Part shown: positions 1 to 64,000 of the stretch, in pieces
Position numbering within the stretch: position 1 is the stretch's first letter
Layout of the letters: each line of letters starts with the position of its first letter
DNA from: Alteromonadales bacterium alter-6D02
Lineage (GTDB): Bacteria; Pseudomonadota; Gammaproteobacteria; Enterobacterales; Psychrobiaceae
Direction: 5' to 3'
DNA length: 64,000 nucleotides
Assembly (NCBI GenBank): GCA_002835545.1
Contig: PIZK01000008.1
Coordinates: forward strand, 1-64,000
The notes under the pieces: generated by a model
The model's database searches: none
What the model was told of the DNA's origin: nothing
What the model saw: only the letters and a program-made list of their open reading frames with translations
Position numbers and translations under genes: made by a program

Positions 1-19
1 ACCTTAAGTGAACGGCATT

Positions 20-44
20 AACCTTATAAGGTTGCTTTTTTTTT
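20..44 (+). terminator. Intrinsic terminator at left edge
   Basis: A 14-base palindrome (AACCTTATAAGGTT, 20-33) is followed by GC and a run of nine T (36-44). It reads as a rho-independent terminator for a plus-strand gene lying left of the window and convergent with ygiQ, whose stop codon begins at 46. Confidence 0.6.
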
Positions 45-45
45 G

Positions 46-2370
46 TTAGGCTCGGTCTGGCCTTGCTCCTAGTGCTGGTTTCCCAGTGGTATTAGGGCGT
101 TTTCGAGTTTTGTTCGGTGTTGCTTTTTTCACTTTAGGTTTGGCTTTCGTTGTTAATGTGGGCTCGGTTCCCTTTGGCTTTTTAGCTTTATTTTTACTAA
201 ACGTCGGCTTATCTTTTCTGATGTCCGGTTGTTTAGGGTGCTTCGTCGCAAAACGTTTATTACCATGTCGACTCGACTCACGACTACGTTTAGTCGCAGC
301 GACTCTTTCCTCTTCAAATTCACTTGGCACAAGACAGTGGCTCTTTGTACCGATTAAATACTTCATGCCCATGCGGGTTAACGCCTGTCGGATTAGTGGC
401 CAGTTTGCAGGATCATGGTAGCGTAAGAGAGCTTTATGTAGGCGGCGTTGACGTTCACCTTTTGCTACAAATAGCTCTTCGCCTTTCTTCTTGTATTTAA
501 CGCGCTTTAACGGGTTGGTTTCAGAATGATACATGGCTGTGGCATTACACATTGGTGATGGATAAAAGTTTTGTACTTGATCACACTCAAAGTCATTACT
601 TTTTAGCCATAAAGCCAAGTTCAACATATCTTCATCGGTACTACCCGGGTGAGCTGAAATGAAGTAAGGGATCATGTACTGTTTTTTCCCTGCCTGCTCA
701 CTAAACTCATAGAACATGTCTTTGAATTTATCGTAGGCACCCATTCCTGGCTTCATCATCAAATCTAGTGTCTTTTTTTCTGTATGCTCAGGCGCTATTT
801 TCAAATAACCCCCAACATGGTGTGACACTAATTCTTTGACATATTCCGGTGACTCAACGGCTAAGTCATAACGTACACCAGAAGCGATTAATATTTTCTT
901 TATCCCTTTAACTTTACGCGCTTCACGGTATAAATCGATCGTGTGTTTATGATCGGTGTCGAGTTTGCTACAGATTTTAGGGAATACACAAGAGGGGTGT
1001 CGGCAGTTAATTTCTGCTTTGGGATCAGAACAACCCAAACGATACATGTTCGCTGTTGGGCCTCCGAGATCTGAAATAGTACCTGTGAAGCCTGGTACTT
1101 TATCGCGGATTTGTTCTAGCTCGTTAAGAATTGACTCTTTCGAGCGGTTTTGAATGATGCGCCCTTCATGTTCGGTGATTGAACAGAAAGAACAACCCCC
1201 AAAACAGCCACGCATAATATTAACTGATGTTTTGATCATATCGTAAGCCGGTATTTTGGCTTTGCCATATGATGGATGTGGTACGCGGGCATAATCTAAA
1301 CCAAAGACAAAATCCATTTCTTCGGTAGTCAATGGGATCGGTGGCGTATTCACCCATAACTCTCTATCACCGTGTTTCTGAATTAACGCGCGTGCGGAAT
1401 AAGGGTTGGTTTCTAGGTGCATAACACGGGCGGCATGAGCATACAGTACACGATCGCCTTTTAACTTTTCAAATGACGGCAAGCGCACTGCGGTTGTTTT
1501 ACTGTCATGGCGAGAAGGGCGTACCGTAACCACTTGTGCCTGTGCTGCCGCTTTTTCAGTCGCTTTATCGGTGTCGTTCTTACAATCGGTATCGGTCTCA
1601 TAAGGGTTAGGCATTTTAGGTACCATCGCCTTATTTGGTTTTTCGATGCGGCTTGAGTCGATTTCTTTATAACCCGGCGGTAACTCTTTAATAATGACTG
1701 CTGTTCCAGCAATGTCGGTTATTGTTTCGATAGGTTCTTCATTAGCGACTCGGTAAGCGAACTCAACCAGAGCTCGCTCAGCATTACCAAAGAGTAAGAT
1801 ATCGGCTTTAGCGTCAATAAGTACAGAGCGACGAACTTTATCAGACCAGTAATCATAATGAGCAAGGCGACGCAGACTGGCTTCAATACCACCAAGGATA
1901 ATAGGCGTATCTTTGTATGCTTCACGACAACGTTGTGAGTAGACTAATACCGCACGGTCAGGGCGTTTACCGCCTTCATTATTTGGTGTGTATGCATCAT
2001 CGTGACGCAATTTTCGATCGGCGGTATAACGATTAATCATCGAGTCCATGTTGCCAGCGGTGACACCAAAAAACAGGTTGGGTTTTCCAAGCTCCATAAA
2101 GGCATCTTTATTATCCCATTTGGGTTGGGAAATAATACCAACACGGTAGCCTTGGGCCTCTAGTACACGACCGATAACTGCCATGCCAAAACTCGGATGA
2201 TCGACGTAAGCATCACCAGAAACAATGATAATATCGCAGCTATCCCAGCCTAATGCGTCCATTTCCTTACGGGTTGTGGGTAAAAAAGGCGCTGTACCAA
2301 AGCATTCTGCCCAGTAAATAGGGTATTGATTGATTGGTTTCGCTGTAGGTTTTGAGACAGTTTTTGACAT
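46..2370 (-). CDS. ygiQ: YgiQ family radical SAM protein
   Basis: A 774-residue radical SAM protein of the UPF0313/YgiQ family. The N-terminal YgiQ domain (about 15-310) precedes the radical SAM core, whose cluster cysteines are in [11 protein letters not shown] (C389, C393, C396). Length and domain order fit the family. The C-terminal 85 residues are a Lys/Arg/Pro/Thr-rich basic tail of low complexity, common in this family and possibly nucleic-acid binding. The biochemical reaction of YgiQ is not something I can state. It is transcribed alone toward the left edge. The start ATG at 2370 keeps the conserved N-terminus; the ribosome site before it is weak. The family call is firm, the role open. 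Confidence 0.93.
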
Positions 2371-2682
2371 GAGCCAGACTTCGTTGTTGCGGGGTGCAAA
2401 TTATAGCCAAGAGCCGTAGTGATAGCCAGTTAATGCGCTTTGTAACGCTACTTTTGTGAGCGAACACAGTGAGTTTTATTTGGTAAGCTGAATGTTTTCT
2501 TTGCTGATTTAATGTTTAAATTAAATAGAATAGCCTGCTTGTGTATGAAACAGTAAGAGTGAGTGCTCACTGTTGGTTCTTTTTAGTGTTATGTCATCGA
2601 AAATAAAAAGTATCAGTATGACTAATAAAGTTTATCAGCATTTACTGAGATAAAGATAAATGCTGATTGAAACGCTCTCAGG
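2371..2682. other. Intergenic region with one hairpin
   Basis: About 310 bases between ygiQ and the small ORF at 2683-2796. I see no coding signal. The only clear structure is the 11-bp inverted repeat at 2634-2667, listed separately. The promoter for ygiQ must lie in the left part, but no convincing -35/-10 pair stands out. Confidence 0.4.
2634..2667. repeat. Perfect 11-bp inverted repeat
   Basis: ATCAGCATTTA (2634-2644) and its exact complement TAAATGCTGAT (2657-2667) flank a 12-base loop. It lies 16 bases beyond the stop of the 37-aa minus-strand ORF. There is no long T tract on either side, so it could be an RNA-stabilising hairpin, a weak terminator or an operator. Confidence 0.5.
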
Positions 2683-2796
2683 TTAAAACAATGAAGGAAC
2701 AAAGACCACCATTAAGGTGATAACAGGCGTGACGACAGCCATGATTGGCACTAAATTGAGCTCTTGTTTGTCAAAGACTTCTTGCTTGTTATTCAT
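2683..2796 (-). CDS. Small single-span membrane protein (37 aa)
   Basis: A 37-residue reading frame starting at the ATG at 2796. It begins MNNKQEVFDKQELNLVPIMA and continues into a valine/isoleucine-rich stretch. A charged N-terminus of about 13 residues is followed by one hydrophobic span with two prolines (about 15-37) reaching the C-terminus. The polar-head then membrane-tail layout and the AGGT element about 10 bases upstream support a real microprotein. I do not recognise the family. It lies between two unrelated minus-strand genes with its own flanking spacers, and the inverted repeat at 2634-2667 could end its transcript. It may be a membrane-inserted regulator of a larger complex, but nothing in the sequence shows that. 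Confidence 0.5.
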   Translation of the reverse strand: MNNKQEVFDKQELNLVPIMAVVTPVITLMVVFVPSLF

Positions 2797-2904
2797 TGCA
2801 TAATACCTGTGATTATTAATGTTGTTATTATGAATGAGTGAGCTGAGGGGATTGTTGATTTATATCAAGTCTAATTCAACGATAGATTAGACGATCGGAT
2901 TAAA

Positions 2905-2940
2905 CCACCAGCAATGATAATTATTCAATATTACTGGTGG
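2905..2940 (-). terminator. Hairpin downstream of DUF885 gene
   Basis: CCACCAG (2905-2911) pairs with CTGGTGG (2934-2940), with further A/T pairing inside. It lies just past the stop of the minus-strand DUF885 gene. The following T tract on the minus strand is short, so termination strength is uncertain. Confidence 0.5.
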
Positions 2941-2953
2941 CTTAGCATCGTTA

Positions 2954-4747
2954 TTAAGTTTGATTGTCTGCGAGTGTTTGTTCAATGTAATGTTGTATTT
3001 GTTGCTCTAATGCTTGCAATGGAATTGAACCTTCTGCAAGTACGCGCTTATGAAACTCTTTGACATTAAACTTATCCCCCAAAGCTTGCTCTGCTTGGCG
3101 ACGAAGACGCTTAATAGTTAATTCACCCATTTTGTAACTAAGCGCTTGCCCTGGCCATGAGATGTAACGATCTGTTTCTGTTTTCACGTTATGTAATGAT
3201 AGCGCTGTATTTTGTGCCATATAGTCAAGCACTTGTTGGCGACTCCACCCTTTGGCATGAACTCCGGTATCAACCACAAGGCGACAGGCACGCCACATTT
3301 CATAAGTCAAACGACCAAATTGTTCGTAAGGCGTACTGTAATAATCGGTCTCAACACCGAGCCATTCGGCGTATAACCCCCAGCCCTCACCAAACGCTGA
3401 GATATAAGAACGGCGGCGAAATTCTGGTAAGTGAGTAAGCTCGCGATTGAGTGATATTTGCAGATGGTGTCCTGGCACTGCTTCATGGAGTGTTAATGCA
3501 GGTAGCACATATAACGGGCGCTTATCGAGTGCGTAGGTGTTAACCCAGTAATAACCTGCTTCATTGTCATTACTAGCACCTTTATAACGTCCTGTGGTGT
3601 ATTTAGGTGCAATTGCTGCTGGCACTGCTTCTACACCATACGGTGTCGTAGGTAGTTGGCTAAATAACTTGGGCAAGATGGCATCAGCTTTTTTAGATAA
3701 CCAAGCTGCTTTTTCTAGTAACTGTTGCGGGGTTGTCGCATAAAATTGTGGGTCCGTACGTAGGAAGTGTAAAAAATCACTAAAGCTACCGTCAAAATTT
3801 AATGAGGTAATGATTTGATTCATTTCTGCTTTAATTCTAGCCACTTCTTTTAAGCCAAGCTGGTGGACTTGCTCAGCATTTAAATCAAGCGTGGTGTAAT
3901 ATTTAACTCGATTATCATAAAAAGCTGCACCATTAGGCAGTTCCGATGCGCCAAAACTGGTGCGAGCTTGCGGGATATATTCTGTGGTCATGAAGTCATA
4001 GAATTGCTGATAACTGGCGATAACCTGATCTTTTATGATTTCTTTCGCTTGTTGCTTGAGCTTTAGTTGTTGTGCTTTATCAATTGTGGCAGGGAGTTCT
4101 TTGAATGGTTGGTAGAACTCACTTTGCTCAATATCATCAGTGATATAGACTTCGATGCTTTGTTCAAAGCCTTTTAATACTGCTTGAGGCTGTGTCATAC
4201 CTGAAGCGATTCCTTGGCGCATCCAAAATAGCTGCTGATCAAAGTATTGCGGTACTTGTTGCATTAACGCTAAATAATCTTGATAGTCTTGCGAAGATTG
4301 AAAGGCATAACGATAACGGATATTGGCTAAGCCAACATGGAAGCCATATTCAGACGTTAGCGGCATATAATGCTGTTTAAAACGATAATTGTCGGCTAAG
4401 TCTTGAATTTGACGACGTAATATCTGCCAATTTAGTTGTTGCGTTGCATCGAGTTGGTTTAAGTTAATTTTATCTAGTTGATTTAAAAAAACTTGATGCT
4501 GTTGGTGTTTATTCGCTAATGCTTGCGGCGACAAATCTGATAATTTATTACTCTTTATTGCGTTATTATCTTCATCGAGGTTATTACGGTATTGCCAGCT
4601 TCGTTGTGCAATTTGATTAAATCGATCTAACTCGCTGAGCTGATTTTTGGTTAACTTAGCAACGGTTGACTCTGGTGAAGCATTGGTTAACTGACAACCG
4701 GTTAATAGACCTGTTAGCGCTATGGGAAGTATATACTTTGTGATCAT
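2954..4747 (-). CDS. DUF885 family lipoprotein, putative metallopeptidase
   Basis: A 597-residue protein with a lipoprotein signal (positively charged start, hydrophobic core, LLTGC lipobox, C18), so probably anchored in the outer membrane or periplasm. The rest is a DUF885 domain, a group of zinc-peptidase-like proteins. The HEAVPGHH motif (H421, E422, H427/H428) is the family signature and the probable metal site. Substrate is unknown; peptides are the usual guess. It is the second gene after the TetR regulator on the same strand, with only 17 bases between, so the two are likely cotranscribed and the regulator may control it. Start at 4747 gives a complete signal peptide. Confidence 0.85.
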   Translation of the reverse strand: MITKYILPIALTGLLTGCQLTNASPESTVAKLTKNQLSELDRFNQIAQRSWQYRNNLDEDNNAIKSNKLSDLSPQALANKHQQHQVFLNQLDKINLNQLDATQQLNWQILRRQIQDLADNYRFKQHYMPLTSEYGFHVGLANIRYRYAFQSSQDYQDYLALMQQVPQYFDQQLFWMRQGIASGMTQPQAVLKGFEQSIEVYITDDIEQSEFYQPFKELPATIDKAQQLKLKQQAKEIIKDQVIASYQQFYDFMTTEYIPQARTSFGASELPNGAAFYDNRVKYYTTLDLNAEQVHQLGLKEVARIKAEMNQIITSLNFDGSFSDFLHFLRTDPQFYATTPQQLLEKAAWLSKKADAILPKLFSQLPTTPYGVEAVPAAIAPKYTTGRYKGASNDNEAGYYWVNTYALDKRPLYVLPALTLHEAVPGHHLQISLNRELTHLPEFRRRSYISAFGEGWGLYAEWLGVETDYYSTPYEQFGRLTYEMWRACRLVVDTGVHAKGWSRQQVLDYMAQNTALSLHNVKTETDRYISWPGQALSYKMGELTIKRLRRQAEQALGDKFNVKEFHKRVLAEGSIPLQALEQQIQHYIEQTLADNQT

Positions 4748-4764
4748 ATTCTTATTCTTATTAT

Positions 4765-5358
4765 TTATTTACTGAAATAGCCTTTCCATAAACGTGCTAA
4801 CGCAGCTTTCGCGTTCACTTCAAAGCTCGTGTCTGGTAAGCGTGTTTGTTGTTGCCATAGCCCGAGTAACTGAGCATGGCTGTCATTGAGTAAGCTTAAA
4901 CTTTGTTGATTATTGAGTACCGGAAACTGTTGTACGATTAACTGTGCTAATTCGTCAAATGCTTGATTATACCAATCATAATATTGCTGTTTGAACTCTT
5001 TATCACTTGCCGGCTCCAAGGTTGAAGATGATAAGCTCGCGAGGTAGAAAAATACATCACTTTTTACTGGGTAGCTGACAAAACAAGTTAATATTTCGGC
5101 TAGACTATGACTTTGGCTAATCGTTTGATTCAACTGATCAAACCATATTTGATAATGTTGTTTTAGCAAAGATAAGTAAATAGTCTCTTTACTTGAAAAG
5201 TACAGGTAGACAGTCCCTTTCGCTTGTTCGCTGGTTTTTGCAATGGTGGCAACTGTCGTTAATTGATGTTGTTGCTTAAATAGCTGCTCGGCGGCATCAA
5301 TGATCAATTGATGTTTAAGCTGCTTATCTTCCTTGGTTTTGGCTCTAGCTGATGTCAT
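4765..5358 (-). CDS. TetR/AcrR family transcriptional regulator
   Basis: A 197-residue regulator. The N-terminal helix-turn-helix (about 15-60) carries the typical TetR pattern IIDAAEQLF ... GTVYLYFSSKETIY. The C-terminal ligand-binding half is divergent and gives no clue to the ligand. An AAGGT element lies a few bases before the ATG at 5358. It is followed at 17 bases by the DUF885 lipoprotein gene, so it probably regulates itself and that peptidase. It is divergent from hemN, with about 200 bases between the starts. I see no clear palindromic operator in that gap. Confidence 0.9.
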   Translation of the reverse strand: MTSARAKTKEDKQLKHQLIIDAAEQLFKQQHQLTTVATIAKTSEQAKGTVYLYFSSKETIYLSLLKQHYQIWFDQLNQTISQSHSLAEILTCFVSYPVKSDVFFYLASLSSSTLEPASDKEFKQQYYDWYNQAFDELAQLIVQQFPVLNNQQSLSLLNDSHAQLLGLWQQQTRLPDTSFEVNAKAALARLWKGYFSK

Positions 5359-5485
5359 GAGTTAACCTTATCTTTACCATTACAAATACGGCATATTTTT
5401 GTTTATTCTATTGTAAGCGATTGAAACTTTCCTAGGCATAAATAGTGCTATGAATACCATAGCGGGTCAACTAATGATCGTTCAA

Positions 5486-5499
5486 TTGCGATCGATCAA
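5486..5499. promoter_or_regulatory. Candidate FNR/EtrA box upstream of hemN
   Basis: TTGCGATCGATCAA matches the FNR consensus TTGAT-N4-ATCAA with a perfect right half and 3 of 5 in the left half. It lies about 75 bases before the hemN start. Oxygen-independent coproporphyrinogen oxidase is a well-known FNR-controlled gene in enteric bacteria, so the location is sensible. Confidence 0.45.
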
Positions 5500-5572
5500 T
5501 GTTTAACGTTATTGTTTGTAGAATAATGACGGCCAAATTGAAAATGCATTTAAAGATATGTTAGGTGACACA

Positions 5573-6955
5573 GTGACAAGACAAGCTCAAGCAAAGATTC
5601 AGTGGGATCAAGCTTTAATCGAGAAGTATAATTATAGTGGGCCGCGCTATACCTCTTACCCAACAGCGTTGGAGTTCGATGAGTCTTTTGGTGAGTCTGA
5701 CTTGGTTAATGCGGTTGCTGATAGTGACAGCGACCGTTTATCGCTATATATCCATATCCCATTTTGTCATATGCTCTGTTATTACTGTGGTTGTAATAAG
5801 ATTATTACTCGTCATTCGCATAAAGCTGATCAATACCTTGAATATCTAGCGGCTGAAATTAAACAACGAGCGGGATTATTTAAGCATCAAACGGTCACCC
5901 AAATGCATTGGGGCGGTGGAACACCGACATTCTTAACTAAACAACAAATTTCTCAACTCGTTGCGTTATTAAAAGAACAATTTAACTTTGCTGAAGAAGG
6001 GGAGTTCTCGATTGAGATTGACCCGCGCGAGATAGAGCTTGATACGCTAGATCATCTACGTGCAGAAGGTTTTAATCGGATTAGCCTTGGGGTACAGGAC
6101 TTTAATAAAGAGGTTCAAAAAGCGGTAAACCGAGAACAGTCTGAAGAGTTTATCTTTGCAATGATCGAACGTGCTCGTGAACTAGGTTTTGTTTCAACCA
6201 GTATTGACCTTATTTATGGCCTACCTCATCAAACGACAGAGTCGTTCGCTCATACGATTGAGCGTGTGATTGAATTATCACCGGACCGACTATCAGTATT
6301 TAATTATGCGCATTTACCTAATGTGTTTGCTGCGCAGCGTAAGTTAAAAGAACAGGACATGCCGGCACCGCGTGAAAAATTACAAATTTTAGAAAATACG
6401 ATTAATCAACTCGTTGATGCGGGCTATCAATATATCGGGATGGATCATTTCGCTAAACCTGACGATGAACTAGCTCAGCTGCAAAATAACGGTAAGTTAC
6501 ATCGCAACTTCCAAGGCTATACCACGCAAGAAGAGTGTGATCTATTGGGGTTAGGCGTTTCATCCATTAGTCAGATCGGCCACTGTTATGCGCAAAACCA
6601 AAAAGATATAAAACAATATTACGCAGCGATTGACGCTGAGACGAGTCCGTTGTGGAAAGGGGTTAATCTAAACGAAGATGACTTTATTCGTCGTAAAGTC
6701 ATTAAACAACTAATTTGCCATTTTGAGCTTGATTTTGGTGCAATTGAAGCACAATGGGATCTTAACTTTGAACAGTACTTCGAAGAGGATCTTAAGTTAC
6801 TTCAAGTGTTTATTGATGATGAGTTGGTTAAATATGATGACCGTTCATTATCGGTCACCCCAAAAGGTGAGCTATTGATTCGTAATATCTGTATGTGTTT
6901 TGATATTTATTTGCGCGATCGCGCGCGTCAGCAACAATTCTCTCGAGTGATTTAA
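5573..6955 (+). CDS. hemN: Oxygen-independent coproporphyrinogen III oxidase
   Basis: HemN converts coproporphyrinogen III to protoporphyrinogen IX without oxygen, a late heme step in the cytoplasm. The radical SAM cluster motif CHMLCYYCGC is present early, followed by GGGTPT and the C-terminal HemN domain. The N-terminus (KYNYSGPRYTSYPTALEF) aligns closely with the E. coli enzyme as I recall it, and the length (460 aa) is normal. I start at the GTG at 5573 because AGGTGA lies 4 bases before it. An in-frame ATG at 5558 would add five residues but has no ribosome site. A candidate FNR box lies upstream and an intrinsic terminator follows. Confidence 0.95.
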   Translation: MTRQAQAKIQWDQALIEKYNYSGPRYTSYPTALEFDESFGESDLVNAVADSDSDRLSLYIHIPFCHMLCYYCGCNKIITRHSHKADQYLEYLAAEIKQRAGLFKHQTVTQMHWGGGTPTFLTKQQISQLVALLKEQFNFAEEGEFSIEIDPREIELDTLDHLRAEGFNRISLGVQDFNKEVQKAVNREQSEEFIFAMIERARELGFVSTSIDLIYGLPHQTTESFAHTIERVIELSPDRLSVFNYAHLPNVFAAQRKLKEQDMPAPREKLQILENTINQLVDAGYQYIGMDHFAKPDDELAQLQNNGKLHRNFQGYTTQEECDLLGLGVSSISQIGHCYAQNQKDIKQYYAAIDAETSPLWKGVNLNEDDFIRRKVIKQLICHFELDFGAIEAQWDLNFEQYFEEDLKLLQVFIDDELVKYDDRSLSVTPKGELLIRNICMCFDIYLRDRARQQQFSRVI

Positions 6956-6981
6956 TTAATATTGAATTTATTTGACATTAA

Positions 6982-7012
6982 GCCGCTGTATATCAGCGGC
7001 TTTTTTGTTTTT
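6982..7012 (+). terminator. Intrinsic terminator after hemN
   Basis: GCCGCTG (6982-6988) and CAGCGGC (6994-7000) form a tight GC-rich stem, followed by TTTTTTGTTTTT. This is a clear rho-independent terminator about 25 bases after the hemN stop. Confidence 0.85.
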
Positions 7013-7184
7013 ATGGTGGGTGGTGATACTATCGAACTTATTAAAGCTCAATTGATACCCATTTTATTAATAGTAGTGACCAATTTTGTAACGAAGATAA
7101 ATAATACAGTTATCACCTGTTTATACCGTTAAAAATGTTCTGGTTAAAAATGCAATTGGTTATGACTGTAAAGGATGACTCACT

Positions 7185-7814
7185 ATGGAATTTTTAATGA
7201 TTATCGTCATGCTTATCGCCTTATTTACCCTTGGCGGTTGGTGGTTGGTCGCTGTAAGACGATCCCATTTTTTAGTAAGCTTTGAGTTTCCAAGCTCGAT
7301 CAAGAAAAAAATAGCCACACAGTACCCCCACTTAAGTAATGATGATATTGAATTAGTGTTAGAGACATTACGTTGCTATTTTCAATTAGTGGCGAAAGCT
7401 AAATACAAAGCGTTAGCGATGCCATCCCAAGTCGTTGATGTTGCGTGGCATGAGTTTATTTTATTCACTAAAAGCTATCAGCTATTTTGTAAAAAAGGCT
7501 TTGGACGCTTTATACATCATACCCCTACTGAAGCAATGTCATCACCAACCGTTGCACAGGAAAGTATTAAGCGGGTATGGCGTTTGGCCTGTATACAAGA
7601 AAATATCAACCCGAAGTCCCCAGAACGTTTACCTGCGTTATTCGCTATTGATCAGCAATTAAAAATAAAAGATGGCTTCTTTTATCAGAAAGATTGTAAA
7701 TCTAATCAACGTGACAATTACTGTGCGACCCATATTGGCTGCGCGTCAGGCTGTAGTGGTTCATCTGCTGACAATGAGAGTAGCTGTAGTGGCGGATGTG
7801 GCGGTGGTGATTAG
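7185..7814 (+). CDS. GRDP-like (glycine-rich domain) protein with Cys/Gly tail
   Basis: A 209-residue protein with one N-terminal membrane span (about 3-24) and a domain resembling the glycine-rich-domain-containing protein family (Pfam GRDP-like). The diagnostic stretch is VVDVAWHEFILFTKSYQLFC near residues 83-102. The last 30 residues are rich in Cys, Ser and Gly, ending CSGGCGGGD, with at least six cysteines after the spacer, which suggests metal binding or disulfides. The biochemical role of the bacterial family is unknown. The gene stands alone between the hemN terminator and the sigma54 regulator (95-base gap). Start ATG at 7185 follows AAAGGATG at a workable spacing. Confidence 0.75.
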   Translation: MEFLMIIVMLIALFTLGGWWLVAVRRSHFLVSFEFPSSIKKKIATQYPHLSNDDIELVLETLRCYFQLVAKAKYKALAMPSQVVDVAWHEFILFTKSYQLFCKKGFGRFIHHTPTEAMSSPTVAQESIKRVWRLACIQENINPKSPERLPALFAIDQQLKIKDGFFYQKDCKSNQRDNYCATHIGCASGCSGSSADNESSCSGGCGGGD

Positions 7815-7877
7815 TTTGTTTGGTCTAAGTAATAACTTGTTGTTGAGACAGCATTAAAAAGACGTCACAATACAAGC

Positions 7878-7894
7878 CTCGATATTTCGTGGTT
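7878..7894 (+). promoter_or_regulatory. Activator-site-like repeat before the sigma54 regulator gene
   Basis: CTCGATATTTCGTGGTT, ending 14 bases before the regulator start. It matches the two repeats upstream of ccoG (10478-10494 and 10498-10514) at 14 of 17 positions each. Its position over or beside the likely promoter suggests autoregulation by the regulator encoded here. The binding protein is inferred. Confidence 0.55.
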
Positions 7895-7908
7895 GGATAA
7901 GTACCCTA

Positions 7909-9351
7909 ATGAGTGATGATAATATAAAGCAATACCTAGCAGACTCAGAACTATTACTTAATGCGGTAGGCGAAGGCGTTTATGGCTTCGATCGCCAAGG
8001 ACATGCTGTTTTTATTAATCCGGCAGCAGAACAAATGACGGGCTGGTCAGCACAAGAGTTGTTAGGAAAAAGCATCCATGAATATCACCATCACAGCCAT
8101 GCTGATGGTTCTTGTTATCCTGCTCATGAATGTAAAATTTATGGCACGGTGCAAGATGGTATTAGTCGTAAAGTGTCGGGGGAAGTGTTCTGGCGTAAAG
8201 ATGGTTCAAGTTTTCCGGTCGAATATACCACGACCCCCGTGTATAAAAACAATCAGCTCATTGGTGCTGTGGCTGTATTTAGGGATGTTAGTGAACAACA
8301 CGCAGCCGACCTCGCATTGCGTCAGGCCTTATCTGAAGTTAAAAAGTTAACTCAGCAATTACAAACAGAAAATACTTATCTAATTAACGAATTACAACAA
8401 CAATGGTCCGGTAAAGGACTGGTGGGAACTAGTGTTCAATTTGAACAAATGTTGATGCAACTTGAGCTGGTGGCTAAAACACAAAGTACGGTACTAATAC
8501 TGGGTGAAAATGGTACGGGTAAAGAGTTGGTTGCACGTAATATCCACCGTTTAAGTTCGCGCGCAAATAGCCCGTTGATTAAAGTTAATTGTGCCGCTTT
8601 TACCGATAATCTATTAGAGTCGGAGTTATTTGGCCACGAACGAGGCGCTTTTACTGGTGCTGTAGAGGCTCGTAAAGGGCGATTTGAAATTGCTGATAAC
8701 GGTACTATTTTTCTTGATGAAATCGGTGAGTTATCGTTAGGGGCGCAAAGTAAGTTATTGCAAGTCTTACAGGAGCAGGAGTTTGAACGAGTCGGTGGAA
8801 ATAAAACCATTAAAGTTGATATTCGTGTGATTGCAGCGACTAATCGTGATCTCGCTAAAATGGTTGATGAAGGGACTTTCAGGATGGATTTGTTTTATCG
8901 GCTAAATGTCTTTCCAATTAACCTGCCACCATTACGCGATCGCATTGAAGACTTAGAGCCTCTTTGTCAGGTCATTATCAGTAAGTTAAATGCTAAGTTA
9001 GGTAAGAAAATCACCGCAATTAGTAATAAGAGTTTACGTTTATTAAAACAGTATCACTGGCCGGGCAATATTCGCGAGTTGCAAAACATCTTAGAGCATG
9101 AAGCTATTTTAGCCACCAGCGACATATTAACGGTCCAGCATAACTTTCTAGAACACAGTGGCGTTAAAGGAGCCAGGAAGTATCAAGCTAATATGAGTTT
9201 AGCTGAAGCTGAAAAGCATCATATTACAGCCACGCTAGACGCTCACCAGTGGTTAATTGGTGGTGATAAAGGAGCGGCTAAGGCCTTAGGCGTTCCAGAA
9301 AGTACATTACGTTCGAGGATGAAAAAACTAGATATTGTTAGGCCCCAATAG
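7909..9351 (+). CDS. PAS-domain sigma54-dependent transcriptional activator
   Basis: A 480-residue enhancer-binding protein. Domains in order: a PAS sensor (about 10-125, with a His-rich loop and C69/C75), a short coiled coil (130-165), an AAA+ sigma54 module (172-400) and a Fis-type helix-turn-helix (about 450-476, [20 protein letters not shown]). Walker A is GENGTGKE (199-206), the sigma54-contacting GAFTGA is intact (246-251), and Walker B is IFLDEIG. It should therefore open sigma54 promoters. There is no receiver domain, so the signal comes through the PAS domain. Repeats matching the site just upstream of this gene occur before ccoG beside a sigma54 promoter, making ccoG the best target in the window. 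The signal is unknown. Confidence 0.92.
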
Positions 9352-9445
9352 CTAGCGAGCTCTGGTTAGAGAAATGTACCGATGATATATTTTTACGCTG
9401 CTTTTGGTTATGATGATTAACCAATGAACAAGAAATGAGATAATT

Positions 9446-9643
9446 ATGAGTGGCCAACACCGTAGTGATATTCAAACGGGTTTACTCGTGAATATCGTAT
9501 TAAAACAAGACCAACGTAGTGGCAAATTAACTCAGGGTCATGTTAAAGATTTACTAACGAATTCTTCGTTCCACCCACATGGTATAAAAGTGCGTTTAAC
9601 CTGTGGGGCTGTCGGACGCGTTAAGGAGGTACTAGCCTCGTGA
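9446..9643 (+). CDS. YwbE family protein
   Basis: A 65-residue protein of the YwbE/DUF2196 family. The sequence follows the family pattern: RSDIQTGLLVNIVLKQDQRSGKLTQG (pieces at 7-32) and a C-terminal GIKVRLTCGAVGRVKEV. Members are small basic proteins of unknown function; the fold looks like a small beta-barrel of the kind that can bind nucleic acid, which is inference. Its stop overlaps the GTG start of the DHH phosphoesterase by three bases, so the two are translationally coupled and probably work in one process. Confidence 0.85.
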   Translation: MSGQHRSDIQTGLLVNIVLKQDQRSGKLTQGHVKDLLTNSSFHPHGIKVRLTCGAVGRVKEVLAS

Positions 9644-10455
9644 GTCATTTTTGTATTTATCATAAAAACTGCAGTGATGGCTTTGGTTCTGCACTTGCCG
9701 TGCATGTCTATTGTCAGCAGCAACAGCTCCAATGTGATTATTTACCAGCGCAATACGGTGATGATGTCCCAGATGTGACAGGGAAAGATGTGCTTATTGT
9801 GGATTTCTCTTATGATCGAGAGACTTTAATCAAAATGAAGCAACAGGCTAATTCATTACTGGTTATCGATCACCACAAGAGTGCCATGGAGGCATTAAGT
9901 GGCCTCGATTACTGTATCTTTGATATGGACTATTCTGGAGCCGTATTAACGTGGCGTACGTTGCTTCCTCAGCAGCCAGTTCCTTTATTACTTAACTATA
10001 TTCAAGATCGAGACTTATGGCGCTGGCAACTTGATGAAACCAAGGCCGTATCAGCAGCTTTATTGACTATTAAGCAACAGTTCGAACTGTGGCAGCCCTA
10101 CCTTGAAGACGCGCTAGTCGTTGAGTTAATAAATAAGGGAAATGCTATTGTCGAGTATCAACAGCAGCAGTTGGCTAAATTGCCAAGTGGCGAAAACATC
10201 CCTCTGGCTGAGATTGCTGGTTATACTGTTCCATGTGTTAACTCAACGCACTTAGTCAGTGAAATGGGCGATATCCTTGCCCAAGGACACCCTTTTGCAG
10301 CGTTATATTTTGATAAGTTTGATAAGCGCATCTTTTCGTTACGTTCGGCCAAAGATGGTATTGATGTTGCTAAAATTGCACAAAAATATGGTGGAGGAGG
10401 GCACTTTCATGCTGCGGGCTTTGCTATTGCTAAAGAGCCTATCAAAATAGATTAA
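9640..10455 (+). CDS. DHH family phosphoesterase
   Basis: A 271-residue DHH/DHHA1 phosphoesterase. DHH-family features: an N-terminal SDGFGSALA motif, VDFSYD, the signature VIDHHKS (about 74-80), YIQDRDLW, and a C-terminal GGGGHFHAAGF DHHA1 motif. Such enzymes are manganese-dependent and cleave phosphodiester bonds in short oligonucleotides, cyclic dinucleotides or related molecules; the exact substrate cannot be read here. The start is GTG at 9640, chosen because a strong AAGGAGGT (9623-9630) lies at proper distance and because it overlaps the YwbE stop. Confidence 0.88.
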   Translation: MSHFCIYHKNCSDGFGSALAVHVYCQQQQLQCDYLPAQYGDDVPDVTGKDVLIVDFSYDRETLIKMKQQANSLLVIDHHKSAMEALSGLDYCIFDMDYSGAVLTWRTLLPQQPVPLLLNYIQDRDLWRWQLDETKAVSAALLTIKQQFELWQPYLEDALVVELINKGNAIVEYQQQQLAKLPSGENIPLAEIAGYTVPCVNSTHLVSEMGDILAQGHPFAALYFDKFDKRIFSLRSAKDGIDVAKIAQKYGGGGHFHAAGFAIAKEPIKID

Positions 10456-10477
10456 TCGTTAGCTCTTTTCTTGTGGC

Positions 10478-10514
10478 CGCGATATATCGTGCTTCTGCGT
10501 GATATATCGTGGTT
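10478..10514 (+). promoter_or_regulatory. Tandem activator-site-like repeats (UAS) upstream of ccoG
   Basis: Two direct repeats, CGCGATATATCGTGCTT (10478-10494) and CGTGATATATCGTGGTT (10498-10514), match at 15 of 17 positions and are spaced exactly 20 bases apart, about two helical turns. They lie 60-100 bases upstream of a sigma54 promoter, where enhancer-binding proteins usually sit. A third copy precedes the PAS-sigma54 regulator gene at 7878. Confidence 0.7.
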
Positions 10515-10575
10515 TTTTGATGTTTATATCTATTGGTTTTTAATTAAGTTATTGTTTTTTATATGTATGTACTTT

Positions 10576-10591
10576 TGGTATAGAGGTTGCT
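10576..10591 (+). promoter_or_regulatory. Sigma54 (-24/-12) promoter of ccoG
   Basis: TGGTATAGAGGTTGCT has GG at 10577-10578 and GC at 10589-10590, with exactly 10 bases between. The TGG and TTGCT blocks match the sigma54 consensus TGGCAC-N5-TTGCW. Transcription would start near 10602, 26 bases before the ccoG ATG. Confidence 0.7.
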
Positions 10592-10627
10592 ATAGCTAAG
10601 TTATCTTAACTAGTAGAAGTACCTTTT

Positions 10628-12013
10628 ATGTCCGTTATCATTGACCCAAAAGATTTAATAATAGCCCCTGATAGTAATCAATCCTCCGCCATTTATGTGC
10701 GTGAGCAACAAGGAAAGTATCAACGAATTCGTCGTAATATCGCTATTGTGCTTATGACGCTGTTTGCAATATTGCCTTGGCTGACGGTTGGTGGCGAACA
10801 AGCAATATTGATCGATCTGACAGCCTTACAGCTTCATGTGTTTGGTGCGACGTTATTCCCACAAGATTTTCCAATTGTTGCTGGCTTCTTTATGGTAGCT
10901 GCGTTTGCCTTATTCTTTGTTACCACTTGGCTCGGGCGTGTATGGTGTGGCTTTTTGTGTCCACAAACTCATTGGTTGTTTATTTTTGTCTGGTTAGAAG
11001 AAAAAATAGAAGGGTCGCGTAATCAGCGAATCAAGTTAGATAAGCAAGCGATGTCTTTGGCTAAAACAACCAAGAAAACATTGAAGCACCTAAGCTGGGG
11101 AATTGTGTCATTTCTAACAGCAACAACATTTCTGACTTACTTTGTACCACCGATAACTTTATACAGTGATTTAGTGAGTTGGCAATGGAGTGGTTTAATT
11201 ACCTTCTGGGTCGCTTTTTTTGCTGTATGTACATACGGTAATGCAGGTTGGCTTAGGGAAAAGATGTGTTTACACATGTGTCCTTACGCTCGGTTCCAAT
11301 CAGTGATGTTTGATCATGACACTTACGTTGTTGCCTATGATACGCAGCGAGGAGAGTCTCGCGGCCCACGCAAGCGTAAACAAGACCCTAAAGAACTAGG
11401 GTTAGGTGATTGTATTGATTGTAATTTATGTGTTGAAGTTTGCCCTGTCGGCATAGATATCAGACATGGTTTGCAATATGAGTGTATCAGTTGTGGGGCT
11501 TGTGCTGATGCTTGTGATCAAACGATGTCTCGATTTAATTACCCAGAAAAGCTTATTAGCTTTACGAGTGAAGCTCAATTAGCTGGTGGTATTACTCATT
11601 TGTTTAGAGCGAAAATTATCGGTTATGCGATTGCATGTGTATTAATTGTTGTTGCAATGGGCGTTTATTGGGGCGCTCGTGTACCTGCAGAATTATCGGT
11701 ATTACGTGATAGAAATGTACTTTATCGAGTGAATAATGATGATTTAATTGAAAATAGTTTCCAGCTTAAAATTTTGAATAAACTGCCTTATGCTACCTCT
11801 TTTCAAGTTAGTGCCGCTGGTATTGATGGCATACACGTGAGCATTACTGAGCCGGTCATGGTTCAATCTGGTGAATTAACGTCACAAGCGCTGACGTTAA
11901 CGGCGGACCCAGAGGACATTAAGCTGAAAGTGACACCAATTACTTTAACAATCACTTCAGAAGGTCAAGAGCCAGTCATCATTACTCAAGAGTCTCGCTT
12001 CTTTAGTGAGTAG
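10628..12013 (+). CDS. ccoG: Cytochrome c oxidase accessory protein CcoG (FixG/RdxA)
   Basis: A 461-residue membrane iron-sulfur protein. CcoG helps assemble cbb3 oxidase and is reported to reduce Cu(II) to Cu(I) for the copper centre. Four or five membrane spans are visible (about 36-55, 80-105, 150-175, 185-205 and 330-350). Motifs include CGFLCPQTHWLF, CLHMCPYARFQ and a double ferredoxin pattern CIDCNLCVEVCP and CISCGACADACD. The C-terminal 110 residues form the Ig-like FixG_C domain. It stands apart from any ccoNOPQ genes in this window. Upstream lie a sigma54 promoter and tandem repeats, so expression probably depends on the PAS-sigma54 regulator at 7909. A bidirectional terminator follows. 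Confidence 0.93.
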   Translation: MSVIIDPKDLIIAPDSNQSSAIYVREQQGKYQRIRRNIAIVLMTLFAILPWLTVGGEQAILIDLTALQLHVFGATLFPQDFPIVAGFFMVAAFALFFVTTWLGRVWCGFLCPQTHWLFIFVWLEEKIEGSRNQRIKLDKQAMSLAKTTKKTLKHLSWGIVSFLTATTFLTYFVPPITLYSDLVSWQWSGLITFWVAFFAVCTYGNAGWLREKMCLHMCPYARFQSVMFDHDTYVVAYDTQRGESRGPRKRKQDPKELGLGDCIDCNLCVEVCPVGIDIRHGLQYECISCGACADACDQTMSRFNYPEKLISFTSEAQLAGGITHLFRAKIIGYAIACVLIVVAMGVYWGARVPAELSVLRDRNVLYRVNNDDLIENSFQLKILNKLPYATSFQVSAAGIDGIHVSITEPVMVQSGELTSQALTLTADPEDIKLKVTPITLTITSEGQEPVIITQESRFFSE

Positions 12014-12027
12014 GTTTGATAAATAAT

Positions 12028-12054
12028 AAGGTTAGCAGTGTGTCTGCTAACCTT
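12028..12054. terminator. Bidirectional terminator between ccoG and add
   Basis: AAGGTTAGCAG (12028-12038) and CTGCTAACCTT (12044-12054) form a perfect 11-bp stem with a 5-base loop between two convergent genes. T tracts are short on both sides, so it may be a moderate terminator. Confidence 0.65.
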
Positions 12055-12065
12055 AAGCCTGATGA

Positions 12066-13079
12066 TTAGCGACTTTTACACTTTGCGATAAGCTGCTGTT
12101 TTTCGCTAGCAGATAGGTAAGATTGTGTTAATCCATTATGTTGAAGCTGAGTGAGATGCGTTTGAGTTAAGCCAATAGCTTGCGCTGCTGTCGTATATTC
12201 ATGTGCTATTTCAATATCGCTAACACCGGGATCGTCTGTATTTAAAGAGACGAGTAAACCATGCTCCAAAAACGGTTTAATTGGGTGATTTTGGTAATTA
12301 GCAACCGTGCTCGTTTGAATATTACTCGTTGGGCACGACTCAATACCTATTTGATGTTTTGCTAGGTAGTCCATTAATTTAGGGTCCTCAATCGCTTTAA
12401 CCCCATGACCGATACGGTCAGCACCTAGCTTTTCTATCGCATACCAAATAGCTTCACTACCTGCTGCTTCTCCGGCATGTACGGTGATGTTTAAACCGCT
12501 ATCACGAGCTTGTTTAAACTGATCTAGATAAAGGTGACTCGGGAAACCCAACTCGTCTCCGGCAAGATCAATGGCTACAAGCTTATTTTTTTGACTTAGT
12601 AGTGCATCTAACTCGACCTGACAAGCGTCAACACCAAAGGTTCTCGATAGGATACCGATGAGGTTAACTTTAACATCATACTTAGCTTGACCCTGTCTAA
12701 CGCCATCAATAACGGCTTCGACGATACCTTGTGCTGGAAGCTTATGACTCATGGCCATATAGCCTGGACTGAAGCGTAATTCTGTGTAATCAAGGCCCGC
12801 ATTGAATGCGTCTTCAACATTTTCAAAGGCAATTCGTTTTGCCGCCTCTAAATCCCCGATAACACCCACCATCCAATCAAGTTTGGCCAAAAAGGCAACC
12901 AGTGATGGTTCTTTTTCTACCACTTGAACATGAGGTTTGAGGGCTGCTAGATCGTAGGCGGGTAAATTAATATTAAATTGTTGGCCTAAATCAATAATGG
13001 TTTGCAGCCGAATATTACCATCGAGGTGACGGTGAATATCGGTGAGGGGAAGGTTTTTATTTATCATTGTTAGCGCCAT
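12066..13079 (-). CDS. add: Adenosine deaminase
   Basis: Adenosine deaminase converts adenosine and deoxyadenosine to inosine forms in purine salvage. Zinc and active-site motifs are all present: DIHRHLDGN near the N-terminus, [15 protein letters not shown] and LNTDDPGVS. The length (337 aa, 333 from the second Met) is normal. The E. coli enzyme starts close to the inner Met at 13067 ([15 protein letters not shown]), so the true start could be either 13079 or 13067; neither has a good ribosome site. It is the last gene of the GGDEF-GNAT-add tandem, 13 bases after the GNAT stop. Confidence 0.94.
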
Positions 13080-13092
13080 CCAATTACTTTAA

Positions 13093-13509
13093 TTATTCTT
13101 TAATCATAACAATTATTTTGCGACCTTGTTTAAGGTAGGCATTAAACCTTTGCGCTAGCTCACAGGGTAATTGTTGTGGCTTGATATGCTGAAAACCTAA
13201 ATGTTGATAAAAGCCAGCTAAGTGGCTTAGCGCAAAAGTATAAATTATCGGTTGTTCTTGGCATAGCAGGGTTATTAATCTCTGTGCGATGCCTTGCTGG
13301 CGATAAGCTGAACAGACGTGAACACCCGTTAATAGCCAATGGTTATCTACTGGTGATAGTTTGGCGCATGCCACAATCGTATGTTGGAATTTTGCCACCC
13401 AAATTAGCTCATTATTGCGCGCTTTGGCACGAGCTTTCTCTGAGGCGTAAAATTTATTAGCTAGAGGCGTTTTTAATGGCGCTAGCGGTGAATAGTCGAT
13501 GTTGTTTAT
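13093..13509 (-). CDS. GNAT family N-acetyltransferase with AUA or lost start codon
   Basis: Acetyl-CoA-dependent N-acetyltransferase; the CoA-binding motif is YRQQGIAQRL, followed by LAGFYQHLGF. The first canonical start in frame is a GTG at 13398, which gives only 101 residues and removes the first beta strand and helix of the fold. The frame stays open for 37 more codons upstream and encodes protein-like sequence (NNIDYSPLAPLKTPLANKFY), giving 138 residues. That extension contains no ATG, GTG or TTG. It would begin with ATA at 13509, overlapping the diguanylate cyclase stop as TAATA where TAATG is the usual coupling arrangement. AGAAGG lies 9 bases before the ATA. Either AUA is used or the start is lost. 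Substrate unknown. Confidence 0.7.
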   Translation of the reverse strand: MNNIDYSPLAPLKTPLANKFYASEKARAKARNNELIWVAKFQHTIVACAKLSPVDNHWLLTGVHVCSAYRQQGIAQRLITLLCQEQPIIYTFALSHLAGFYQHLGFQHIKPQQLPCELAQRFNAYLKQGRKIIVMIKE

Positions 13510-14813
13510 TACGCTAAGCCTTCTGATAACGCTTTATTTCTTCCAGAGTTTTTTGCCCGATACAAAGCCCTATCAGCTCTAATTAGTGGCTTTTCAATGG
13601 TTTCTTGTTCGGGTCTCACCTCTGTAACGCCTATGCTAACGGTAATGTTGATTACATCGTTCCAGCTGCCAGTAAATTCAATCCCTTCAATTTTTGAGCG
13701 TAGCTTTTCTGCGGTTTGCATGGCTTGAGCTAGTGTTGTTTCAGGGAGTAATACAGCAAACTCTTCTCCCCCTAAGCGAGCGACTAAATCGCTAGCACGA
13801 ACGGATTCTTTACACACATTAGCAAGCTTTGATAGTACGATATCACCCACATGGTGGCCATAACGGTCGTTAACCTTTTTGAAGAAATCAATATCAAAGA
13901 TCATCACGCTTATTGGCTGATTATTACGTTTAGAACGCGCTAACTCTTTACTACAGGTCGTCATAAAAGCACGGCGATTAGCGAGTTGAGTTAATTCATC
14001 GGTTGATGCTTTTACTTCAAAATCATTTCTTAAATTACATAAGTCTGTAATATCACTAGAAAAACCAATGAAGGAGTTAACATAACCGTCTTCATTTTTA
14101 ATGGGGACTTTAGTGGTCCAGTAATATTTTGTTTCACCATTATCTAGAGTGACTAACTCTTCGCCGGCGACGGCTTGGCCAGAGGTGATTATCTTATTGT
14201 CTAAAATATCAAAATTTTCAGCCATTTCTAAAGGAAGGATATCTTCAGAACGCTTTCCTACAACAGATTTAGCTGAGGTGCCAAAGAGCTGAGCAGTCTT
14301 TTCATTAATAAATAAAAAGCGACGTTGATTATCTTTCATATAAATATAAGCGTCGACATTATTGATAACAGTGTCTAGTAACTTTTGTTTTCGATCGAGT
14401 TCTATTTGTAAGCGCTTTTGTTGGGTAATATCAGTGGAAATACCATTAAGACCAATGATATTTCCTTGCTGATCAAAGAGGGGTTTTTTTACTATCCAAT
14501 AATAGCGAACGTCACCAGTATTTTTGATGACATTACGCTCTTCTTTTTCGACGGTTAGGCCTTGAGTGAGCACTAGCCGATCATTTTCTTTTATCTCATT
14601 TGAGTGCTCAAGAGAGAAAAATTGACTGTCATCGTGACCAACAATATCTTCTAAAGGGCAACCAAAGAGCTCCCGAACCAGCTTATTAGCGTAGGTGTAT
14701 CGCCCCTCGGTGTCTTTCATAAAAATATAGGCACCAATATTATCGAGCGTCATCTGATGAATTAATAGTTCATCGTTAAGAGATTGTAATTGTTGCTCTA
14801 AAATGGTGCCCAT
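13509..14813 (-). CDS. Diguanylate cyclase with two PAS domains
   Basis: A 434-residue c-di-GMP synthase without membrane spans. Two PAS domains follow each other (about 15-135 and 140-258), each with the FMKDTEGRY or YMKDNQRRF type core and a PAC segment (YYWIVKKPL, YYWTTKVPI); they look like an internal duplication. The GGDEF domain (about 265-430) has an active GGEEF motif and an intact inhibitory site RASD five residues upstream, so product feedback is expected. It is the first gene of a three-gene minus-strand tandem; its TAA overlaps the position where the GNAT gene should start. The PAS ligand is unknown. Confidence 0.92.
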   Translation of the reverse strand: MGTILEQQLQSLNDELLIHQMTLDNIGAYIFMKDTEGRYTYANKLVRELFGCPLEDIVGHDDSQFFSLEHSNEIKENDRLVLTQGLTVEKEERNVIKNTGDVRYYWIVKKPLFDQQGNIIGLNGISTDITQQKRLQIELDRKQKLLDTVINNVDAYIYMKDNQRRFLFINEKTAQLFGTSAKSVVGKRSEDILPLEMAENFDILDNKIITSGQAVAGEELVTLDNGETKYYWTTKVPIKNEDGYVNSFIGFSSDITDLCNLRNDFEVKASTDELTQLANRRAFMTTCSKELARSKRNNQPISVMIFDIDFFKKVNDRYGHHVGDIVLSKLANVCKESVRASDLVARLGGEEFAVLLPETTLAQAMQTAEKLRSKIEGIEFTGSWNDVINITVSIGVTEVRPEQETIEKPLIRADRALYRAKNSGRNKALSEGLA

Positions 14814-14899
14814 AACTACTTTATACCGCTTCTTTTATGACAAAATAATAAAACTATTTATTAATTTATAGTGTGTTTATTTATAATAATATCACTAGG

Positions 14900-16249
14900 T
14901 TACCTCATTGTAACGAATTCTTCACCCGATGTTGGGTGAATCGCAACTGTACGATCGAAGTCTGCTTTAGTTGCGCCCATTTTTATTGCAACAGCGAAGC
15001 CTTGAATGATCTCATCACAGTTAAACCCGATACAGTGTAAACCAACAACTAATTCGTTCTCACCTGCACAAATGAGTTTCATTCGAGTCGGCTGGCGATG
15101 TTGAGTTACAGCGCTATACATTGCCGTAAACTCGGAAGTATAAGTTTTTACATTGTCATTGCCATATTTAGCAATTGCATCATTTTCACTTAACCCAATA
15201 GTGCCAATTGGAGGGTGACTAAAAACGACGGTGGCAATGTCTGAATAATCTAAATGAGCATCGTCTTTTTGATTAAATAAACGTTCAGCCAAGTGACGAC
15301 CTGCGGCAACAGCGACAGGGGTTAATTCGACCTTGCCAGTGACATCACCGAGAGCATAAATTCCATCAATATTAGTGTTTTCATATTTATCTGATGGGAT
15401 ATAACCGCGACTATCAGTAGTGACACCAGCGGCTTCTAAATTAAGCCCTTGTGTCACTGGCTTGCGGCCAATAGCCCAAACTAGACAATCGACTTCTAAG
15501 CTTTCCCCGCTTTCTAGATGCAGTGTGAGTGAGCCATCGCTGTTTTTAACAACAGACTTTGGGGTGCTTTGAGGGTGAAGGGTAGGACCTTCTTTTGCCA
15601 TTATTTCAACGAGAGTATCGCTCAGCATGTCATCAAATGCACGTAGCGGTTTGCTCTTACGAACGAGTAAGTGTGTCTCGCTCCCTAATGCGTGCATCAC
15701 CCCCGCTAATTCAACAGCGATGTAACCGGCACCGACAACGGCAACGCGCTTTGGTTGTTCGGTTAATTCAAAGAAACCGTTAGAGTCGATGCCATATTCG
15801 GCCCCGTCGATATCAGGGATGACTGGTGCACCGCCAACAGCAATGGTGATATGTTTTGCGCGATATTGTTGGCTATTCACTTCTACCGTATTGGCATCAA
15901 TAAACTTAGCGTAACCATTTATAACAGTCACATTGTTATTACCTAGCACGCGGTCATATGATTGATGAATTCGAGAGATATAAGCTTGACGCTCCTTGAT
16001 TAATTGCTGCCAATTAAAACCTTGGCGTTCAAATTCAAAGCCATAGTCAGGTGCATAAGTCAGTGCCTCGGCAATATGTCCGGCATACCACATGACTTTT
16101 TTAGGGACACAGCCGACATTGACACAGGTACCACCTAACGCGGTTGCTTCAATTATTGCGCATTTTTTTCCATGCATAGAAGCTCGGTTAGCACTGGCAA
16201 TACCGCCGCTACCACCGCCAATGGCGATGTAATCAAATTCTGTAATCAT
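14900..16249 (-). CDS. gor: Glutathione-disulfide reductase
   Basis: FAD-dependent enzyme that reduces oxidised glutathione with NADPH in the cytosol. The FAD site [10 protein letters not shown] is at the N-terminus, the redox-active pair is C42/C47 in [13 protein letters not shown], the NAD(P) site is [14 protein letters not shown], and the C-terminal HPTSGEEF gives the catalytic His438/Glu443. At 449 residues it matches the E. coli enzyme in size. It stands alone, divergent from prlC. Distinguishing it from other two-disulfide reductases rests on the overall close resemblance to E. coli Gor. Confidence 0.95.
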
Positions 16250-16459
16250 CTGCTTGTCCTAGTTTAATAGTGTTTCTCTGTTGTTAACCGTTGCTGATGT
16301 GAGAGGGTTAGCTTAGAGTTAATTGGGTATTATTGATTGTTTAATTAAGCTTAAAGGCTGCCGATAAAACTCTCAAGGCAAATATGAGACCTTGTTAGCA
16401 GGAATAAAATTCTATTTTTTATAAAAAAGCGATCAATTTGGCGCTAATTTGGCTATTTG

Positions 16460-16488
16460 CTTGAAATATATTGCACTTAGCCCCATCT
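16460..16488 (+). promoter_or_regulatory. Sigma32 heat-shock promoter of prlC
   Basis: CTTGAAA (16460-16466), a 14-base spacer, then CCCCATCT (16481-16488). This matches the RpoH consensus CTTGAAA-N(11-16)-CCCCATNT at every fixed base. It lies 33 bases before the chosen prlC start. The E. coli prlC gene is also heat-shock regulated. Confidence 0.8.
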
Positions 16489-16521
16489 TTATGGGTAATT
16501 AAATTATTTAGGTATTTAACA

Positions 16522-18594
16522 ATGACAACGACACCGCAATCAACTGAGCTGCAAAATAACCCTCTATTTGTGATGACCGGCTTGCCGCCTTTTAGTCAAA
16601 TTAAGCCTCAGCATATTGAACCTGCGGTGACAGAAGCTATCAAGTTAAGCCGAGAAAAAATAGAACAAGTGCTGTCGACTTCTGAACCTTTTACTTGGCA
16701 AAACCTAGTTGAGCCATTGGAAGAGTCAGATGATAAATTAGGGCGTATTTGGTCTCCTGTTGGTCACTTAAACGGGGTACTCAATAGTGAAGAGTTACGT
16801 CAAGCATATGAAGCCTGCTTACCTTTGCTAAGTGAGTACAGTACTTGGGTCGGTCAACACAAACCACTCTATCAGGCATATCAACAGTTAGCTGATAGTG
16901 ATGAGTTCAGAGGGTTAACTGCGGTTCAGCAGAAAGTGATTAAGGATACATTACGTGATTTTAAGTTATCTGGGATTGCTTTAGATAGTGATAAGCAGCA
17001 ACGCTATGGTGAAATAAGCATGCGTTTATCGGAGTTGGGATCGAAGTTTAGTAATAATGTCCTTGATGCAACGCTAGGTTGGACGAAATTAGTGACGGAT
17101 GCTGATTTATTGTCTGGGTTGCCGCAAAGTGCCATTGATGCAGCACAAGCCGCAGCACAAGAGAAAGAACAACAGGGTTATTTGTTTACTTTAGATATCC
17201 CGAGTTACTTGCCCGTGTTAACTTATGCCGATAATCGCTCATTGCGTGAAGAGATGTACCGTGCGTATACCACACGCGCATCGGATGAAGGGCCTAATGC
17301 TGGAAAGTGGGATAATAGTGATGTCATTAATGAAACTGTGGCTCTGCGACATGAGTTAGCTAACCTTTTAGATTTTGACTCGTTTGCTGATAAATCGCTA
17401 GCGACCAAAATGGCGGAAACACCTACCCAAGTTATTGAGTTTCTTGAAGACCTGGCACAAAAGTCGAAACCTCAAGCCGAAGAAGATTTAGCGCAGTTAT
17501 TAGCTTTTTCCAAAAAAGAGTATGGCGCGACAGAGATTGAGGCTTGGGATCTTGCTTATTACGCTGAGAAGTTAAAGCAGCACACTTATGCTATTTCTGA
17601 TGAAGAGTTACGTCCTTATTTTCCTGAGGAAACAGTAGTTAAGGGCTTGTTTGAAGTGGTATCGCGCTTATATGGTTTGGTTATTACAGAGCAACAGAAT
17701 GTTGATGTTTGGCATGATGATGTGCGCTTCTATAATATCAGTGATCGCAATGGTGAGCATCGTGGCAGCTTCTATCTAGACCTATATGCCCGTGCCCATA
17801 AGCGTGGCGGCGCGTGGATGGATGACTGTTTAGCTCGTCGTATTAAAGATGACAACGAACTCCAAAACCCAGTTGCTTATTTGACGTGTAACTTTAATAA
17901 ACCAGTAGGAGGAAAACCCGCATTATTTACCCATGATGAAGTGGTTACCTTATTCCATGAGTTTGGCCATGGTTTACATCACATGCTGACTAAAGTGGAT
18001 ATTTCAGCAGTATCTGGGATCAACGGTGTGCCTTGGGATGCCGTTGAATTACCGAGTCAATTTTTAGAAAACTGGTGCTGGCAAGAGCAGGCGCTTGCCT
18101 TTATTTCTGGCCACTATGAAACAGGGGAGCCGCTACCAAAAGAGATGTTGGATAAGTTATTAGCAGCACGTAATTATCACAGTGCGATGCAAATGCTGCG
18201 TCAGTTAGAGTTTTCTTTATTTGATTTTAGGTTGCATCTGGAATTTGATCCTGAGCAAGGGGCTCAAGTGTCTGAAGTATTAGATCAAGTACGCCAACAA
18301 TACGCTGTGATTATTCCGCCAGCCTTTAATCGCTTTCAACATGGTTTTTCACATATTTTTGCTGGTGGTTATGCTGCTGGTTATTATAGTTATAAATGGG
18401 CTGAAGTTTTATCCGCTGATGCGTTTTCTAAGTTTGAACAAGACGGTATTTTCAACCGCGAGACAGGAATTAAGTTTTTAGAAAGTGTGTTAGAAAACGG
18501 TGGTTCTCAAGAGCCAATGGACTTGTTTAAACAGTTTATGGGACGCGAACCACAAGTGGATGCGTTATTACGTCATAGTGGGATTAATGCATAA
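16522..18594 (+). CDS. prlC: Oligopeptidase A (M3 family)
   Basis: Cytoplasmic zinc oligopeptidase that degrades short peptides, including cleaved signal peptides. The M3 catalytic motif HEFGH is at residues 479-483 with the downstream ligand glutamate region (DAVELPSQFLENWCW). The length from this start is 690, close to the 680 of E. coli. A longer frame opening at a TTG at 16471 overlaps the -10 element of the sigma32 promoter, so it cannot be the true start; AGGT lies 8 bases before the ATG at 16522. The stop is 2 bases before the glycosylase gene start, so the two are coupled. Confidence 0.95.
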   Translation: MTTTPQSTELQNNPLFVMTGLPPFSQIKPQHIEPAVTEAIKLSREKIEQVLSTSEPFTWQNLVEPLEESDDKLGRIWSPVGHLNGVLNSEELRQAYEACLPLLSEYSTWVGQHKPLYQAYQQLADSDEFRGLTAVQQKVIKDTLRDFKLSGIALDSDKQQRYGEISMRLSELGSKFSNNVLDATLGWTKLVTDADLLSGLPQSAIDAAQAAAQEKEQQGYLFTLDIPSYLPVLTYADNRSLREEMYRAYTTRASDEGPNAGKWDNSDVINETVALRHELANLLDFDSFADKSLATKMAETPTQVIEFLEDLAQKSKPQAEEDLAQLLAFSKKEYGATEIEAWDLAYYAEKLKQHTYAISDEELRPYFPEETVVKGLFEVVSRLYGLVITEQQNVDVWHDDVRFYNISDRNGEHRGSFYLDLYARAHKRGGAWMDDCLARRIKDDNELQNPVAYLTCNFNKPVGGKPALFTHDEVVTLFHEFGHGLHHMLTKVDISAVSGINGVPWDAVELPSQFLENWCWQEQALAFISGHYETGEPLPKEMLDKLLAARNYHSAMQMLRQLEFSLFDFRLHLEFDPEQGAQVSEVLDQVRQQYAVIIPPAFNRFQHGFSHIFAGGYAAGYYSYKWAEVLSADAFSKFEQDGIFNRETGIKFLESVLENGGSQEPMDLFKQFMGREPQVDALLRHSGINA

Positions 18595-18596
18595 AA

Positions 18597-19304
18597 ATGG
18601 CGGCTAAAGTAGAGCACTTTTCTGCGGTGATTGATCGCGCCGCAGAACGAAAAGGTGGGGAAGAAGCTCTTGCAGGTTTAGTCATGCAACCGAGGAGCGA
18701 TGATGAACTGTCATTGTTGACATCCGATAGAGTGTTAGCACAAATGACTAAGTCAGTGTTTCAGTCTGGTTTTGTATGGCGAGTGGTTGAAAAAAAATGG
18801 CCTGACTTTGAAGAGCATTTTTTTGGTTTTGAGCTCGATAAAATATTAATGATGCCGGATGATATGCTTGAGCGTAAAGCGACAGATCCTAAAATAATTC
18901 GCAACCTGAAAAAAGTCATGACTATTCGTGATAATGCGCAAATGATTAAAGATATCGAGTACGCAAACGGTCCAGTAGGGCAGTTTATTGCCGATTGGCC
19001 AGCGGATAACATCATTGGGTTGTGTGAGTTATTTAAGCGGCAGGGATCGAGGCTAGGTGGTTTTACTGGATATAACGTGTTGCGTGCATTAGGTAAAGAT
19101 ACTTTTCGCTTATCAAGCGATGTTGAGGGCTATATGCGTAGCCGTGAAGTGATCACCGGTGGCTTGCAAACGAAAGGTAGTTTGAAAGCCATTCAACAGC
19201 AGTTTAACCAATGGCAACAACAAACGGGTTTATCCTTAACCGAGCTTAGTATGATTTTAGCTTACAGTTGTGGCGATAATCGCGTTGGCTTTGCTAGTGA
19301 CTAA
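18597..19304 (+). CDS. DNA-3-methyladenine glycosylase I (Tag-like)
   Basis: A 235-residue protein of the adenine glycosylase (Tag) fold family, which removes 3-methyladenine from DNA. Recognisable blocks include FQSGFVWRVVEKKWPDFEE (about 57-75) and DNAQMIKDIEYANGPVGQF. It is longer than E. coli Tag (187 aa), and I do not see the Cys/His zinc set of that enzyme near the N-terminus, so it belongs to a divergent branch and substrate is less certain. It starts 2 bases after the prlC stop and probably shares its sigma32 promoter, which would put a DNA repair enzyme under heat-shock control. Confidence 0.8.
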   Translation: MAAKVEHFSAVIDRAAERKGGEEALAGLVMQPRSDDELSLLTSDRVLAQMTKSVFQSGFVWRVVEKKWPDFEEHFFGFELDKILMMPDDMLERKATDPKIIRNLKKVMTIRDNAQMIKDIEYANGPVGQFIADWPADNIIGLCELFKRQGSRLGGFTGYNVLRALGKDTFRLSSDVEGYMRSREVITGGLQTKGSLKAIQQQFNQWQQQTGLSLTELSMILAYSCGDNRVGFASD

Positions 19305-19315
19305 CCAATAATCTT

Positions 19316-19351
19316 CACTGGCTACTCAATAATGATATTGGGTAACCAGTG
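19316..19351. terminator. Long imperfect hairpin at convergent gene ends
   Basis: CACTGG (19316-19321) pairs with CCAGTG (19346-19351); inside, TAC/GTA and CAATA/TATTG also pair, with single mismatches. It overlaps the stop region of the minus-strand hypothetical and follows the glycosylase stop, so it probably ends transcription from both sides. Confidence 0.55.
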
Positions 19352-19867
19352 ATTACTCATATCAATATCATCTAATTCAGCTTGCGTTATTGGAGGCTGC
19401 TCAAAACTCTCCGGTGGCGAAGCCAATAGGTTAAGATCTACAGCGGTGGCTATACCGGTAATTTTATCTCCTGTGAGCTGCAGGCGGTAATAGACCCCGT
19501 TATAAAAATTAGCGCCAAAGTCAGCTGGTTTTTTATACATAAACAATAGGTCGTGTTCGAGCCACTGTAGCGTGTTATCTGTGACTACGCGCTTATTGGG
19601 ATAAGGGTAAGGGATATGGCACCATAATTGTTTACCTTCTAAACACTTCATTTCTTTCATCGATAAAAAGAAATCTTTAAATACGTCATGGTTGATATGC
19701 AATTTATAAGTGATTTTACCTGCTGAAGAGGTGAACTTGACGGTACCTATAATGGTTTTATTTTGTTTACTGTCGACAAGTTTTATTTGCTTGGTGCCAT
19801 TTAAAGCGGCGATGGCATTGTGTGTAATAGACAGTAATAAGGACAGCAACAAGGCGCGAAATAGCAT
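19322..19867 (-). CDS. Exported hypothetical protein
   Basis: A 181-residue protein with a clear Sec signal peptide (MLFRALLLSLLLSITHNAIA, cleavage after AIA or ALA region), so periplasmic or surface. I do not recognise the mature part; it has scattered aromatic residues and one Cys pair (in KCLEGKQLWC), suggesting a small beta-rich domain with a disulfide. A longer frame begins at a TTG at 19879, but GGAG of the ribosome site lies inside that extension and points to the ATG at 19867. It stands alone, convergent with the glycosylase gene. Confidence 0.75.
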   Translation of the reverse strand: MLFRALLLSLLLSITHNAIAALNGTKQIKLVDSKQNKTIIGTVKFTSSAGKITYKLHINHDVFKDFFLSMKEMKCLEGKQLWCHIPYPYPNKRVVTDNTLQWLEHDLLFMYKKPADFGANFYNGVYYRLQLTGDKITGIATAVDLNLLASPPESFEQPPITQAELDDIDMSNHWLPNIIIE

Positions 19868-20042
19868 AACAAACTCCAAAGTGACAGGTTACTTCATTAG
19901 TGCGATTGCTTTCAGTTTGGGTTGCCAAGGCTATTTTGTCTATGCCACTTAGGAGGGATTTTTTTAATCTGACTTAGGAAATGTATGACTTCAAGCTTGA
20001 GAATGATTAAAATACTTTCTATTGTGATTAACCGAGTTATCC

Positions 20043-20813
20043 ATGAATTTAAATGCTGTGGCTATTGTTGCCACTCACCCAGACCTACAAGCACAAGCAA
20101 TGCTTCTCGCAGAGCGTTGGCAATTGCCATTACAATCGCAACACGATGATACGTTCCAGTTACAGCTGACCGAACAATATTTACAATTAGTTAAGCTTGA
20201 TGAGCCGAAACTTGGTGCTATTTACGTTGATTTTATTGAAGGGGCTGTTGCTCATCGGCGTAAATTTGGTGGCGGTCGAGGTCAATTAATAGCTAAAGCG
20301 GTTGGTTTAAAATCAGGCGCTACACCAACCGTATTAGATGCGACGGCCGGCTTAGGGCGAGATGCATTTGTATTGGCTAGTTTAGGCTGCACTGTCACGA
20401 TGTTTGAACGCTCGCCTATTGTTGCAGCGCTACTCGATGATGGTTTAAGTCGTGCCTATCAAGACCCTGAAATCGGGCCTTGGCTGCAACAACGTTTAAC
20501 TTTACAGCATCATAATTCATTAAGTGGTTTAAGTGAATTGACTGACAGTCATGACGTTGTTTACCTCGATCCAATGTTTCCACATCGAAAAAAGTCGGCA
20601 CAAGTCAAAAAAGAAATGCGTGTGTTCCAAAGCTTAGTCGGTAGCGACCTTGATGCAGATGGTTTATTGCCTTTAGCACTTAATGCGGCTACTAAACGTG
20701 TGGTGGTTAAACGACCAAGTTATGCCGATTTTTTAAATCAGAAAACACCCAGTATGCAGCTTACTTCAAAAGCCAATCGCTTTGACGTTTATGTTAAAGC
20801 GGCAATGAAGTGA
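20043..20813 (+). CDS. rsmJ: 16S rRNA (guanine1516-N2)-methyltransferase
   Basis: RsmJ methylates guanine 1516 of 16S rRNA using S-adenosylmethionine. The SAM site is [19 protein letters not shown] (about 98-116), followed by [15 protein letters not shown]; the catalytic-region motif is [14 protein letters not shown]. Length (256) is close to the E. coli enzyme (250). It is a single-gene unit, convergent with nnr with 11 bases between stops. Confidence 0.95.
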
Positions 20814-20824
20814 TATAGCATTGT

Positions 20825-22234
20825 TTATTGATTTAATACTCGCAGTTGTGCAATCAAATCTTGCGGAGTCATTGCATAATTATTTATTGTCAACTCTTGT
20901 GCGGCTTGGGTGTGCGCTAGAGAGCCATGTATTGCAGCGTCTAGCGGAGAGTAACCTTGGGCTAATAAGCTTGCGATGAGCCCACTGAGCACATCGCCGC
21001 TGCCACCTTTGCTTAAAATAGCACTGCCATTATCATTAATATATATCGATTGTCCCTGACCAATCAAACAATTGGCCCCTTTCAAAAGTAAGGTGACTTT
21101 TGGGTATTTATCGCAAAATAAGCGTAAGTAATAAAACCGATCTTGTTGTAGCTCTTTGACAGTAATTGATGCCAGTTTGGTGCTTTTTAGCAAAGCACAA
21201 AACTCTTTAGGATGAGGGGTTAGCACCAAGGGGTGCTCGAAAAACTCTGCTAACTTACCCCAATAGAATAAATCGGCATCAATGACTTTATTAACCGGTG
21301 CTGTTAACCATGACGATAATTGTGATGGCAGTTCGTCACGGCCCAACCCCATTCCTAACGCGATTGCGTTGGTGCTTTTGGGGATGTATTCACTGTGCAT
21401 GATATGGAGAGGTTGGCCCACCTCGGGTTTCTCGAGTGCAGACACCGTTGTAACTAAACCACAACCGAAGCTAAAGGCCGCTAATGCAGCCAGTTGGCCC
21501 GCGCCCACTTTATTACCAGTAATAACGGCTAAATGTCCGTAACTCCCCTTATGGCTAGACTGTGTTGAGCGAAAGGGTAATTTTAGATCATGATGGTACA
21601 ACTTTTTGATAGGACTACTATCTTGATAACTCGTGGTGGGTAAGCCGAGTGTTATGACCGTTAACTCTCCAATATAATCCTTCGCATCATCACTAAATAA
21701 ACTCGTCTTAAGTCCTCCCATGGTTGCTGTTTTATCAGCATAAAAAGCAATTGGGCTCGGCTGCCCTTGGCTATTTAAACCGCTAGGTATATCACAAGCT
21801 ATTTTAAGTGAGTCAAAGCGGTTTAGGTGATCTATCAGTTCAACAGCACTGTTATTTAACGGCTTATTTAAACCAGAGCCAAATAAACAATCGACGACAA
21901 TATCTGGACTTGTTCTTGGTAACTCATTAATTAATTTAATATTTAACTGGTGTAACCGCTCTAACTGCCGTTGTGCCATCACTGACTTTGCACCGAAAGG
22001 GAGGTATAGTTGAACCGAAGCGTACTCAAATAGTAATCGAGCTAGCGCTAAGCCATCACCGCCGTTATTCCCTGGTCCGCAGACAATGAGGACTTGCTGA
22101 GTTTTTCGATTTGACTTGATAATATGGTTCAACAAACCGATGGCTGCGTGTTCCATTAAAATGTCTTCTGTTAGTGCGTATTGAGTGTAGCAACGCTGAT
22201 CAAGCGTATCGACCTGATTGAAAACATTATCCAT
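20825..22234 (-). CDS. nnr: Bifunctional NAD(P)H-hydrate epimerase/dehydratase
   Basis: Repairs damaged NAD(P)H hydrates. The N-terminal YjeF_N epimerase domain (about 1-205) has GPGNNGGDGLALAR; the C-terminal ADP/ATP-dependent dehydratase domain (about 220-469) has GKGGSGDVLSG near 415-430. At 469 residues it is shorter than the E. coli protein (about 515), but both signature motifs are present. In many gammaproteobacteria tsaE follows this gene; here it does not, since rsmJ lies convergent just after the stop. AAGGG before the ATG at 22234 supports the start. Confidence 0.93.
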   Translation of the reverse strand: MDNVFNQVDTLDQRCYTQYALTEDILMEHAAIGLLNHIIKSNRKTQQVLIVCGPGNNGGDGLALARLLFEYASVQLYLPFGAKSVMAQRQLERLHQLNIKLINELPRTSPDIVVDCLFGSGLNKPLNNSAVELIDHLNRFDSLKIACDIPSGLNSQGQPSPIAFYADKTATMGGLKTSLFSDDAKDYIGELTVITLGLPTTSYQDSSPIKKLYHHDLKLPFRSTQSSHKGSYGHLAVITGNKVGAGQLAALAAFSFGCGLVTTVSALEKPEVGQPLHIMHSEYIPKSTNAIALGMGLGRDELPSQLSSWLTAPVNKVIDADLFYWGKLAEFFEHPLVLTPHPKEFCALLKSTKLASITVKELQQDRFYYLRLFCDKYPKVTLLLKGANCLIGQGQSIYINDNGSAILSKGGSGDVLSGLIASLLAQGYSPLDAAIHGSLAHTQAAQELTINNYAMTPQDLIAQLRVLNQ

Positions 22235-22363
22235 AATTACCCTTCATTTTTATTTATAGGCACTGACTAATAACTATATTGCTTATAGCTATTAAGATAG
22301 AGTAAGGTTGGCTCAGTGTAAAACGCAATTGGTATAAAGTACGACCTCAAGAGAAGTAGCATT

Positions 22364-23206
22364 ATGCGTCCAGTGATTTATTTTGTGATTTTATTTTTTT
22401 TCGTATCGACTCAGAGTTATAGCAAAGAAAAATTACGGGTGTATGTTCCCTATTTATGCCCGCTTGTTTGTGATGAAGCTAGTGAAGGAAAGAAAGGCTA
22501 TGTCATCGATATCATAAATGAGGTATTTATACCGTTTAATATTGATGTCGATTTTCAATTTATGAGTTGGCAACAAGCACTGGAGCAAAGTCATCAGGGC
22601 AATAATGATGCGGTAATTGGTATTTTTAAAATGCAGCCACAAGAGGAGAGTGAGTGGTCACAGCTAGGTATTAAGGTCAATATATATAAAAAACTTATCT
22701 ATCCAAAACAACCGATTTTTTATTGGAATGAAGCCTGCTTTTATTCATTATCAAGTGCCCAGTGGCAGTATCGTTCGGATCATGATTTAAAAGGGAAAAG
22801 ATTGGGAACCATTTCGGGCTATTCTTATACTTCTTTAGATACCTTCCTCGCGAGCCACCCTCAACAAGACTTAAGACTTTCCGGGTCAAACACTTATGCG
22901 CGTCAATTTAAGCGATTATTGAATCAAGAAATTGATATCCTAGTAGCGAATAGAGTTATGGCTGATGTTGTATTGAAAAAAATGATTGCTCAAAAGCTGG
23001 TGTTAGATAAACAAATAGCATTCAAAGGTTGTTATCCGAATAGTGACAGCCGAGCAGCGTTTTTATCATTCTCTGCAGCTAACCCTCGATCAAAAGAGTA
23101 TGCCACACTCTTTGATTTAGCGTTAACACAGCTACGAAATACGGGCAAGCTAGCTAATATATTAGCGCCATATCAATTAAATGATTGGAAAAAATTAGAC
23201 AAATAG
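22364..23206 (+). CDS. Periplasmic solute-binding protein (SBP_bac_3 type)
   Basis: A 280-residue secreted protein. The signal peptide covers about residues 1-20 (cleavage near SQSYS). The mature protein follows the family 3 solute-binding fold, with VYVPYL at the start, GYVIDIINEVF, an ALEQSHQGNNDAVIGIFK segment and LKGKRLGTISGYSYTSLD. Four cysteines (CPLVC, CFYS, GCYP) could form two disulfides. The family binds amino acids or acts as a sensor domain. No importer permease or ATPase is nearby; instead an HlyD adaptor and C39 exporter follow on the same strand after 78 bases, an unusual pairing. The ligand is unknown. Confidence 0.82.
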   Translation: MRPVIYFVILFFFVSTQSYSKEKLRVYVPYLCPLVCDEASEGKKGYVIDIINEVFIPFNIDVDFQFMSWQQALEQSHQGNNDAVIGIFKMQPQEESEWSQLGIKVNIYKKLIYPKQPIFYWNEACFYSLSSAQWQYRSDHDLKGKRLGTISGYSYTSLDTFLASHPQQDLRLSGSNTYARQFKRLLNQEIDILVANRVMADVVLKKMIAQKLVLDKQIAFKGCYPNSDSRAAFLSFSAANPRSKEYATLFDLALTQLRNTGKLANILAPYQLNDWKKLDK

Positions 23207-23230
23207 GAAATCAAGACTACGGTATTAATG

Positions 23231-23251
23231 CTAGCCAATGGAAGCGGCTAG
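23231..23251 (+). other. Short hairpin between SBP and HlyD genes
   Basis: CTAGCC (23231-23236) and GGCTAG (23246-23251) form a 6-bp stem with a 9-base loop in the 78-base spacer. There is no T tract, so it is more likely an RNA processing or stability element than a terminator. Weak evidence. Confidence 0.3.
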
Positions 23252-23284
23252 TTAAGTTAATAACTCAAGGATTGGAGGTCTACT

Positions 23285-24544
23285 TTGTCATCACATCATT
23301 CTAAAAGTTTATTTCGCCATGAAGCCGTTGCCGCTCAGTCACAACGGCTGGTTGGAACCATATCTTTAGTTCAGCCTTTTTCTTTTCGTTTTGGAATTCT
23401 CGCCATTGTAATACTCACTTGCTGTGTAATAGTTTTTTTGTTTAATGCAAGCTATGCAAGAAAAGAGACTGTTCGAGGTTATTTACAACCGGACAAAGGA
23501 ATAATCACGAGCTACTCAAATCGCAACGGTACTGTTAAAGAAGTTTTTGTACAAGAAGGAGAATATGTTGAGCGTGGTGAGGCATTATTAAATGTGGTTT
23601 CAAGCCAAAGTCTATTAACCGGTGAAGAGCTCAGTGAAACCTTGATTTCAGAGATTCGTGCACAGTTATTGTTAGTCGACGATGATGCTGGGCAGCTTTT
23701 ACGCCTTGAGCAGCTCGAAAAACAAAAAATAAACGCGCAACTCGACACGCTCACGACCACGGTATTGTTACTTCAAAAACAGCAATTGCTATTACAAAAA
23801 AAAGAGCATTTACTCGACTCCCAACAGCAACAATACGAACAATTATCCCAGCGAGGCTTTGCTTCAAAGCTACAGCGGCAGCAACAATTGGAAAAGTCAC
23901 TGACTGTTCGCCAAGATGTGGAGCAACTCAATACACAATTGTTACAGCAACAAAGCCAGCAGCAACAACTAACCTTCCAGTTAGCCAATATTAGTGAAGA
24001 GTTTTTACTTAAACAGCGAGATTTAGATAGGAAAAAGTCAGAGCTAACTCGTCAACTAAAGCAATTAGAAAATAACTTTCAATATATCATCAAGGCAAGT
24101 CATTCTGGAGTCATTACTTCTGTTCAGGTGGTTGATGGTGAGATGCTTAATTCAGCACGGCCATTAGTGAGTTTACTACCTGATGGAGCTGAGCTAATCG
24201 CCCAGCTCTTATTGCCCACGCGAAGTGCAGGGTTTATCCAACGTGGTGATGTGGCTAGAATTCGGTTTGATGCTTTCCCTCATCAACGCTTTGGTATAGT
24301 TGATAGTAAGATAATACAAATAGATCAATCGATTATTTCAGATCGAGAGCGTGTGCTGCCAATCGATATTACTGAACCTGTTTATAAAATTCAGTCAAAA
24401 TTAAGTCAGCAAGTGATTAAAGGCTACGGGAATGAATTCCCGCTTAAAAGCGGGATGCTATTAGAAGCAGATATCATTTTAGAGCGACGAAGCCTATTGC
24501 AGTGGTTACTCGATCCTATTTATAGCTTGAGTGGGAGGCTTTAA
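23285..24544 (+). CDS. HlyD-family periplasmic adaptor of a peptide exporter
   Basis: A 419-residue membrane fusion protein linking an inner-membrane ABC exporter to an outer-membrane channel. One membrane span (about 37-55), then a lipoyl-like half motif (VKEVFVQEGEYVERGEALLNV), a long Gln/Leu-rich coiled coil (about 115-265), the second lipoyl half (IIKASHSGVITSVQVVDGEML) and a beta-barrel domain. This layout is that of adaptors paired with bacteriocin-type C39 exporters. The start is TTG at 23285, with GGAGG at good spacing. It ends 2 bases before the ABC gene. The matching TolC-like channel is not in the window. Confidence 0.9.
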   Translation: MSSHHSKSLFRHEAVAAQSQRLVGTISLVQPFSFRFGILAIVILTCCVIVFLFNASYARKETVRGYLQPDKGIITSYSNRNGTVKEVFVQEGEYVERGEALLNVVSSQSLLTGEELSETLISEIRAQLLLVDDDAGQLLRLEQLEKQKINAQLDTLTTTVLLLQKQQLLLQKKEHLLDSQQQQYEQLSQRGFASKLQRQQQLEKSLTVRQDVEQLNTQLLQQQSQQQQLTFQLANISEEFLLKQRDLDRKKSELTRQLKQLENNFQYIIKASHSGVITSVQVVDGEMLNSARPLVSLLPDGAELIAQLLLPTRSAGFIQRGDVARIRFDAFPHQRFGIVDSKIIQIDQSIISDRERVLPIDITEPVYKIQSKLSQQVIKGYGNEFPLKSGMLLEADIILERRSLLQWLLDPIYSLSGRL

Positions 24545-24546
24545 TC

Positions 24547-26709
24547 ATGACTAGTCAGCATATCCAAGGAGGCACCGAACAACAGAGTTATCGATTACTA
24601 GAGTTCTCTAATGTAAAACGTGTGCCATTGATTTTACAGGCCGAAGTCGCTGAATGTGGTTTAGCATCGATGGCGATGATAGCTTCATATTTTGGCCATC
24701 AACTTGATATGGCTGCAATGCGGCAGCGATTTTCAACAAATCTCAAGGGAATGAGTTTACAGCAAGTAATTGATCTTGGAGGCAGTCTAGGCTTAGCTAG
24801 TCGAGCATTACAATGCCCAATCGAGGAAATTAATAAGCTTAAACTCCCCTGCATTTTACACTGGGATATGAACCATTTTGTAGTGTTAACTAAGGCTTCA
24901 GCAAAAAAAGTGACTATAAATGATCCCGCTCAAGGCAAGCGTACATTGAACTTTACTGAGTTTAGTCAGCATTTTACTGGAGTTGCATTGGAATTAACGC
25001 CTACCGCAACCTTTAAGAAAAAAGCACGTCAGCCACAGATGCGTCTATCGCAATTGTGGAGCAAAATAACAGGGTTTAAATCGGCGCTCGTTAAACTCTT
25101 TGCCTTATCGTTAGTGTTACAGGTGTTTGCTCTCGCTGTGCCCTATTATATGCAGTGGGTTGTGGATGAGGTACTAATTAGCCGAGACCAATCGTTATTA
25201 ACGGTTCTCGCATTAGGTTTTGGTATGTTATGCCTGATAACGGTATTTACAACTGTCATTCGTAGTTGGTTGGTATTGCGCCTCTCAAGTTTGCTTAATA
25301 TTCAGATGGGCGTCAATGTATTACATCACCTATTGCGTCTACCGATGAGTTATTTTGAAAACCGTCATATAGGTGACATCGTTTCTAGGTTTGGCTCATT
25401 AGCACAGATTAGAGAACGCATTACCACAGGGTTTGTTGAGACGGTGGTTGATGGTGTAATGTCGATAACGGTGCTTGTGATGATGTTTATCTATAATATT
25501 AAATTAACACTGATTGTTTTAGCTGTCGTTACCATTTACACCGGTGTACGCCTCGCGTTATACCGCCCGTTGCATCAAGCAACAGAGGATTCAATACAAA
25601 ATCAAGCCAAAGAACAGTCAAACTTTCTCGAAACCATTCGCGGTATTCAAACAATCAAGTTGTTTTCTAATGAATCTCAGCGACAAAGCATTTGGCAAAA
25701 TCGATATGCGGAGGTTGTTAATGCTGATATCCGTTTAGGTAAATTACATATTAGTTTTGATGCTTTTAATAAATTGTTATTTGGCATCGAAAATGTACTG
25801 ATTATTTACTTTGCAGCACTATTTGTGATGTCCGGCAGCTTATCTGTAGGGATGATTCTTGCGTTTATTGCTTATAAAGGCCAATTTATTCAAAGGGCTA
25901 GCAATTTAATTGAGCAAATTATTCAATTCAAAATTATGCGTTTACATTTAGAACGTATTGCTGATATTGCGTTACATCAGCAAGAACCGAGTAGAGAAGG
26001 AGTACTTCCGGCAACGAAGCTACAGGGGCATTTATCGTTAGTTGATGTGTGCTTTCGTTATGACAGCAATGATAAATATGTATTAAATAAAATTAATTTG
26101 GAAATAAGCGCGGGTGAATGTATTGCAATAACCGGAGATTCAGGTTGTGGGAAAACAACACTAGTTAAAGTTATTCTGGGCCTATTAAAACCGAGTTCAG
26201 GAACTATTTTACTTGATGGTCAAGATATTACTCAGATCGGTTTAAAAAACTATCGACAACAGGTGGGGGCTGTAATGCAATCGGATAACTTATTTGCTGG
26301 CTCGGTGTTAGATAACATTACCTTTTTTAACCCTGAACCTAACTATTTGAAAGTGGAGCGGTGTGCGAAGCTAGCGGCGATTGATCAAGATATCAGTCAA
26401 ATGCCGATGGGCTACAATACGCTTGTCGGTGATATGGGATCAACTCTGTCTGGTGGTCAGTTACAGCGCGTGCTATTGGCAAGGGCTTTGTATAATGACC
26501 CATTAATATTAGTGATGGATGAAGCAACTAGTCATTTAGATAGCCATAATGAACAGATTATTTCTCAACGAATTAAGCACTTGGCAATGACTCGTGTGGT
26601 GATTGCTCATCGCCAAGAAACGATTGCTCAGGTAAATACTGTCTATCGATTGGATAATGGTATGATTGAGCTAACTACACCTCAGAGCTATCAAATAAAC
26701 CTAACCTAA
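24547..26709 (+). CDS. C39-peptidase ABC exporter (bacteriocin/peptide type)
   Basis: A 720-residue inner-membrane transporter that would cleave a double-glycine leader and export the peptide. The N-terminal C39 domain has all catalytic residues: Q31, C37 (AECGLASM), H110 (MNHFVVL) and D126 (NDPAQG). The membrane domain spans about 170-455. The nucleotide-binding domain has Walker A GDSGCGKTT, signature LSGGQLQRV and Walker B ILVMDEATSHLD. It is fused in one operon with the HlyD adaptor (2-base gap) and probably the solute-binding protein. I find no small double-glycine precursor gene in the flanking gaps, so the substrate must be encoded elsewhere. Confidence 0.93.
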   Translation: MTSQHIQGGTEQQSYRLLEFSNVKRVPLILQAEVAECGLASMAMIASYFGHQLDMAAMRQRFSTNLKGMSLQQVIDLGGSLGLASRALQCPIEEINKLKLPCILHWDMNHFVVLTKASAKKVTINDPAQGKRTLNFTEFSQHFTGVALELTPTATFKKKARQPQMRLSQLWSKITGFKSALVKLFALSLVLQVFALAVPYYMQWVVDEVLISRDQSLLTVLALGFGMLCLITVFTTVIRSWLVLRLSSLLNIQMGVNVLHHLLRLPMSYFENRHIGDIVSRFGSLAQIRERITTGFVETVVDGVMSITVLVMMFIYNIKLTLIVLAVVTIYTGVRLALYRPLHQATEDSIQNQAKEQSNFLETIRGIQTIKLFSNESQRQSIWQNRYAEVVNADIRLGKLHISFDAFNKLLFGIENVLIIYFAALFVMSGSLSVGMILAFIAYKGQFIQRASNLIEQIIQFKIMRLHLERIADIALHQQEPSREGVLPATKLQGHLSLVDVCFRYDSNDKYVLNKINLEISAGECIAITGDSGCGKTTLVKVILGLLKPSSGTILLDGQDITQIGLKNYRQQVGAVMQSDNLFAGSVLDNITFFNPEPNYLKVERCAKLAAIDQDISQMPMGYNTLVGDMGSTLSGGQLQRVLLARALYNDPLILVMDEATSHLDSHNEQIISQRIKHLAMTRVVIAHRQETIAQVNTVYRLDNGMIELTTPQSYQINLT

Positions 26710-26777
26710 CTTAACTGCTGGTTTTTGTATGCGGTCCAATTTACGCTTTAACCTCAAATAGACAATAAGGATATAAA

Positions 26778-27653
26778 ATGATGAAACTGTTAATTAAACG
26801 CACAGGTCTACTGTTAGCCCTATGTTTACCATTGATTGCTCAGGCAAAAACATCGGTATGGCAAGTGACTAAAGGTGATAACACGATTTATATTGGGGGT
26901 ACTGTACACATTTTACCAGCTGATGCCTTCCCACTACCGCCAGAGTTTAAGTATGCCTATGACCGCGCTGATAAAGTGGCTTTTGAAGTTGATATGAGTC
27001 TAATGAATCAGCCTGAAACACAACAAAAAATGCAGTCGGCGATGTTTATCGAAGAGAATAAAACATTAGCGAGTGTGATTAACCCTCAAGCATTAAGTGC
27101 TTTAGAAGCTTACGCTAAAGCCAATGGCCTACCATTTGCCAATCTACAACGATTAAAGCCTGCAATGATTTCTGTGATGATCTCGATGATGGAGATGAGA
27201 AAGTTAGGTGTCGCGGGTGAAGGGGTCGATGCTTTTTATGATAAGTTAGCCAAAAACGATGGCAAAGAGCGTTTATTTTTAGAATCAATAGATTTTCAAA
27301 TTGAAACCTTATTATCTATGGGACAAGGGCAAGAAAGTGAACTGATTTTAATGACGTTAGAGCAAGTGAGTGATTATAAAACCATGCTTGACTCGATGCT
27401 TAAGGGTTGGCGAGAAGGTGATCACCAGTTAGTTGTGGATACAGTGATCAAGCCAGCGAAAGAGCAAAGCCCACAACTTTATCAGCAGTTGTTTGTTGAG
27501 CGAAACAATAACTGGATTGCACATATCGATAAAATGATGGCTGATAAACCTGTCGAGTTGGTATTAGTCGGAGCTGGACACTTGTATGGTAAAGAATCTG
27601 TTATTGAGTTGCTCAAGAATAAGGGCTATAAAATCAAACAATTGAACTTGTAA
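26778..27653 (+). CDS. TraB/GumN family protein, exported
   Basis: A 291-residue protein with a signal peptide (MMKLLIKRTGLLLALCLPLI..AQA, about 1-23). The mature part is a TraB/GumN (Tiki-like) domain: the N-terminal WQVTKGDNTIYIGGTVHILP and C-terminal VLVGAGHLYGKESV blocks contain the conserved GxxH and GxxH pairs that resemble a metalloprotease site. In animals the related Tiki proteins are proteases; the bacterial substrate is unknown. Two adjacent ATG codons open the frame; either gives the same signal peptide. It stands alone, with a perfect-stem terminator after it. Confidence 0.88.
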   Translation: MMKLLIKRTGLLLALCLPLIAQAKTSVWQVTKGDNTIYIGGTVHILPADAFPLPPEFKYAYDRADKVAFEVDMSLMNQPETQQKMQSAMFIEENKTLASVINPQALSALEAYAKANGLPFANLQRLKPAMISVMISMMEMRKLGVAGEGVDAFYDKLAKNDGKERLFLESIDFQIETLLSMGQGQESELILMTLEQVSDYKTMLDSMLKGWREGDHQLVVDTVIKPAKEQSPQLYQQLFVERNNNWIAHIDKMMADKPVELVLVGAGHLYGKESVIELLKNKGYKIKQLNL

Positions 27654-27676
27654 ATGCATGCTTAGTCTATGTCATC

Positions 27677-27713
27677 AACAGCAAGAAGCTTTCACTAAAA
27701 CTTCTTGCTGTTT
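27677..27713. terminator. Bidirectional terminator between TraB-like gene and metY
   Basis: AACAGCAAGAAG (27677-27688) and CTTCTTGCTGTT (27701-27712) form a perfect 12-bp stem with a 12-base loop between convergent genes. T-rich bases follow on the plus strand. Confidence 0.7.
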
Positions 27714-27717
27714 AGTG

Positions 27718-29007
27718 TTAGCTTTGGCTCGCAACTAAAGCTTGTTCTATATCAGCAAGGATATCGTCGATGTGTTCAATACCAATAGATAATCTAACCA
27801 TCTCTTGCTTAACACCTGTATTGGCCAACTCTTCAGGGCTTAATTGACGGTGAGTGGTGGATGCGGGGTGACAAGCAAGTGATTTTGCATCACCTATATT
27901 AACCAATCTCACAATGAGTTCTAAAGCGTCAATAAATTTCGCACCAGCTTGCTCGCCTCCTTTGATACCGAAGCTTAAGATACCACTGGTTTTTCCATTA
28001 TAATATTTTTGCGCTAACGAATAATCAGCTGACGTTTCCAGTCCTGCATAGTTTACCCAGTCGACATTGTCGTGAGTAGATAAATACTGGGCAACCCGTT
28101 GCGCGTTTTCACAATGGCGTTCCATTCGTAATGAGAGGGTTTCTAAACCTTGCATTATTTGAAAGGCGTTAAATGGAGTGATGGCTGCTCCCATATTTCG
28201 TAATGGCACCACCCGAGCGCGCGCAATGAAAGCTGCTGCGCCAAAAGCTTCAACATAATTAACGCCATGATACGATGGGTCGGGCTCATTCAGTTGGGTA
28301 AAACGTTCGCTATTTTCACCCCAAGGGAAGTTACCTGAGTCAACAATGATACCGCCAATTGAGGTTCCGTGACCGCCAATATATTTGGTTAAGGAATGAA
28401 TGATAATATCTGCCCCAAAACTAATAGGCTGTGATAATGCTGGAGTACCAACGGTGTGATCAACAACTAAAGGGACACCATGACGGTGAGCAATGGCTGC
28501 AAGTTGTTCTATATCGGCAATGTTCCCTGATGGGTTACCAATAGACTCACAGAATAAGGCTTTGGTGCTTTCATCGATTAACGCTTCAATTGCCGCGAAA
28601 TCATCATGAGGAGCAAAACGTGTTTCAATGCCTTGCTTGGGTAAGGTATGAGCAAATAAGTTATAAGTACCACCGTACAATTTATCGATACTAACAATAT
28701 TATCTCCGACACTCGCTAATGTTTGAATCGTTGCTGTAATCGCTGCCATTCCCGACGCCATTGCTAACGCAGCGATACCACCTTCAAGGGCTGCAACACG
28801 CTGTTCTAATACTGATTGAGTTGGGTTTCCAATACGGGTATAAATATTACCTTCAACTTTTAGATCAAATAAATCAGCGCCATGTTGAGTATTATCAAAC
28901 GCATAACTAGACGTTTGATAGATAGGAACTGCGACTGCTTTAGTTGTTTGTTCTGGTGTATAACCGGCGTGAATAGCAAGGGTTTCTTTTTTCATATTCG
29001 TCTTCAT
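27718..29007 (-). CDS. metY: O-acetylhomoserine aminocarboxypropyltransferase (MetY)
   Basis: PLP enzyme of the Cys/Met metabolism family that makes homocysteine from O-acetylhomoserine and sulfide. The lysine that binds PLP is in IHSLTKYIGGHG, and the N-terminal TLAIHAGYTPEQTTKAVAVPIYQTSSY is characteristic of the MetY branch, as is the length (429 aa, longer than MetB/MetC). It is a single-gene unit. An inverted repeat (AACCT-N7-AGGTT) lies about 27-43 bases before the start and may be a regulatory site; I see no MetJ box. Confidence 0.92.
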   Translation of the reverse strand: MKTNMKKETLAIHAGYTPEQTTKAVAVPIYQTSSYAFDNTQHGADLFDLKVEGNIYTRIGNPTQSVLEQRVAALEGGIAALAMASGMAAITATIQTLASVGDNIVSIDKLYGGTYNLFAHTLPKQGIETRFAPHDDFAAIEALIDESTKALFCESIGNPSGNIADIEQLAAIAHRHGVPLVVDHTVGTPALSQPISFGADIIIHSLTKYIGGHGTSIGGIIVDSGNFPWGENSERFTQLNEPDPSYHGVNYVEAFGAAAFIARARVVPLRNMGAAITPFNAFQIMQGLETLSLRMERHCENAQRVAQYLSTHDNVDWVNYAGLETSADYSLAQKYYNGKTSGILSFGIKGGEQAGAKFIDALELIVRLVNIGDAKSLACHPASTTHRQLSPEELANTGVKQEMVRLSIGIEHIDDILADIEQALVASQS

Positions 29008-29033
29008 CTGATGATTGATTGAATTTTATCCTA

Positions 29034-29050
29034 AACCTCAAGCCTAGGTT
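29034..29050. promoter_or_regulatory. Inverted repeat upstream of metY
   Basis: AACCTCAAGCCTAGGTT: 5-base arms AACCT/AGGTT around 7 bases, in the 116-base gap before metY. The size suits a dimeric regulator such as a LysR-type protein, but the sequence matches no operator I know. Confidence 0.3.
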
Positions 29051-29123
29051 AAACAATATACAGAGAACATCAATGAGCTAAATTAAAACTAAAGTTGCAT
29101 ATTGAATGCTAATGATAGGGCCG

Positions 29124-31055
29124 CTATTCACATTGTAAGGTAGCAACGATTTGTTCGATTTGTTGCTCCAACTGTTGGTACATGGTTTGACTAATTGTGG
29201 CAGTATGCTCACTGGAATTTTTAATATTATCCATCAACAGGTCGAATTGTTTAATACTGCTGCGCTGTGCTGAAGCATTGTCGGCACCGCTTTGTGCTGC
29301 GCTCAGCGAAGAGTTAGTATGTGCACCAATTTGATTAGCCGTTTCAAGTAATTGACTCGATTTATTAAATTGCTCTTGAGAGGCTGCATTAATCTTTCTT
29401 ATATCGCGTGAAAGGTGGTCGGAAGCGCTATTTAATTGACTAAAAATGAGTTGAATTTCACTGAGCGAACTTTGCGTTTTTAGCGATAACTGTCTAACCT
29501 CATCGGCAACAACGGCAAATCCTTTGCCTTGATTTCCTGCCCTAGCTGCTTCAATGGCAGCGTTAAGTGCGAGTAAATTCGTTTGATCGGCAATATTGCT
29601 AATAATCTCGACGATCGACGAAGCTTGGTGAACACTGTTGATTAATTGATTTATTGACAGCTGGCTATTATCAACAACCTCTGAGGACTGCTCAATCGTT
29701 GTCATGACTTGCTGTACGATATCATGACTCTGAACCATTGCTTCGGCAGTAAACTTAGCAGAGGATTGAATATTAATGGACGAACTGTCAACCTCATCAG
29801 CTAATGCTTTCACCTGAGCCATTAATGATTGGGCTCGCTCAACGCTTTCTACACCGCCATTAATATGCTGAATAACTTGCAAGAATTGTTGCAAAACCTC
29901 AGATAAACTGATTTGAACGGTAGTGAGCTGTTGTTGTTTCTTTTCTTCTGCTTGTAAAGATCGCTCAGTGAGTAAATTGAAATGTTTTGCAATGTCGCCT
30001 ATTTCAGAGTCACTATTGGCCAAGTCGAGAGGTTGGCTATGATTACAGGCCACTAACTCCATAAACCCATTGTTTAGTTTTTTTAATTGTTTAACGATAT
30101 ATTTTCGCTGGAACCACCAAGATAAAAAGGCGAATGTGATCAGGATTATCGTTAGTATTATTGCTGCATATTGGGCCTGTTCTCGTTGATTCTGTGTGTT
30201 GTCCTGAAGCTCACGCTTTAATTGTTCAATCGCTTGCTCGATGGTTGTAATGGCTGTATTGAGTTGTTTTCTTGACTCGTTTTGTTGTTCTAAAATGGCC
30301 CTAGACTTTCTCATCTCTTGTGGGTAACGGGCAATTAAACTGGATAACTCGTCATAAAGCTCTTCCATTATATTTACCGGTTCGTCTTCTTCTAATAAGC
30401 TAATTTCATCGACTAAATTAATGGATACATTGTCCGTTGATAACTTAGAAATATTAGTGAGTTGATTAAGATACACAAGCTGTTGACTATTGAGCTCTTG
30501 AATATAGGCTAATGTCTGTTTATTCGTCTTTACGAAATAACGTTGGCGCTGTTGAGTTAATTTAAAAGTGATATCAACTAATGATAATAAGTTTTGTATC
30601 GATTGATTCTTTATCACTGATTGTTGTTCTATGGCTTGTATTTTTTTTATCAAACTAGTCAGGATTGCCACCTGTTCGGACTCTGAATGTTGTAATAATA
30701 ATTGCCCTTGACCACTGAGTTTACCTGAGTCTCGATAATATGAATTTAGATCCTGTTTGAATTGCGCGATTAACTCTACAAAAAATGGGGAAACCGAGAG
30801 AGCTTTGACGTGGGGCTCTAAAGCGTCAAGCTCAACGGCAGCTAAAGATAGCTTAGTCGCGTCACCACTTTTTAAGTAATCAGCGAGGTGTAATTTTAAT
30901 GATGTATTAAATTGTATGGCTACTTGCTGAAACTCGTTTTGCTTTGTTTGGTGTAGACCTATGGTATGAGAACCCCACCATAAGAGCAGACCCCAGCATG
31001 ATGCTATAAAAAGAAGTGTTACTGAAGATAGTTTTGATACGTTGGCAATTTTCAT
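29124..31055 (-). CDS. Methyl-accepting chemotaxis protein
   Basis: A 643-residue chemoreceptor. A membrane span (about 12-32) is followed by a long helical periplasmic domain (35-290), a second span (about 291-312, [20 protein letters not shown]), a HAMP-like segment, and the cytoplasmic signalling domain, whose hairpin tip reads [22 protein letters not shown]. The sensor domain is Gln- and Leu-rich and probably all-helical; its ligand is unknown. It is a single-gene unit with no chemotaxis kinase genes nearby, so it would feed the main Che system. Confidence 0.93.
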
Positions 31056-31221
31056 TGTTGCCCAGTTTATTTAATGTTTATAGTGCCCATTAAATGTGAT
31101 TTATGTGACCGATTGATGACAACTTAGTGACAATAAGATGATGGTTTAGAGGATACCTAGATGATTCAAGTTGGTATACTCTCGAGTCTAGATAACGATT
31201 GAACAATATTAGGGAGTAACC

Positions 31222-31641
31222 ATGTTTACATTAGATGAACGCTTAGCAAACGATACTGTGATGTTGGGCGATTTTGAATTGTCACAGTTGTTATTAATGA
31301 ATGATAAGCGCTACCCATGGTGTATTTTGGTACCAAAACGTAAAGACATTAATGAAATCTACCAGCTGTCTGAAGCAGAACAAAACCAGTTAAACCATGA
31401 GTCAGTACTATTAGGGCGCACCCTTATGGCTCTTTTTAAGGGGGACAGTTTAAATGTCGCCGCATTGGGCAATGTGGTTTCGCAGTTGCATGTTCACCAT
31501 GTAGTAAGATTTCACGGCGACTCTTGTTGGCCTGGGCCTGTTTGGGGGGTTGGGCAAGCGATTTCCTATAGCGAATCAGAGTTAGATGAGCTGCAACAAA
31601 AAATCACGACCCCTTTACTCGGTAAGCTTGGTTTTCAATAA
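31222..31641 (+). CDS. HIT domain protein
   Basis: A 139-residue histidine-triad nucleotide-binding protein. The N-terminal strand region is DFELSQLLLMNDKRYPWCILVPKR; the triad region is LHVHHVVRFHGD, which has HxH but V and R where the canonical third His region would be, as in a HIT branch seen in related bacteria. A WPGPVWG segment follows. Such proteins hydrolyse or transfer nucleotides; the substrate here is unknown. GGGAG precedes the ATG. Its last 27 bases overlap the convergent NRDE gene. Confidence 0.88.
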   Translation: MFTLDERLANDTVMLGDFELSQLLLMNDKRYPWCILVPKRKDINEIYQLSEAEQNQLNHESVLLGRTLMALFKGDSLNVAALGNVVSQLHVHHVVRFHGDSCWPGPVWGVGQAISYSESELDELQQKITTPLLGKLGFQ

Positions 31642-32391
31642 ACTTATTTGCTGTTGAGAGATTTGCTGGCCAAGAGGGTTATAGCTAAATTCATGGCAAG
31701 AAATATTATCATCATTACGATAGAGCAATACAGAGGTGCTGCGCGTACCGTATTCATCACTCGTAATGAAAACTGATGATAGTAACCTCTCAAGCTCAAT
31801 ACTCACACCGGTGCTGGGTAACGCTTGATCTTCTGGGCGTTGACTGCAGGTCATTAAGTTAGCTAACTCGAGAGGGCTTGGGTGTTCTTGCTGAGATAGG
31901 TAGTGCTTTAGCATTTGTTTACCAGCAATGACTTTCGGCCAAGGGGTGTCAAGTTGAGCATTAGACAACCCGTGAATTCCTGGGGCTAAAGACTTAAATT
32001 CCAGCGTGTGACTATTAAAGACTTGTAGTTGTTCTAGGTTGCCAAACAAGAGGTTGTAACCATTATAATGATTGGCTGAAGAGCGCAATTGTAGCTTTTG
32101 TTCGGTGATCGGTAATGTACTTGTTAGAAAGTTGGTGACTAATTGGCCTCGGGAAATGACATCAGTCTTTATCGATTCTGGATCCCTAACATTGGTTAAC
32201 GCTGCTATTTTGCCTTGCGCGGTAAAGCCAAACCAAGTTCCACCAGCAACTAAGTCCTTACCAGCAATAATCGATGAGTCAGGCCATTGGTGAAGTGCTT
32301 TGGTCGCTCGATGATGGAACTCATCACGGTTGGCAACAATAATCAGAGGATACTTTTTAGAGACTTGGTAGGCGACAAAAAGTATACACAT
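31615..32391 (-). CDS. NRDE (TANGO2-like) family protein
   Basis: A 258-residue protein of the NRDE/TANGO2 family. The name-giving NRDE motif is at residues 21-24 in VANRDEFHHR, and the N-terminal MCI places a Cys at position 2, a feature of Ntn-hydrolase-like members. GGTWFGFTAQGKIAALTNVRDP is also typical. TANGO2 proteins are linked to heme or lipid handling in eukaryotes; the bacterial function is unknown. It is convergent with the HIT gene (27-base overlap of coding ends) and 14 bases downstream of the ZIP/permease gene on the same strand, so probably cotranscribed with it. Confidence 0.88.
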   Translation of the reverse strand: MCILFVAYQVSKKYPLIIVANRDEFHHRATKALHQWPDSSIIAGKDLVAGGTWFGFTAQGKIAALTNVRDPESIKTDVISRGQLVTNFLTSTLPITEQKLQLRSSANHYNGYNLLFGNLEQLQVFNSHTLEFKSLAPGIHGLSNAQLDTPWPKVIAGKQMLKHYLSQQEHPSPLELANLMTCSQRPEDQALPSTGVSIELERLLSSVFITSDEYGTRSTSVLLYRNDDNISCHEFSYNPLGQQISQQQISLLKTKLTE

Positions 32392-32405
32392 GATGACCTC
32401 AAAGC

Positions 32406-34118
32406 TTAATGGTGATGCTTATGACTAAATAACTGCAAGTTGGGTAATAACTCAGAGACAAAGGCGCGAGCCCCTCGTCGCATTAATGACCACGAGACCA
32501 ATACGAGAATAGTCCCTAAGCACAGCATTTCTAACAAACTAGGTTCACTATGATCTAAATGAATTAATTGTTCAAATGATATTCCAAAACTATGATCGAC
32601 AAGCCATGCACACGTTAGCACTGCTAGAGGTAATAATAGTGTAAATAAGCCAGCCAGCTTAGTGCCATGTTCTTTGATAATAAAGCGTATTAACTCAATA
32701 CTCACCGTCGGTCCGAGTAACATTAATACCAGCGCGCTGCCAGGGCTCCAGCCACTAACCAACATAGCTGCTGCCAGAGGTGTAATGCCTGTAGCACATA
32801 ACCGGAAAGGCATTGCTATTGCCGCAATAATAAAAATGTCAAACCACTGAGCTGTATGCTCCCCAAACGTCAATAAGGTGGCGAGTACTAAACCGACTAA
32901 AATCCATGGTGCAGTATGATCAAGAAGGTGTTCATAGCCATGTCTTAATGCATGTTGTAAGCGGTTGGCAATATCTGCTTGTTTTGATTTTGGTTGAGGT
33001 GCCTTATATTGCACCCAATGAGAAAGTATCAATGCGAGAATAATGATGATCGTAACCGCTGCAGCCAAGCGAATGAACGTCATTTCAATGCCTAATAATG
33101 GAATAGACACTAATAGCGATTCAAACCCGAGGATTGGTGCAGAAATAAGAAAAGCTAACGCCATGGTCGAGTTGGCCCCTTGCTTTCTTAATAATTGATA
33201 AGCCTTAGTTGCATCGGGAATACAAAATGGCAAGGGTAAGCCTAGTAATGCACCGCGTAGGGTTTGTGACTTTGTTGGGCTATCAATTTGTAAGTGCAAA
33301 GGCTGGCTGTCGGAAAAGAGAAACTTGGTGACGCTAGACAAGGCATAAGCGAGCAATAAGAATGGTGCTAAGGTATATGCAAGCTCAACAAATAATTCAA
33401 ACTGTTGATGAGCTAATTCACTTTCGTGTTCGTGTCCGGTCATCAATATGGCTAATAAACAAGCAAGCCCAATTAGCGATCCTACGCCGTCATAATGGGT
33501 TGTGGTGTGCTGGTGGCTACGGTGGTGCTCAGCATAAGGGCGATGGAAAACGACGTGCAGCACCGAGCCAGCAATAAAGCTTTCGATTAATGCAACCGTT
33601 AAAGGGCTAAAGCCAGGAAGCCATTGGCTCCCATAATAAGAACCTATTACAGTACCAATAGCCATCAAACTAAGAACGGATAATGCGACAAAGCTACCGA
33701 AATGTGGACGTAGTAACCACCACACGGTTAATCCAACGGGTAAGCGATGAGCGATGACAGCCACAATGAGGGTGAATTGATCAAAGTCCGGAGTTTCTGT
33801 TAAAACCGTACCATCAGTTAAGCTATGGAGCACAAGCCCTGACACACCAAGGATTAGGGTCGACTTATGAGTAAGTGCTGCAGCCTTATGAAATACACTT
33901 TCGGCAACACTTGGGCCTATTAAACCCAATAACACAAATAAAATACTCCATAGCCCAGCTGTCTCCATAGATTCAGGTAAAATATGAAAAATAACCAAGC
34001 CGCCGATGACAACAAAAATAAAGCCATCAAAGAGGTCGAGAATATTTGGTTTTTTAGCGGTATAGTTAAACAACATCGGGCCAATAAACAGGGCCACGAG
34101 GCTAATAAGCAGTATCAT
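32406..34118 (-). CDS. Fused ZIP-like / YraQ-type permease
   Basis: A 570-residue membrane protein of two halves. The N-terminal half (about 1-235) resembles a ZIP metal transporter: several spans, HILPES, and VLHSLTDG with His-rich loops (AEHHRSHQHTTTHYDG). The C-terminal half (about 245-560) resembles the DUF318/YraQ/ArsP permease group, with GLPLPFCIPDATKAYQLLRKQG followed by ALAFLISAPILGFE, where that group usually has a Cys-containing loop and GA-S-P pattern. The protein ends with SHKHHH, another possible metal site. The cargo is unknown; a metal or arsenic/selenium compound is a reasonable guess. It is upstream of, and close to, the NRDE gene. Confidence 0.72.
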   Translation of the reverse strand: MILLISLVALFIGPMLFNYTAKKPNILDLFDGFIFVVIGGLVIFHILPESMETAGLWSILFVLLGLIGPSVAESVFHKAAALTHKSTLILGVSGLVLHSLTDGTVLTETPDFDQFTLIVAVIAHRLPVGLTVWWLLRPHFGSFVALSVLSLMAIGTVIGSYYGSQWLPGFSPLTVALIESFIAGSVLHVVFHRPYAEHHRSHQHTTTHYDGVGSLIGLACLLAILMTGHEHESELAHQQFELFVELAYTLAPFLLLAYALSSVTKFLFSDSQPLHLQIDSPTKSQTLRGALLGLPLPFCIPDATKAYQLLRKQGANSTMALAFLISAPILGFESLLVSIPLLGIEMTFIRLAAAVTIIIILALILSHWVQYKAPQPKSKQADIANRLQHALRHGYEHLLDHTAPWILVGLVLATLLTFGEHTAQWFDIFIIAAIAMPFRLCATGITPLAAAMLVSGWSPGSALVLMLLGPTVSIELIRFIIKEHGTKLAGLFTLLLPLAVLTCAWLVDHSFGISFEQLIHLDHSEPSLLEMLCLGTILVLVSWSLMRRGARAFVSELLPNLQLFSHKHHH

Positions 34119-34225
34119 GTATGTTGTCGAGAGTATAATCGGGTTAACGCAATACTATAACATAGCACCTGTGGTGACTCTAGCGATAAAAAGTGGCTTA
34201 CTAGCTTTTAAAAGCGAGCAACGTC

Positions 34226-35281
34226 TCATAAGTTGATAACTTTCTTTTGACTATTAGAACAGTTAGCAGCCTCAATAATCTTAACAACTTCAAGAGACAT
34301 TTCGTGTGATACCGGTAGCGGACCTTGATGTCTCAGTGCTTCAAACATTAGGTTATAAAACTCTAAATAACACCCTTTTGGCGATGGGTATAATGTTTCT
34401 TCATTTTTGTCTTTAGTGTCTGTGTATAAAGAACCCCAATCTCCAATAGATTCAATCCCATACTTTTTATCATTAGGGCTTAAGCCATTTTTTAGCTGTT
34501 TATGTTGGGGGTCGGTACCTTGTTTGATATAGCTGCCGCTATCACCGTGTATCACGAAACGCGGCCCAGAGTGTTTCACCAACGAACTGCTGCGCAATTC
34601 TACTTTTAGCTTGTTATAGCTTAAGCGCAGATAAAAATTATCAGGCGCTTCAGCGCTAGGCCTCAGTGTGGATATTTCTGCAAAAATACTACGTGGCTTA
34701 CCGAACAGAGTCAGCGCTTGCACGATTAAGTTAGGAGCTAACTCCCATAGCGCACCGCCATATTGAGGGTTATCGCGCCAATTGACTTGTACTGAGGGCC
34801 AAAAGCGATCGACACGTGCAGCATAGCTATGAATTGTGCCTAAACGATTCTCGTTTAATAGCTCTTTAATGGCTAAATAATCACAATCCCATAACCGATT
34901 ATGGAACGTTGTCATTACGCAATTGCGCTGGTTAGCGATGCTGACCAGTTCTTCTATCTGAGCAGAGGAAAGCGCTAGCGGTTTCTCAACAATGATATGC
35001 TTGCTGGCTTCTAAAGCTTGCTTAGCAATACTGTAATGACAATTATTCGGGGTGGCAATGACAACAAGTTCGATGTCATTGTCATTTAAAATATCCACGA
35101 CAGAACGCTGTTTGCAGCCCTGCGGTAAATTCAGTGATTGCGATGATTGATTGGTTGCAACAGCAACTAGCTCGAAGTGTTCATTGGCATTGATTAATGG
35201 CTGGTGAAGCATTTGCCCAGAGGTTCCATAACCGATGATAGCGGTTCGAACCGTCTGTAACTGTCTAGTTAATTGAGTCAT
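34226..35281 (-). CDS. Gfo/Idh/MocA family oxidoreductase
   Basis: A 351-residue NAD(P)-dependent sugar or polyol oxidoreductase. The Rossmann motif IGYGTSGQMLH is at the N-terminus, and EKPLALS (about 98-104) carries the family lysine. The C-terminal part fits the family alpha/beta domain. The best general match is to E. coli YdgJ/YhhX-type enzymes of unknown substrate. It stands alone in the window, with no sugar operon around it. Confidence 0.88.
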   Translation of the reverse strand: MTQLTRQLQTVRTAIIGYGTSGQMLHQPLINANEHFELVAVATNQSSQSLNLPQGCKQRSVVDILNDNDIELVVIATPNNCHYSIAKQALEASKHIIVEKPLALSSAQIEELVSIANQRNCVMTTFHNRLWDCDYLAIKELLNENRLGTIHSYAARVDRFWPSVQVNWRDNPQYGGALWELAPNLIVQALTLFGKPRSIFAEISTLRPSAEAPDNFYLRLSYNKLKVELRSSSLVKHSGPRFVIHGDSGSYIKQGTDPQHKQLKNGLSPNDKKYGIESIGDWGSLYTDTKDKNEETLYPSPKGCYLEFYNLMFEALRHQGPLPVSHEMSLEVVKIIEAANCSNSQKKVINL

Positions 35282-35490
35282 TAATCAATTCCTATCCTAG
35301 GGCGTATTTGAATTGGGCTGGTAAAATTACCTCAGTTTTCCCTGTGACGTTTTGATCTTTATCAAGAGGAATAATGCTAAAGCCCTTAGTTGACCTATTC
35401 TATTGGTCTAATGTGTTGTTTAAACGTTGCTAATATTGTATTTTATTACGCAATTATTTTTTTATTATCATCACGATAGGAGTTGTATCG

Positions 35491-37392
35491 ATGGCGTATG
35501 ATTTTGGATCGGCTGGGTTAGGAATTAATAACCCATTTAAGAAAGAAGGGACGATTAGAGCTATCGGTGGCGCGGCCATTGCTGCTCTTGGTCTTTTCAG
35601 TATTTTTAAGACAACATCGATAATCGAGCAAGATATAGTTCAAGCGTGGGTTTATGCGCTTGTTGGTTTGTTCTTACTTGTTGCGGGCCTACGACGTGCC
35701 GGTAGCGGGATCTTTTATTTATTTAAGTTTTTTGTCGGCCGTTCAGTACCCTCATCTCTCGCATTTAATAAAACGCCAAGTGAAGCCGATAATGCGAAGC
35801 AAGAGTTAAAATCTAAATCACTGGCTTATGACTCTTCGACGCTAGAATCAATGCTAATGGGGCGTAAAAATACAACCTTTACGGAACCTATGGGTTGGAT
35901 GGGGCGCTTTGTTCATTCTATTTTTCCAAAACTAATTTTCTTGCCTTACCCGATTCGTAATATCTTACAAGAAGTAGTTTCTGTCTTGGCGACAACGTTA
36001 ATCGCGTTTATCGCTTTTGGTTTAACTTACTTCGTGTCATCGAGTGGCCTTGCTGGCCAAGCCGGACATATCATTATTCCCGCATTTTCCATTCTGTTAT
36101 TAATCTATTTAGTATCAGCATGGCGCAGTGCGGCCAATGCCGTACGCATTGATCGCGTTAAAGTGTTGCACAGCGCCGGAGCTGCTAGTATTGCTAAGGT
36201 ATTAACCTTTTCAATTGTCTTTCCTGTGGTTATTGGCTTTGGTTATCAATATTTGAGTCCACAATTTGGTCAAGATGATCAACTGACTCAAATTTTTTCT
36301 GAAGCACAATTATTCTCTGCTTGGCCAAGTTTAGTGATTCTTTTGGTACTAGGAGCGATAGCTAGCTGTTTGGTGTTATATATGGTGGCTGTGCGCACTA
36401 AAGCGGCTAAGCCTGTTACTGAAGTGAGTGAGTTTAGAGAGAACTTACAAGAGTCGGTTCACCCAAATGAAATCTTTATCAATATCGAAAATATTGTGCT
36501 TGCGAACCGCCGTTTTAAAGAGATACCGAATCGTACCTATCGTGCATTTGAACCTCAGCTTGAAGAGCAGAGTCAAGGTAAAGGGTCGTTTTCTGGTGAG
36601 TTATTAATTGAAACACAGCCTGAGTTTAAAGAAGTTGAACAGCCTGCACCATTTAAGTCTGCACGCTTAGCATCGACCATCGCTGGTCAAATATTGCTAG
36701 TTATCGGTGCATTCTTATTTTTCTCACTAGCGGATCAAATTGGTTTAGCAATTGAGTTTGTGAAGAACGTTATGGCTAACCCTCCTGTTTCATCAGGCCA
36801 TAGTCAGTTTGTTGAACAAATGCAAAGCGTGATTGGGCAAGGCTCTATTCTTGGCGTTGGTATGATCAGTACGCTGTTCTTATGGCAAATTGTTTCAACC
36901 ATTGGTCGCATGTTGGAAAACTTTTCTAATGTGTTTTGGTCAGAGCTGAAGTTTGAATCATTACTTATGTATATTAAAACGGAAGGAACGTTCTCGGAAT
37001 CAAAAGTGTCGACAGGTATGTCGATTCATGATTCAACCCGTAGTGAGAATGTGGTGGTTAAATCATCAATCACTCCTTGGGTTGTGAGTTCACGTATTGA
37101 AACGAGCACTTTTGCAACCGCTGGTAGCCAAAACGTTGAAATGCCGCGTTATGTGATGTCGATGACAAAGAATGATGGCGAGCTGCAAGAGATTATCAAT
37201 GAAATTAGAGATTTCTTAAAGGCGCGTGAAAATATCGCTGGATTCACTAACACGGCTGACTTACAACATGCAGAAAATATCTTAAAAGTGAATGAAGCAT
37301 CTCGTTATAACCCGAACCAACTGGGTTTAACGGAAGAGGAAAAAGCGGCGGGTTTATTGCGTAATGAACAAGCTCAAGATCATGAGCCATAA
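35491..37392 (+). CDS. Large multi-span membrane protein of unknown function
   Basis: A 633-residue protein I do not recognise by function. Hydrophobic segments are visible at about 24-42, 50-68, 158-185, 194-214, 236-256, 276-302, 390-415 and 440-470, giving about eight spans. The 300-385 and 475-633 parts are soluble; the C-terminal portion is helical and acidic near its end. AGGAG precedes the ATG at 35491 with good spacing. It is monocistronic, ending one base before the stop of the convergent DUF1289 gene. Related Shewanella-type genomes carry similar hypothetical proteins, as I recall. Confidence 0.8.
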   Translation: MAYDFGSAGLGINNPFKKEGTIRAIGGAAIAALGLFSIFKTTSIIEQDIVQAWVYALVGLFLLVAGLRRAGSGIFYLFKFFVGRSVPSSLAFNKTPSEADNAKQELKSKSLAYDSSTLESMLMGRKNTTFTEPMGWMGRFVHSIFPKLIFLPYPIRNILQEVVSVLATTLIAFIAFGLTYFVSSSGLAGQAGHIIIPAFSILLLIYLVSAWRSAANAVRIDRVKVLHSAGAASIAKVLTFSIVFPVVIGFGYQYLSPQFGQDDQLTQIFSEAQLFSAWPSLVILLVLGAIASCLVLYMVAVRTKAAKPVTEVSEFRENLQESVHPNEIFINIENIVLANRRFKEIPNRTYRAFEPQLEEQSQGKGSFSGELLIETQPEFKEVEQPAPFKSARLASTIAGQILLVIGAFLFFSLADQIGLAIEFVKNVMANPPVSSGHSQFVEQMQSVIGQGSILGVGMISTLFLWQIVSTIGRMLENFSNVFWSELKFESLLMYIKTEGTFSESKVSTGMSIHDSTRSENVVVKSSITPWVVSSRIETSTFATAGSQNVEMPRYVMSMTKNDGELQEIINEIRDFLKARENIAGFTNTADLQHAENILKVNEASRYNPNQLGLTEEEKAAGLLRNEQAQDHEP

Positions 37393-37602
37393 TCACTTTT
37401 TAAACTGATGTAAATTAGTTTTATCATATTTTTGTTGTTGACGAACCTGGCACCGTTTTAAGGTGCCAGTTTTTTGCTCATCAGACATTGAATGCCAACC
37501 TAAAATTTCGTCCAGCGTCCTAAAACAACCTAAGCAAGTGTCTTGTTCATCTAAGCAACAATTACTTACACATGGATTATTTACTTTGAAGTTGCTTATC
37601 AT
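37393..37602 (-). CDS. DUF1289 domain protein
   Basis: A 69-residue protein with the DUF1289 signature: NPCVSNCCLDEQDTCLGCFR followed by TLDEILGWHSMSD. The four spaced cysteines suggest a small metal (zinc or iron-sulfur) site. The family is widespread in proteobacteria and uncharacterised. Its stop is adjacent to the stop of the convergent membrane protein gene. A partial SD (AAGAGA) precedes the ATG at 37602. Confidence 0.87.
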   Translation of the reverse strand: MISNFKVNNPCVSNCCLDEQDTCLGCFRTLDEILGWHSMSDEQKTGTLKRCQVRQQQKYDKTNLHQFKK

Positions 37603-37728
37603 CTATTATCTCTTATTGGTTCAATAGCTCTATTTGATGTGCGTATCTATCTAATATTATTGATTTTTTAGTTGAGTGCTCACATGCAAATTACTTTTAA
37701 TTAAGTATAGACCGAAAACGGGGAAATC

Positions 37729-38889
37729 ATGGAAAGTCCTAATCGTATCGCCAGTTTAGATCTCCTTCGAGGGATCGCTATTCTTGGTATTTTATTTATG
37801 AATATTGTTGCCTTTGGCGCTCCCGAAATTGCGTATATTAGTCCTGCATGGCTCGGTGAAATATCCTTAGGCGACAAACTTGCTTACTCAGGGCAGTTCA
37901 TTTTTGCCAATGCTCGATTTATCAGCCTATTTTGTATTTTGTTTGGCGCGGGTTTGGTACTTTACTGGCAAAAGCTTGAACAAAAAAATATAGCACCGTT
38001 GCCTATTCTTAAAACACGCCTTCACTGGTTGCTCCTGTTCGGCTCACTCCACTTAACTATATTATTCTTCGGTGATATTTTATTAACCTACGCAATTTGC
38101 GGCTTAATCGTGCTGAATAAGGTGTTATGGACACAAGAAAAGTTGATGAGGAACGCGATAATCTATTTAACCGTTGGCTTTGTTCTTTTCACTGGTGTTG
38201 CTGCGTTAATGTTGTTGCCCTCCCCAGATGAGGAAATTTTCCCGCTGGTGTTAACAGAAGCTAAAGCTGCTGTTGAAATCGCTAACGCCACAGGCTCTTT
38301 CATTGAGATGATATTTTATAATCTGGCATATGGCGTACCATTAGTACTCGGTTTAGTTTTGTTATTCTGGTTTGTCGGTGGCTTGATGCTGTTAGGGATG
38401 GCTTTGTTGAAAAATGGTTTTTTTGAGCGCGGCTTTAGTAATAAATTAGAAGTAGTATTAATTGTTAGCGGTTTGATATTGAGCGCTACTCAATTAAGCT
38501 TTATCTGGCAAACGGACTTCCTCTCAGCCTTCTTTCTATTACTGCCTGTGAATCAGCTTGCTGCAATCTTTATTACCCTAGGCGTTTCGTCACGATTAAT
38601 TAAGATGGTGACAGCTAATAATCAGCTGCTCTTGCCGTTACAGTATGCAGGTAAAATGGCATTTAGCTTGTACATCTTCCAGTCTATAGTAATGACGCTA
38701 CTATTTAGAGTCTTTATGCCGGAGCTGTTTGGCGCGCTTTCTCGCACTGAATTACTTGGAGTCGCTCTAGTAATGACTATAATACAGCTTGTTATTGCAA
38801 CGTTTTGGCAAACTAAGATTGGACAAGGGCCTCTGGAAAAAATCTGGCGAAGACTCATTGCGAAAAAATTAAATGCACAGGCTGCCTAA
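37729..38889 (+). CDS. DUF418 family membrane protein
   Basis: A 386-residue polytopic inner-membrane protein with about ten spans. The N-terminal RIASLDLLRGIAILGILFMN is the conserved opening of the DUF418/heparan-alpha-glucosaminide acetyltransferase-like group, and the C-terminal half (GKMAFSLYIFQSI ... FGALSRTELLG ... W) is the DUF418 domain. These are predicted acyltransferase-like or permease proteins with unproven function. GGGGAA precedes the ATG. It occupies the place next to rsmG where mnmG is commonly found. Confidence 0.88.
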   Translation: MESPNRIASLDLLRGIAILGILFMNIVAFGAPEIAYISPAWLGEISLGDKLAYSGQFIFANARFISLFCILFGAGLVLYWQKLEQKNIAPLPILKTRLHWLLLFGSLHLTILFFGDILLTYAICGLIVLNKVLWTQEKLMRNAIIYLTVGFVLFTGVAALMLLPSPDEEIFPLVLTEAKAAVEIANATGSFIEMIFYNLAYGVPLVLGLVLLFWFVGGLMLLGMALLKNGFFERGFSNKLEVVLIVSGLILSATQLSFIWQTDFLSAFFLLLPVNQLAAIFITLGVSSRLIKMVTANNQLLLPLQYAGKMAFSLYIFQSIVMTLLFRVFMPELFGALSRTELLGVALVMTIIQLVIATFWQTKIGQGPLEKIWRRLIAKKLNAQAA

Positions 38890-38914
38890 ATAACCGCAGA
38901 CATACTCCCTTACC

Positions 38915-38954
38915 GACTCTGTAAGCTATTAATGAGAAAACAGCTGTCAGAGTC
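38915..38954 (+). terminator. Hairpin between DUF418 gene and rsmG
   Basis: GACTCTGTAAGCT (38915-38927) pairs with AGCTGTCAGAGTC (38942-38954) at 11 of 13 positions. There is no T tract, so factor-dependent termination or an RNA stability role is possible. Confidence 0.45.
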
Positions 38955-39055
38955 ACTAAGGAGCTATAAAAGTAACCTTAATCGCATATCCTGCTTGGCT
39001 CATGGCCTAATTCAATATAAAATTATCGGCTTATTTTAATATTGGGATACTCGCT

Positions 39056-39694
39056 GTGTTAGCTCAACAATTGCAACGCCTTATTAATGACAGTCAGTTG
39101 TCTGTTTCTGAACCTCACCAGCAACAGCTTGTTCAACTTGTCGAGCTGCTTAATAAGTGGAATAAGGCCTATAACCTAACATCAGTACGAAATCCAAGTG
39201 AGATGCTAGTTAAGCATATAATGGACAGTATTGTTGTCTCTCCTCATCTTGATGGCCATTGTTTTATTGATGTTGGCACAGGACCTGGTTTACCGGGCTT
39301 ACCATTAGCGATTCTAAATCCTGACAAACAGTTTTATTTACTCGATAGTTTAGGTAAACGCATTCGCTTTATTAAGCAAGTCGTACATGAGTTAGGTTTA
39401 AAAAATGTTACGCCAATTCAATCACGTGTTGAAGAGTTTACGCCAGCAAATGATGAATGGCCGCAGCAGGGCTTTGATGGTGTGCTGAGTCGTGCATTTG
39501 CATCACTAGACGACATGTTAGATTGGTGTCATCATTTACCTAATCAGCAGGGCAAATTTTACGCGTTGAAAGGGGTCATCCCACAAGCAGAGCTCGATCA
39601 TTTACGAGAGGGCCTGTCGTTGGATGTTATTCATCAATTAGTCGTGCCTGAACTAGAAGGTGAACGTCATTTAGTCATTATTCAGCAAGACTAG
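39056..39694 (+). CDS. rsmG: 16S rRNA (guanine527-N7)-methyltransferase
   Basis: RsmG methylates G527 of 16S rRNA with S-adenosylmethionine. Signature blocks are [26 protein letters not shown] and the SAM site [17 protein letters not shown], then RAFASL and FYALKG. The 212-residue length is typical. The start is GTG at 39056 with GGGA upstream. parA follows after 57 bases, so an rsmG-parA-parB unit is likely. The usual upstream partner mnmG is absent; a DUF418 gene lies there instead. Confidence 0.96.
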
Positions 39695-39751
39695 TGATAC
39701 TATAAAGGCTCTGTTAGTAAATACAGGCATTAACCAATTAAGGGAACGATC

Positions 39752-40543
39752 GTGGCAAAAGTTATTGCAGTAGCGAATCAAAAAGGCGGTGTGGGTAAAA
39801 CGACCACCGCAGTGAATTTAGCAGCATCTTTAGCGGCAACGCGTCGTAAGGTGCTCTTGATCGATCTTGACCCTCAAGGCAATGCGACTATGGGCAGTGG
39901 TGTTGATAAATATGAAGTGGCCACCACTGTTTATGACTTATTAGTCGATGAAATGCCTGTTGAAGAAGTGATTGTAAAAGACACTAATGGTCATTATGAC
40001 TTAATCGCAGCTAATGCTGATGTGACAGCAGCTGAAATCAAGTTAATTGAGTTTTTTGCCAGAGAGGTACGTTTAAAAAACGGCCTGAAGCCTGTGTTAG
40101 ATCATTACGACTATGTTTTTATTGACTGTCCTCCGGCTCTTAATTTATTAACGATTAATGCCATGTCTGCCGCCGATAGCGTATTAGTACCAATGCAGTG
40201 TGAGTATTTTGCATTGGAAGGATTAACAGCACTGGTGGATACGATTAGTAAGCTTGCGGCAGTGGTTAATCCCGACCTTACTATCGAAGGTATCTTACGC
40301 ACTATGTATGATCCGCGTAATCGATTAGCTAACGATGTTTCAGATCAGTTAAAACAGCACTTTGGCGACAAAGTGTATCGTACCGTTATTCCTCGCAATG
40401 TGCGTCTTGCCGAGGCGCCTAGCTTTGGTGCGCCTGCGATGTATTATGATAAATCGTCAACTGGCGCTAAGGCTTATTTAGCGCTTGCCGGTGAAATGAT
40501 CCGCAGGGCTGAACAAGAACCGACAGAACCTTTAGCCAGTTAA
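39752..40543 (+). CDS. parA: Chromosome partitioning ATPase ParA (Soj)
   Basis: A 263-residue ParA/MinD-type ATPase that moves the ParB-parS complex during chromosome segregation. The deviant Walker A motif is KGGVGKTTTAVNLAA at residues 11-25, with DLDPQGNAT and FIDCPPALNLLT following. It lacks the N-terminal helix-turn-helix of plasmid ParA forms, as expected of the chromosomal type. The start is GTG at 39752 with AAGGGAA before it. Confidence 0.96.
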   Translation: MAKVIAVANQKGGVGKTTTAVNLAASLAATRRKVLLIDLDPQGNATMGSGVDKYEVATTVYDLLVDEMPVEEVIVKDTNGHYDLIAANADVTAAEIKLIEFFAREVRLKNGLKPVLDHYDYVFIDCPPALNLLTINAMSAADSVLVPMQCEYFALEGLTALVDTISKLAAVVNPDLTIEGILRTMYDPRNRLANDVSDQLKQHFGDKVYRTVIPRNVRLAEAPSFGAPAMYYDKSSTGAKAYLALAGEMIRRAEQEPTEPLAS

Positions 40544-40617
40544 GCTAAATTGACCCAGATTATGATGAGGTCATCGCCTGATGGGCTTATCGACATAAAA
40601 AAGAGTAAAAGAATCAC

Positions 40618-41532
40618 ATGTCATTAAAAAAACGCGGTTTAGGCAAAGGATTAGATGCCTTATTAAGTACGAGTAATACAGCTCGTACCAAGCAAATTAA
40701 GCAAGATGTAGAACAGGCACCTGTAAAAGAGCAAATCAGTGCAGAAAAAGGTGAGTTACAGCAGCTACCGATCGAGTTTCTCCAGCCGGGTGTATATCAA
40801 CCACGTAAAGACATGTCTTCAGATGCACTTGATGAGTTAGCGAGTTCGATTAAGGCCCAAGGTATTATTCAGCCCATTTTAGTCCGTCAAGTCGGTGAAG
40901 ATAAGTATGAAATCATCGCAGGTGAACGTCGTTGGCGTGCCGCTCAACTCGCTCAGTTAACCGAGGTGCCTTGTTTGGTTAAGGACGTTGATGATCGCGC
41001 TACGGTTGCGATTGCGTTAATTGAAAACATCCAGCGTGAAGATCTAAACGCCATGGAAGAAGCGGTTGCTTTAGATCGCTTAATCAATGAATTTGAATTA
41101 ACCCATCAGCAGGTTGCTGAAGAAGTCGGTAAATCGCGCACCACGGTAAGTAACTTATTACGCTTAAATACTCTTAATGACGATGTAAAGCTGCTGTTAG
41201 AGCGTGGAGACATTGATATGGGGCATGCTCGAGCTTTATTAGGTTTATCAGGCGAACTACAAAGCGATAATGCACGAGTTGTTGCGGATAAGAACTTGAG
41301 TGTGCGTGAGACTGAGAGACTGGTTCAAAAAGCTTTAAAAGGCACTCCAGAGAAGAAAGAGAAGACCTTAGATCCAAACATTGCTAGTTTACAACAGCGC
41401 TTGAGTGAGCACCTTGGCGCTAAAGTTGCGATCAATGACAACGGTAAGGGTAAGGGCAAGATGGTTATCTCTTACACTACGCTCGACGAGTTAGATGGCT
41501 TATTGGGTCATATTGGGATTAGCCACGAGTAA
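40618..41532 (+). CDS. parB: Chromosome partitioning protein ParB (Spo0J)
   Basis: A 304-residue ParB, the parS-binding CTPase. The N-terminal KKRGLGKGLDALL motif contacts ParA. The ParB N-terminal domain has the CTP-binding GERRWRAAQLA box and ENIQREDLN; the helix-turn-helix is LTHQQVAEEVGKSRTTVSNLLRL; the C-terminal dimer domain ends the protein. It lies 74 bases after parA. I found no perfect parS (TGTTTCACGTGAAACA) in the window by eye. Confidence 0.96.
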   Translation: MSLKKRGLGKGLDALLSTSNTARTKQIKQDVEQAPVKEQISAEKGELQQLPIEFLQPGVYQPRKDMSSDALDELASSIKAQGIIQPILVRQVGEDKYEIIAGERRWRAAQLAQLTEVPCLVKDVDDRATVAIALIENIQREDLNAMEEAVALDRLINEFELTHQQVAEEVGKSRTTVSNLLRLNTLNDDVKLLLERGDIDMGHARALLGLSGELQSDNARVVADKNLSVRETERLVQKALKGTPEKKEKTLDPNIASLQQRLSEHLGAKVAINDNGKGKGKMVISYTTLDELDGLLGHIGISHE

Positions 41533-41547
41533 CTGACCATGAAATAG

Positions 41548-41590
41548 CCTCTGTAATATTTCTTCTTCATTTGAGAAATAATTACAGGGG
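41548..41590 (+). terminator. Hairpin after parB
   Basis: CCTCTGTAATATTTCT (from 41548) pairs with AGAAATAATTACAGGGG (to 41590) with one bulge and one G-T pair. No T tract follows, so termination strength is uncertain. Confidence 0.45.
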
Positions 41591-41861
41591 GCGCACTTCA
41601 ATTTCCTTCCTCTTTTTAAATCATTTAAGCATAAAAAAAACGATAAATGTGATTAAAGGTAATAAGAACAGTCTATTTTTTTGGCAGTTTTTTCCATCGA
41701 TTTAATAAAAAAGAATCATTATTAGACTAATTGGTTAATTATCCAGCGATAGCGAAATGTACAAATATGTATTTTATTTTTATAGGCAACACTATATAGG
41801 GGATCTGTTCCCTCTTTAGTCTGATTTTATGTATTATTATGTCAAAATGCCGTTGTTTCAG

Positions 41862-41889
41862 TTGCAAAATTAAGTAGAAAACGTATACT
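41862..41889 (+). promoter_or_regulatory. Sigma70-type promoter of the atp operon
   Basis: TTGCAA (41862-41867), a 16-base spacer and TATACT (41884-41889). Each hexamer has four or five consensus bases. It is the best candidate in the gap and would start the operon near 41896. Confidence 0.5.
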
Positions 41890-41985
41890 TCTCATCGCTT
41901 TTTTCGGCGCGATTTTTTGAGTTATCTCTTGGATTTTAAGAGTCGTAGCTCACCACTAAAATAAGCAGGTTGCGGAGTAAGTAAA

Positions 41986-42378
41986 TTGGTCAACAAACTG
42001 GCTCGTCATGGGCGTTCAACGGCTTACAAGTTGATTCTCATGCAAACATTGGCAGTCTTGGCGGCTTCATTTTTTTTCTTCCTGGCAAATGGAACGAAAG
42101 CAGGTTATTCAGCCCTTTGTGGTGGAATCATCTCCATAGTTCCAAATTTTGTATTTGCCTCCTTAGCTTTTCGCAATGCCGGAGCGAGCGCTGCTAAAGA
42201 AGTTTTAACTGATTTCTTTAAAGGCGAGGCACTCAAGCTTGTTTTAGTGATAGTGCTGTTTTGGGTGGTGTTTAAGACTTTGGACGTGATTTATTTGCCA
42301 CTATTCGTTACATACGCTTTGGCAATAGTTCTCCATTGGTTATCACCATTAATTTTTAAATCCAAAAAAGTGGGATAG
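41986..42378 (+). CDS. atpI: ATP synthase subunit I
   Basis: A 130-residue membrane protein with four spans, which assists assembly of the c-ring in the F1Fo ATP synthase. The N-terminal RSTAYKLILMQT and GGIISIVPN motifs are typical. The start is TTG at 41986, supported by GCGGAG at normal spacing. It is the first gene of the nine-gene atp operon, and the stop is three bases before atpB. Confidence 0.93.
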   Translation: MVNKLARHGRSTAYKLILMQTLAVLAASFFFFLANGTKAGYSALCGGIISIVPNFVFASLAFRNAGASAAKEVLTDFFKGEALKLVLVIVLFWVVFKTLDVIYLPLFVTYALAIVLHWLSPLIFKSKKVG

Positions 42379-43161
<783 letters not shown>

Positions 43162-43255
43162 TATTATAATCCAAACCCATTAAAGCGCTCCTACATGATG
43201 AGCTCACTTTAATGAGTAAGGATACGAAACAAATTTTTAATTTTTTATTTTATAA

Positions 43256-43528
<273 letters not shown>

Positions 43529-43565
43529 TAAGCGACCTCTTTTTAATTAACTAGAGGACGACGTT

Positions 43566-44036
43566 ATGAATATGAACGCAACCCTTTTAGGTCAATCAAT
43601 TGCATTTGCAGTGTTTGTTATATTTTGTATGAAATATATCTGGCCACCGCTAATGAGTGCGATTGAAGATCGTCAGAAGAAAATCGCTGACGGCTTGGCC
43701 TCTGCTGAACGTGCAGGTAAAGATTTAGAACTAGCTCAAGCTAAAGCAACTGATCAATTAAAAGATGCTAAAGCTGAAGCTGCTTCAATCGTTGATGCTG
43801 CTAATAAACGTAAAGCACAAATTGTTGACGAAGCAAAAACTGCTGCGATGACTGAGCGCGATAAGATTATCGCTTCTGGTCACGCTGAAGTTGAAGCTGA
43901 ACGTAACCGTGCAAAAGAAGAACTTCGCCAGAAAGTTGCTGTATTAGCAATTGCTGGTGCAGAGAAGATTCTTGAGCGCTCAATCGATGAAGCTGCTGCG
44001 AACGATATAGTTGAAAAACTTGTCGGCGAGCTATAA
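43566..44036 (+). CDS. atpF: F0 sector subunit b
   Basis: The 156-residue peripheral stalk subunit: one N-terminal membrane span (about 6-26) then a long alpha-helical, Ala/Lys/Glu-rich coiled coil that dimerises and holds F1. Length and the [19 protein letters not shown] start match E. coli subunit b. Start ATG at 43566 follows AGAGGACG. Confidence 0.97.
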
Positions 44037-44051
44037 CAGAGGATTAGAGTA

Positions 44052-44585
44052 ATGGCTGAATTCACTACCATCGCTCGACCTTATGCTAAAGCAGCTTTTG
44101 ACTTTGCCGTTGAGAAGAACGACGTAGACCAGTGGTTAGAAATGATCACCTTTATTGGTCAAGTTGCATCAAATGATGCCGTTGTTTCAATGCTTAAAGC
44201 TACTACTGCCGCTCAAGAAGCAGCAGACTTGATGATCAAGTTAGGTGGCGAGCAACTTAACGAAAATGGCCAGAACTTTATTAAAGTATTGGCTCAAAAC
44301 GAACGTTTATTAGTACTACCTGAAGTTGCAGTGTTATTTGCTGAGTATCACAATGATTACAACAAGCAAGTAGATGCAGAGGTTACCTCTGCCACTAAAC
44401 TGAATAAGACACAACGAGCTGAATTAGCCGCGTCTTTGGAAAAACGTTTAGCGCGTAAAGTACAGCTAAACGTAAGTATTGATAAATCTCTGGTTGCTGG
44501 CGTGATTATTCGTGTAGGAGATCTGTTAATTGACGGATCAGTACGCGGAAAATTAGAACGTCTTGGCAACCAGCTGCAATCATAA
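44052..44585 (+). CDS. atpH: F1 sector subunit delta
   Basis: The 177-residue OSCP/delta subunit that joins the peripheral stalk to the F1 head. The N-terminal TTIARPYAKAAFDFA and C-terminal SVRGKLERLGNQL motifs are typical. Spacing to atpF (15 bases) and atpA (14 bases) fits a tightly packed operon. Confidence 0.97.
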   Translation: MAEFTTIARPYAKAAFDFAVEKNDVDQWLEMITFIGQVASNDAVVSMLKATTAAQEAADLMIKLGGEQLNENGQNFIKVLAQNERLLVLPEVAVLFAEYHNDYNKQVDAEVTSATKLNKTQRAELAASLEKRLARKVQLNVSIDKSLVAGVIIRVGDLLIDGSVRGKLERLGNQLQS

Positions 44586-44599
44586 TTGGGGATTAGAGC

Positions 44600-46141
44600 A
44601 TGCAACTAAATTCCACTGAGATCAGTGATCTGATCAAACAACGTATCGAACAATTCGAAGTTGTTAGTGAAGCTCGTAACGAAGGTACAATCGTTTCTGT
44701 AAGTGACGGTATCTTACGCATCAACGGCCTAGCGGACGTGATGCAAGGCGAGATGATTGAATTACCAGGCAGTCGCTACGCGATCGCGCTTAACCTTGAG
44801 CGTGATTCTGTTGGTGCTGTTGTTATGGGACCATACGCTGACCTAGCTGAAGGCGTAAAAGTAAAATCTACTGGTCGTATTCTTGAAGTACCAGTAGGTC
44901 GTGGTTTACTAGGTCGTGTTGTAAACACACTAGGTCAACCAATTGACGGTAAAGGCGCTATCGATAACGATGGTTTCTCTCCAGTAGAAGTAATTGCTCC
45001 TGGTGTAATCGAACGTCAATCAGTTGATGAGCCTGTACAAACAGGTATTAAAGCAATCGATACAATGATTCCAGTTGGCCGTGGTCAACGTGAATTAATC
45101 ATCGGTGACCGTCAAACTGGTAAGACTGCTATCGCAATCGACGCTATCATTGCTCAGAAAAACTCTGGCATTAAGAGTGTTTACGTAGCAATCGGTCAGA
45201 AAAACTCTACTATTTCGAACGTTGTTCGTAAATTAGAAGAGCACGGCGCTTTAGAAAACACTATCGTTGTTGTTGCATCTGCTGCTGAAGCTGCTGCACT
45301 ACAATACTTAGCACCATACTCTGGTTGTGCTATGGGTGAATACTTCCGTGACCGCGGTGAAGATGCACTAATCGTATATGATGATTTAACTAAGCAAGCT
45401 GTTGCTTACCGTCAAATCTCTCTACTTTTACGTCGTCCACCAGGCCGTGAAGCTTACCCAGGTGACGTATTCTACCTCCACAGTCGCTTATTAGAGCGTG
45501 CTTCTCGCGTAAACGTTGATTACGTTGAAAAGTTCACTAACGGTGAAGTAAAAGGTCAGACAGGTTCTTTAACTGCTCTACCAATCATCGAAACACAAGC
45601 GGGTGACGTTTCTGCATTCGTACCTACTAACGTAATCTCGATTACCGATGGTCAGATCTTCTTAGAAACTGACTTATTTAACTCAGGCTTACGTCCTGCT
45701 GTTAACCCAGGTATCTCGGTATCTCGTGTTGGTGGTGCTGCACAAACTAAAATCATCAAGAAGCTTTCTGGCGGTATCCGTACTGCACTAGCTCAGTACC
45801 GTGAACTTGCAGCTTTCGCTCAGTTCTCTTCTGATCTAGATGACGCGACTCGTGCACAATTAGAGCATGGTCAACGTGTTACAGAGCTAATGAAGCAGAA
45901 GCAATATGCTCCAATGAGCGTTGCAGAGCAAGGTGTAGTAATCTTCGCTGCTGAAAAAGGCTACTTGAAAGATGTTGAAATCAACAAAGTTGTAGATTTC
46001 GAAGCATCTCTGCTTTCTTACGCAAACAGCGAAGGTAGCGAGCTTTTAGCTAAGATCAACGAAAAAGGCGCATACGACGCTGACATCGAAGCTGGTCTTA
46101 AAGCACTGCTTGATAACTTCGTGGCAACTCAGACTTACTAA
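44600..46141 (+). CDS. atpA: F1 sector subunit alpha
   Basis: The 513-residue non-catalytic nucleotide-binding subunit of F1. Walker A is GDRQTGKTA (around 169-177), with [21 protein letters not shown] and the ATPase alpha/beta signature [11 protein letters not shown]. Length equals that of E. coli AtpA. Codon use is strongly biased toward C/T-ending optimal codons, as in highly expressed genes. Start ATG at 44600 with GGGGAT upstream. Confidence 0.98.
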
Positions 46142-46191
46142 GTCGGTGATAGGTGTTGCTTGCAACACCTAACTAACTGGAGAAAGAAGAG

Positions 46192-47058
46192 ATGGCTGGC
46201 GGAAAAGAGATAAAAAGCAAGATCGCGAGTGTTAAAAACACTCAGAAGATCACGAGCGCTATGGAAATGGTTGCTGCGAGTAAAATGCGTCGTCTACAAG
46301 ACCGCATGCACTCATCGCGCCCATATGCCACTAATATGCGTCAAGTGATTAGTCATATCGCTGAAGGTAGCTTAGAGTATCGCCATCCTTATATGGAAGA
46401 GCGTGATGTTAAGCGTGTTGGTTACATTGTTATTTCAAGTGACCGTGGCCTATGTGGCGGCTTAAACATTAACTTGTTCAAGAAAGTGACTAAAGATGCT
46501 GGTGAATGGACTACTAAAGGCGCGGAAGTAAGTTTCGCACTGATTGGTAGCAAAGCAATCAGCTTCTTTAACAGCTTTGGTAACGGTGATGTTGTTGCAC
46601 AAGCTTCTGGCTTGGGTGATACACCTTCACTATCTGAGTTAATCGGTAGTGTACAAGTAATGTTAAAAGCATATGACGAAGGTAAATTGGACCGTCTATA
46701 CGTGGTAAACAATAAGTTTGTTAACACTATGGTTCAAGAACCTACGATCGATCAACTACTACCATTGCCAAAACAAGAAGGTAATACTGAGCAATCTCAT
46801 CATTGGGATTACCTCTACGAACCAGACGCAAAAGAACTATTAGATGTTCTATTAACGCGCTACGTAGAGTCTCAAGTTTATCAAGGTGTTGTTGAAAATG
46901 TAGCCTGTGAAATGGCTGCACGTATGATGGCGATGAAAAACGCCACAGACAACGCATCAGATTTGATAGACGATTTACAACTTGTTTATAACAAAGCTCG
47001 TCAAGCAAGTATCACTCAAGAATTGGGTGAGATTGTTGCAGGCGCGGCGGCTGTTTAG
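46192..47058 (+). CDS. atpG: F1 sector subunit gamma
   Basis: The 288-residue central shaft of F1. The conserved N-terminal [19 protein letters not shown] and C-terminal [21 protein letters not shown] helices form the rotating coiled coil, and [11 protein letters not shown] is the family signature. The length is that of E. coli AtpG (287). GGAGAAAGAAG precedes the ATG. Confidence 0.98.
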
Positions 47059-47085
47059 GCATTAGGTATAACCAATAAGCTTTGA

Positions 47086-48477
<1,392 letters not shown>

Positions 48478-48494
48478 TCGGCTAGGAGACTACT

Positions 48495-48917
48495 ATGGCT
48501 GCTATGACTGTACATCTTGATGTAGTAAGCGCGGAAGAAGAAATTTTCTCTGGTCGCGTTGAATCTCTACAAGTTTCTGGTGAAGCGGGTGATTTAGGTG
48601 TTATGCCAGGTCACGCTCCATTATTAACGAGCATCAAGCCAGGTATGGTACGCCTAGTGAAACAGAATGGAGAGGAAGAAATTATCTTCCTTTCTGGTGG
48701 TATCCTTGAGATCCAACCAGGTCTAGTTAACATCCTTGCTGATGTTGCTATCCGTGGTGGCGACCTTGATGAGACTGCTGCTGTAGAAGCTAAGCGTCTT
48801 GCTGAAGAAAACATTAACACAGCCTCTGGCGACATGGACTACGCAGAAGCGGCTAAGCAATTAGCTAACGCTGTAGCGCAATTACGTGTTCTAGAGATGG
48901 TTCGTAAAAAAGGCTAA
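48495..48917 (+). CDS. atpC: F1 sector subunit epsilon
   Basis: The 140-residue regulatory subunit of F1: an N-terminal beta sandwich ([36 protein letters not shown]) and a C-terminal helical hairpin. It closes the operon 17 bases after atpD and is followed by a strong terminator. Confidence 0.97.
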
Positions 48918-48950
48918 GCCTCTAGCGAACAACATGTGTTATATTGAAAA

Positions 48951-48976
48951 AAAGCACCCTTTGGGTGCTTTTTTTA
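48951..48976 (+). terminator. Intrinsic terminator of the atp operon
   Basis: AAAGCACCC (48951-48959) pairs with GGGTGCTTT (48963-48971) over a 3-base loop, followed by TTTTT. It lies about 35 bases after the atpC stop. Confidence 0.9.
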
Positions 48977-49020
48977 TGTCTTGAAAGTGAACTTACTGAC
49001 TACTTATATCTGCTTTAAAT

Positions 49021-49704
49021 TTAGTTATTTAAATCCCACACCATCTTGGATGGATCATCAGTTTTTATAAATAAACCTTTATAAGTCATTAGATCATTAT
49101 CATTTTTTGTATATTTTGAGAACGTATAATTACTGCCAAAATCACTAATTTTATTCAAGGTGTCTTCGTTGATATCTGATAACTCATAGTCAAACTTAAT
49201 AAGACATAGTCTTCCATTGCAGGAATAAGTTTCTGACTGGAACTTGTTACCAAGTAGTGAAGTAAGCTGTTCACGTAGGGCATCTTCCCTTTGCCAGCTA
49301 TCAGAGTCTTTTTCTAGTTCCTGTATTACTTCAATTGCTTTACCAAAATCTTTACCGGAAAAAACAGTTTCAATAGATTTGCTAGATAGCTGATTGTCTG
49401 AAAGTACGAATGCATTATTTAAATTGTTGGTATTTTTAAATGCATCTGAACTTAAGAAGTTATCAAAATTAGTGCTTTTCGTTGCTATTGTTGAATTACT
49501 AGTCTTACTACTAGGTTTAGAAGCATCACTGGTTTGTTCATTAAAGGCTAGGAGATTACTAGCATCTTCGTCTGTTAATGGCTTTTCTTGCTTTGTATTC
49601 TTAGCAACAGAGCTTTGCGAATGATTGGTGTTATCTTGCGAGTTAGTATATGCCAGAAAACCTACAATTGAGATACCTGCAATTGATAGGATGAGCTTAT
49701 TCAT
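49021..49704 (-). CDS. Exported or membrane-anchored hypothetical protein
   Basis: A 227-residue protein with an N-terminal hydrophobic segment (about 3-20, LILSIAGISIVGFLAYT) that is either a signal peptide or an anchor, then a Ser/Asn/Thr/Lys-rich low-complexity linker to about residue 85. The C-terminal 100 residues are a mixed fold containing two cysteines in CNGRLC, which probably form a disulfide. I do not recognise it. Base composition is clearly more AT-rich than the neighbouring atp operon, and the following 500 bases are also AT-rich, which may indicate acquired or weakly selected DNA. It is convergent with the atp operon. Confidence 0.7.
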   Translation of the reverse strand: MNKLILSIAGISIVGFLAYTNSQDNTNHSQSSVAKNTKQEKPLTDEDASNLLAFNEQTSDASKPSSKTSNSTIATKSTNFDNFLSSDAFKNTNNLNNAFVLSDNQLSSKSIETVFSGKDFGKAIEVIQELEKDSDSWQREDALREQLTSLLGNKFQSETYSCNGRLCLIKFDYELSDINEDTLNKISDFGSNYTFSKYTKNDNDLMTYKGLFIKTDDPSKMVWDLNN

Positions 49705-50212
49705 GTTGTATATCCTTAATAAATCCCTTATTAAAAAGTACAGTTAAAGGTGCTGTACTCTCGTGTTTAGTGTTACCGCAATGTGCACTGTATCTGCCCA
49801 CTTGAACATGTACATGTCGTCGCTTTTGCAGTCAGTGACATAGTTGCAAGTACATCTAGTCAATGGAAATCCGTTTTCTTATAATTTAATACTCCTAAAA
49901 ATTATATATCTTTGATGTTACTCTGGTTAATTTAAAATCAGAGTTATTATTTATATATAATTAGAATGACATATTCAATGTAAACAACAAAAAAACAATG
50001 ATTTACCATTTTTAGCGACGGATAAATTATCTCTAACGATCTGTTGAATGCTGGTATCGAATAATTAACTTAGTATGTTTATTCGTTAGCATGACCTGGC
50101 GCGACGCGTTGTTATCACACATTGCAGTGGGTATGTATGCTGTGGGCTATCGGCGGATAAAGTATTAACGCGTTGTAAAGAGCTATGATCAGCGCTTATA
50201 AGTTACAGCGAG
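49705..50212. other. AT-rich intergenic stretch
   Basis: About 500 bases without a convincing gene. It holds a small hairpin (AGTACAG at 49737-49743 with CTGTACT at 49753-49759), a 12-base palindrome ACATGTACATGT (49806-49817), and a fragment resembling atpD at 50031-50086 (listed separately). The region 49880-50030 is mostly A/T with no structure I can name. Confidence 0.5.
50031..50086 (+). pseudogene. Decayed atpD fragment
   Basis: This stretch aligns with atpD 47460-47516 at about 77 percent (roughly 43 of 56 positions), with one single-base deletion. Blocks of identity are CTCTAACGATCTGTT, CTGGTATC, TTAGTATGT and TTCG, all in order. Read in frame it begins SNDLLNAGIE and then stops; with the deletion corrected it continues NLVC, as in atpD. 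No further similarity is clear on either side. Confidence 0.55.
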
Positions 50213-50476
50213 TTAGCGCTCTATGTTGTTGTCCTTAGAACAGGGGTCTTGCGCTGAAGGCTCTTCAGAGCGCATCAGTAAAATAGTCAGATAGATTTTT
50301 GTGGGTAGGGACATAATGATCCCAACTGCAACGCACATTGCACTAATAATGATGCCTGTCACGCCATATTTTTCGGGATAGTTGGCATAACTGATAAAGT
50401 AATGCCCAAGCAAGATTAAGCCGAGTCCAATCACCATGACTACCTGTAATAAACGAATCCGCTGCTTATCTTTCAT
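50213..50476 (-). CDS. Small two-span membrane protein
   Basis: An 87-residue protein with two hydrophobic segments (about 9-29, LLQVVMVIGLGLILLGHYF, and about 40-62) and a charged C-terminal tail with one Cys. I do not recognise the family. The frame opens upstream at a GTG at 50503, but the ATG at 50476 gives a normal K/R-rich start (MKDKQRIRLL), with GGGAA about 8 bases before it. It lies between the AT-rich stretch and the terminator of the M16 gene on the same strand. Confidence 0.65.
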   Translation of the reverse strand: MKDKQRIRLLQVVMVIGLGLILLGHYFISYANYPEKYGVTGIIISAMCVAVGIIMSLPTKIYLTILLMRSEEPSAQDPCSKDNNIER

Positions 50477-50570
50477 CACTTGTTCCCATCTACCACTTCT
50501 CACAATATAACTATAGCAACCTAATTGCCGGTGAGAGTGATTTAGGTCAATGTCAGTTTAGGCTAGAGAC

Positions 50571-50604
50571 AAAAAAGCCGCCCGTGATAGCTCTCAGGGG
50601 CGGC
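50571..50604 (-). terminator. Intrinsic terminator of the M16 peptidase gene
   Basis: On the minus strand GCCGCCC (50604-50598) pairs with GGGCGGC (50583-50577), followed by TTTTTT (50576-50571). It lies 24 bases past the stop at 50628. Confidence 0.88.
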
Positions 50605-50627
50605 TCGTGATTTAGGTAGTTAGGGTA

Positions 50628-53504
50628 TTATTTAAATACGTTATCTACAGGAACAACTTCAACATTTTTCGCTGGAATTGCTAGTTTGTAGTCTTGAATG
50701 ATTTTATCGTCACTTAATAAGTCTGCAGGCTTATCGCTGTTGTATTTCAGCGTTGAGCGTGTCTCATTAACTAAACGATGCTTCATGTCTTTAGCATCAC
50801 CAGAGATAAACACATAATGAATATCTTCAGTTTGTAGGTTTTCTTTAATCACACGATTCACATCGGCTAGGGTTAGGTTCGCTAATTGCTTACGAACGTA
50901 ACCAACGAACTCATCGGTGTTATAGAACTTGCTATCTAGTGCGTAACCTAACTGCTTGTCTTGGCTTGAAACTAACTGTGGTGCATAGTTAGTTAAGAAG
51001 TTGCGTGTTGCTGCAAAATCTTTCTCGGTCATGCCATTAGCAATTAGCTTATCTAGCTCAAATAACGCAGCACGTGTTGCAAAGTGCGCATCGTTGTTTG
51101 AACGTAGTGGGCGTAACCATACTTGGAAAATTTGGCTAGAGCGACCTAGATTAGCATCTGGCTTAGTTTGGAACATACCTCGTGGGAAATACTCGATATA
51201 CGCGTAATCACCATAGTTCATGCCACGCTTTTGACGGATTTCTTGGTATAGGTAGCTGTTTGAGCTACGGTGTTCGCCGAAGTAAGAACGCACTAACCAT
51301 AACGCAGCCCAATCTTTATCGCTACGTAATGTCTCGATAGGGAAACCGAACGAAACCGCTGTTGACTGTGCTGGTTTTTCAACAATAGTCACATGATGAC
51401 CGTCAAGCTTAGGCGCTTTGTCGATGGCTAAACGGCTGTCACTGCCTTTAGGTAATGTCGATAAATCAGCTAATAAATCGGCTTTCACTGCGGCTGGGAT
51501 TGCACCTGTGATGCCCAAGTTTAATTTAGCTTGAGTTAGCTGTGATTTATAGAACGCTTTTAAATCAGCTAAGGTAATGCTTTCTAAATCAGAAAGGTCG
51601 CCGTAGTTATAGCTTTCGTAGCTATGACCCTGATACAGCTCACTATAAAGGACTTCTTTACCTAGTTCTTCGTCATTAGATGCTTTTAAACCAGATTTAA
51701 TGCTATCGATAAGTTCTTTCTTTAGACGTTTAAAGTCATCTTCACGCCAGCCTGGATTAAGTAGCTGTTCGCTCACTAACGCATACCATGCTGCGGCATT
51801 ATCTTTGTGAACACGGCCACTAAAAGAGATCATCTCTTTATCTAGCTGAGCTCTAAAGCTGCCTGCTAATGGGTATAAGCCTTTCTTGATTTCTTGGTAA
51901 GACTTAGTTGCAGAGCCGCCTTGAGTGAGCATGCTAGCCATTAATGCAGCTGTACCTTTTTTACCAACAGGATCAGCGGCAGCACCGGTGTAGAATAAAA
52001 CGTTCACATCAACTAATGGAGAGTCATTGCTGTTATCTAACACAGAGAAAGTGATTTCTGTTGGCTTTTTCGCCATGGTCGCCACTAATTTATCAACGCT
52101 TACTTCTGACTCAAAACCAGCGATCTTATCGAGTGCTGACATGGTGACTGTGGTACGGTTGTTATCGATAAAGTACTTATTAGCAACTTGTTTAATGTCA
52201 CTTGGTGTGATGTTATCGAAGCTGTTGTATAAATGGTTGATAACTTCAGGATCACGAGTGAAGTGCATGTAAGAGGCTAATGTGCCAGCAATGGCTTCAG
52301 AAGAGTCTAAACCATTAGCAAAACTGTATTTTAGGTTCGACTTAAGCTTAGTTAGCTTATCTGCTTCGACCGCTTCAACACGGACTTTTGCGTAGGTGTT
52401 ATTGATTGCATCACGAACTTTAGTTAAGTTTTTCTCATCATCAACTTTTACAAAGACATGACGTAAACCCGCATCTTTAGTTTCAGGGTTATAAACAAAC
52501 ATTTGACTGGCTAATTGTTTCTCTACCACTAGCTCTTGATAAAGCGCTGAGTTACTTGAGAAATAAAGCTCAGATATAAGATCTAATGCTGCACGATCTT
52601 TCTTTGTTGGCTGCCAGTCAGAACCTTTGAATGACACTAATAACCAGTGACCAGGCAAACCTGCATTAACTTCATGTTGGTAACGAGGTGCTTGCTGAGC
52701 TGGCTCTTGAGGAACTTCTGACTTGAATGACCCACGTTGCCACTCGCCCCAGTACTTCTTAACCATAGCCATGGTCTCGCTAGGGTCAACATCACCAACA
52801 ATGACTAGTGATACATATTCTGGCTTATAGAAGCGCTCAAAGAAGGTTTTACCGTAAGCTGACTGCTCTGGCATTGCTTCAATATCTTCAAAAAAGCCCA
52901 TTGTTGTGTGTTTGTACGTATGAGTATCAAACGCTTTATGGCGAACCGCTGCTAATAACTTACGGATTGGATTAGCGTTATTTTTTAAGTATTCGCCTTT
53001 GACCGTTAACGCTTCCGTTCTAAACTGTGCTTCAGTGTAGCTCAGGTTTTGGAAGTGATCCGCTTGGATTTTCAATACCGTTTCTAAATGCTCTTTAGAA
53101 AAGTCTAAGTGGTAGTTGGTGTAATCATTGGTGGTGTAGGCACCGTTATCCACACCGGCATTCTTAAAGATGTCCGCATAAACAGCTTGTGGGTATTTTT
53201 CAGACCCTTTAAACATCATGTGCTCAAAGAAGTGAGCAAAGCCCGTCTTTCCTGCTTCGACTTCGTTACGAGAACCCGTTGATACTGGAATTTGGATAGA
53301 GACTAAATCAGGGTAGTCAGTCTTTACTACCATTACTCGTAAGCCGTTATCTAGCTCTTCTAATACATAGTCTTGAGTAAATACTTTATTAGCAGCCGGT
53401 GCGCTAACAGCAGAAGCTTGGTTATTATTGTTATGAACGACGCCACTACAAGCACTCAGTGCGAGCGCAACAGCAACGGCGCTGGCAAGTTGTTTTAATT
53501 TCAT
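50628..53504 (-). CDS. M16 family zinc metallopeptidase, lipoprotein
   Basis: A 958-residue periplasmic or outer-membrane peptidase of the insulinase/pitrilysin family. The signal peptide ends in a lipobox (LALSACSG, C19). The inverted zinc motif HFFEH (H91, E94, H95) and the downstream glutamate (TVKGEYLKN) are in the first M16 domain; an inactive second half follows, so this is the two-repeat form. The frame opens 14 codons earlier, but AGGAGAATAATA directly before the ATG at 53504 fixes the start. It is monocistronic with a strong terminator. Substrate unknown, probably peptides. Confidence 0.92.
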   Translation of the reverse strand: MKLKQLASAVAVALALSACSGVVHNNNNQASAVSAPAANKVFTQDYVLEELDNGLRVMVVKTDYPDLVSIQIPVSTGSRNEVEAGKTGFAHFFEHMMFKGSEKYPQAVYADIFKNAGVDNGAYTTNDYTNYHLDFSKEHLETVLKIQADHFQNLSYTEAQFRTEALTVKGEYLKNNANPIRKLLAAVRHKAFDTHTYKHTTMGFFEDIEAMPEQSAYGKTFFERFYKPEYVSLVIVGDVDPSETMAMVKKYWGEWQRGSFKSEVPQEPAQQAPRYQHEVNAGLPGHWLLVSFKGSDWQPTKKDRAALDLISELYFSSNSALYQELVVEKQLASQMFVYNPETKDAGLRHVFVKVDDEKNLTKVRDAINNTYAKVRVEAVEADKLTKLKSNLKYSFANGLDSSEAIAGTLASYMHFTRDPEVINHLYNSFDNITPSDIKQVANKYFIDNNRTTVTMSALDKIAGFESEVSVDKLVATMAKKPTEITFSVLDNSNDSPLVDVNVLFYTGAAADPVGKKGTAALMASMLTQGGSATKSYQEIKKGLYPLAGSFRAQLDKEMISFSGRVHKDNAAAWYALVSEQLLNPGWREDDFKRLKKELIDSIKSGLKASNDEELGKEVLYSELYQGHSYESYNYGDLSDLESITLADLKAFYKSQLTQAKLNLGITGAIPAAVKADLLADLSTLPKGSDSRLAIDKAPKLDGHHVTIVEKPAQSTAVSFGFPIETLRSDKDWAALWLVRSYFGEHRSSNSYLYQEIRQKRGMNYGDYAYIEYFPRGMFQTKPDANLGRSSQIFQVWLRPLRSNNDAHFATRAALFELDKLIANGMTEKDFAATRNFLTNYAPQLVSSQDKQLGYALDSKFYNTDEFVGYVRKQLANLTLADVNRVIKENLQTEDIHYVFISGDAKDMKHRLVNETRSTLKYNSDKPADLLSDDKIIQDYKLAIPAKNVEVVPVDNVFK

Positions 53505-53685
53505 TATTATTCTCCTAAAATTTACTCGGCTATTATGCGTAAGCACTAGACTTTTTGCTAGTTTCTCTCACTGGAATATAGGTTAAAAAATAAGATTTAT
53601 GTAACATGATGTGGACAGATTATTTTTCATCATTACCTTTCTAAAGTAGAATAACGAGTAATTAAGCAGATTAAAGTGTTTATCG

Positions 53686-54594
53686 ATGTTGTCTCGAGTC
53701 ATTGTACGTACCAAACAAATTTATCTTGAACAAGGCTTGTTGGCCTTTTGGAAAGTGATTCCTGGTGTGATCGCATTGACTTGGCTAATGTGGGCGAATT
53801 TATCTCAAGAGTCGCTATCGGCTATGGCGCAAAGTACGCTCAGTAGCTTACTTGGCATCGTCGGTGCTATTTTTGCCAACCTTTCAGGCGCAGGTGGCGG
53901 AGTCGTTTTTATTCCTGTTTTCTCACAATTAGGCTTTAGTGAAGCGCAAAGTTTATCGACCAGTTTTAGTATTCAATGTTTTGGTATGACTGCTGGTGCT
54001 ATTACTTGGAGCTTGCACTATCGTCAGCATCATTATGCTGACCAACAATGGAGTCCGCTTTTTAATATTGTCGTAATGACAGCGCTGTTTTCTGTGTTGG
54101 GAATTTGGAGTGTCTATGGTGGCTTAGTGGATGCGCCCGCCAGTTTAGCTCATTCATTCAGTTTGTTCTCTATCGTGCTGGGATTATCTTTACTAGCACA
54201 AATTTATCTTATTAAAGCCAAACCTGAACCTAGAACTCGCCTCTCTACCTTTGACTACGGAGCGCTGTTGCTGATTGGCTATTTCGGAGGCTTAATCACT
54301 GCTTGGCTCTCGGTTGGGGTAGGTGAAATTTTAGTGCTATATCTTATTTTTCGTGGCTTTAATATTGCGTTGTCTATTGCAGCGGCCGTGGTGGTAACTG
54401 CTATTACCGTATGGTCGGCAGCGCCGGAACACCTATGGCTTAACAGTGCGACGGTTTGGGATGTGGCGATGTATGCCGGCCCCGGTGCAATTATTGGGGG
54501 AATTTTAGCGAAAACCCTAGCTGGAATGATTTCAACGAAAGCACTAAAAACCGTATTAGGGCTATGGATATTGATGATGGGCGTTGTTGGTTAA
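53686..54594 (+). CDS. TauE/SafE family (sulfite exporter-like) membrane protein
   Basis: A 302-residue permease with about eight hydrophobic spans. The two TauE repeats each open with a Gly-rich pattern: GIVGAIFANLSGAGGGVVFIPVF and YFGGLITAWLSVGVGEILVLYL. The group exports or imports small anions such as sulfite, sulfoacetate or sulfolactate; the substrate is unknown here. The N-terminal 25 residues are an extra charged helix. It overlaps the convergent GGDEF gene by 4 bases at the stops. Confidence 0.85.
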   Translation: MLSRVIVRTKQIYLEQGLLAFWKVIPGVIALTWLMWANLSQESLSAMAQSTLSSLLGIVGAIFANLSGAGGGVVFIPVFSQLGFSEAQSLSTSFSIQCFGMTAGAITWSLHYRQHHYADQQWSPLFNIVVMTALFSVLGIWSVYGGLVDAPASLAHSFSLFSIVLGLSLLAQIYLIKAKPEPRTRLSTFDYGALLLIGYFGGLITAWLSVGVGEILVLYLIFRGFNIALSIAAAVVVTAITVWSAAPEHLWLNSATVWDVAMYAGPGAIIGGILAKTLAGMISTKALKTVLGLWILMMGVVG

Positions 54595-55496
54595 GGTTTT
54601 GATACCACTTGATTGCGGCCACGTTCCTTCGCAAGGTAAAGGTGTTTGTCGGCTCTCTCGATGACCGTTTCGATTGATTGATCTGAAGAACAAGCTTCCG
54701 TTACACCTATACTGATGGTTATTTTTATTTGTTTATTGTGTGCAGGGATAAGTAAGTTTTGGGTGGTTGCACGTAGTTTTTCGGCAACTTTTTTGGCTTG
54801 TGGCAGCTCACATTCAGGAAGTAATACAATAAACTCTTCACCACCCCAACGGGCGATTACATCATTAAAGCGGATCTCATTTGTTAGGTGTTGAGCTAAC
54901 TTTTTTAACACCATATCCCCACCAGAATGACCATAATTAGTATTAACATTCTTAAAATAGTCAATATCAAGCAATAACAAAGAGAGTCTTTGTTGCCCTT
55001 GCTTAAACTTGTCAAAATTAAGCTGACTACGTTTCATGAACGGCCGACGGACAAATAAGCTGGTGAGTGTATCTCGTTCTGCTTGGTGCTGTAATTCTTT
55101 GTGTTGATCTCTGGTGTATTTGAGTAGTCTTTGCATTCCCCAAAAGACCAAACATAAACCGCATACCTCAAGAATTTCCTCCATTATCGCCGAAAAGAGA
55201 TAAGGTTGATAATAGAGCTCGTCGAGTGCATCGATCAATTGAGAGATAAACAGCATTAAGAAGCCGGCATAAATAATGCGGAAAATTTTTCTATTTCGAC
55301 TGATTTGATAAAGATTAAATAGGATAAGTAATAAAGTGAAAGTCATAGTCCCTTCACTATAAAAACTTAGCCAATCAATAGGCTCATTGACTTTATCGAA
55401 GCTTAAGCAAATATACAGAGTAATCACCAAGCCTAGAGTTAAGCTTACAATACCCGGATAGAATCTTCTTTTCACAGCGTTAAGTTGGCTATTCAT
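54591..55496 (-). CDS. Membrane-bound diguanylate cyclase
   Basis: A 301-residue c-di-GMP synthase. The N-terminal 120 residues contain about five membrane spans (from about 14), likely a sensory membrane domain. The GGDEF domain (about 140-300) has an active GGEEF motif (IARWGGEEFIVLLPE) and an intact inhibitory site RFND five residues before it. The 4-base overlap with the TauE-like gene is at their stops. It is the second diguanylate cyclase of the window and unrelated to the PAS one at 13509 outside the catalytic domain. Confidence 0.9.
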   Translation of the reverse strand: MNSQLNAVKRRFYPGIVSLTLGLVITLYICLSFDKVNEPIDWLSFYSEGTMTFTLLLILFNLYQISRNRKIFRIIYAGFLMLFISQLIDALDELYYQPYLFSAIMEEILEVCGLCLVFWGMQRLLKYTRDQHKELQHQAERDTLTSLFVRRPFMKRSQLNFDKFKQGQQRLSLLLLDIDYFKNVNTNYGHSGGDMVLKKLAQHLTNEIRFNDVIARWGGEEFIVLLPECELPQAKKVAEKLRATTQNLLIPAHNKQIKITISIGVTEACSSDQSIETVIERADKHLYLAKERGRNQVVSKP

Positions 55497-55895
55497 TTGT
55501 ATTTGTTAATGTATCAGGTTGAGTCATTACCCGTCTACCTTCTTAAACCGATTAGCTTAATTATAGTCTGTGAACATTTATTTACATGAAGGTTGTTAAT
55601 ACTATGGACTACTTAGCCTTCTAAATAGATGAACTATGATTCATTTATTTGTTTGGGAGTTTAAATCACATTCTTAATTTAGCTTTTTTCTTCTCGCGCT
55701 AGCCTTTTTAGATTGGCTGCTATACTTAGTGTTAATCTCTGATGTTTTAACCTTTCCCATGAGTGCTAACTGCTTAGCATCGTTTTATAGAGTAAGGAAG
55801 CTAGGTACGAATACTGTTGCTGTTATGGTGTTAAAGGTGCAATCAACATCTGATGATCTATTAGTTCGCTTAACTTAATTCATTAAACGAGTGCA
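55497..55895. other. Divergent intergenic region before HD-GYP regulator
   Basis: A 399-base AT-rich gap between two signalling genes in opposite orientations. It must hold promoters for both. A TATACT near 55721 could be a -10 element, but no matching -35 is clear. I see no ORF longer than 20 codons with a ribosome site and no strong hairpin. Confidence 0.4.
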
Positions 55896-56927
55896 ATGAT
55901 GGGAACAGCAGATAAACCGACAATCTTATTGGTTGATGATCAAATTGATAATATCGATATTTTGTCGGGAATACTCCAAGACCATTATCAATTGAAAGTT
56001 GCCCTTAATGGACAAGATGCAATTAAAATTTGTCAAAATAATCCACAACCCAACCTCATATTACTCGACATTAACATGCCGGGCATGGACGGCTATGAAG
56101 TTTGTCGTTACTTGAAAAAACACTCTGACACAGCAGCTATTCCGATTATCTTTGTTACCGCTGAAACCCAAATAAAGATGGAGCAAACAGGTTTTGAATT
56201 AGGGGCTGTTGATTATATTGTAAAACCTATAAGCCCTCCGATTGTTATGGCTAGGGTTGCTACTCACATCAAGTTATACGATCAGTCACGACATTTAGAG
56301 TCGTTAGTCAAAGAGCGTACCGATGAGCTTATTCAATCGCGATTGGAGATTATCCGTTGCCTTGGTAAAGCTGCAGAGTATAAAGATAATGAGACAGGGA
56401 TGCATGTTATTCGCATGAGTTGGTTTTCACGGTTATTGGCACAAGCACATGGGATGAATGAAGAGTGGTGTGAACTACTATTTTATGCGGCACCGATGCA
56501 CGATATAGGAAAAATAGGCGTACCAGATCATATTTTGAATAAGCCTGGAAAATTAACTCCTCAAGAGTGGGAAGTCATGCAGCTTCATACCGTTTATGGC
56601 GCCACTATTCTTGGCGACCATGGCTATGCTTTGCTTGAACTTGCGAAAGAAGTGGCTATCTACCACCATGAAAAATGGGATGGCAGTGGTTACCCTAACG
56701 GCATAAGTGGAAAGGATATTCCTATTTCAGCGCGAATAGTTGCGATTGCGGATGTCTTTGATGCGTTAATGTCTGAGCGACCTTATAAGCACGCATGGTC
56801 CGAAGAAGAGACATTAAAGTATTTGAACACGGAGGCGGGTAAGCACTTTGACCCTGAGCTAATCCCTACATTCTTAACGTGCTTACCTGAGGTCAGAGAG
56901 GTACAGAAAAAGTATGCAGATGAATAG
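55896..56927 (+). CDS. Response regulator with HD-GYP domain
   Basis: A 343-residue two-component output protein that should degrade c-di-GMP. The receiver (about 10-125) has the phosphoacceptor D58 in LILLDINMPGMDGYE and a conserved KP at its end. After a short helical linker, the HD-GYP domain (about 150-330) has MHDIGKIGVP and YHHEKWDGSGYPNGI, the full catalytic set. The hybrid kinase starts 87 bases downstream on the same strand, so it is the probable phosphodonor. Two adjacent ATG codons open the frame. Confidence 0.93.
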   Translation: MMGTADKPTILLVDDQIDNIDILSGILQDHYQLKVALNGQDAIKICQNNPQPNLILLDINMPGMDGYEVCRYLKKHSDTAAIPIIFVTAETQIKMEQTGFELGAVDYIVKPISPPIVMARVATHIKLYDQSRHLESLVKERTDELIQSRLEIIRCLGKAAEYKDNETGMHVIRMSWFSRLLAQAHGMNEEWCELLFYAAPMHDIGKIGVPDHILNKPGKLTPQEWEVMQLHTVYGATILGDHGYALLELAKEVAIYHHEKWDGSGYPNGISGKDIPISARIVAIADVFDALMSERPYKHAWSEEETLKYLNTEAGKHFDPELIPTFLTCLPEVREVQKKYADE

Positions 56928-57014
56928 TCGCTTTAACGGCGATGTTGATTTGGATAATTTTAATCTGGGATGCAAATTAAACCAATAAGCGACGATATCT
57001 AACAAGGAGCAAGC

Positions 57015-60000
57015 ATGGCAGATAAGAAAGCCCATGAGAACAGAACAATTCTAGTCGGCTTTGGCATTGTTGTGTTCTTATTGTTTACAACCGGAGTTAT
57101 CGGTTATACCAGCTTAAGTAATCTTTATCGTTCAGTTGACCGTTATGTTGCTGCGGGTGAAATGGTTTATTTACTTGATAACGCAAGGCTGCATGAGTTG
57201 ACTTTCACTCGGGATAATAGCAGTGAGTCGGAAAGTTTAGCCAAAGAGGTTATCGCTAAGACTATTAGTTTAGCGCGAGAGTTTAATGTCCAAAATACCG
57301 ACAAACAAAACCAACAAAATTTAGAAAAGCTCGTCGTAGCACTAACAAGCTATCAATCGGGCTTTTTAAACTTCATTCAATTACGCAAGCAAAGCCAACA
57401 ATCACGAGACAATATGGTACAAGCTGCGATTAATGCGTCAATTATTGCAGATGAGCTACAAAATACCCAGCAAAAATATATAGATGTTGATACACAGGCT
57501 GTTCGCCTCTATCGCCAAAACATGCTCGATATTTCGCAAAACTCTGCTAATTCCTATGAGGTGGTGATTCAAGCAGAGCTCGCGCGCGTGCATGAACGTA
57601 ACTTTTTAATGAGCCGAGATGCCTCAGAATACTCTTTAGCAGTTAATGAAATACGTAAGCTTTATGACATTATTGAGGTGTTGAAGCTGAGAATTGAGGA
57701 CAAGAACAGTCTACAGTTACTAACCGAGATGGAGCTAGCGTATAAAGAGTATATTGATGCGTTAAAAAGCATTAAACAAAAGAAAGGAGGAGACGCTTTT
57801 GATTTAGATTCTCCTGAACAAATCAATCTCGATAATACCGCCACTAACTTAATTAATACGGCGTTTGCACTGCGTAATAATGAAAACTTTGTGTTAACTC
57901 GCATGCAACGCCAAGTATCAGATACGCAAGATTTAATGGCAAAACGAGTAGAGCTAAATAATACCGTAGACTCCATCCTATCAGCCTTAACTCGTGCACG
58001 ACAAGTGGATCGCGATTTTGCATTAGCCAAAACGGTTGAGGCAAAAAAGGCTTTCGCCATCACTGTGAAGTCTGAGCTTAACTCAATAATTGTGCGAGCT
58101 AAGCACATTGAGTCGATGTTGATAGAGGCCGATGAAAAAGAAGTCTTTGTCAACTTTATTCCCAGTATTAATACTTATCTTAATAACTTTATCGAAGTTG
58201 AAGCTGTAACCATTGAGGCGGAAACCGTGGCCCAAGCTATGATTGCGTCGGCGTTACAAGCTGACGAACTGCTAAGTACAACTCGAGACTTGCGTACAAC
58301 GGATATGGACTCTGCTAGAAGTATGGCGGATACATTACTCTATATAGGCTTAATTTTTATCGTGACTATTATCATCCTTGGTTTAGTCGTACGGAAATCA
58401 CAAGTAACGATGGAAATGCTCGCTAAAGATTTAAACGATGCTAAAAATAAAGCTGAATTAGCAAACTCAACTAAGTCTGACTTTTTAGCTAATATGTCGC
58501 ATGAAATTAGAACGCCGATGAACGCGATATTAGGTATGAGCCACTTGGCATTAGAGACTGAACTTGATCCCAAGCAGAAGAATTACATTAAAAAAGTAAA
58601 TCGTAGTGCAGAGTCATTACTCGGAATAATTAATGATATTTTAGACTTTTCTAAAGTTGAAGCTGGGAAGCTAGATATTGAAGCGGTCGATTTTCGCCTA
58701 GAAGATGTAATGAATAACCTGGCCAGTCTCGTTGGCTTAAAAGCGGAAGATAATAATATCGAACTTTATTATCGAGTCTCTCCCAAAGTACCTACAGCGC
58801 TGATAGGCGATCCACTGCGCTTAGGACAAATTCTGACAAATTTAGGGAATAACGCCGTCAAGTTTTCCAAGCAGAATTCAGAGATTATCATTTCTGTTGA
58901 TGTGGCCAATGAGACGAATGATAGTGTGGAGTTACTCTTTTCGATAAAGGACAGTGGCATTGGAATGACAAGGGAACAGTTGCAAAAGCTGTTTCAGTCA
59001 TTCTCTCAAGCAGACACCTCAACCACTCGAAAATATGGCGGCTCTGGCTTAGGTTTAGCCATTTCTAAAAAGCTCACTGAGTTAATGGGCGGGGAAATAT
59101 GGGTCGATAGTGAGCCTGGTATTGGTAGTACTTTCCATTTCACAGTCAACCTGATTAAACAGCATGAGCAGACAGAGCGCTTACCTCAACTATCGAGCAA
59201 CTATAAGGGGACGCGTATTCTAGTCGTTGATGATAATCAGACATCAATTGAAATATTGGATGAAATGCTGAGTCATTTTGGTTTCTTAGTTGATGCCGTT
59301 AAATCAGGTCAAGAAGCGATTAAGATACTGGAAAATAAAACGGCCCAGAAATATGAGTTTATTTTGATGGATTGGAAAATGCCTGGGCTGAATGGTGTTG
59401 AAACGGTTAAAGCAATTCAAAAAAACTCTGAGATAAAAAATTCACCAACCATCATTATGGTCTCTGCATATTCTCGAGATGAAGTGGGTATCGCAGCGGA
59501 AAACTTAGATATTAAAGGCTTCTTAAATAAACCCGTGACCCCTTCAAATTTACTCAATGCAATTCTGCCAGCGTTAAATCAAACTGCTTCGATTGATGGC
59601 ACGAATGGCAAGAGCCATGGGGAAACAGAGCACGCTGTAAAACGATTACAGGGGGCTAACATTTTGCTTGTTGAAGATAATGAAATAAATCAAGAGCTTG
59701 CTATTGAACTTTTGACCAGTAATGGGCTTAAGGTAACCTTAGCTAATAATGGTCAAGAAGCCTTAAATATTATTGAAAAGCAGGATTTTGATGGTGTGTT
59801 AATGGATTGCCAAATGCCGATAATGGATGGTTATACAGCGACTCAAAAAATACGTAATATCAATCATCTGCAAGGGCTGCCTATTATTGCTATGACCGCT
59901 AATGCAATGACAGGGGATCGTGAAAAAGTATTATCGGTCGGTATGAACGATCATATTGCCAAACCAATTAACTTTAATCTGATGTTTCGGACCATGGCAA

Positions 60001-60665
60001 AATGGATACACCCATCAAACAGTAATGGTCAGAGTGGCTTAGATGATGGCGAATCTGAGCCCTTTGATATCTCTTCTATTAAAGGTATTAATGCGTCTGA
60101 GGGGCTGGCAATTTGTCAGCAGAATAAAAAGTTGTATGCCAAGTTATTACAGCGTTTTTATGAAAGTTATCGAAACTTTGAAAGTGATTTTGTTCAAGCG
60201 CAACAGTCGACCGATCAAAAAAGTGCTCACCGCTTAGCTCATTCCTTAAAGGCTTCCGCTGGTAGTATTGGTTCGCAAGTGGTTTATCAAATTGCTGAAC
60301 AGCTAGAACATGCCTGTAATGGCGACGATGCTGAACTTATAACTTCTCTATTACAGCAGACAGCTGCAGAGTTAAATCCAGTGATTAAATCGCTGGCTGA
60401 TGTGGTTAGCGAAAACGGTGAAGACGTAAAGAGTATCGACTTTGACAAAAGCATTGCTTTAACATTACTCGAAGAGTCGATAGCCAGTGTGGCGGAGCAT
60501 GACCTTAATGCTAAAAATAAGATTGAAGAGCTTAATTCAATGCTGACCAATACGGCTTATAGGGAAAAGAGTAATCAAGTTGTAAAACTCATTAATAGTT
60601 ATGACTTTGAAGGCACTAATCAGTGTTTGATTGCGTTGCAAGTTGCAATCAATAGTGAAAAATAG
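57015..60665 (+). CDS. Hybrid sensor histidine kinase with two receivers and HPt
   Basis: A 1216-residue membrane kinase of the BarA-like tripartite type. Order: one membrane span (about 10-32), a long helical periplasmic or HBM-like sensor (35-440), a second span (440-460), HisKA with H496 in NMSHEIRTPMNAI, HATPase (about 605-720, GDPLRLGQILTNLGNNAVKF and GSGLGLAISKKLTELMGG), receiver 1 (D786), receiver 2 (D931) and a C-terminal HPt with H1076 in LAHSLKASAGSIG. All transfer residues are present, so a full phosphorelay is expected. GGAGC lies before the ATG. It follows the HD-GYP regulator and should signal to it or to another partner. The ligand is unknown. Confidence 0.93.
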   Translation: MADKKAHENRTILVGFGIVVFLLFTTGVIGYTSLSNLYRSVDRYVAAGEMVYLLDNARLHELTFTRDNSSESESLAKEVIAKTISLAREFNVQNTDKQNQQNLEKLVVALTSYQSGFLNFIQLRKQSQQSRDNMVQAAINASIIADELQNTQQKYIDVDTQAVRLYRQNMLDISQNSANSYEVVIQAELARVHERNFLMSRDASEYSLAVNEIRKLYDIIEVLKLRIEDKNSLQLLTEMELAYKEYIDALKSIKQKKGGDAFDLDSPEQINLDNTATNLINTAFALRNNENFVLTRMQRQVSDTQDLMAKRVELNNTVDSILSALTRARQVDRDFALAKTVEAKKAFAITVKSELNSIIVRAKHIESMLIEADEKEVFVNFIPSINTYLNNFIEVEAVTIEAETVAQAMIASALQADELLSTTRDLRTTDMDSARSMADTLLYIGLIFIVTIIILGLVVRKSQVTMEMLAKDLNDAKNKAELANSTKSDFLANMSHEIRTPMNAILGMSHLALETELDPKQKNYIKKVNRSAESLLGIINDILDFSKVEAGKLDIEAVDFRLEDVMNNLASLVGLKAEDNNIELYYRVSPKVPTALIGDPLRLGQILTNLGNNAVKFSKQNSEIIISVDVANETNDSVELLFSIKDSGIGMTREQLQKLFQSFSQADTSTTRKYGGSGLGLAISKKLTELMGGEIWVDSEPGIGSTFHFTVNLIKQHEQTERLPQLSSNYKGTRILVVDDNQTSIEILDEMLSHFGFLVDAVKSGQEAIKILENKTAQKYEFILMDWKMPGLNGVETVKAIQKNSEIKNSPTIIMVSAYSRDEVGIAAENLDIKGFLNKPVTPSNLLNAILPALNQTASIDGTNGKSHGETEHAVKRLQGANILLVEDNEINQELAIELLTSNGLKVTLANNGQEALNIIEKQDFDGVLMDCQMPIMDGYTATQKIRNINHLQGLPIIAMTANAMTGDREKVLSVGMNDHIAKPINFNLMFRTMAKWIHPSNSNGQSGLDDGESEPFDISSIKGINASEGLAICQQNKKLYAKLLQRFYESYRNFESDFVQAQQSTDQKSAHRLAHSLKASAGSIGSQVVYQIAEQLEHACNGDDAELITSLLQQTAAELNPVIKSLADVVSENGEDVKSIDFDKSIALTLLEESIASVAEHDLNAKNKIEELNSMLTNTAYREKSNQVVKLINSYDFEGTNQCLIALQVAINSEK

Positions 60666-60722
60666 TGACTTTTAATTCAGCTACAACATACTGTTATTTC
60701 GAATAAATATAACCATGGTGTT

Positions 60723-60884
60723 TGACAACAAGCGCTGCTAACTGTACAACGTCCTGCAGTGGCTGTGCGCTAACGATATGTTGGCATCATGGAATTCGGT
60801 ATCACGCATTTAATCCGAAGCTGTCCTCGCAACTGTATTTATCGTTTTCCTAAAAGGGAAAACGATATAAGCCAGATACATGAC
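60723..60884 (+). ncRNA. Cobalamin (B12) riboswitch
   Basis: The conserved core is visible. There is a GGAATTCGGT segment (60791-60800), then AATCCGAAGC (60812-60821), then the B12-box region TGTCCTCGCAACTGT (60822-60836). A strong stem ATCGTTTTCC/GGGAAAACGAT (60841-60866) follows, then AAGCCAGATAC (60869-60879). These match the order and spacing of the AdoCbl riboswitch (G-C-CCxGCxACTG ... AGCCAGGAGAC). It precedes the CobN-like gene by about 150 bases. The 5' limit is approximate; a stem AGCGC/GCGCT (60731-60735, 60767-60771) may be part of it. Confidence 0.85.
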
Positions 60885-60901
60885 ACAGATAACCCACCTT
60901 T

Positions 60902-60926
60902 AATCGAGCGAGAATACTCGATTTTG
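60902..60926 (+). terminator. Putative attenuator after the B12 riboswitch
   Basis: AATCGAG (60902-60908) and CTCGATT (60917-60923) form a 7-bp stem followed by a short T run (60922-60925). It could be the riboswitch expression platform. A second stem, AAGCTAT/ATAGCTT (60950-60956 with 60967-60973), lies further on and might be an alternative structure. Confidence 0.45.
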
Positions 60927-61037
60927 TGCATTAAATTATCTCAGTTAATAAGCTATTTTATAGTAGATAGCTTAGGTCTCTGTGGGTGTGCCAAAAAATT
61001 CTCGCTTGTTGTATTGTCATCAAAGAAGAGTTTTCTA

Positions 61038-64000
61038 TGCGCATCATCTTATTCGTTGCTTTATTGCTAAGTTCCCTCAACTTAGTTGCTCAGTCAAATC
61101 AGTTGCTGGTACTTACTTCACAGCGTAATGCTGAAACTATTGCTGAAGCTGCACGGCTATTTCGTGTTGCTTATCCTGAAAAGTCTCACTTAACCATCGT
61201 CGCGCGCAGTGATGTTCAGCTATGGGAATTATCTAAAGCGCAGCGAGCTGAGTTAATCAATAATAGCCGTGCCATTTTAGGCTTTGGCCTATATGGTGCT
61301 AGTGTAGCCAACTTAAAGTCGTTATTGGGGCAATACCCGCGTGACAAACTATTAATCAATAGTGATCATCGAATTGTTGCTTTAAGTCAGTTTAATGGCC
61401 AGCAGTTATTTCCTGATAGGGCACAATTGCGCGAAATAGCTAAGTCGCAACCTGGCAAAAACTTTTCTCAAGAACTCCAAGAGCAATTAAAGCGTTACCC
61501 AAGGCAACACGTTTGGTTGCAGGCGCGTGGTTATTGGAAAGCGGGTGGCAGTGACAATACCGCACATTTATTTGCCTGGCTTTTCAATCAGCTTGGTGAT
61601 GAAACGCTAGCTATTCAAGCGCCTACACCCAGCCCACAGCTGAGCTGGTATTTGGCTGATACCTTTTATAATCAACTAACCGACGTGGAACTAGCGAAGC
61701 TTAATCCTAAGCGACCGATCATCGCAATTATTGACCATGCGGGAGGCGGAAGACCAGCTGATATTAAATTGTTACGCGAATTGTGTCAGCAAGCACATAC
61801 TAACTATGACCAACAGTGCTTAGGTGCTTTAGCTCACTGGGGGAAGGCAGGAGTTGACGCGGTCAATCACTTAAAGACTATACAGCACCGATTAAGTGCG
61901 GTGGTGATGTTACAAGATTTTGTCATTGGTGGTGGTGAAGGGCGTGAGGCCGTGACTAAGGTCTTAACTCAATTAAATGTTCCGGTGATTAAAGCGATTA
62001 AGTTGCGTGATCGCACAGCGATTGAGCGCCAACTTTCATCTGACGGACTCGCGCAAGATAAAGTGTATTACCAAGTTGCAATGCCTGAATTACAAGGCGC
62101 TAGTCAACCTTTAGTCATTAGCACGGCCGCGCAAGCGAGTGATGACCCATTGACCGGCATTCGAATACAAGGAGTGACTGCGGAGCATAGTGGCATCAGT
62201 TCGTTATTAACTCGAATTGACCGTTGGTATCAACTTAAGAAAAAGAAAAATGCCGAAAAGCGGTTAGGGATTATTTATTATAATCATCCGCCGGGGCGGC
62301 ATAATATCGGTGCAGATAACCTAGATGTCCCTGCATCATTATGGCAAATCTTAAATGAGCTTAAAGCGGCAGGCTATCACACAGGCGATTTACCTGAATC
62401 TCAACAGGCGCTGCTTGATATGATGCAAGCTCGTGGGGTTAATTTACCTCGCGATGTTGGTGCTTTAACAGCGATGAGTAAAGATATCGCTTATTTATCG
62501 ACTACGCAGTACAGTCAATGGTTTGAGACTTTACCGGCAACGGTTCAGCGAGAGATGGAGCAAGGTCCTTTTGGTTTACTGCATGAGCAATTAAGCGCAG
62601 CGATTGATGCTGGAGAGTATCAATTAGCAGATGATGCTCTTCATCATACCATGGAAGAAATGCATCACTTATTAGAGGGCGTTGATCATAAGGGACGCAC
62701 TCGCGCCTTAGCGCTACTTGATAAACTAGAGCAATGTTATCTTAGTGCGATTAAGGCGCATGCGAATACCCAATGTATGAGTCAAGCCCCTGCGATTATT
62801 ACCGCATTACAGCAAACAGGTATTGAAGGCCTTGGCGGTTGGGGAAAAGCGCCAGGGCAAGTAATGACCTATCAAGGTAAGCTGCTGCTGCCTGGGTTAA
62901 CGTTCGGTAATATCTTTATTGGTCCACAGCCACCTCGCGGCTGGGAAATCAATGAAGAGTTATTACATGCTAATTTGGCCTTTCCACCTCCCCATCAATA
63001 CTTAGCGTTTTATCATTTCTTACGAGATCAATTTAAAGTCGATGCCTTGGTTCACCTAGGACGGCATTCAACTTATGAGTTTTTACCGCGTCGTTCTGTC
63101 GGTCTTGCTAAAGATGACTACTCTCGCATTATTGCCGGAGACGTTCCGGGCGTTTATCCCTATATTGTTGATGGGGTCGGTGAAGGTATTCAAGCGAAAC
63201 GGCGTGGCCTTGCCGTGATGGTTGATCACTTGACGCCACCATTAGCGAGCACCCCGTTATATGATGAACTATTGCAGCTGCGACAGATGATTGAAAGTTT
63301 TGAGGTTAGCCATGGCAGTGGTAATGAGGCTGTTGCGACACGATTAGTTAAGCAGATTAGAGAAAAAGTGGACTCGTTGGAGCTCAAAGAAGAGTTAGCT
63401 CAAGCCATGTCGGCAGAGTTGGCTATTATGGGTATAAGCTTTGATGAAGTTGATGATGATATGTTGGTTCATGAGGTTGGACACTACCTGACAGACTTAC
63501 AAGAGCGTTTTATGCCACTGGGCTTGCATATTTTTGGTCAAGACTGGCAACAAAACGCGGTTGATATGATGATTAACTCAATGTTAACCCCCCAAGAGCA
63601 ACAAGATGAGACGTTAACACAAAATCTATTACAAAAATTAACCGCGTCACCACAGGCTGAAATGAATGCGCTGATCAATGGTTTAAATGGTGGCTATGTC
63701 TCTCCAGGGCAAGGTAATGATCCAATTCGTAGCCCGGCTAGCCTGCCGACAGGGAGAAATTTTTACGCACTTGATAGTTCGCTTATCCCAAGTCGCACAG
63801 CATGGCAAATTGGTCAAGAAATGGCGCAATCAGCCCGTAACAATAACAGCCAACAAGCAGAAAAACGTGAAGCGTTAATCTTATGGGCATCTGACGTTGT
63901 GCGAGATGAAGGAGTGATGATTGCATTTGGCCTCGATATGCTGGGATTAGAGCCAATTTGGAACAGCCGTGGTTTAGTTAAAGGCTTAAAACGTCAATCG
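61038..64000 (+). CDS. cobN: CobN-like chelatase large subunit, exported (partial)
   Basis: The frame is open from the ATG at 61038 to the right edge (987 full codons), so the C-terminus is missing. It belongs to the CobN/magnesium-chelatase H family, the ATP-dependent metal insertion subunit. Family blocks are GLGGWGKAPGQVM, LTFGNIFIGPQPPRGWE, VHLGRHSTYEFLPRRSVGL, DVPGVYPYIVDGVGEG, DPIRSPASLPTGRNFYAL and WASDVVRDEG. Unusually it begins with a signal peptide (MRIILFVALLLSSLNLVAQS, about 1-20), so it should act in the periplasm and not with cytosolic CobST. The B12 riboswitch upstream places it in cobalamin or cobalt uptake. AAGAAGAG precedes the ATG. Confidence 0.88.

Follow-up and report, generated by a model that had tools for sequence, protein, structure and literature searches.

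A PAS-type sigma54 activator, its palindromic sites and an accessory ccoG gene as a probable self-contained module in Alteromonadales

NifA, NorR and PspF head the classical circuits of sigma54 enhancer-binding proteins. CcoG, also called FixG or RdxA, was reportedly recognized as a cupric reductase by Marckmann and colleagues in 2019; to our knowledge, little has been described of how this copper-reductase family is controlled outside cco operons. The accessible part of a review reports cupric reductase activity of CcoG and an effect on copper tolerance (PMC7558416). In Pseudomonas aeruginosa, the available text of a further paper describes a CcoG gene that shares a transcript with mpaR, and the MpaR protein responds to cyanide (PMC10790758).

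The locus described here lies in a stretch of 64,000 nucleotides from Alteromonadales bacterium alter-6D02 (the window), in which the gene of a PAS-type sigma54 activator is followed by an accessory ccoG. A sequence-only reading of the window had proposed a self-contained sigma54 circuit at this position and remarked that such control of ccoG was unfamiliar; a literature search on ccoG and sigma54 themes, and on the core CGATATATCG, likewise found no description of an activator-ccoG circuit in the papers searched. The locus appears to hold a real local circuit of classical sigma54 design, well supported by its anatomy and conservation, with an apparently undescribed target, the accessory CcoG. 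It would constitute a compact and testable regulon of one sensor, one palindrome and two promoters, and, for a PAS-type activator of Psychrobium, Colwelliaceae and Pseudoalteromonas, it names a probable binding site on DNA and a probable target gene.

Anatomy of the activator and its sites

The activator is a sigma54 enhancer-binding protein of the NtrC/NifA class. It carries a Sigma54_activat AAA+ domain (PF00158, 242.6 bits) and a C-terminal Fis-type helix-turn-helix (PF02954, 26.9 bits against a cut-off of 22), and upstream sites stand at a set distance from a -24/-12 promoter, as in that class. The GAFTGA motif is intact, as the sequence-only reading had stated, and so is the Walker A sequence GENGTGKE. 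A receiver domain is not among the Pfam matches, nor are the GntR helix-turn-helix and aminotransferase-like domain that mark MpaR and MocR-like regulators. Across the 25 of 39 named enhancer-binding equivalog families listed (NifA, NorR, FhlA, PrdR and others), no whole-protein cut-off is reached, the closest being NorR (350 of 476) and NifA (376.5 of 528.85). Searches of PDB sequences with the activator bring up PAS and AAA+ relatives of a general kind and point to no ligand. The PAS domain has invariant HHH...C residues. RpoN is encoded in the genome.

The three 17-bp sites of the sequence-only reading are found exactly where it had placed them, at 7878-7894, 10478-10494 and 10498-10514, and they agree pairwise at 14, 14 and 15 of 17 positions, as claimed (14 or 15). 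All are copies of a 14-bp palindrome with the consensus CRCGATATATCGYG (59 promoter sites tallied). The excess of sites inside the window is by itself modest, with five matches at up to three mismatches against 1.76 expected, a count equalled in 2 of 100 shuffles. A scan of the whole genome for the motif, which the same reading had advised, showed that the window trio are the sole perfect matches, a result built into a pattern that was derived from these three sites themselves, and the loose count at up to three mismatches is hardly enriched (123 versus 111 for the reversed control). The next matches listed include none at one mismatch and six at two; these six, together with two from a 12-bp search, all lie inside mechanically called ORFs. 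Raw motif counts were tried as a discriminator and rejected, since they are nearly equal to the control; conservation and position discriminated instead, and it is the conservation in relatives that excludes a chance origin of the sites.

Table 1. Features of the activator-ccoG locus, in window coordinates
Feature	Position	Strand	Basis or remark
Sigma70-like promoter of the activator gene, TTGAGA-N17-CACAAT	7843..7871	+	9 of 12 matches; weak alone
Predicted palindromic operator ahead of the activator gene; core (14 bp) of the 17-mer	7878..7891	+	Motif; 50 of 50 loci
PAS - AAA+ sigma54 activator - Fis-type HTH enhancer-binding protein, 480 aa	7909..9351	+	Domain matches, motifs, orthologues
YwbE-family gene (DUF2196) between activator and ccoG, not constant	9446..9643	+	4 of 93 loci
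DHH/DHHA1-type gene between activator and ccoG, not constant	9640..10455	+	9 of 93 loci
Tandem palindromes folded as a terminator-like hairpin ahead of a T run; may also act on the upstream transcript	10475..10514	+	
Predicted distal activator site upstream of ccoG, centred 92 bp from the -24 GG	10478..10491	+	Motif search, spacing
Predicted proximal activator site upstream of ccoG, centred 72 bp from the -24 GG	10498..10511	+	Motif search, spacing
IHF-like sequence of best fit, AATTAAGTTATTG, with 1 mismatch; its first base is 35 bp ahead of the -24 GG	10542..10554	+	Doubtful in the window
Sigma54 -24/-12 promoter of ccoG, TGGTATAGAGGTTGCT (GG-N10-GC)	10576..10591	+	Position, conserved spacing
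Accessory CcoG paralogue, 461 aa, ferredoxin cysteines and C-terminal FixG_C domain	10628..12013	+	TIGR02745, trees

The GG-N10-GC promoter lies at the position given by the sequence-only reading and reads TGGTATAGAGGTTGCT. Its surroundings were compared in 50 of 91 loci with upstream regions less than 72% alike, after removal of 41 redundant loci and with the loci L101 and L102 excluded; these 50 promoters are non-redundant at 72% identity and are not independent lineages, more than half being from Pseudoalteromonas. A GG-N10-G element is present in all 50, as TTGC in 37, TTGA in 8 and TTGT in 5 (the -12 C thus being replaced by A or T in 13), a count for which the script demanded the GG and the -13 G and which stands without a shuffle control. 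At least one palindrome accompanies the element in all 50 promoters and two do so in 43, only one site exceeding the matrix threshold in the other seven; the best palindrome per promoter has on average 2.3 mismatches, versus 5.76 in dinucleotide shuffles. Measured from the -24 GG, the palindrome centres typically fall about 71 and 90 bp upstream, the proximal one at 68-73 bp in 44 of the 50 and the distal one at 87-92 bp in 39 of the 43. Among the six exceptions in proximal spacing, four promoters, with proximal/distal centres at 62/80, 82/101, 84/102 and 85/103 bp, move both sites jointly by about 9-14 bp, roughly one helical turn, and the other two carry a single site.

Between sites and promoter, an IHF-like element WATCAANNNNTTR occurs at no more than one mismatch in 35 of the 50 promoters, against 7.2 expected, and none of 100 shuffled sets did as well. 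By hand count, 33 of the 50 promoters have their best match starting 27-31 bp ahead of the GG. The window is an exception, with at least four mismatches at this usual position.

Conservation and the role of the palindrome

A scan with the PAS alignment gave 299 relatives, the best 80 of which were kept. These come from Psychrobium-like genomes, Thalassomonas, Colwellia, Litorilituus, Thalassotalea and many Pseudoalteromonas. Psychrobium is also the genus of the window, as judged from its congener G008. In every one of these best 80 of 299, a same-strand ccoG follows the activator at a distance of 150-1664 bp; in one case (L226) this ccoG is broken into two frames. The same arrangement is found in all 11 further loci of best orthologues in the order (six of the 11 contigs being shared with the best 80) and in 19 of 19 more loci, one of which overlaps the best 80. 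Among the 11, L101 differs in detail: the CcoG-like gene is divergent and only 35% alike, no site at up to three mismatches precedes the activator, and a GG-N10-GC element at 11184-11199 of that locus, which follows a 3-mismatch site, stands about 450 bp before the CcoG-like ORF.

When neighbours are clustered over 93 loci, the activator is found in 93 and ccoG in 92, and the next commonest neighbour in 26. Because activator and ccoG are the only constant part of a neighbourhood whose flanks vary, the two behave as a portable two-gene unit. The DHH gene, with or without YwbE, intervenes only in loci of the Psychrobium group, window included (this group holds all nine DHH loci, three genomes being counted twice), and other genes intervene in a few Pseudoalteromonas loci. 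Absence of the motif from close relatives, named by the sequence-only reading as grounds for doubt, is not what is seen: sites, sigma54 promoter and gene order are kept across several genera. The co-conservation it had asked after is also evident, the motif accompanying the activator orthologues at both genes. A matrix built from the ccoG promoters finds a site ahead of the activator gene in all 50 non-redundant loci, at a mean of 17.7 bits versus -5.2 in mononucleotide shuffles; at three of the 50, window included, at least one of 50 shuffles equalled the observed score.

A two-part search pattern that joins a site to TGG-N8-TTGC across a gap of 62-92 matches in 103 of 394 genomes of the order. 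It lies downstream of the activator in 26 of the 35 genomes that bear an orthologue, only elsewhere in five, and is absent in four (coordinates compared by hand); it also matches in 72 of the 359 genomes that lack an orthologue. A stretch starting GATATTTCGG, with coding-like variation, recurs among these matches with and without the activator. Besides this stretch, no recurrent further target was seen among the pattern matches in the 394 genomes.

More distant relatives of the activator were surveyed in 369 genomes of the class, 29 of which yield a match at E <= 1e-100; except for the window and the orthologue in G014, these matches are 43-54% identical. Many of the distant relatives have open frames of about 600-660 aa, and the one at L102, which was scanned, has a weak second PAS match. 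A linked ccoG is absent from all ten distant loci inspected (L305-L314, 10-12 kb each; seven from the class survey and three from the order survey), and none is linked to the activator relative at L102. At L305, two palindromes with 0 and 1 mismatch, 18 bp apart, directly follow the gene of the activator relative, and a GG-N10-GA element stands ahead of other membrane-protein genes, one of them MotA/ExbB-like by eye. These palindromes suggest that the DNA site of the family is not tied to CcoG alone.

The tandem pair at 10475-10514 can also fold into a hairpin of 18 pairs that resembles a terminator and has a T run behind it, the sites come after the activator stop codon in most relatives, and at least five T are found within the eight bases after the proximal site in 21 of the 50 promoters. 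That the palindromes are an intrinsic terminator of the upstream gene, and not activator sites, is nevertheless very improbable, since the T run is missing in 29 of the 50, the spacing from site to GG is either constant or shifted by about one helical turn, and the same palindrome recurs ahead of the activator gene, mostly just before the start codon, a place ill suited to a terminator. The palindrome could also belong to another DNA-binding protein, such as a dimeric repressor encoded elsewhere, with the PAS activator using other sites; palindromes are typical of many regulators, and the pairing of this one with the activator was made from sequence. Such an owner is most improbable, as the motif accompanies the activator through changing neighbourhoods, the other best matches in the genome sit within ORFs, and the distant relative at L305 has its own two palindromes. 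Furthermore, a genome devoid of the activator (G001, 82% complete) contains two 12-bp matches, which are unpaired and sit on separate contigs.

With the palindromes taken as predicted activator sites, the copy before the activator gene has to be read separately. The sequence-only reading had made it part of the self-contained circuit; the local sigma54-type circuit of activator and ccoG holds, but the use of this copy as an enhancer for a downstream sigma54 promoter does not. Only 17 bp separate the 14-bp core from the ATG in the window, so the site is no enhancer for an intervening sigma54 promoter there. It begins 6 bp after the -10 of the sigma70-like promoter, and because it lies at the start of the activator gene, behind that promoter, autorepression is likelier than activation. 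Sigma70-like sites of this level number five in 3 kb, versus 8.2 expected, and the hexamer score before the activator is slightly higher than in shuffles over 34 loci (mean 8.1 versus 7.6); with a score that barely exceeds shuffles, autorepression is something that we infer. Positive autoregulation through the same site is rather unlikely. The analogous operon of MpaR and CcoG in P. aeruginosa is proposed, in the part of the source available, to be under positive feedback (PMC10790758), and some sites lie farther out, starting 43-76 bp before the extrapolated start codon in seven of the 50 loci and 21-100 bp before it in L228-L246. However, a distance of 11-31 bp from the first base of the site to the extrapolated start is seen in the other 43 of the 50, window included, and is too short for a downstream sigma54 promoter.

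The accessory CcoG and its regulators

The sequence-only reading had linked the ccoG of the window to copper handling for cbb3 oxidase. Its assignment to the CcoG family stands: the protein reaches 515 bits with TIGR02745 (cut-off 316.7) and has the ferredoxin cysteines and FixG_C domain. It is, however, an accessory paralogue and not the ccoG of a cbb3 cluster. The gene is not in a ccoGHIS cluster, its neighbours in the window being unrelated to cco; a second ccoG, 53% identical to it, is found on contig C36; and the sole ccoN match over cut-off sits on C20, a contig other than that of the window. The palindromic motif is absent, at up to two mismatches, from the fetched stretches around the C36 ccoG and ccoNOP (L138 and L139). 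Identification of the window gene as the cbb3 ccoG was rejected given the other ccoG, the location of ccoN and the lack of the motif in the ccoNOP stretch. As for the copper role, the accessory CcoG is probably a membrane [4Fe-4S] cupric reductase, judged by its family. The ccoG on C36 likewise does not adjoin cco genes.

In a CcoG tree of 40 rows, a branch (95/90) sets the ten housekeeping CcoGs apart, and in a tree of 61 rows the housekeeping side is separated at 99/96; the CcoG of the window falls outside this side in both. The broken L226 CcoG was excluded from tree building (pieces below 280 aa). The 61-row tree shows the sigma54-linked CcoGs in two places, with 14 in one group (96/97) and those of L099 and L100 nearer the MocR-linked ones (82/83). 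The sigma54-linked CcoGs may have one origin or more than one.

An orthologue of the activator at 52% identity or more is present in 35 of 394 genomes of the order. At least two CcoG genes are found in 32 of these 35, versus 23 of the 359 others, in a hand count with up to four candidates scored per genome; the exceptions are G002 (88% complete), G006 (80% complete) and G030, the genome of the divergent locus L101. Where the orthologue is missing, a MocR-like gene adjoins the second ccoG in all 13 fetched loci (of 23). Seven of the MocR-like proteins were scanned: their best NCBIfam match is PdxR at 230-284 bits, below its cut-off of 320, and six of the seven have Pfam GntR and aminotransferase domains, the aminotransferase alone being found in L353, whose called start may be short. 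The other six genes match the scanned ones by tblastn. MocR-type control of CcoG forms an interesting parallel to the sigma54 circuit.

Nine of the 13 MocR-linked CcoGs lie outside the housekeeping side of the 61-row tree and four inside, and to explain the MocR label on this tree takes three or more gains or losses, which would fit repeated capture. The presence of two unrelated kinds of private regulator beside an extra CcoG points to a separate inducible role beyond routine cbb3 assembly. A tentative extension, which we consider unlikely, would have the accessory CcoG protect or repair heme-copper respiration as an arm that is induced separately, under interchangeable local sensors that answer the same stress. 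These sensors would be, equally tentatively, the PAS-sigma54 activator in the window, Colwelliaceae and Pseudoalteromonas, or else a MocR-like PLP-type factor. Cyanide, a related oxidase poison or copper imbalance would be the first candidate stresses.

Proposed circuit and comparison with described systems

The locus as a whole is very probably a portable, self-contained sigma54 module that activates an accessory ccoG and limits itself. The PAS enhancer-binding protein would bind the palindromes via its Fis-type helix-turn-helix and, from the tandem pair, switch on the sigma54 promoter of the accessory ccoG, possibly assisted in most relatives by IHF bending of the DNA between sites and promoter. 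Bound to the one site over its own gene start, the same protein would limit its own synthesis. The PAS domain would perceive a cytoplasmic signal, upon which extra CcoG would be made in addition to the housekeeping CcoG.

This design resembles the circuits of NifA, NorR and PspF in its GAFTGA-bearing AAA+ domain, Fis-type helix-turn-helix, tandem upstream sites, -24/-12 promoter and local target, as well as in the IHF-like site of most relatives and the probable autoregulatory site. It differs from them in having an accessory CcoG as target and in an activator that reaches no equivalog cut-off among the 25 of 39 families listed. The target shares with the CcoG/FixG/RdxA cupric reductases a TIGR02745 score over the cut-off, the ferredoxin cysteines and the FixG_C domain, but it stands outside the cco cluster and outside the housekeeping side of the trees, and has a sigma54-type promoter of its own. 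Among the closest known counterparts is MpaR with the CcoG orthologue PA14_10540 of P. aeruginosa, for which the available text likewise describes an adjacent dedicated regulator, a palindromic motif and autoregulation (PMC10790758). MpaR is a GntR and aminotransferase-like protein tied, in that text, to cyanide and ccoN4, whereas the unit of the window employs a PAS sigma54 activator and another palindrome, with no ccoN alongside.

Hairpin and upstream protein at the activator locus

The tandem palindromes between the DHH gene and the accessory ccoG form a hairpin of 18 pairs with a T run behind it. They may therefore also serve as a terminator of the DHH transcript. Searches of the 209-aa protein encoded upstream of the activator against Pfam and NCBIfam returned no match at E 0.001.

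Features of the window and of L305, a fetched locus from another order
Feature	Position	Remark
Tandem sites	window 10475-10514	
209-aa protein	window 7185-7814	Cys/Gly-rich tail
Two palindromes and GG-N10-GA element	L305 5626-5657 and 5744-5760	downstream of activator-relative gene

Second and irregular ccoG genes in the order

Thirteen loci (L345-L357) were fetched out of 23 from order members carrying a second ccoG without an activator orthologue. A MocR-like gene adjoins the second ccoG in all 13, and four of their CcoGs fall on the housekeeping side of the CcoG tree.

The activator-adjacent ccoG of Pseudoalteromonas sp. H71 (L226) is split over two reading frames, representing either a pseudogene or a sequencing error. 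L167 (NZ_JAGHQT010000010.1) is recorded as Endozoicomonas sp. G2_1, and its contig is identical to that of genome G014 and locus L098. This name may be wrong, because the L167 CcoG clusters weakly (93/75) with Thalassotalea and G014 belongs to the window's order.

PAS residues and distant activator relatives

H57, H60-H62 and C75 of the activator PAS domain (numbering of the protein encoded at window 7909-9351) are invariant across 32 sequences. They sit in a stretch (12 letters, not shown) in the region of residues 57-75, which recurs in the distant activator relative (53%) encoded by L305. There, two palindromes with 0 and 1 mismatch lie 18 bp apart, 3′ of the activator-relative gene, and the GG-N10-GA element precedes membrane-protein genes, one resembling MotA/ExbB. 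ExbD, MotA/ExbB and TPR genes neighbor the activator relative of another locus, L102.
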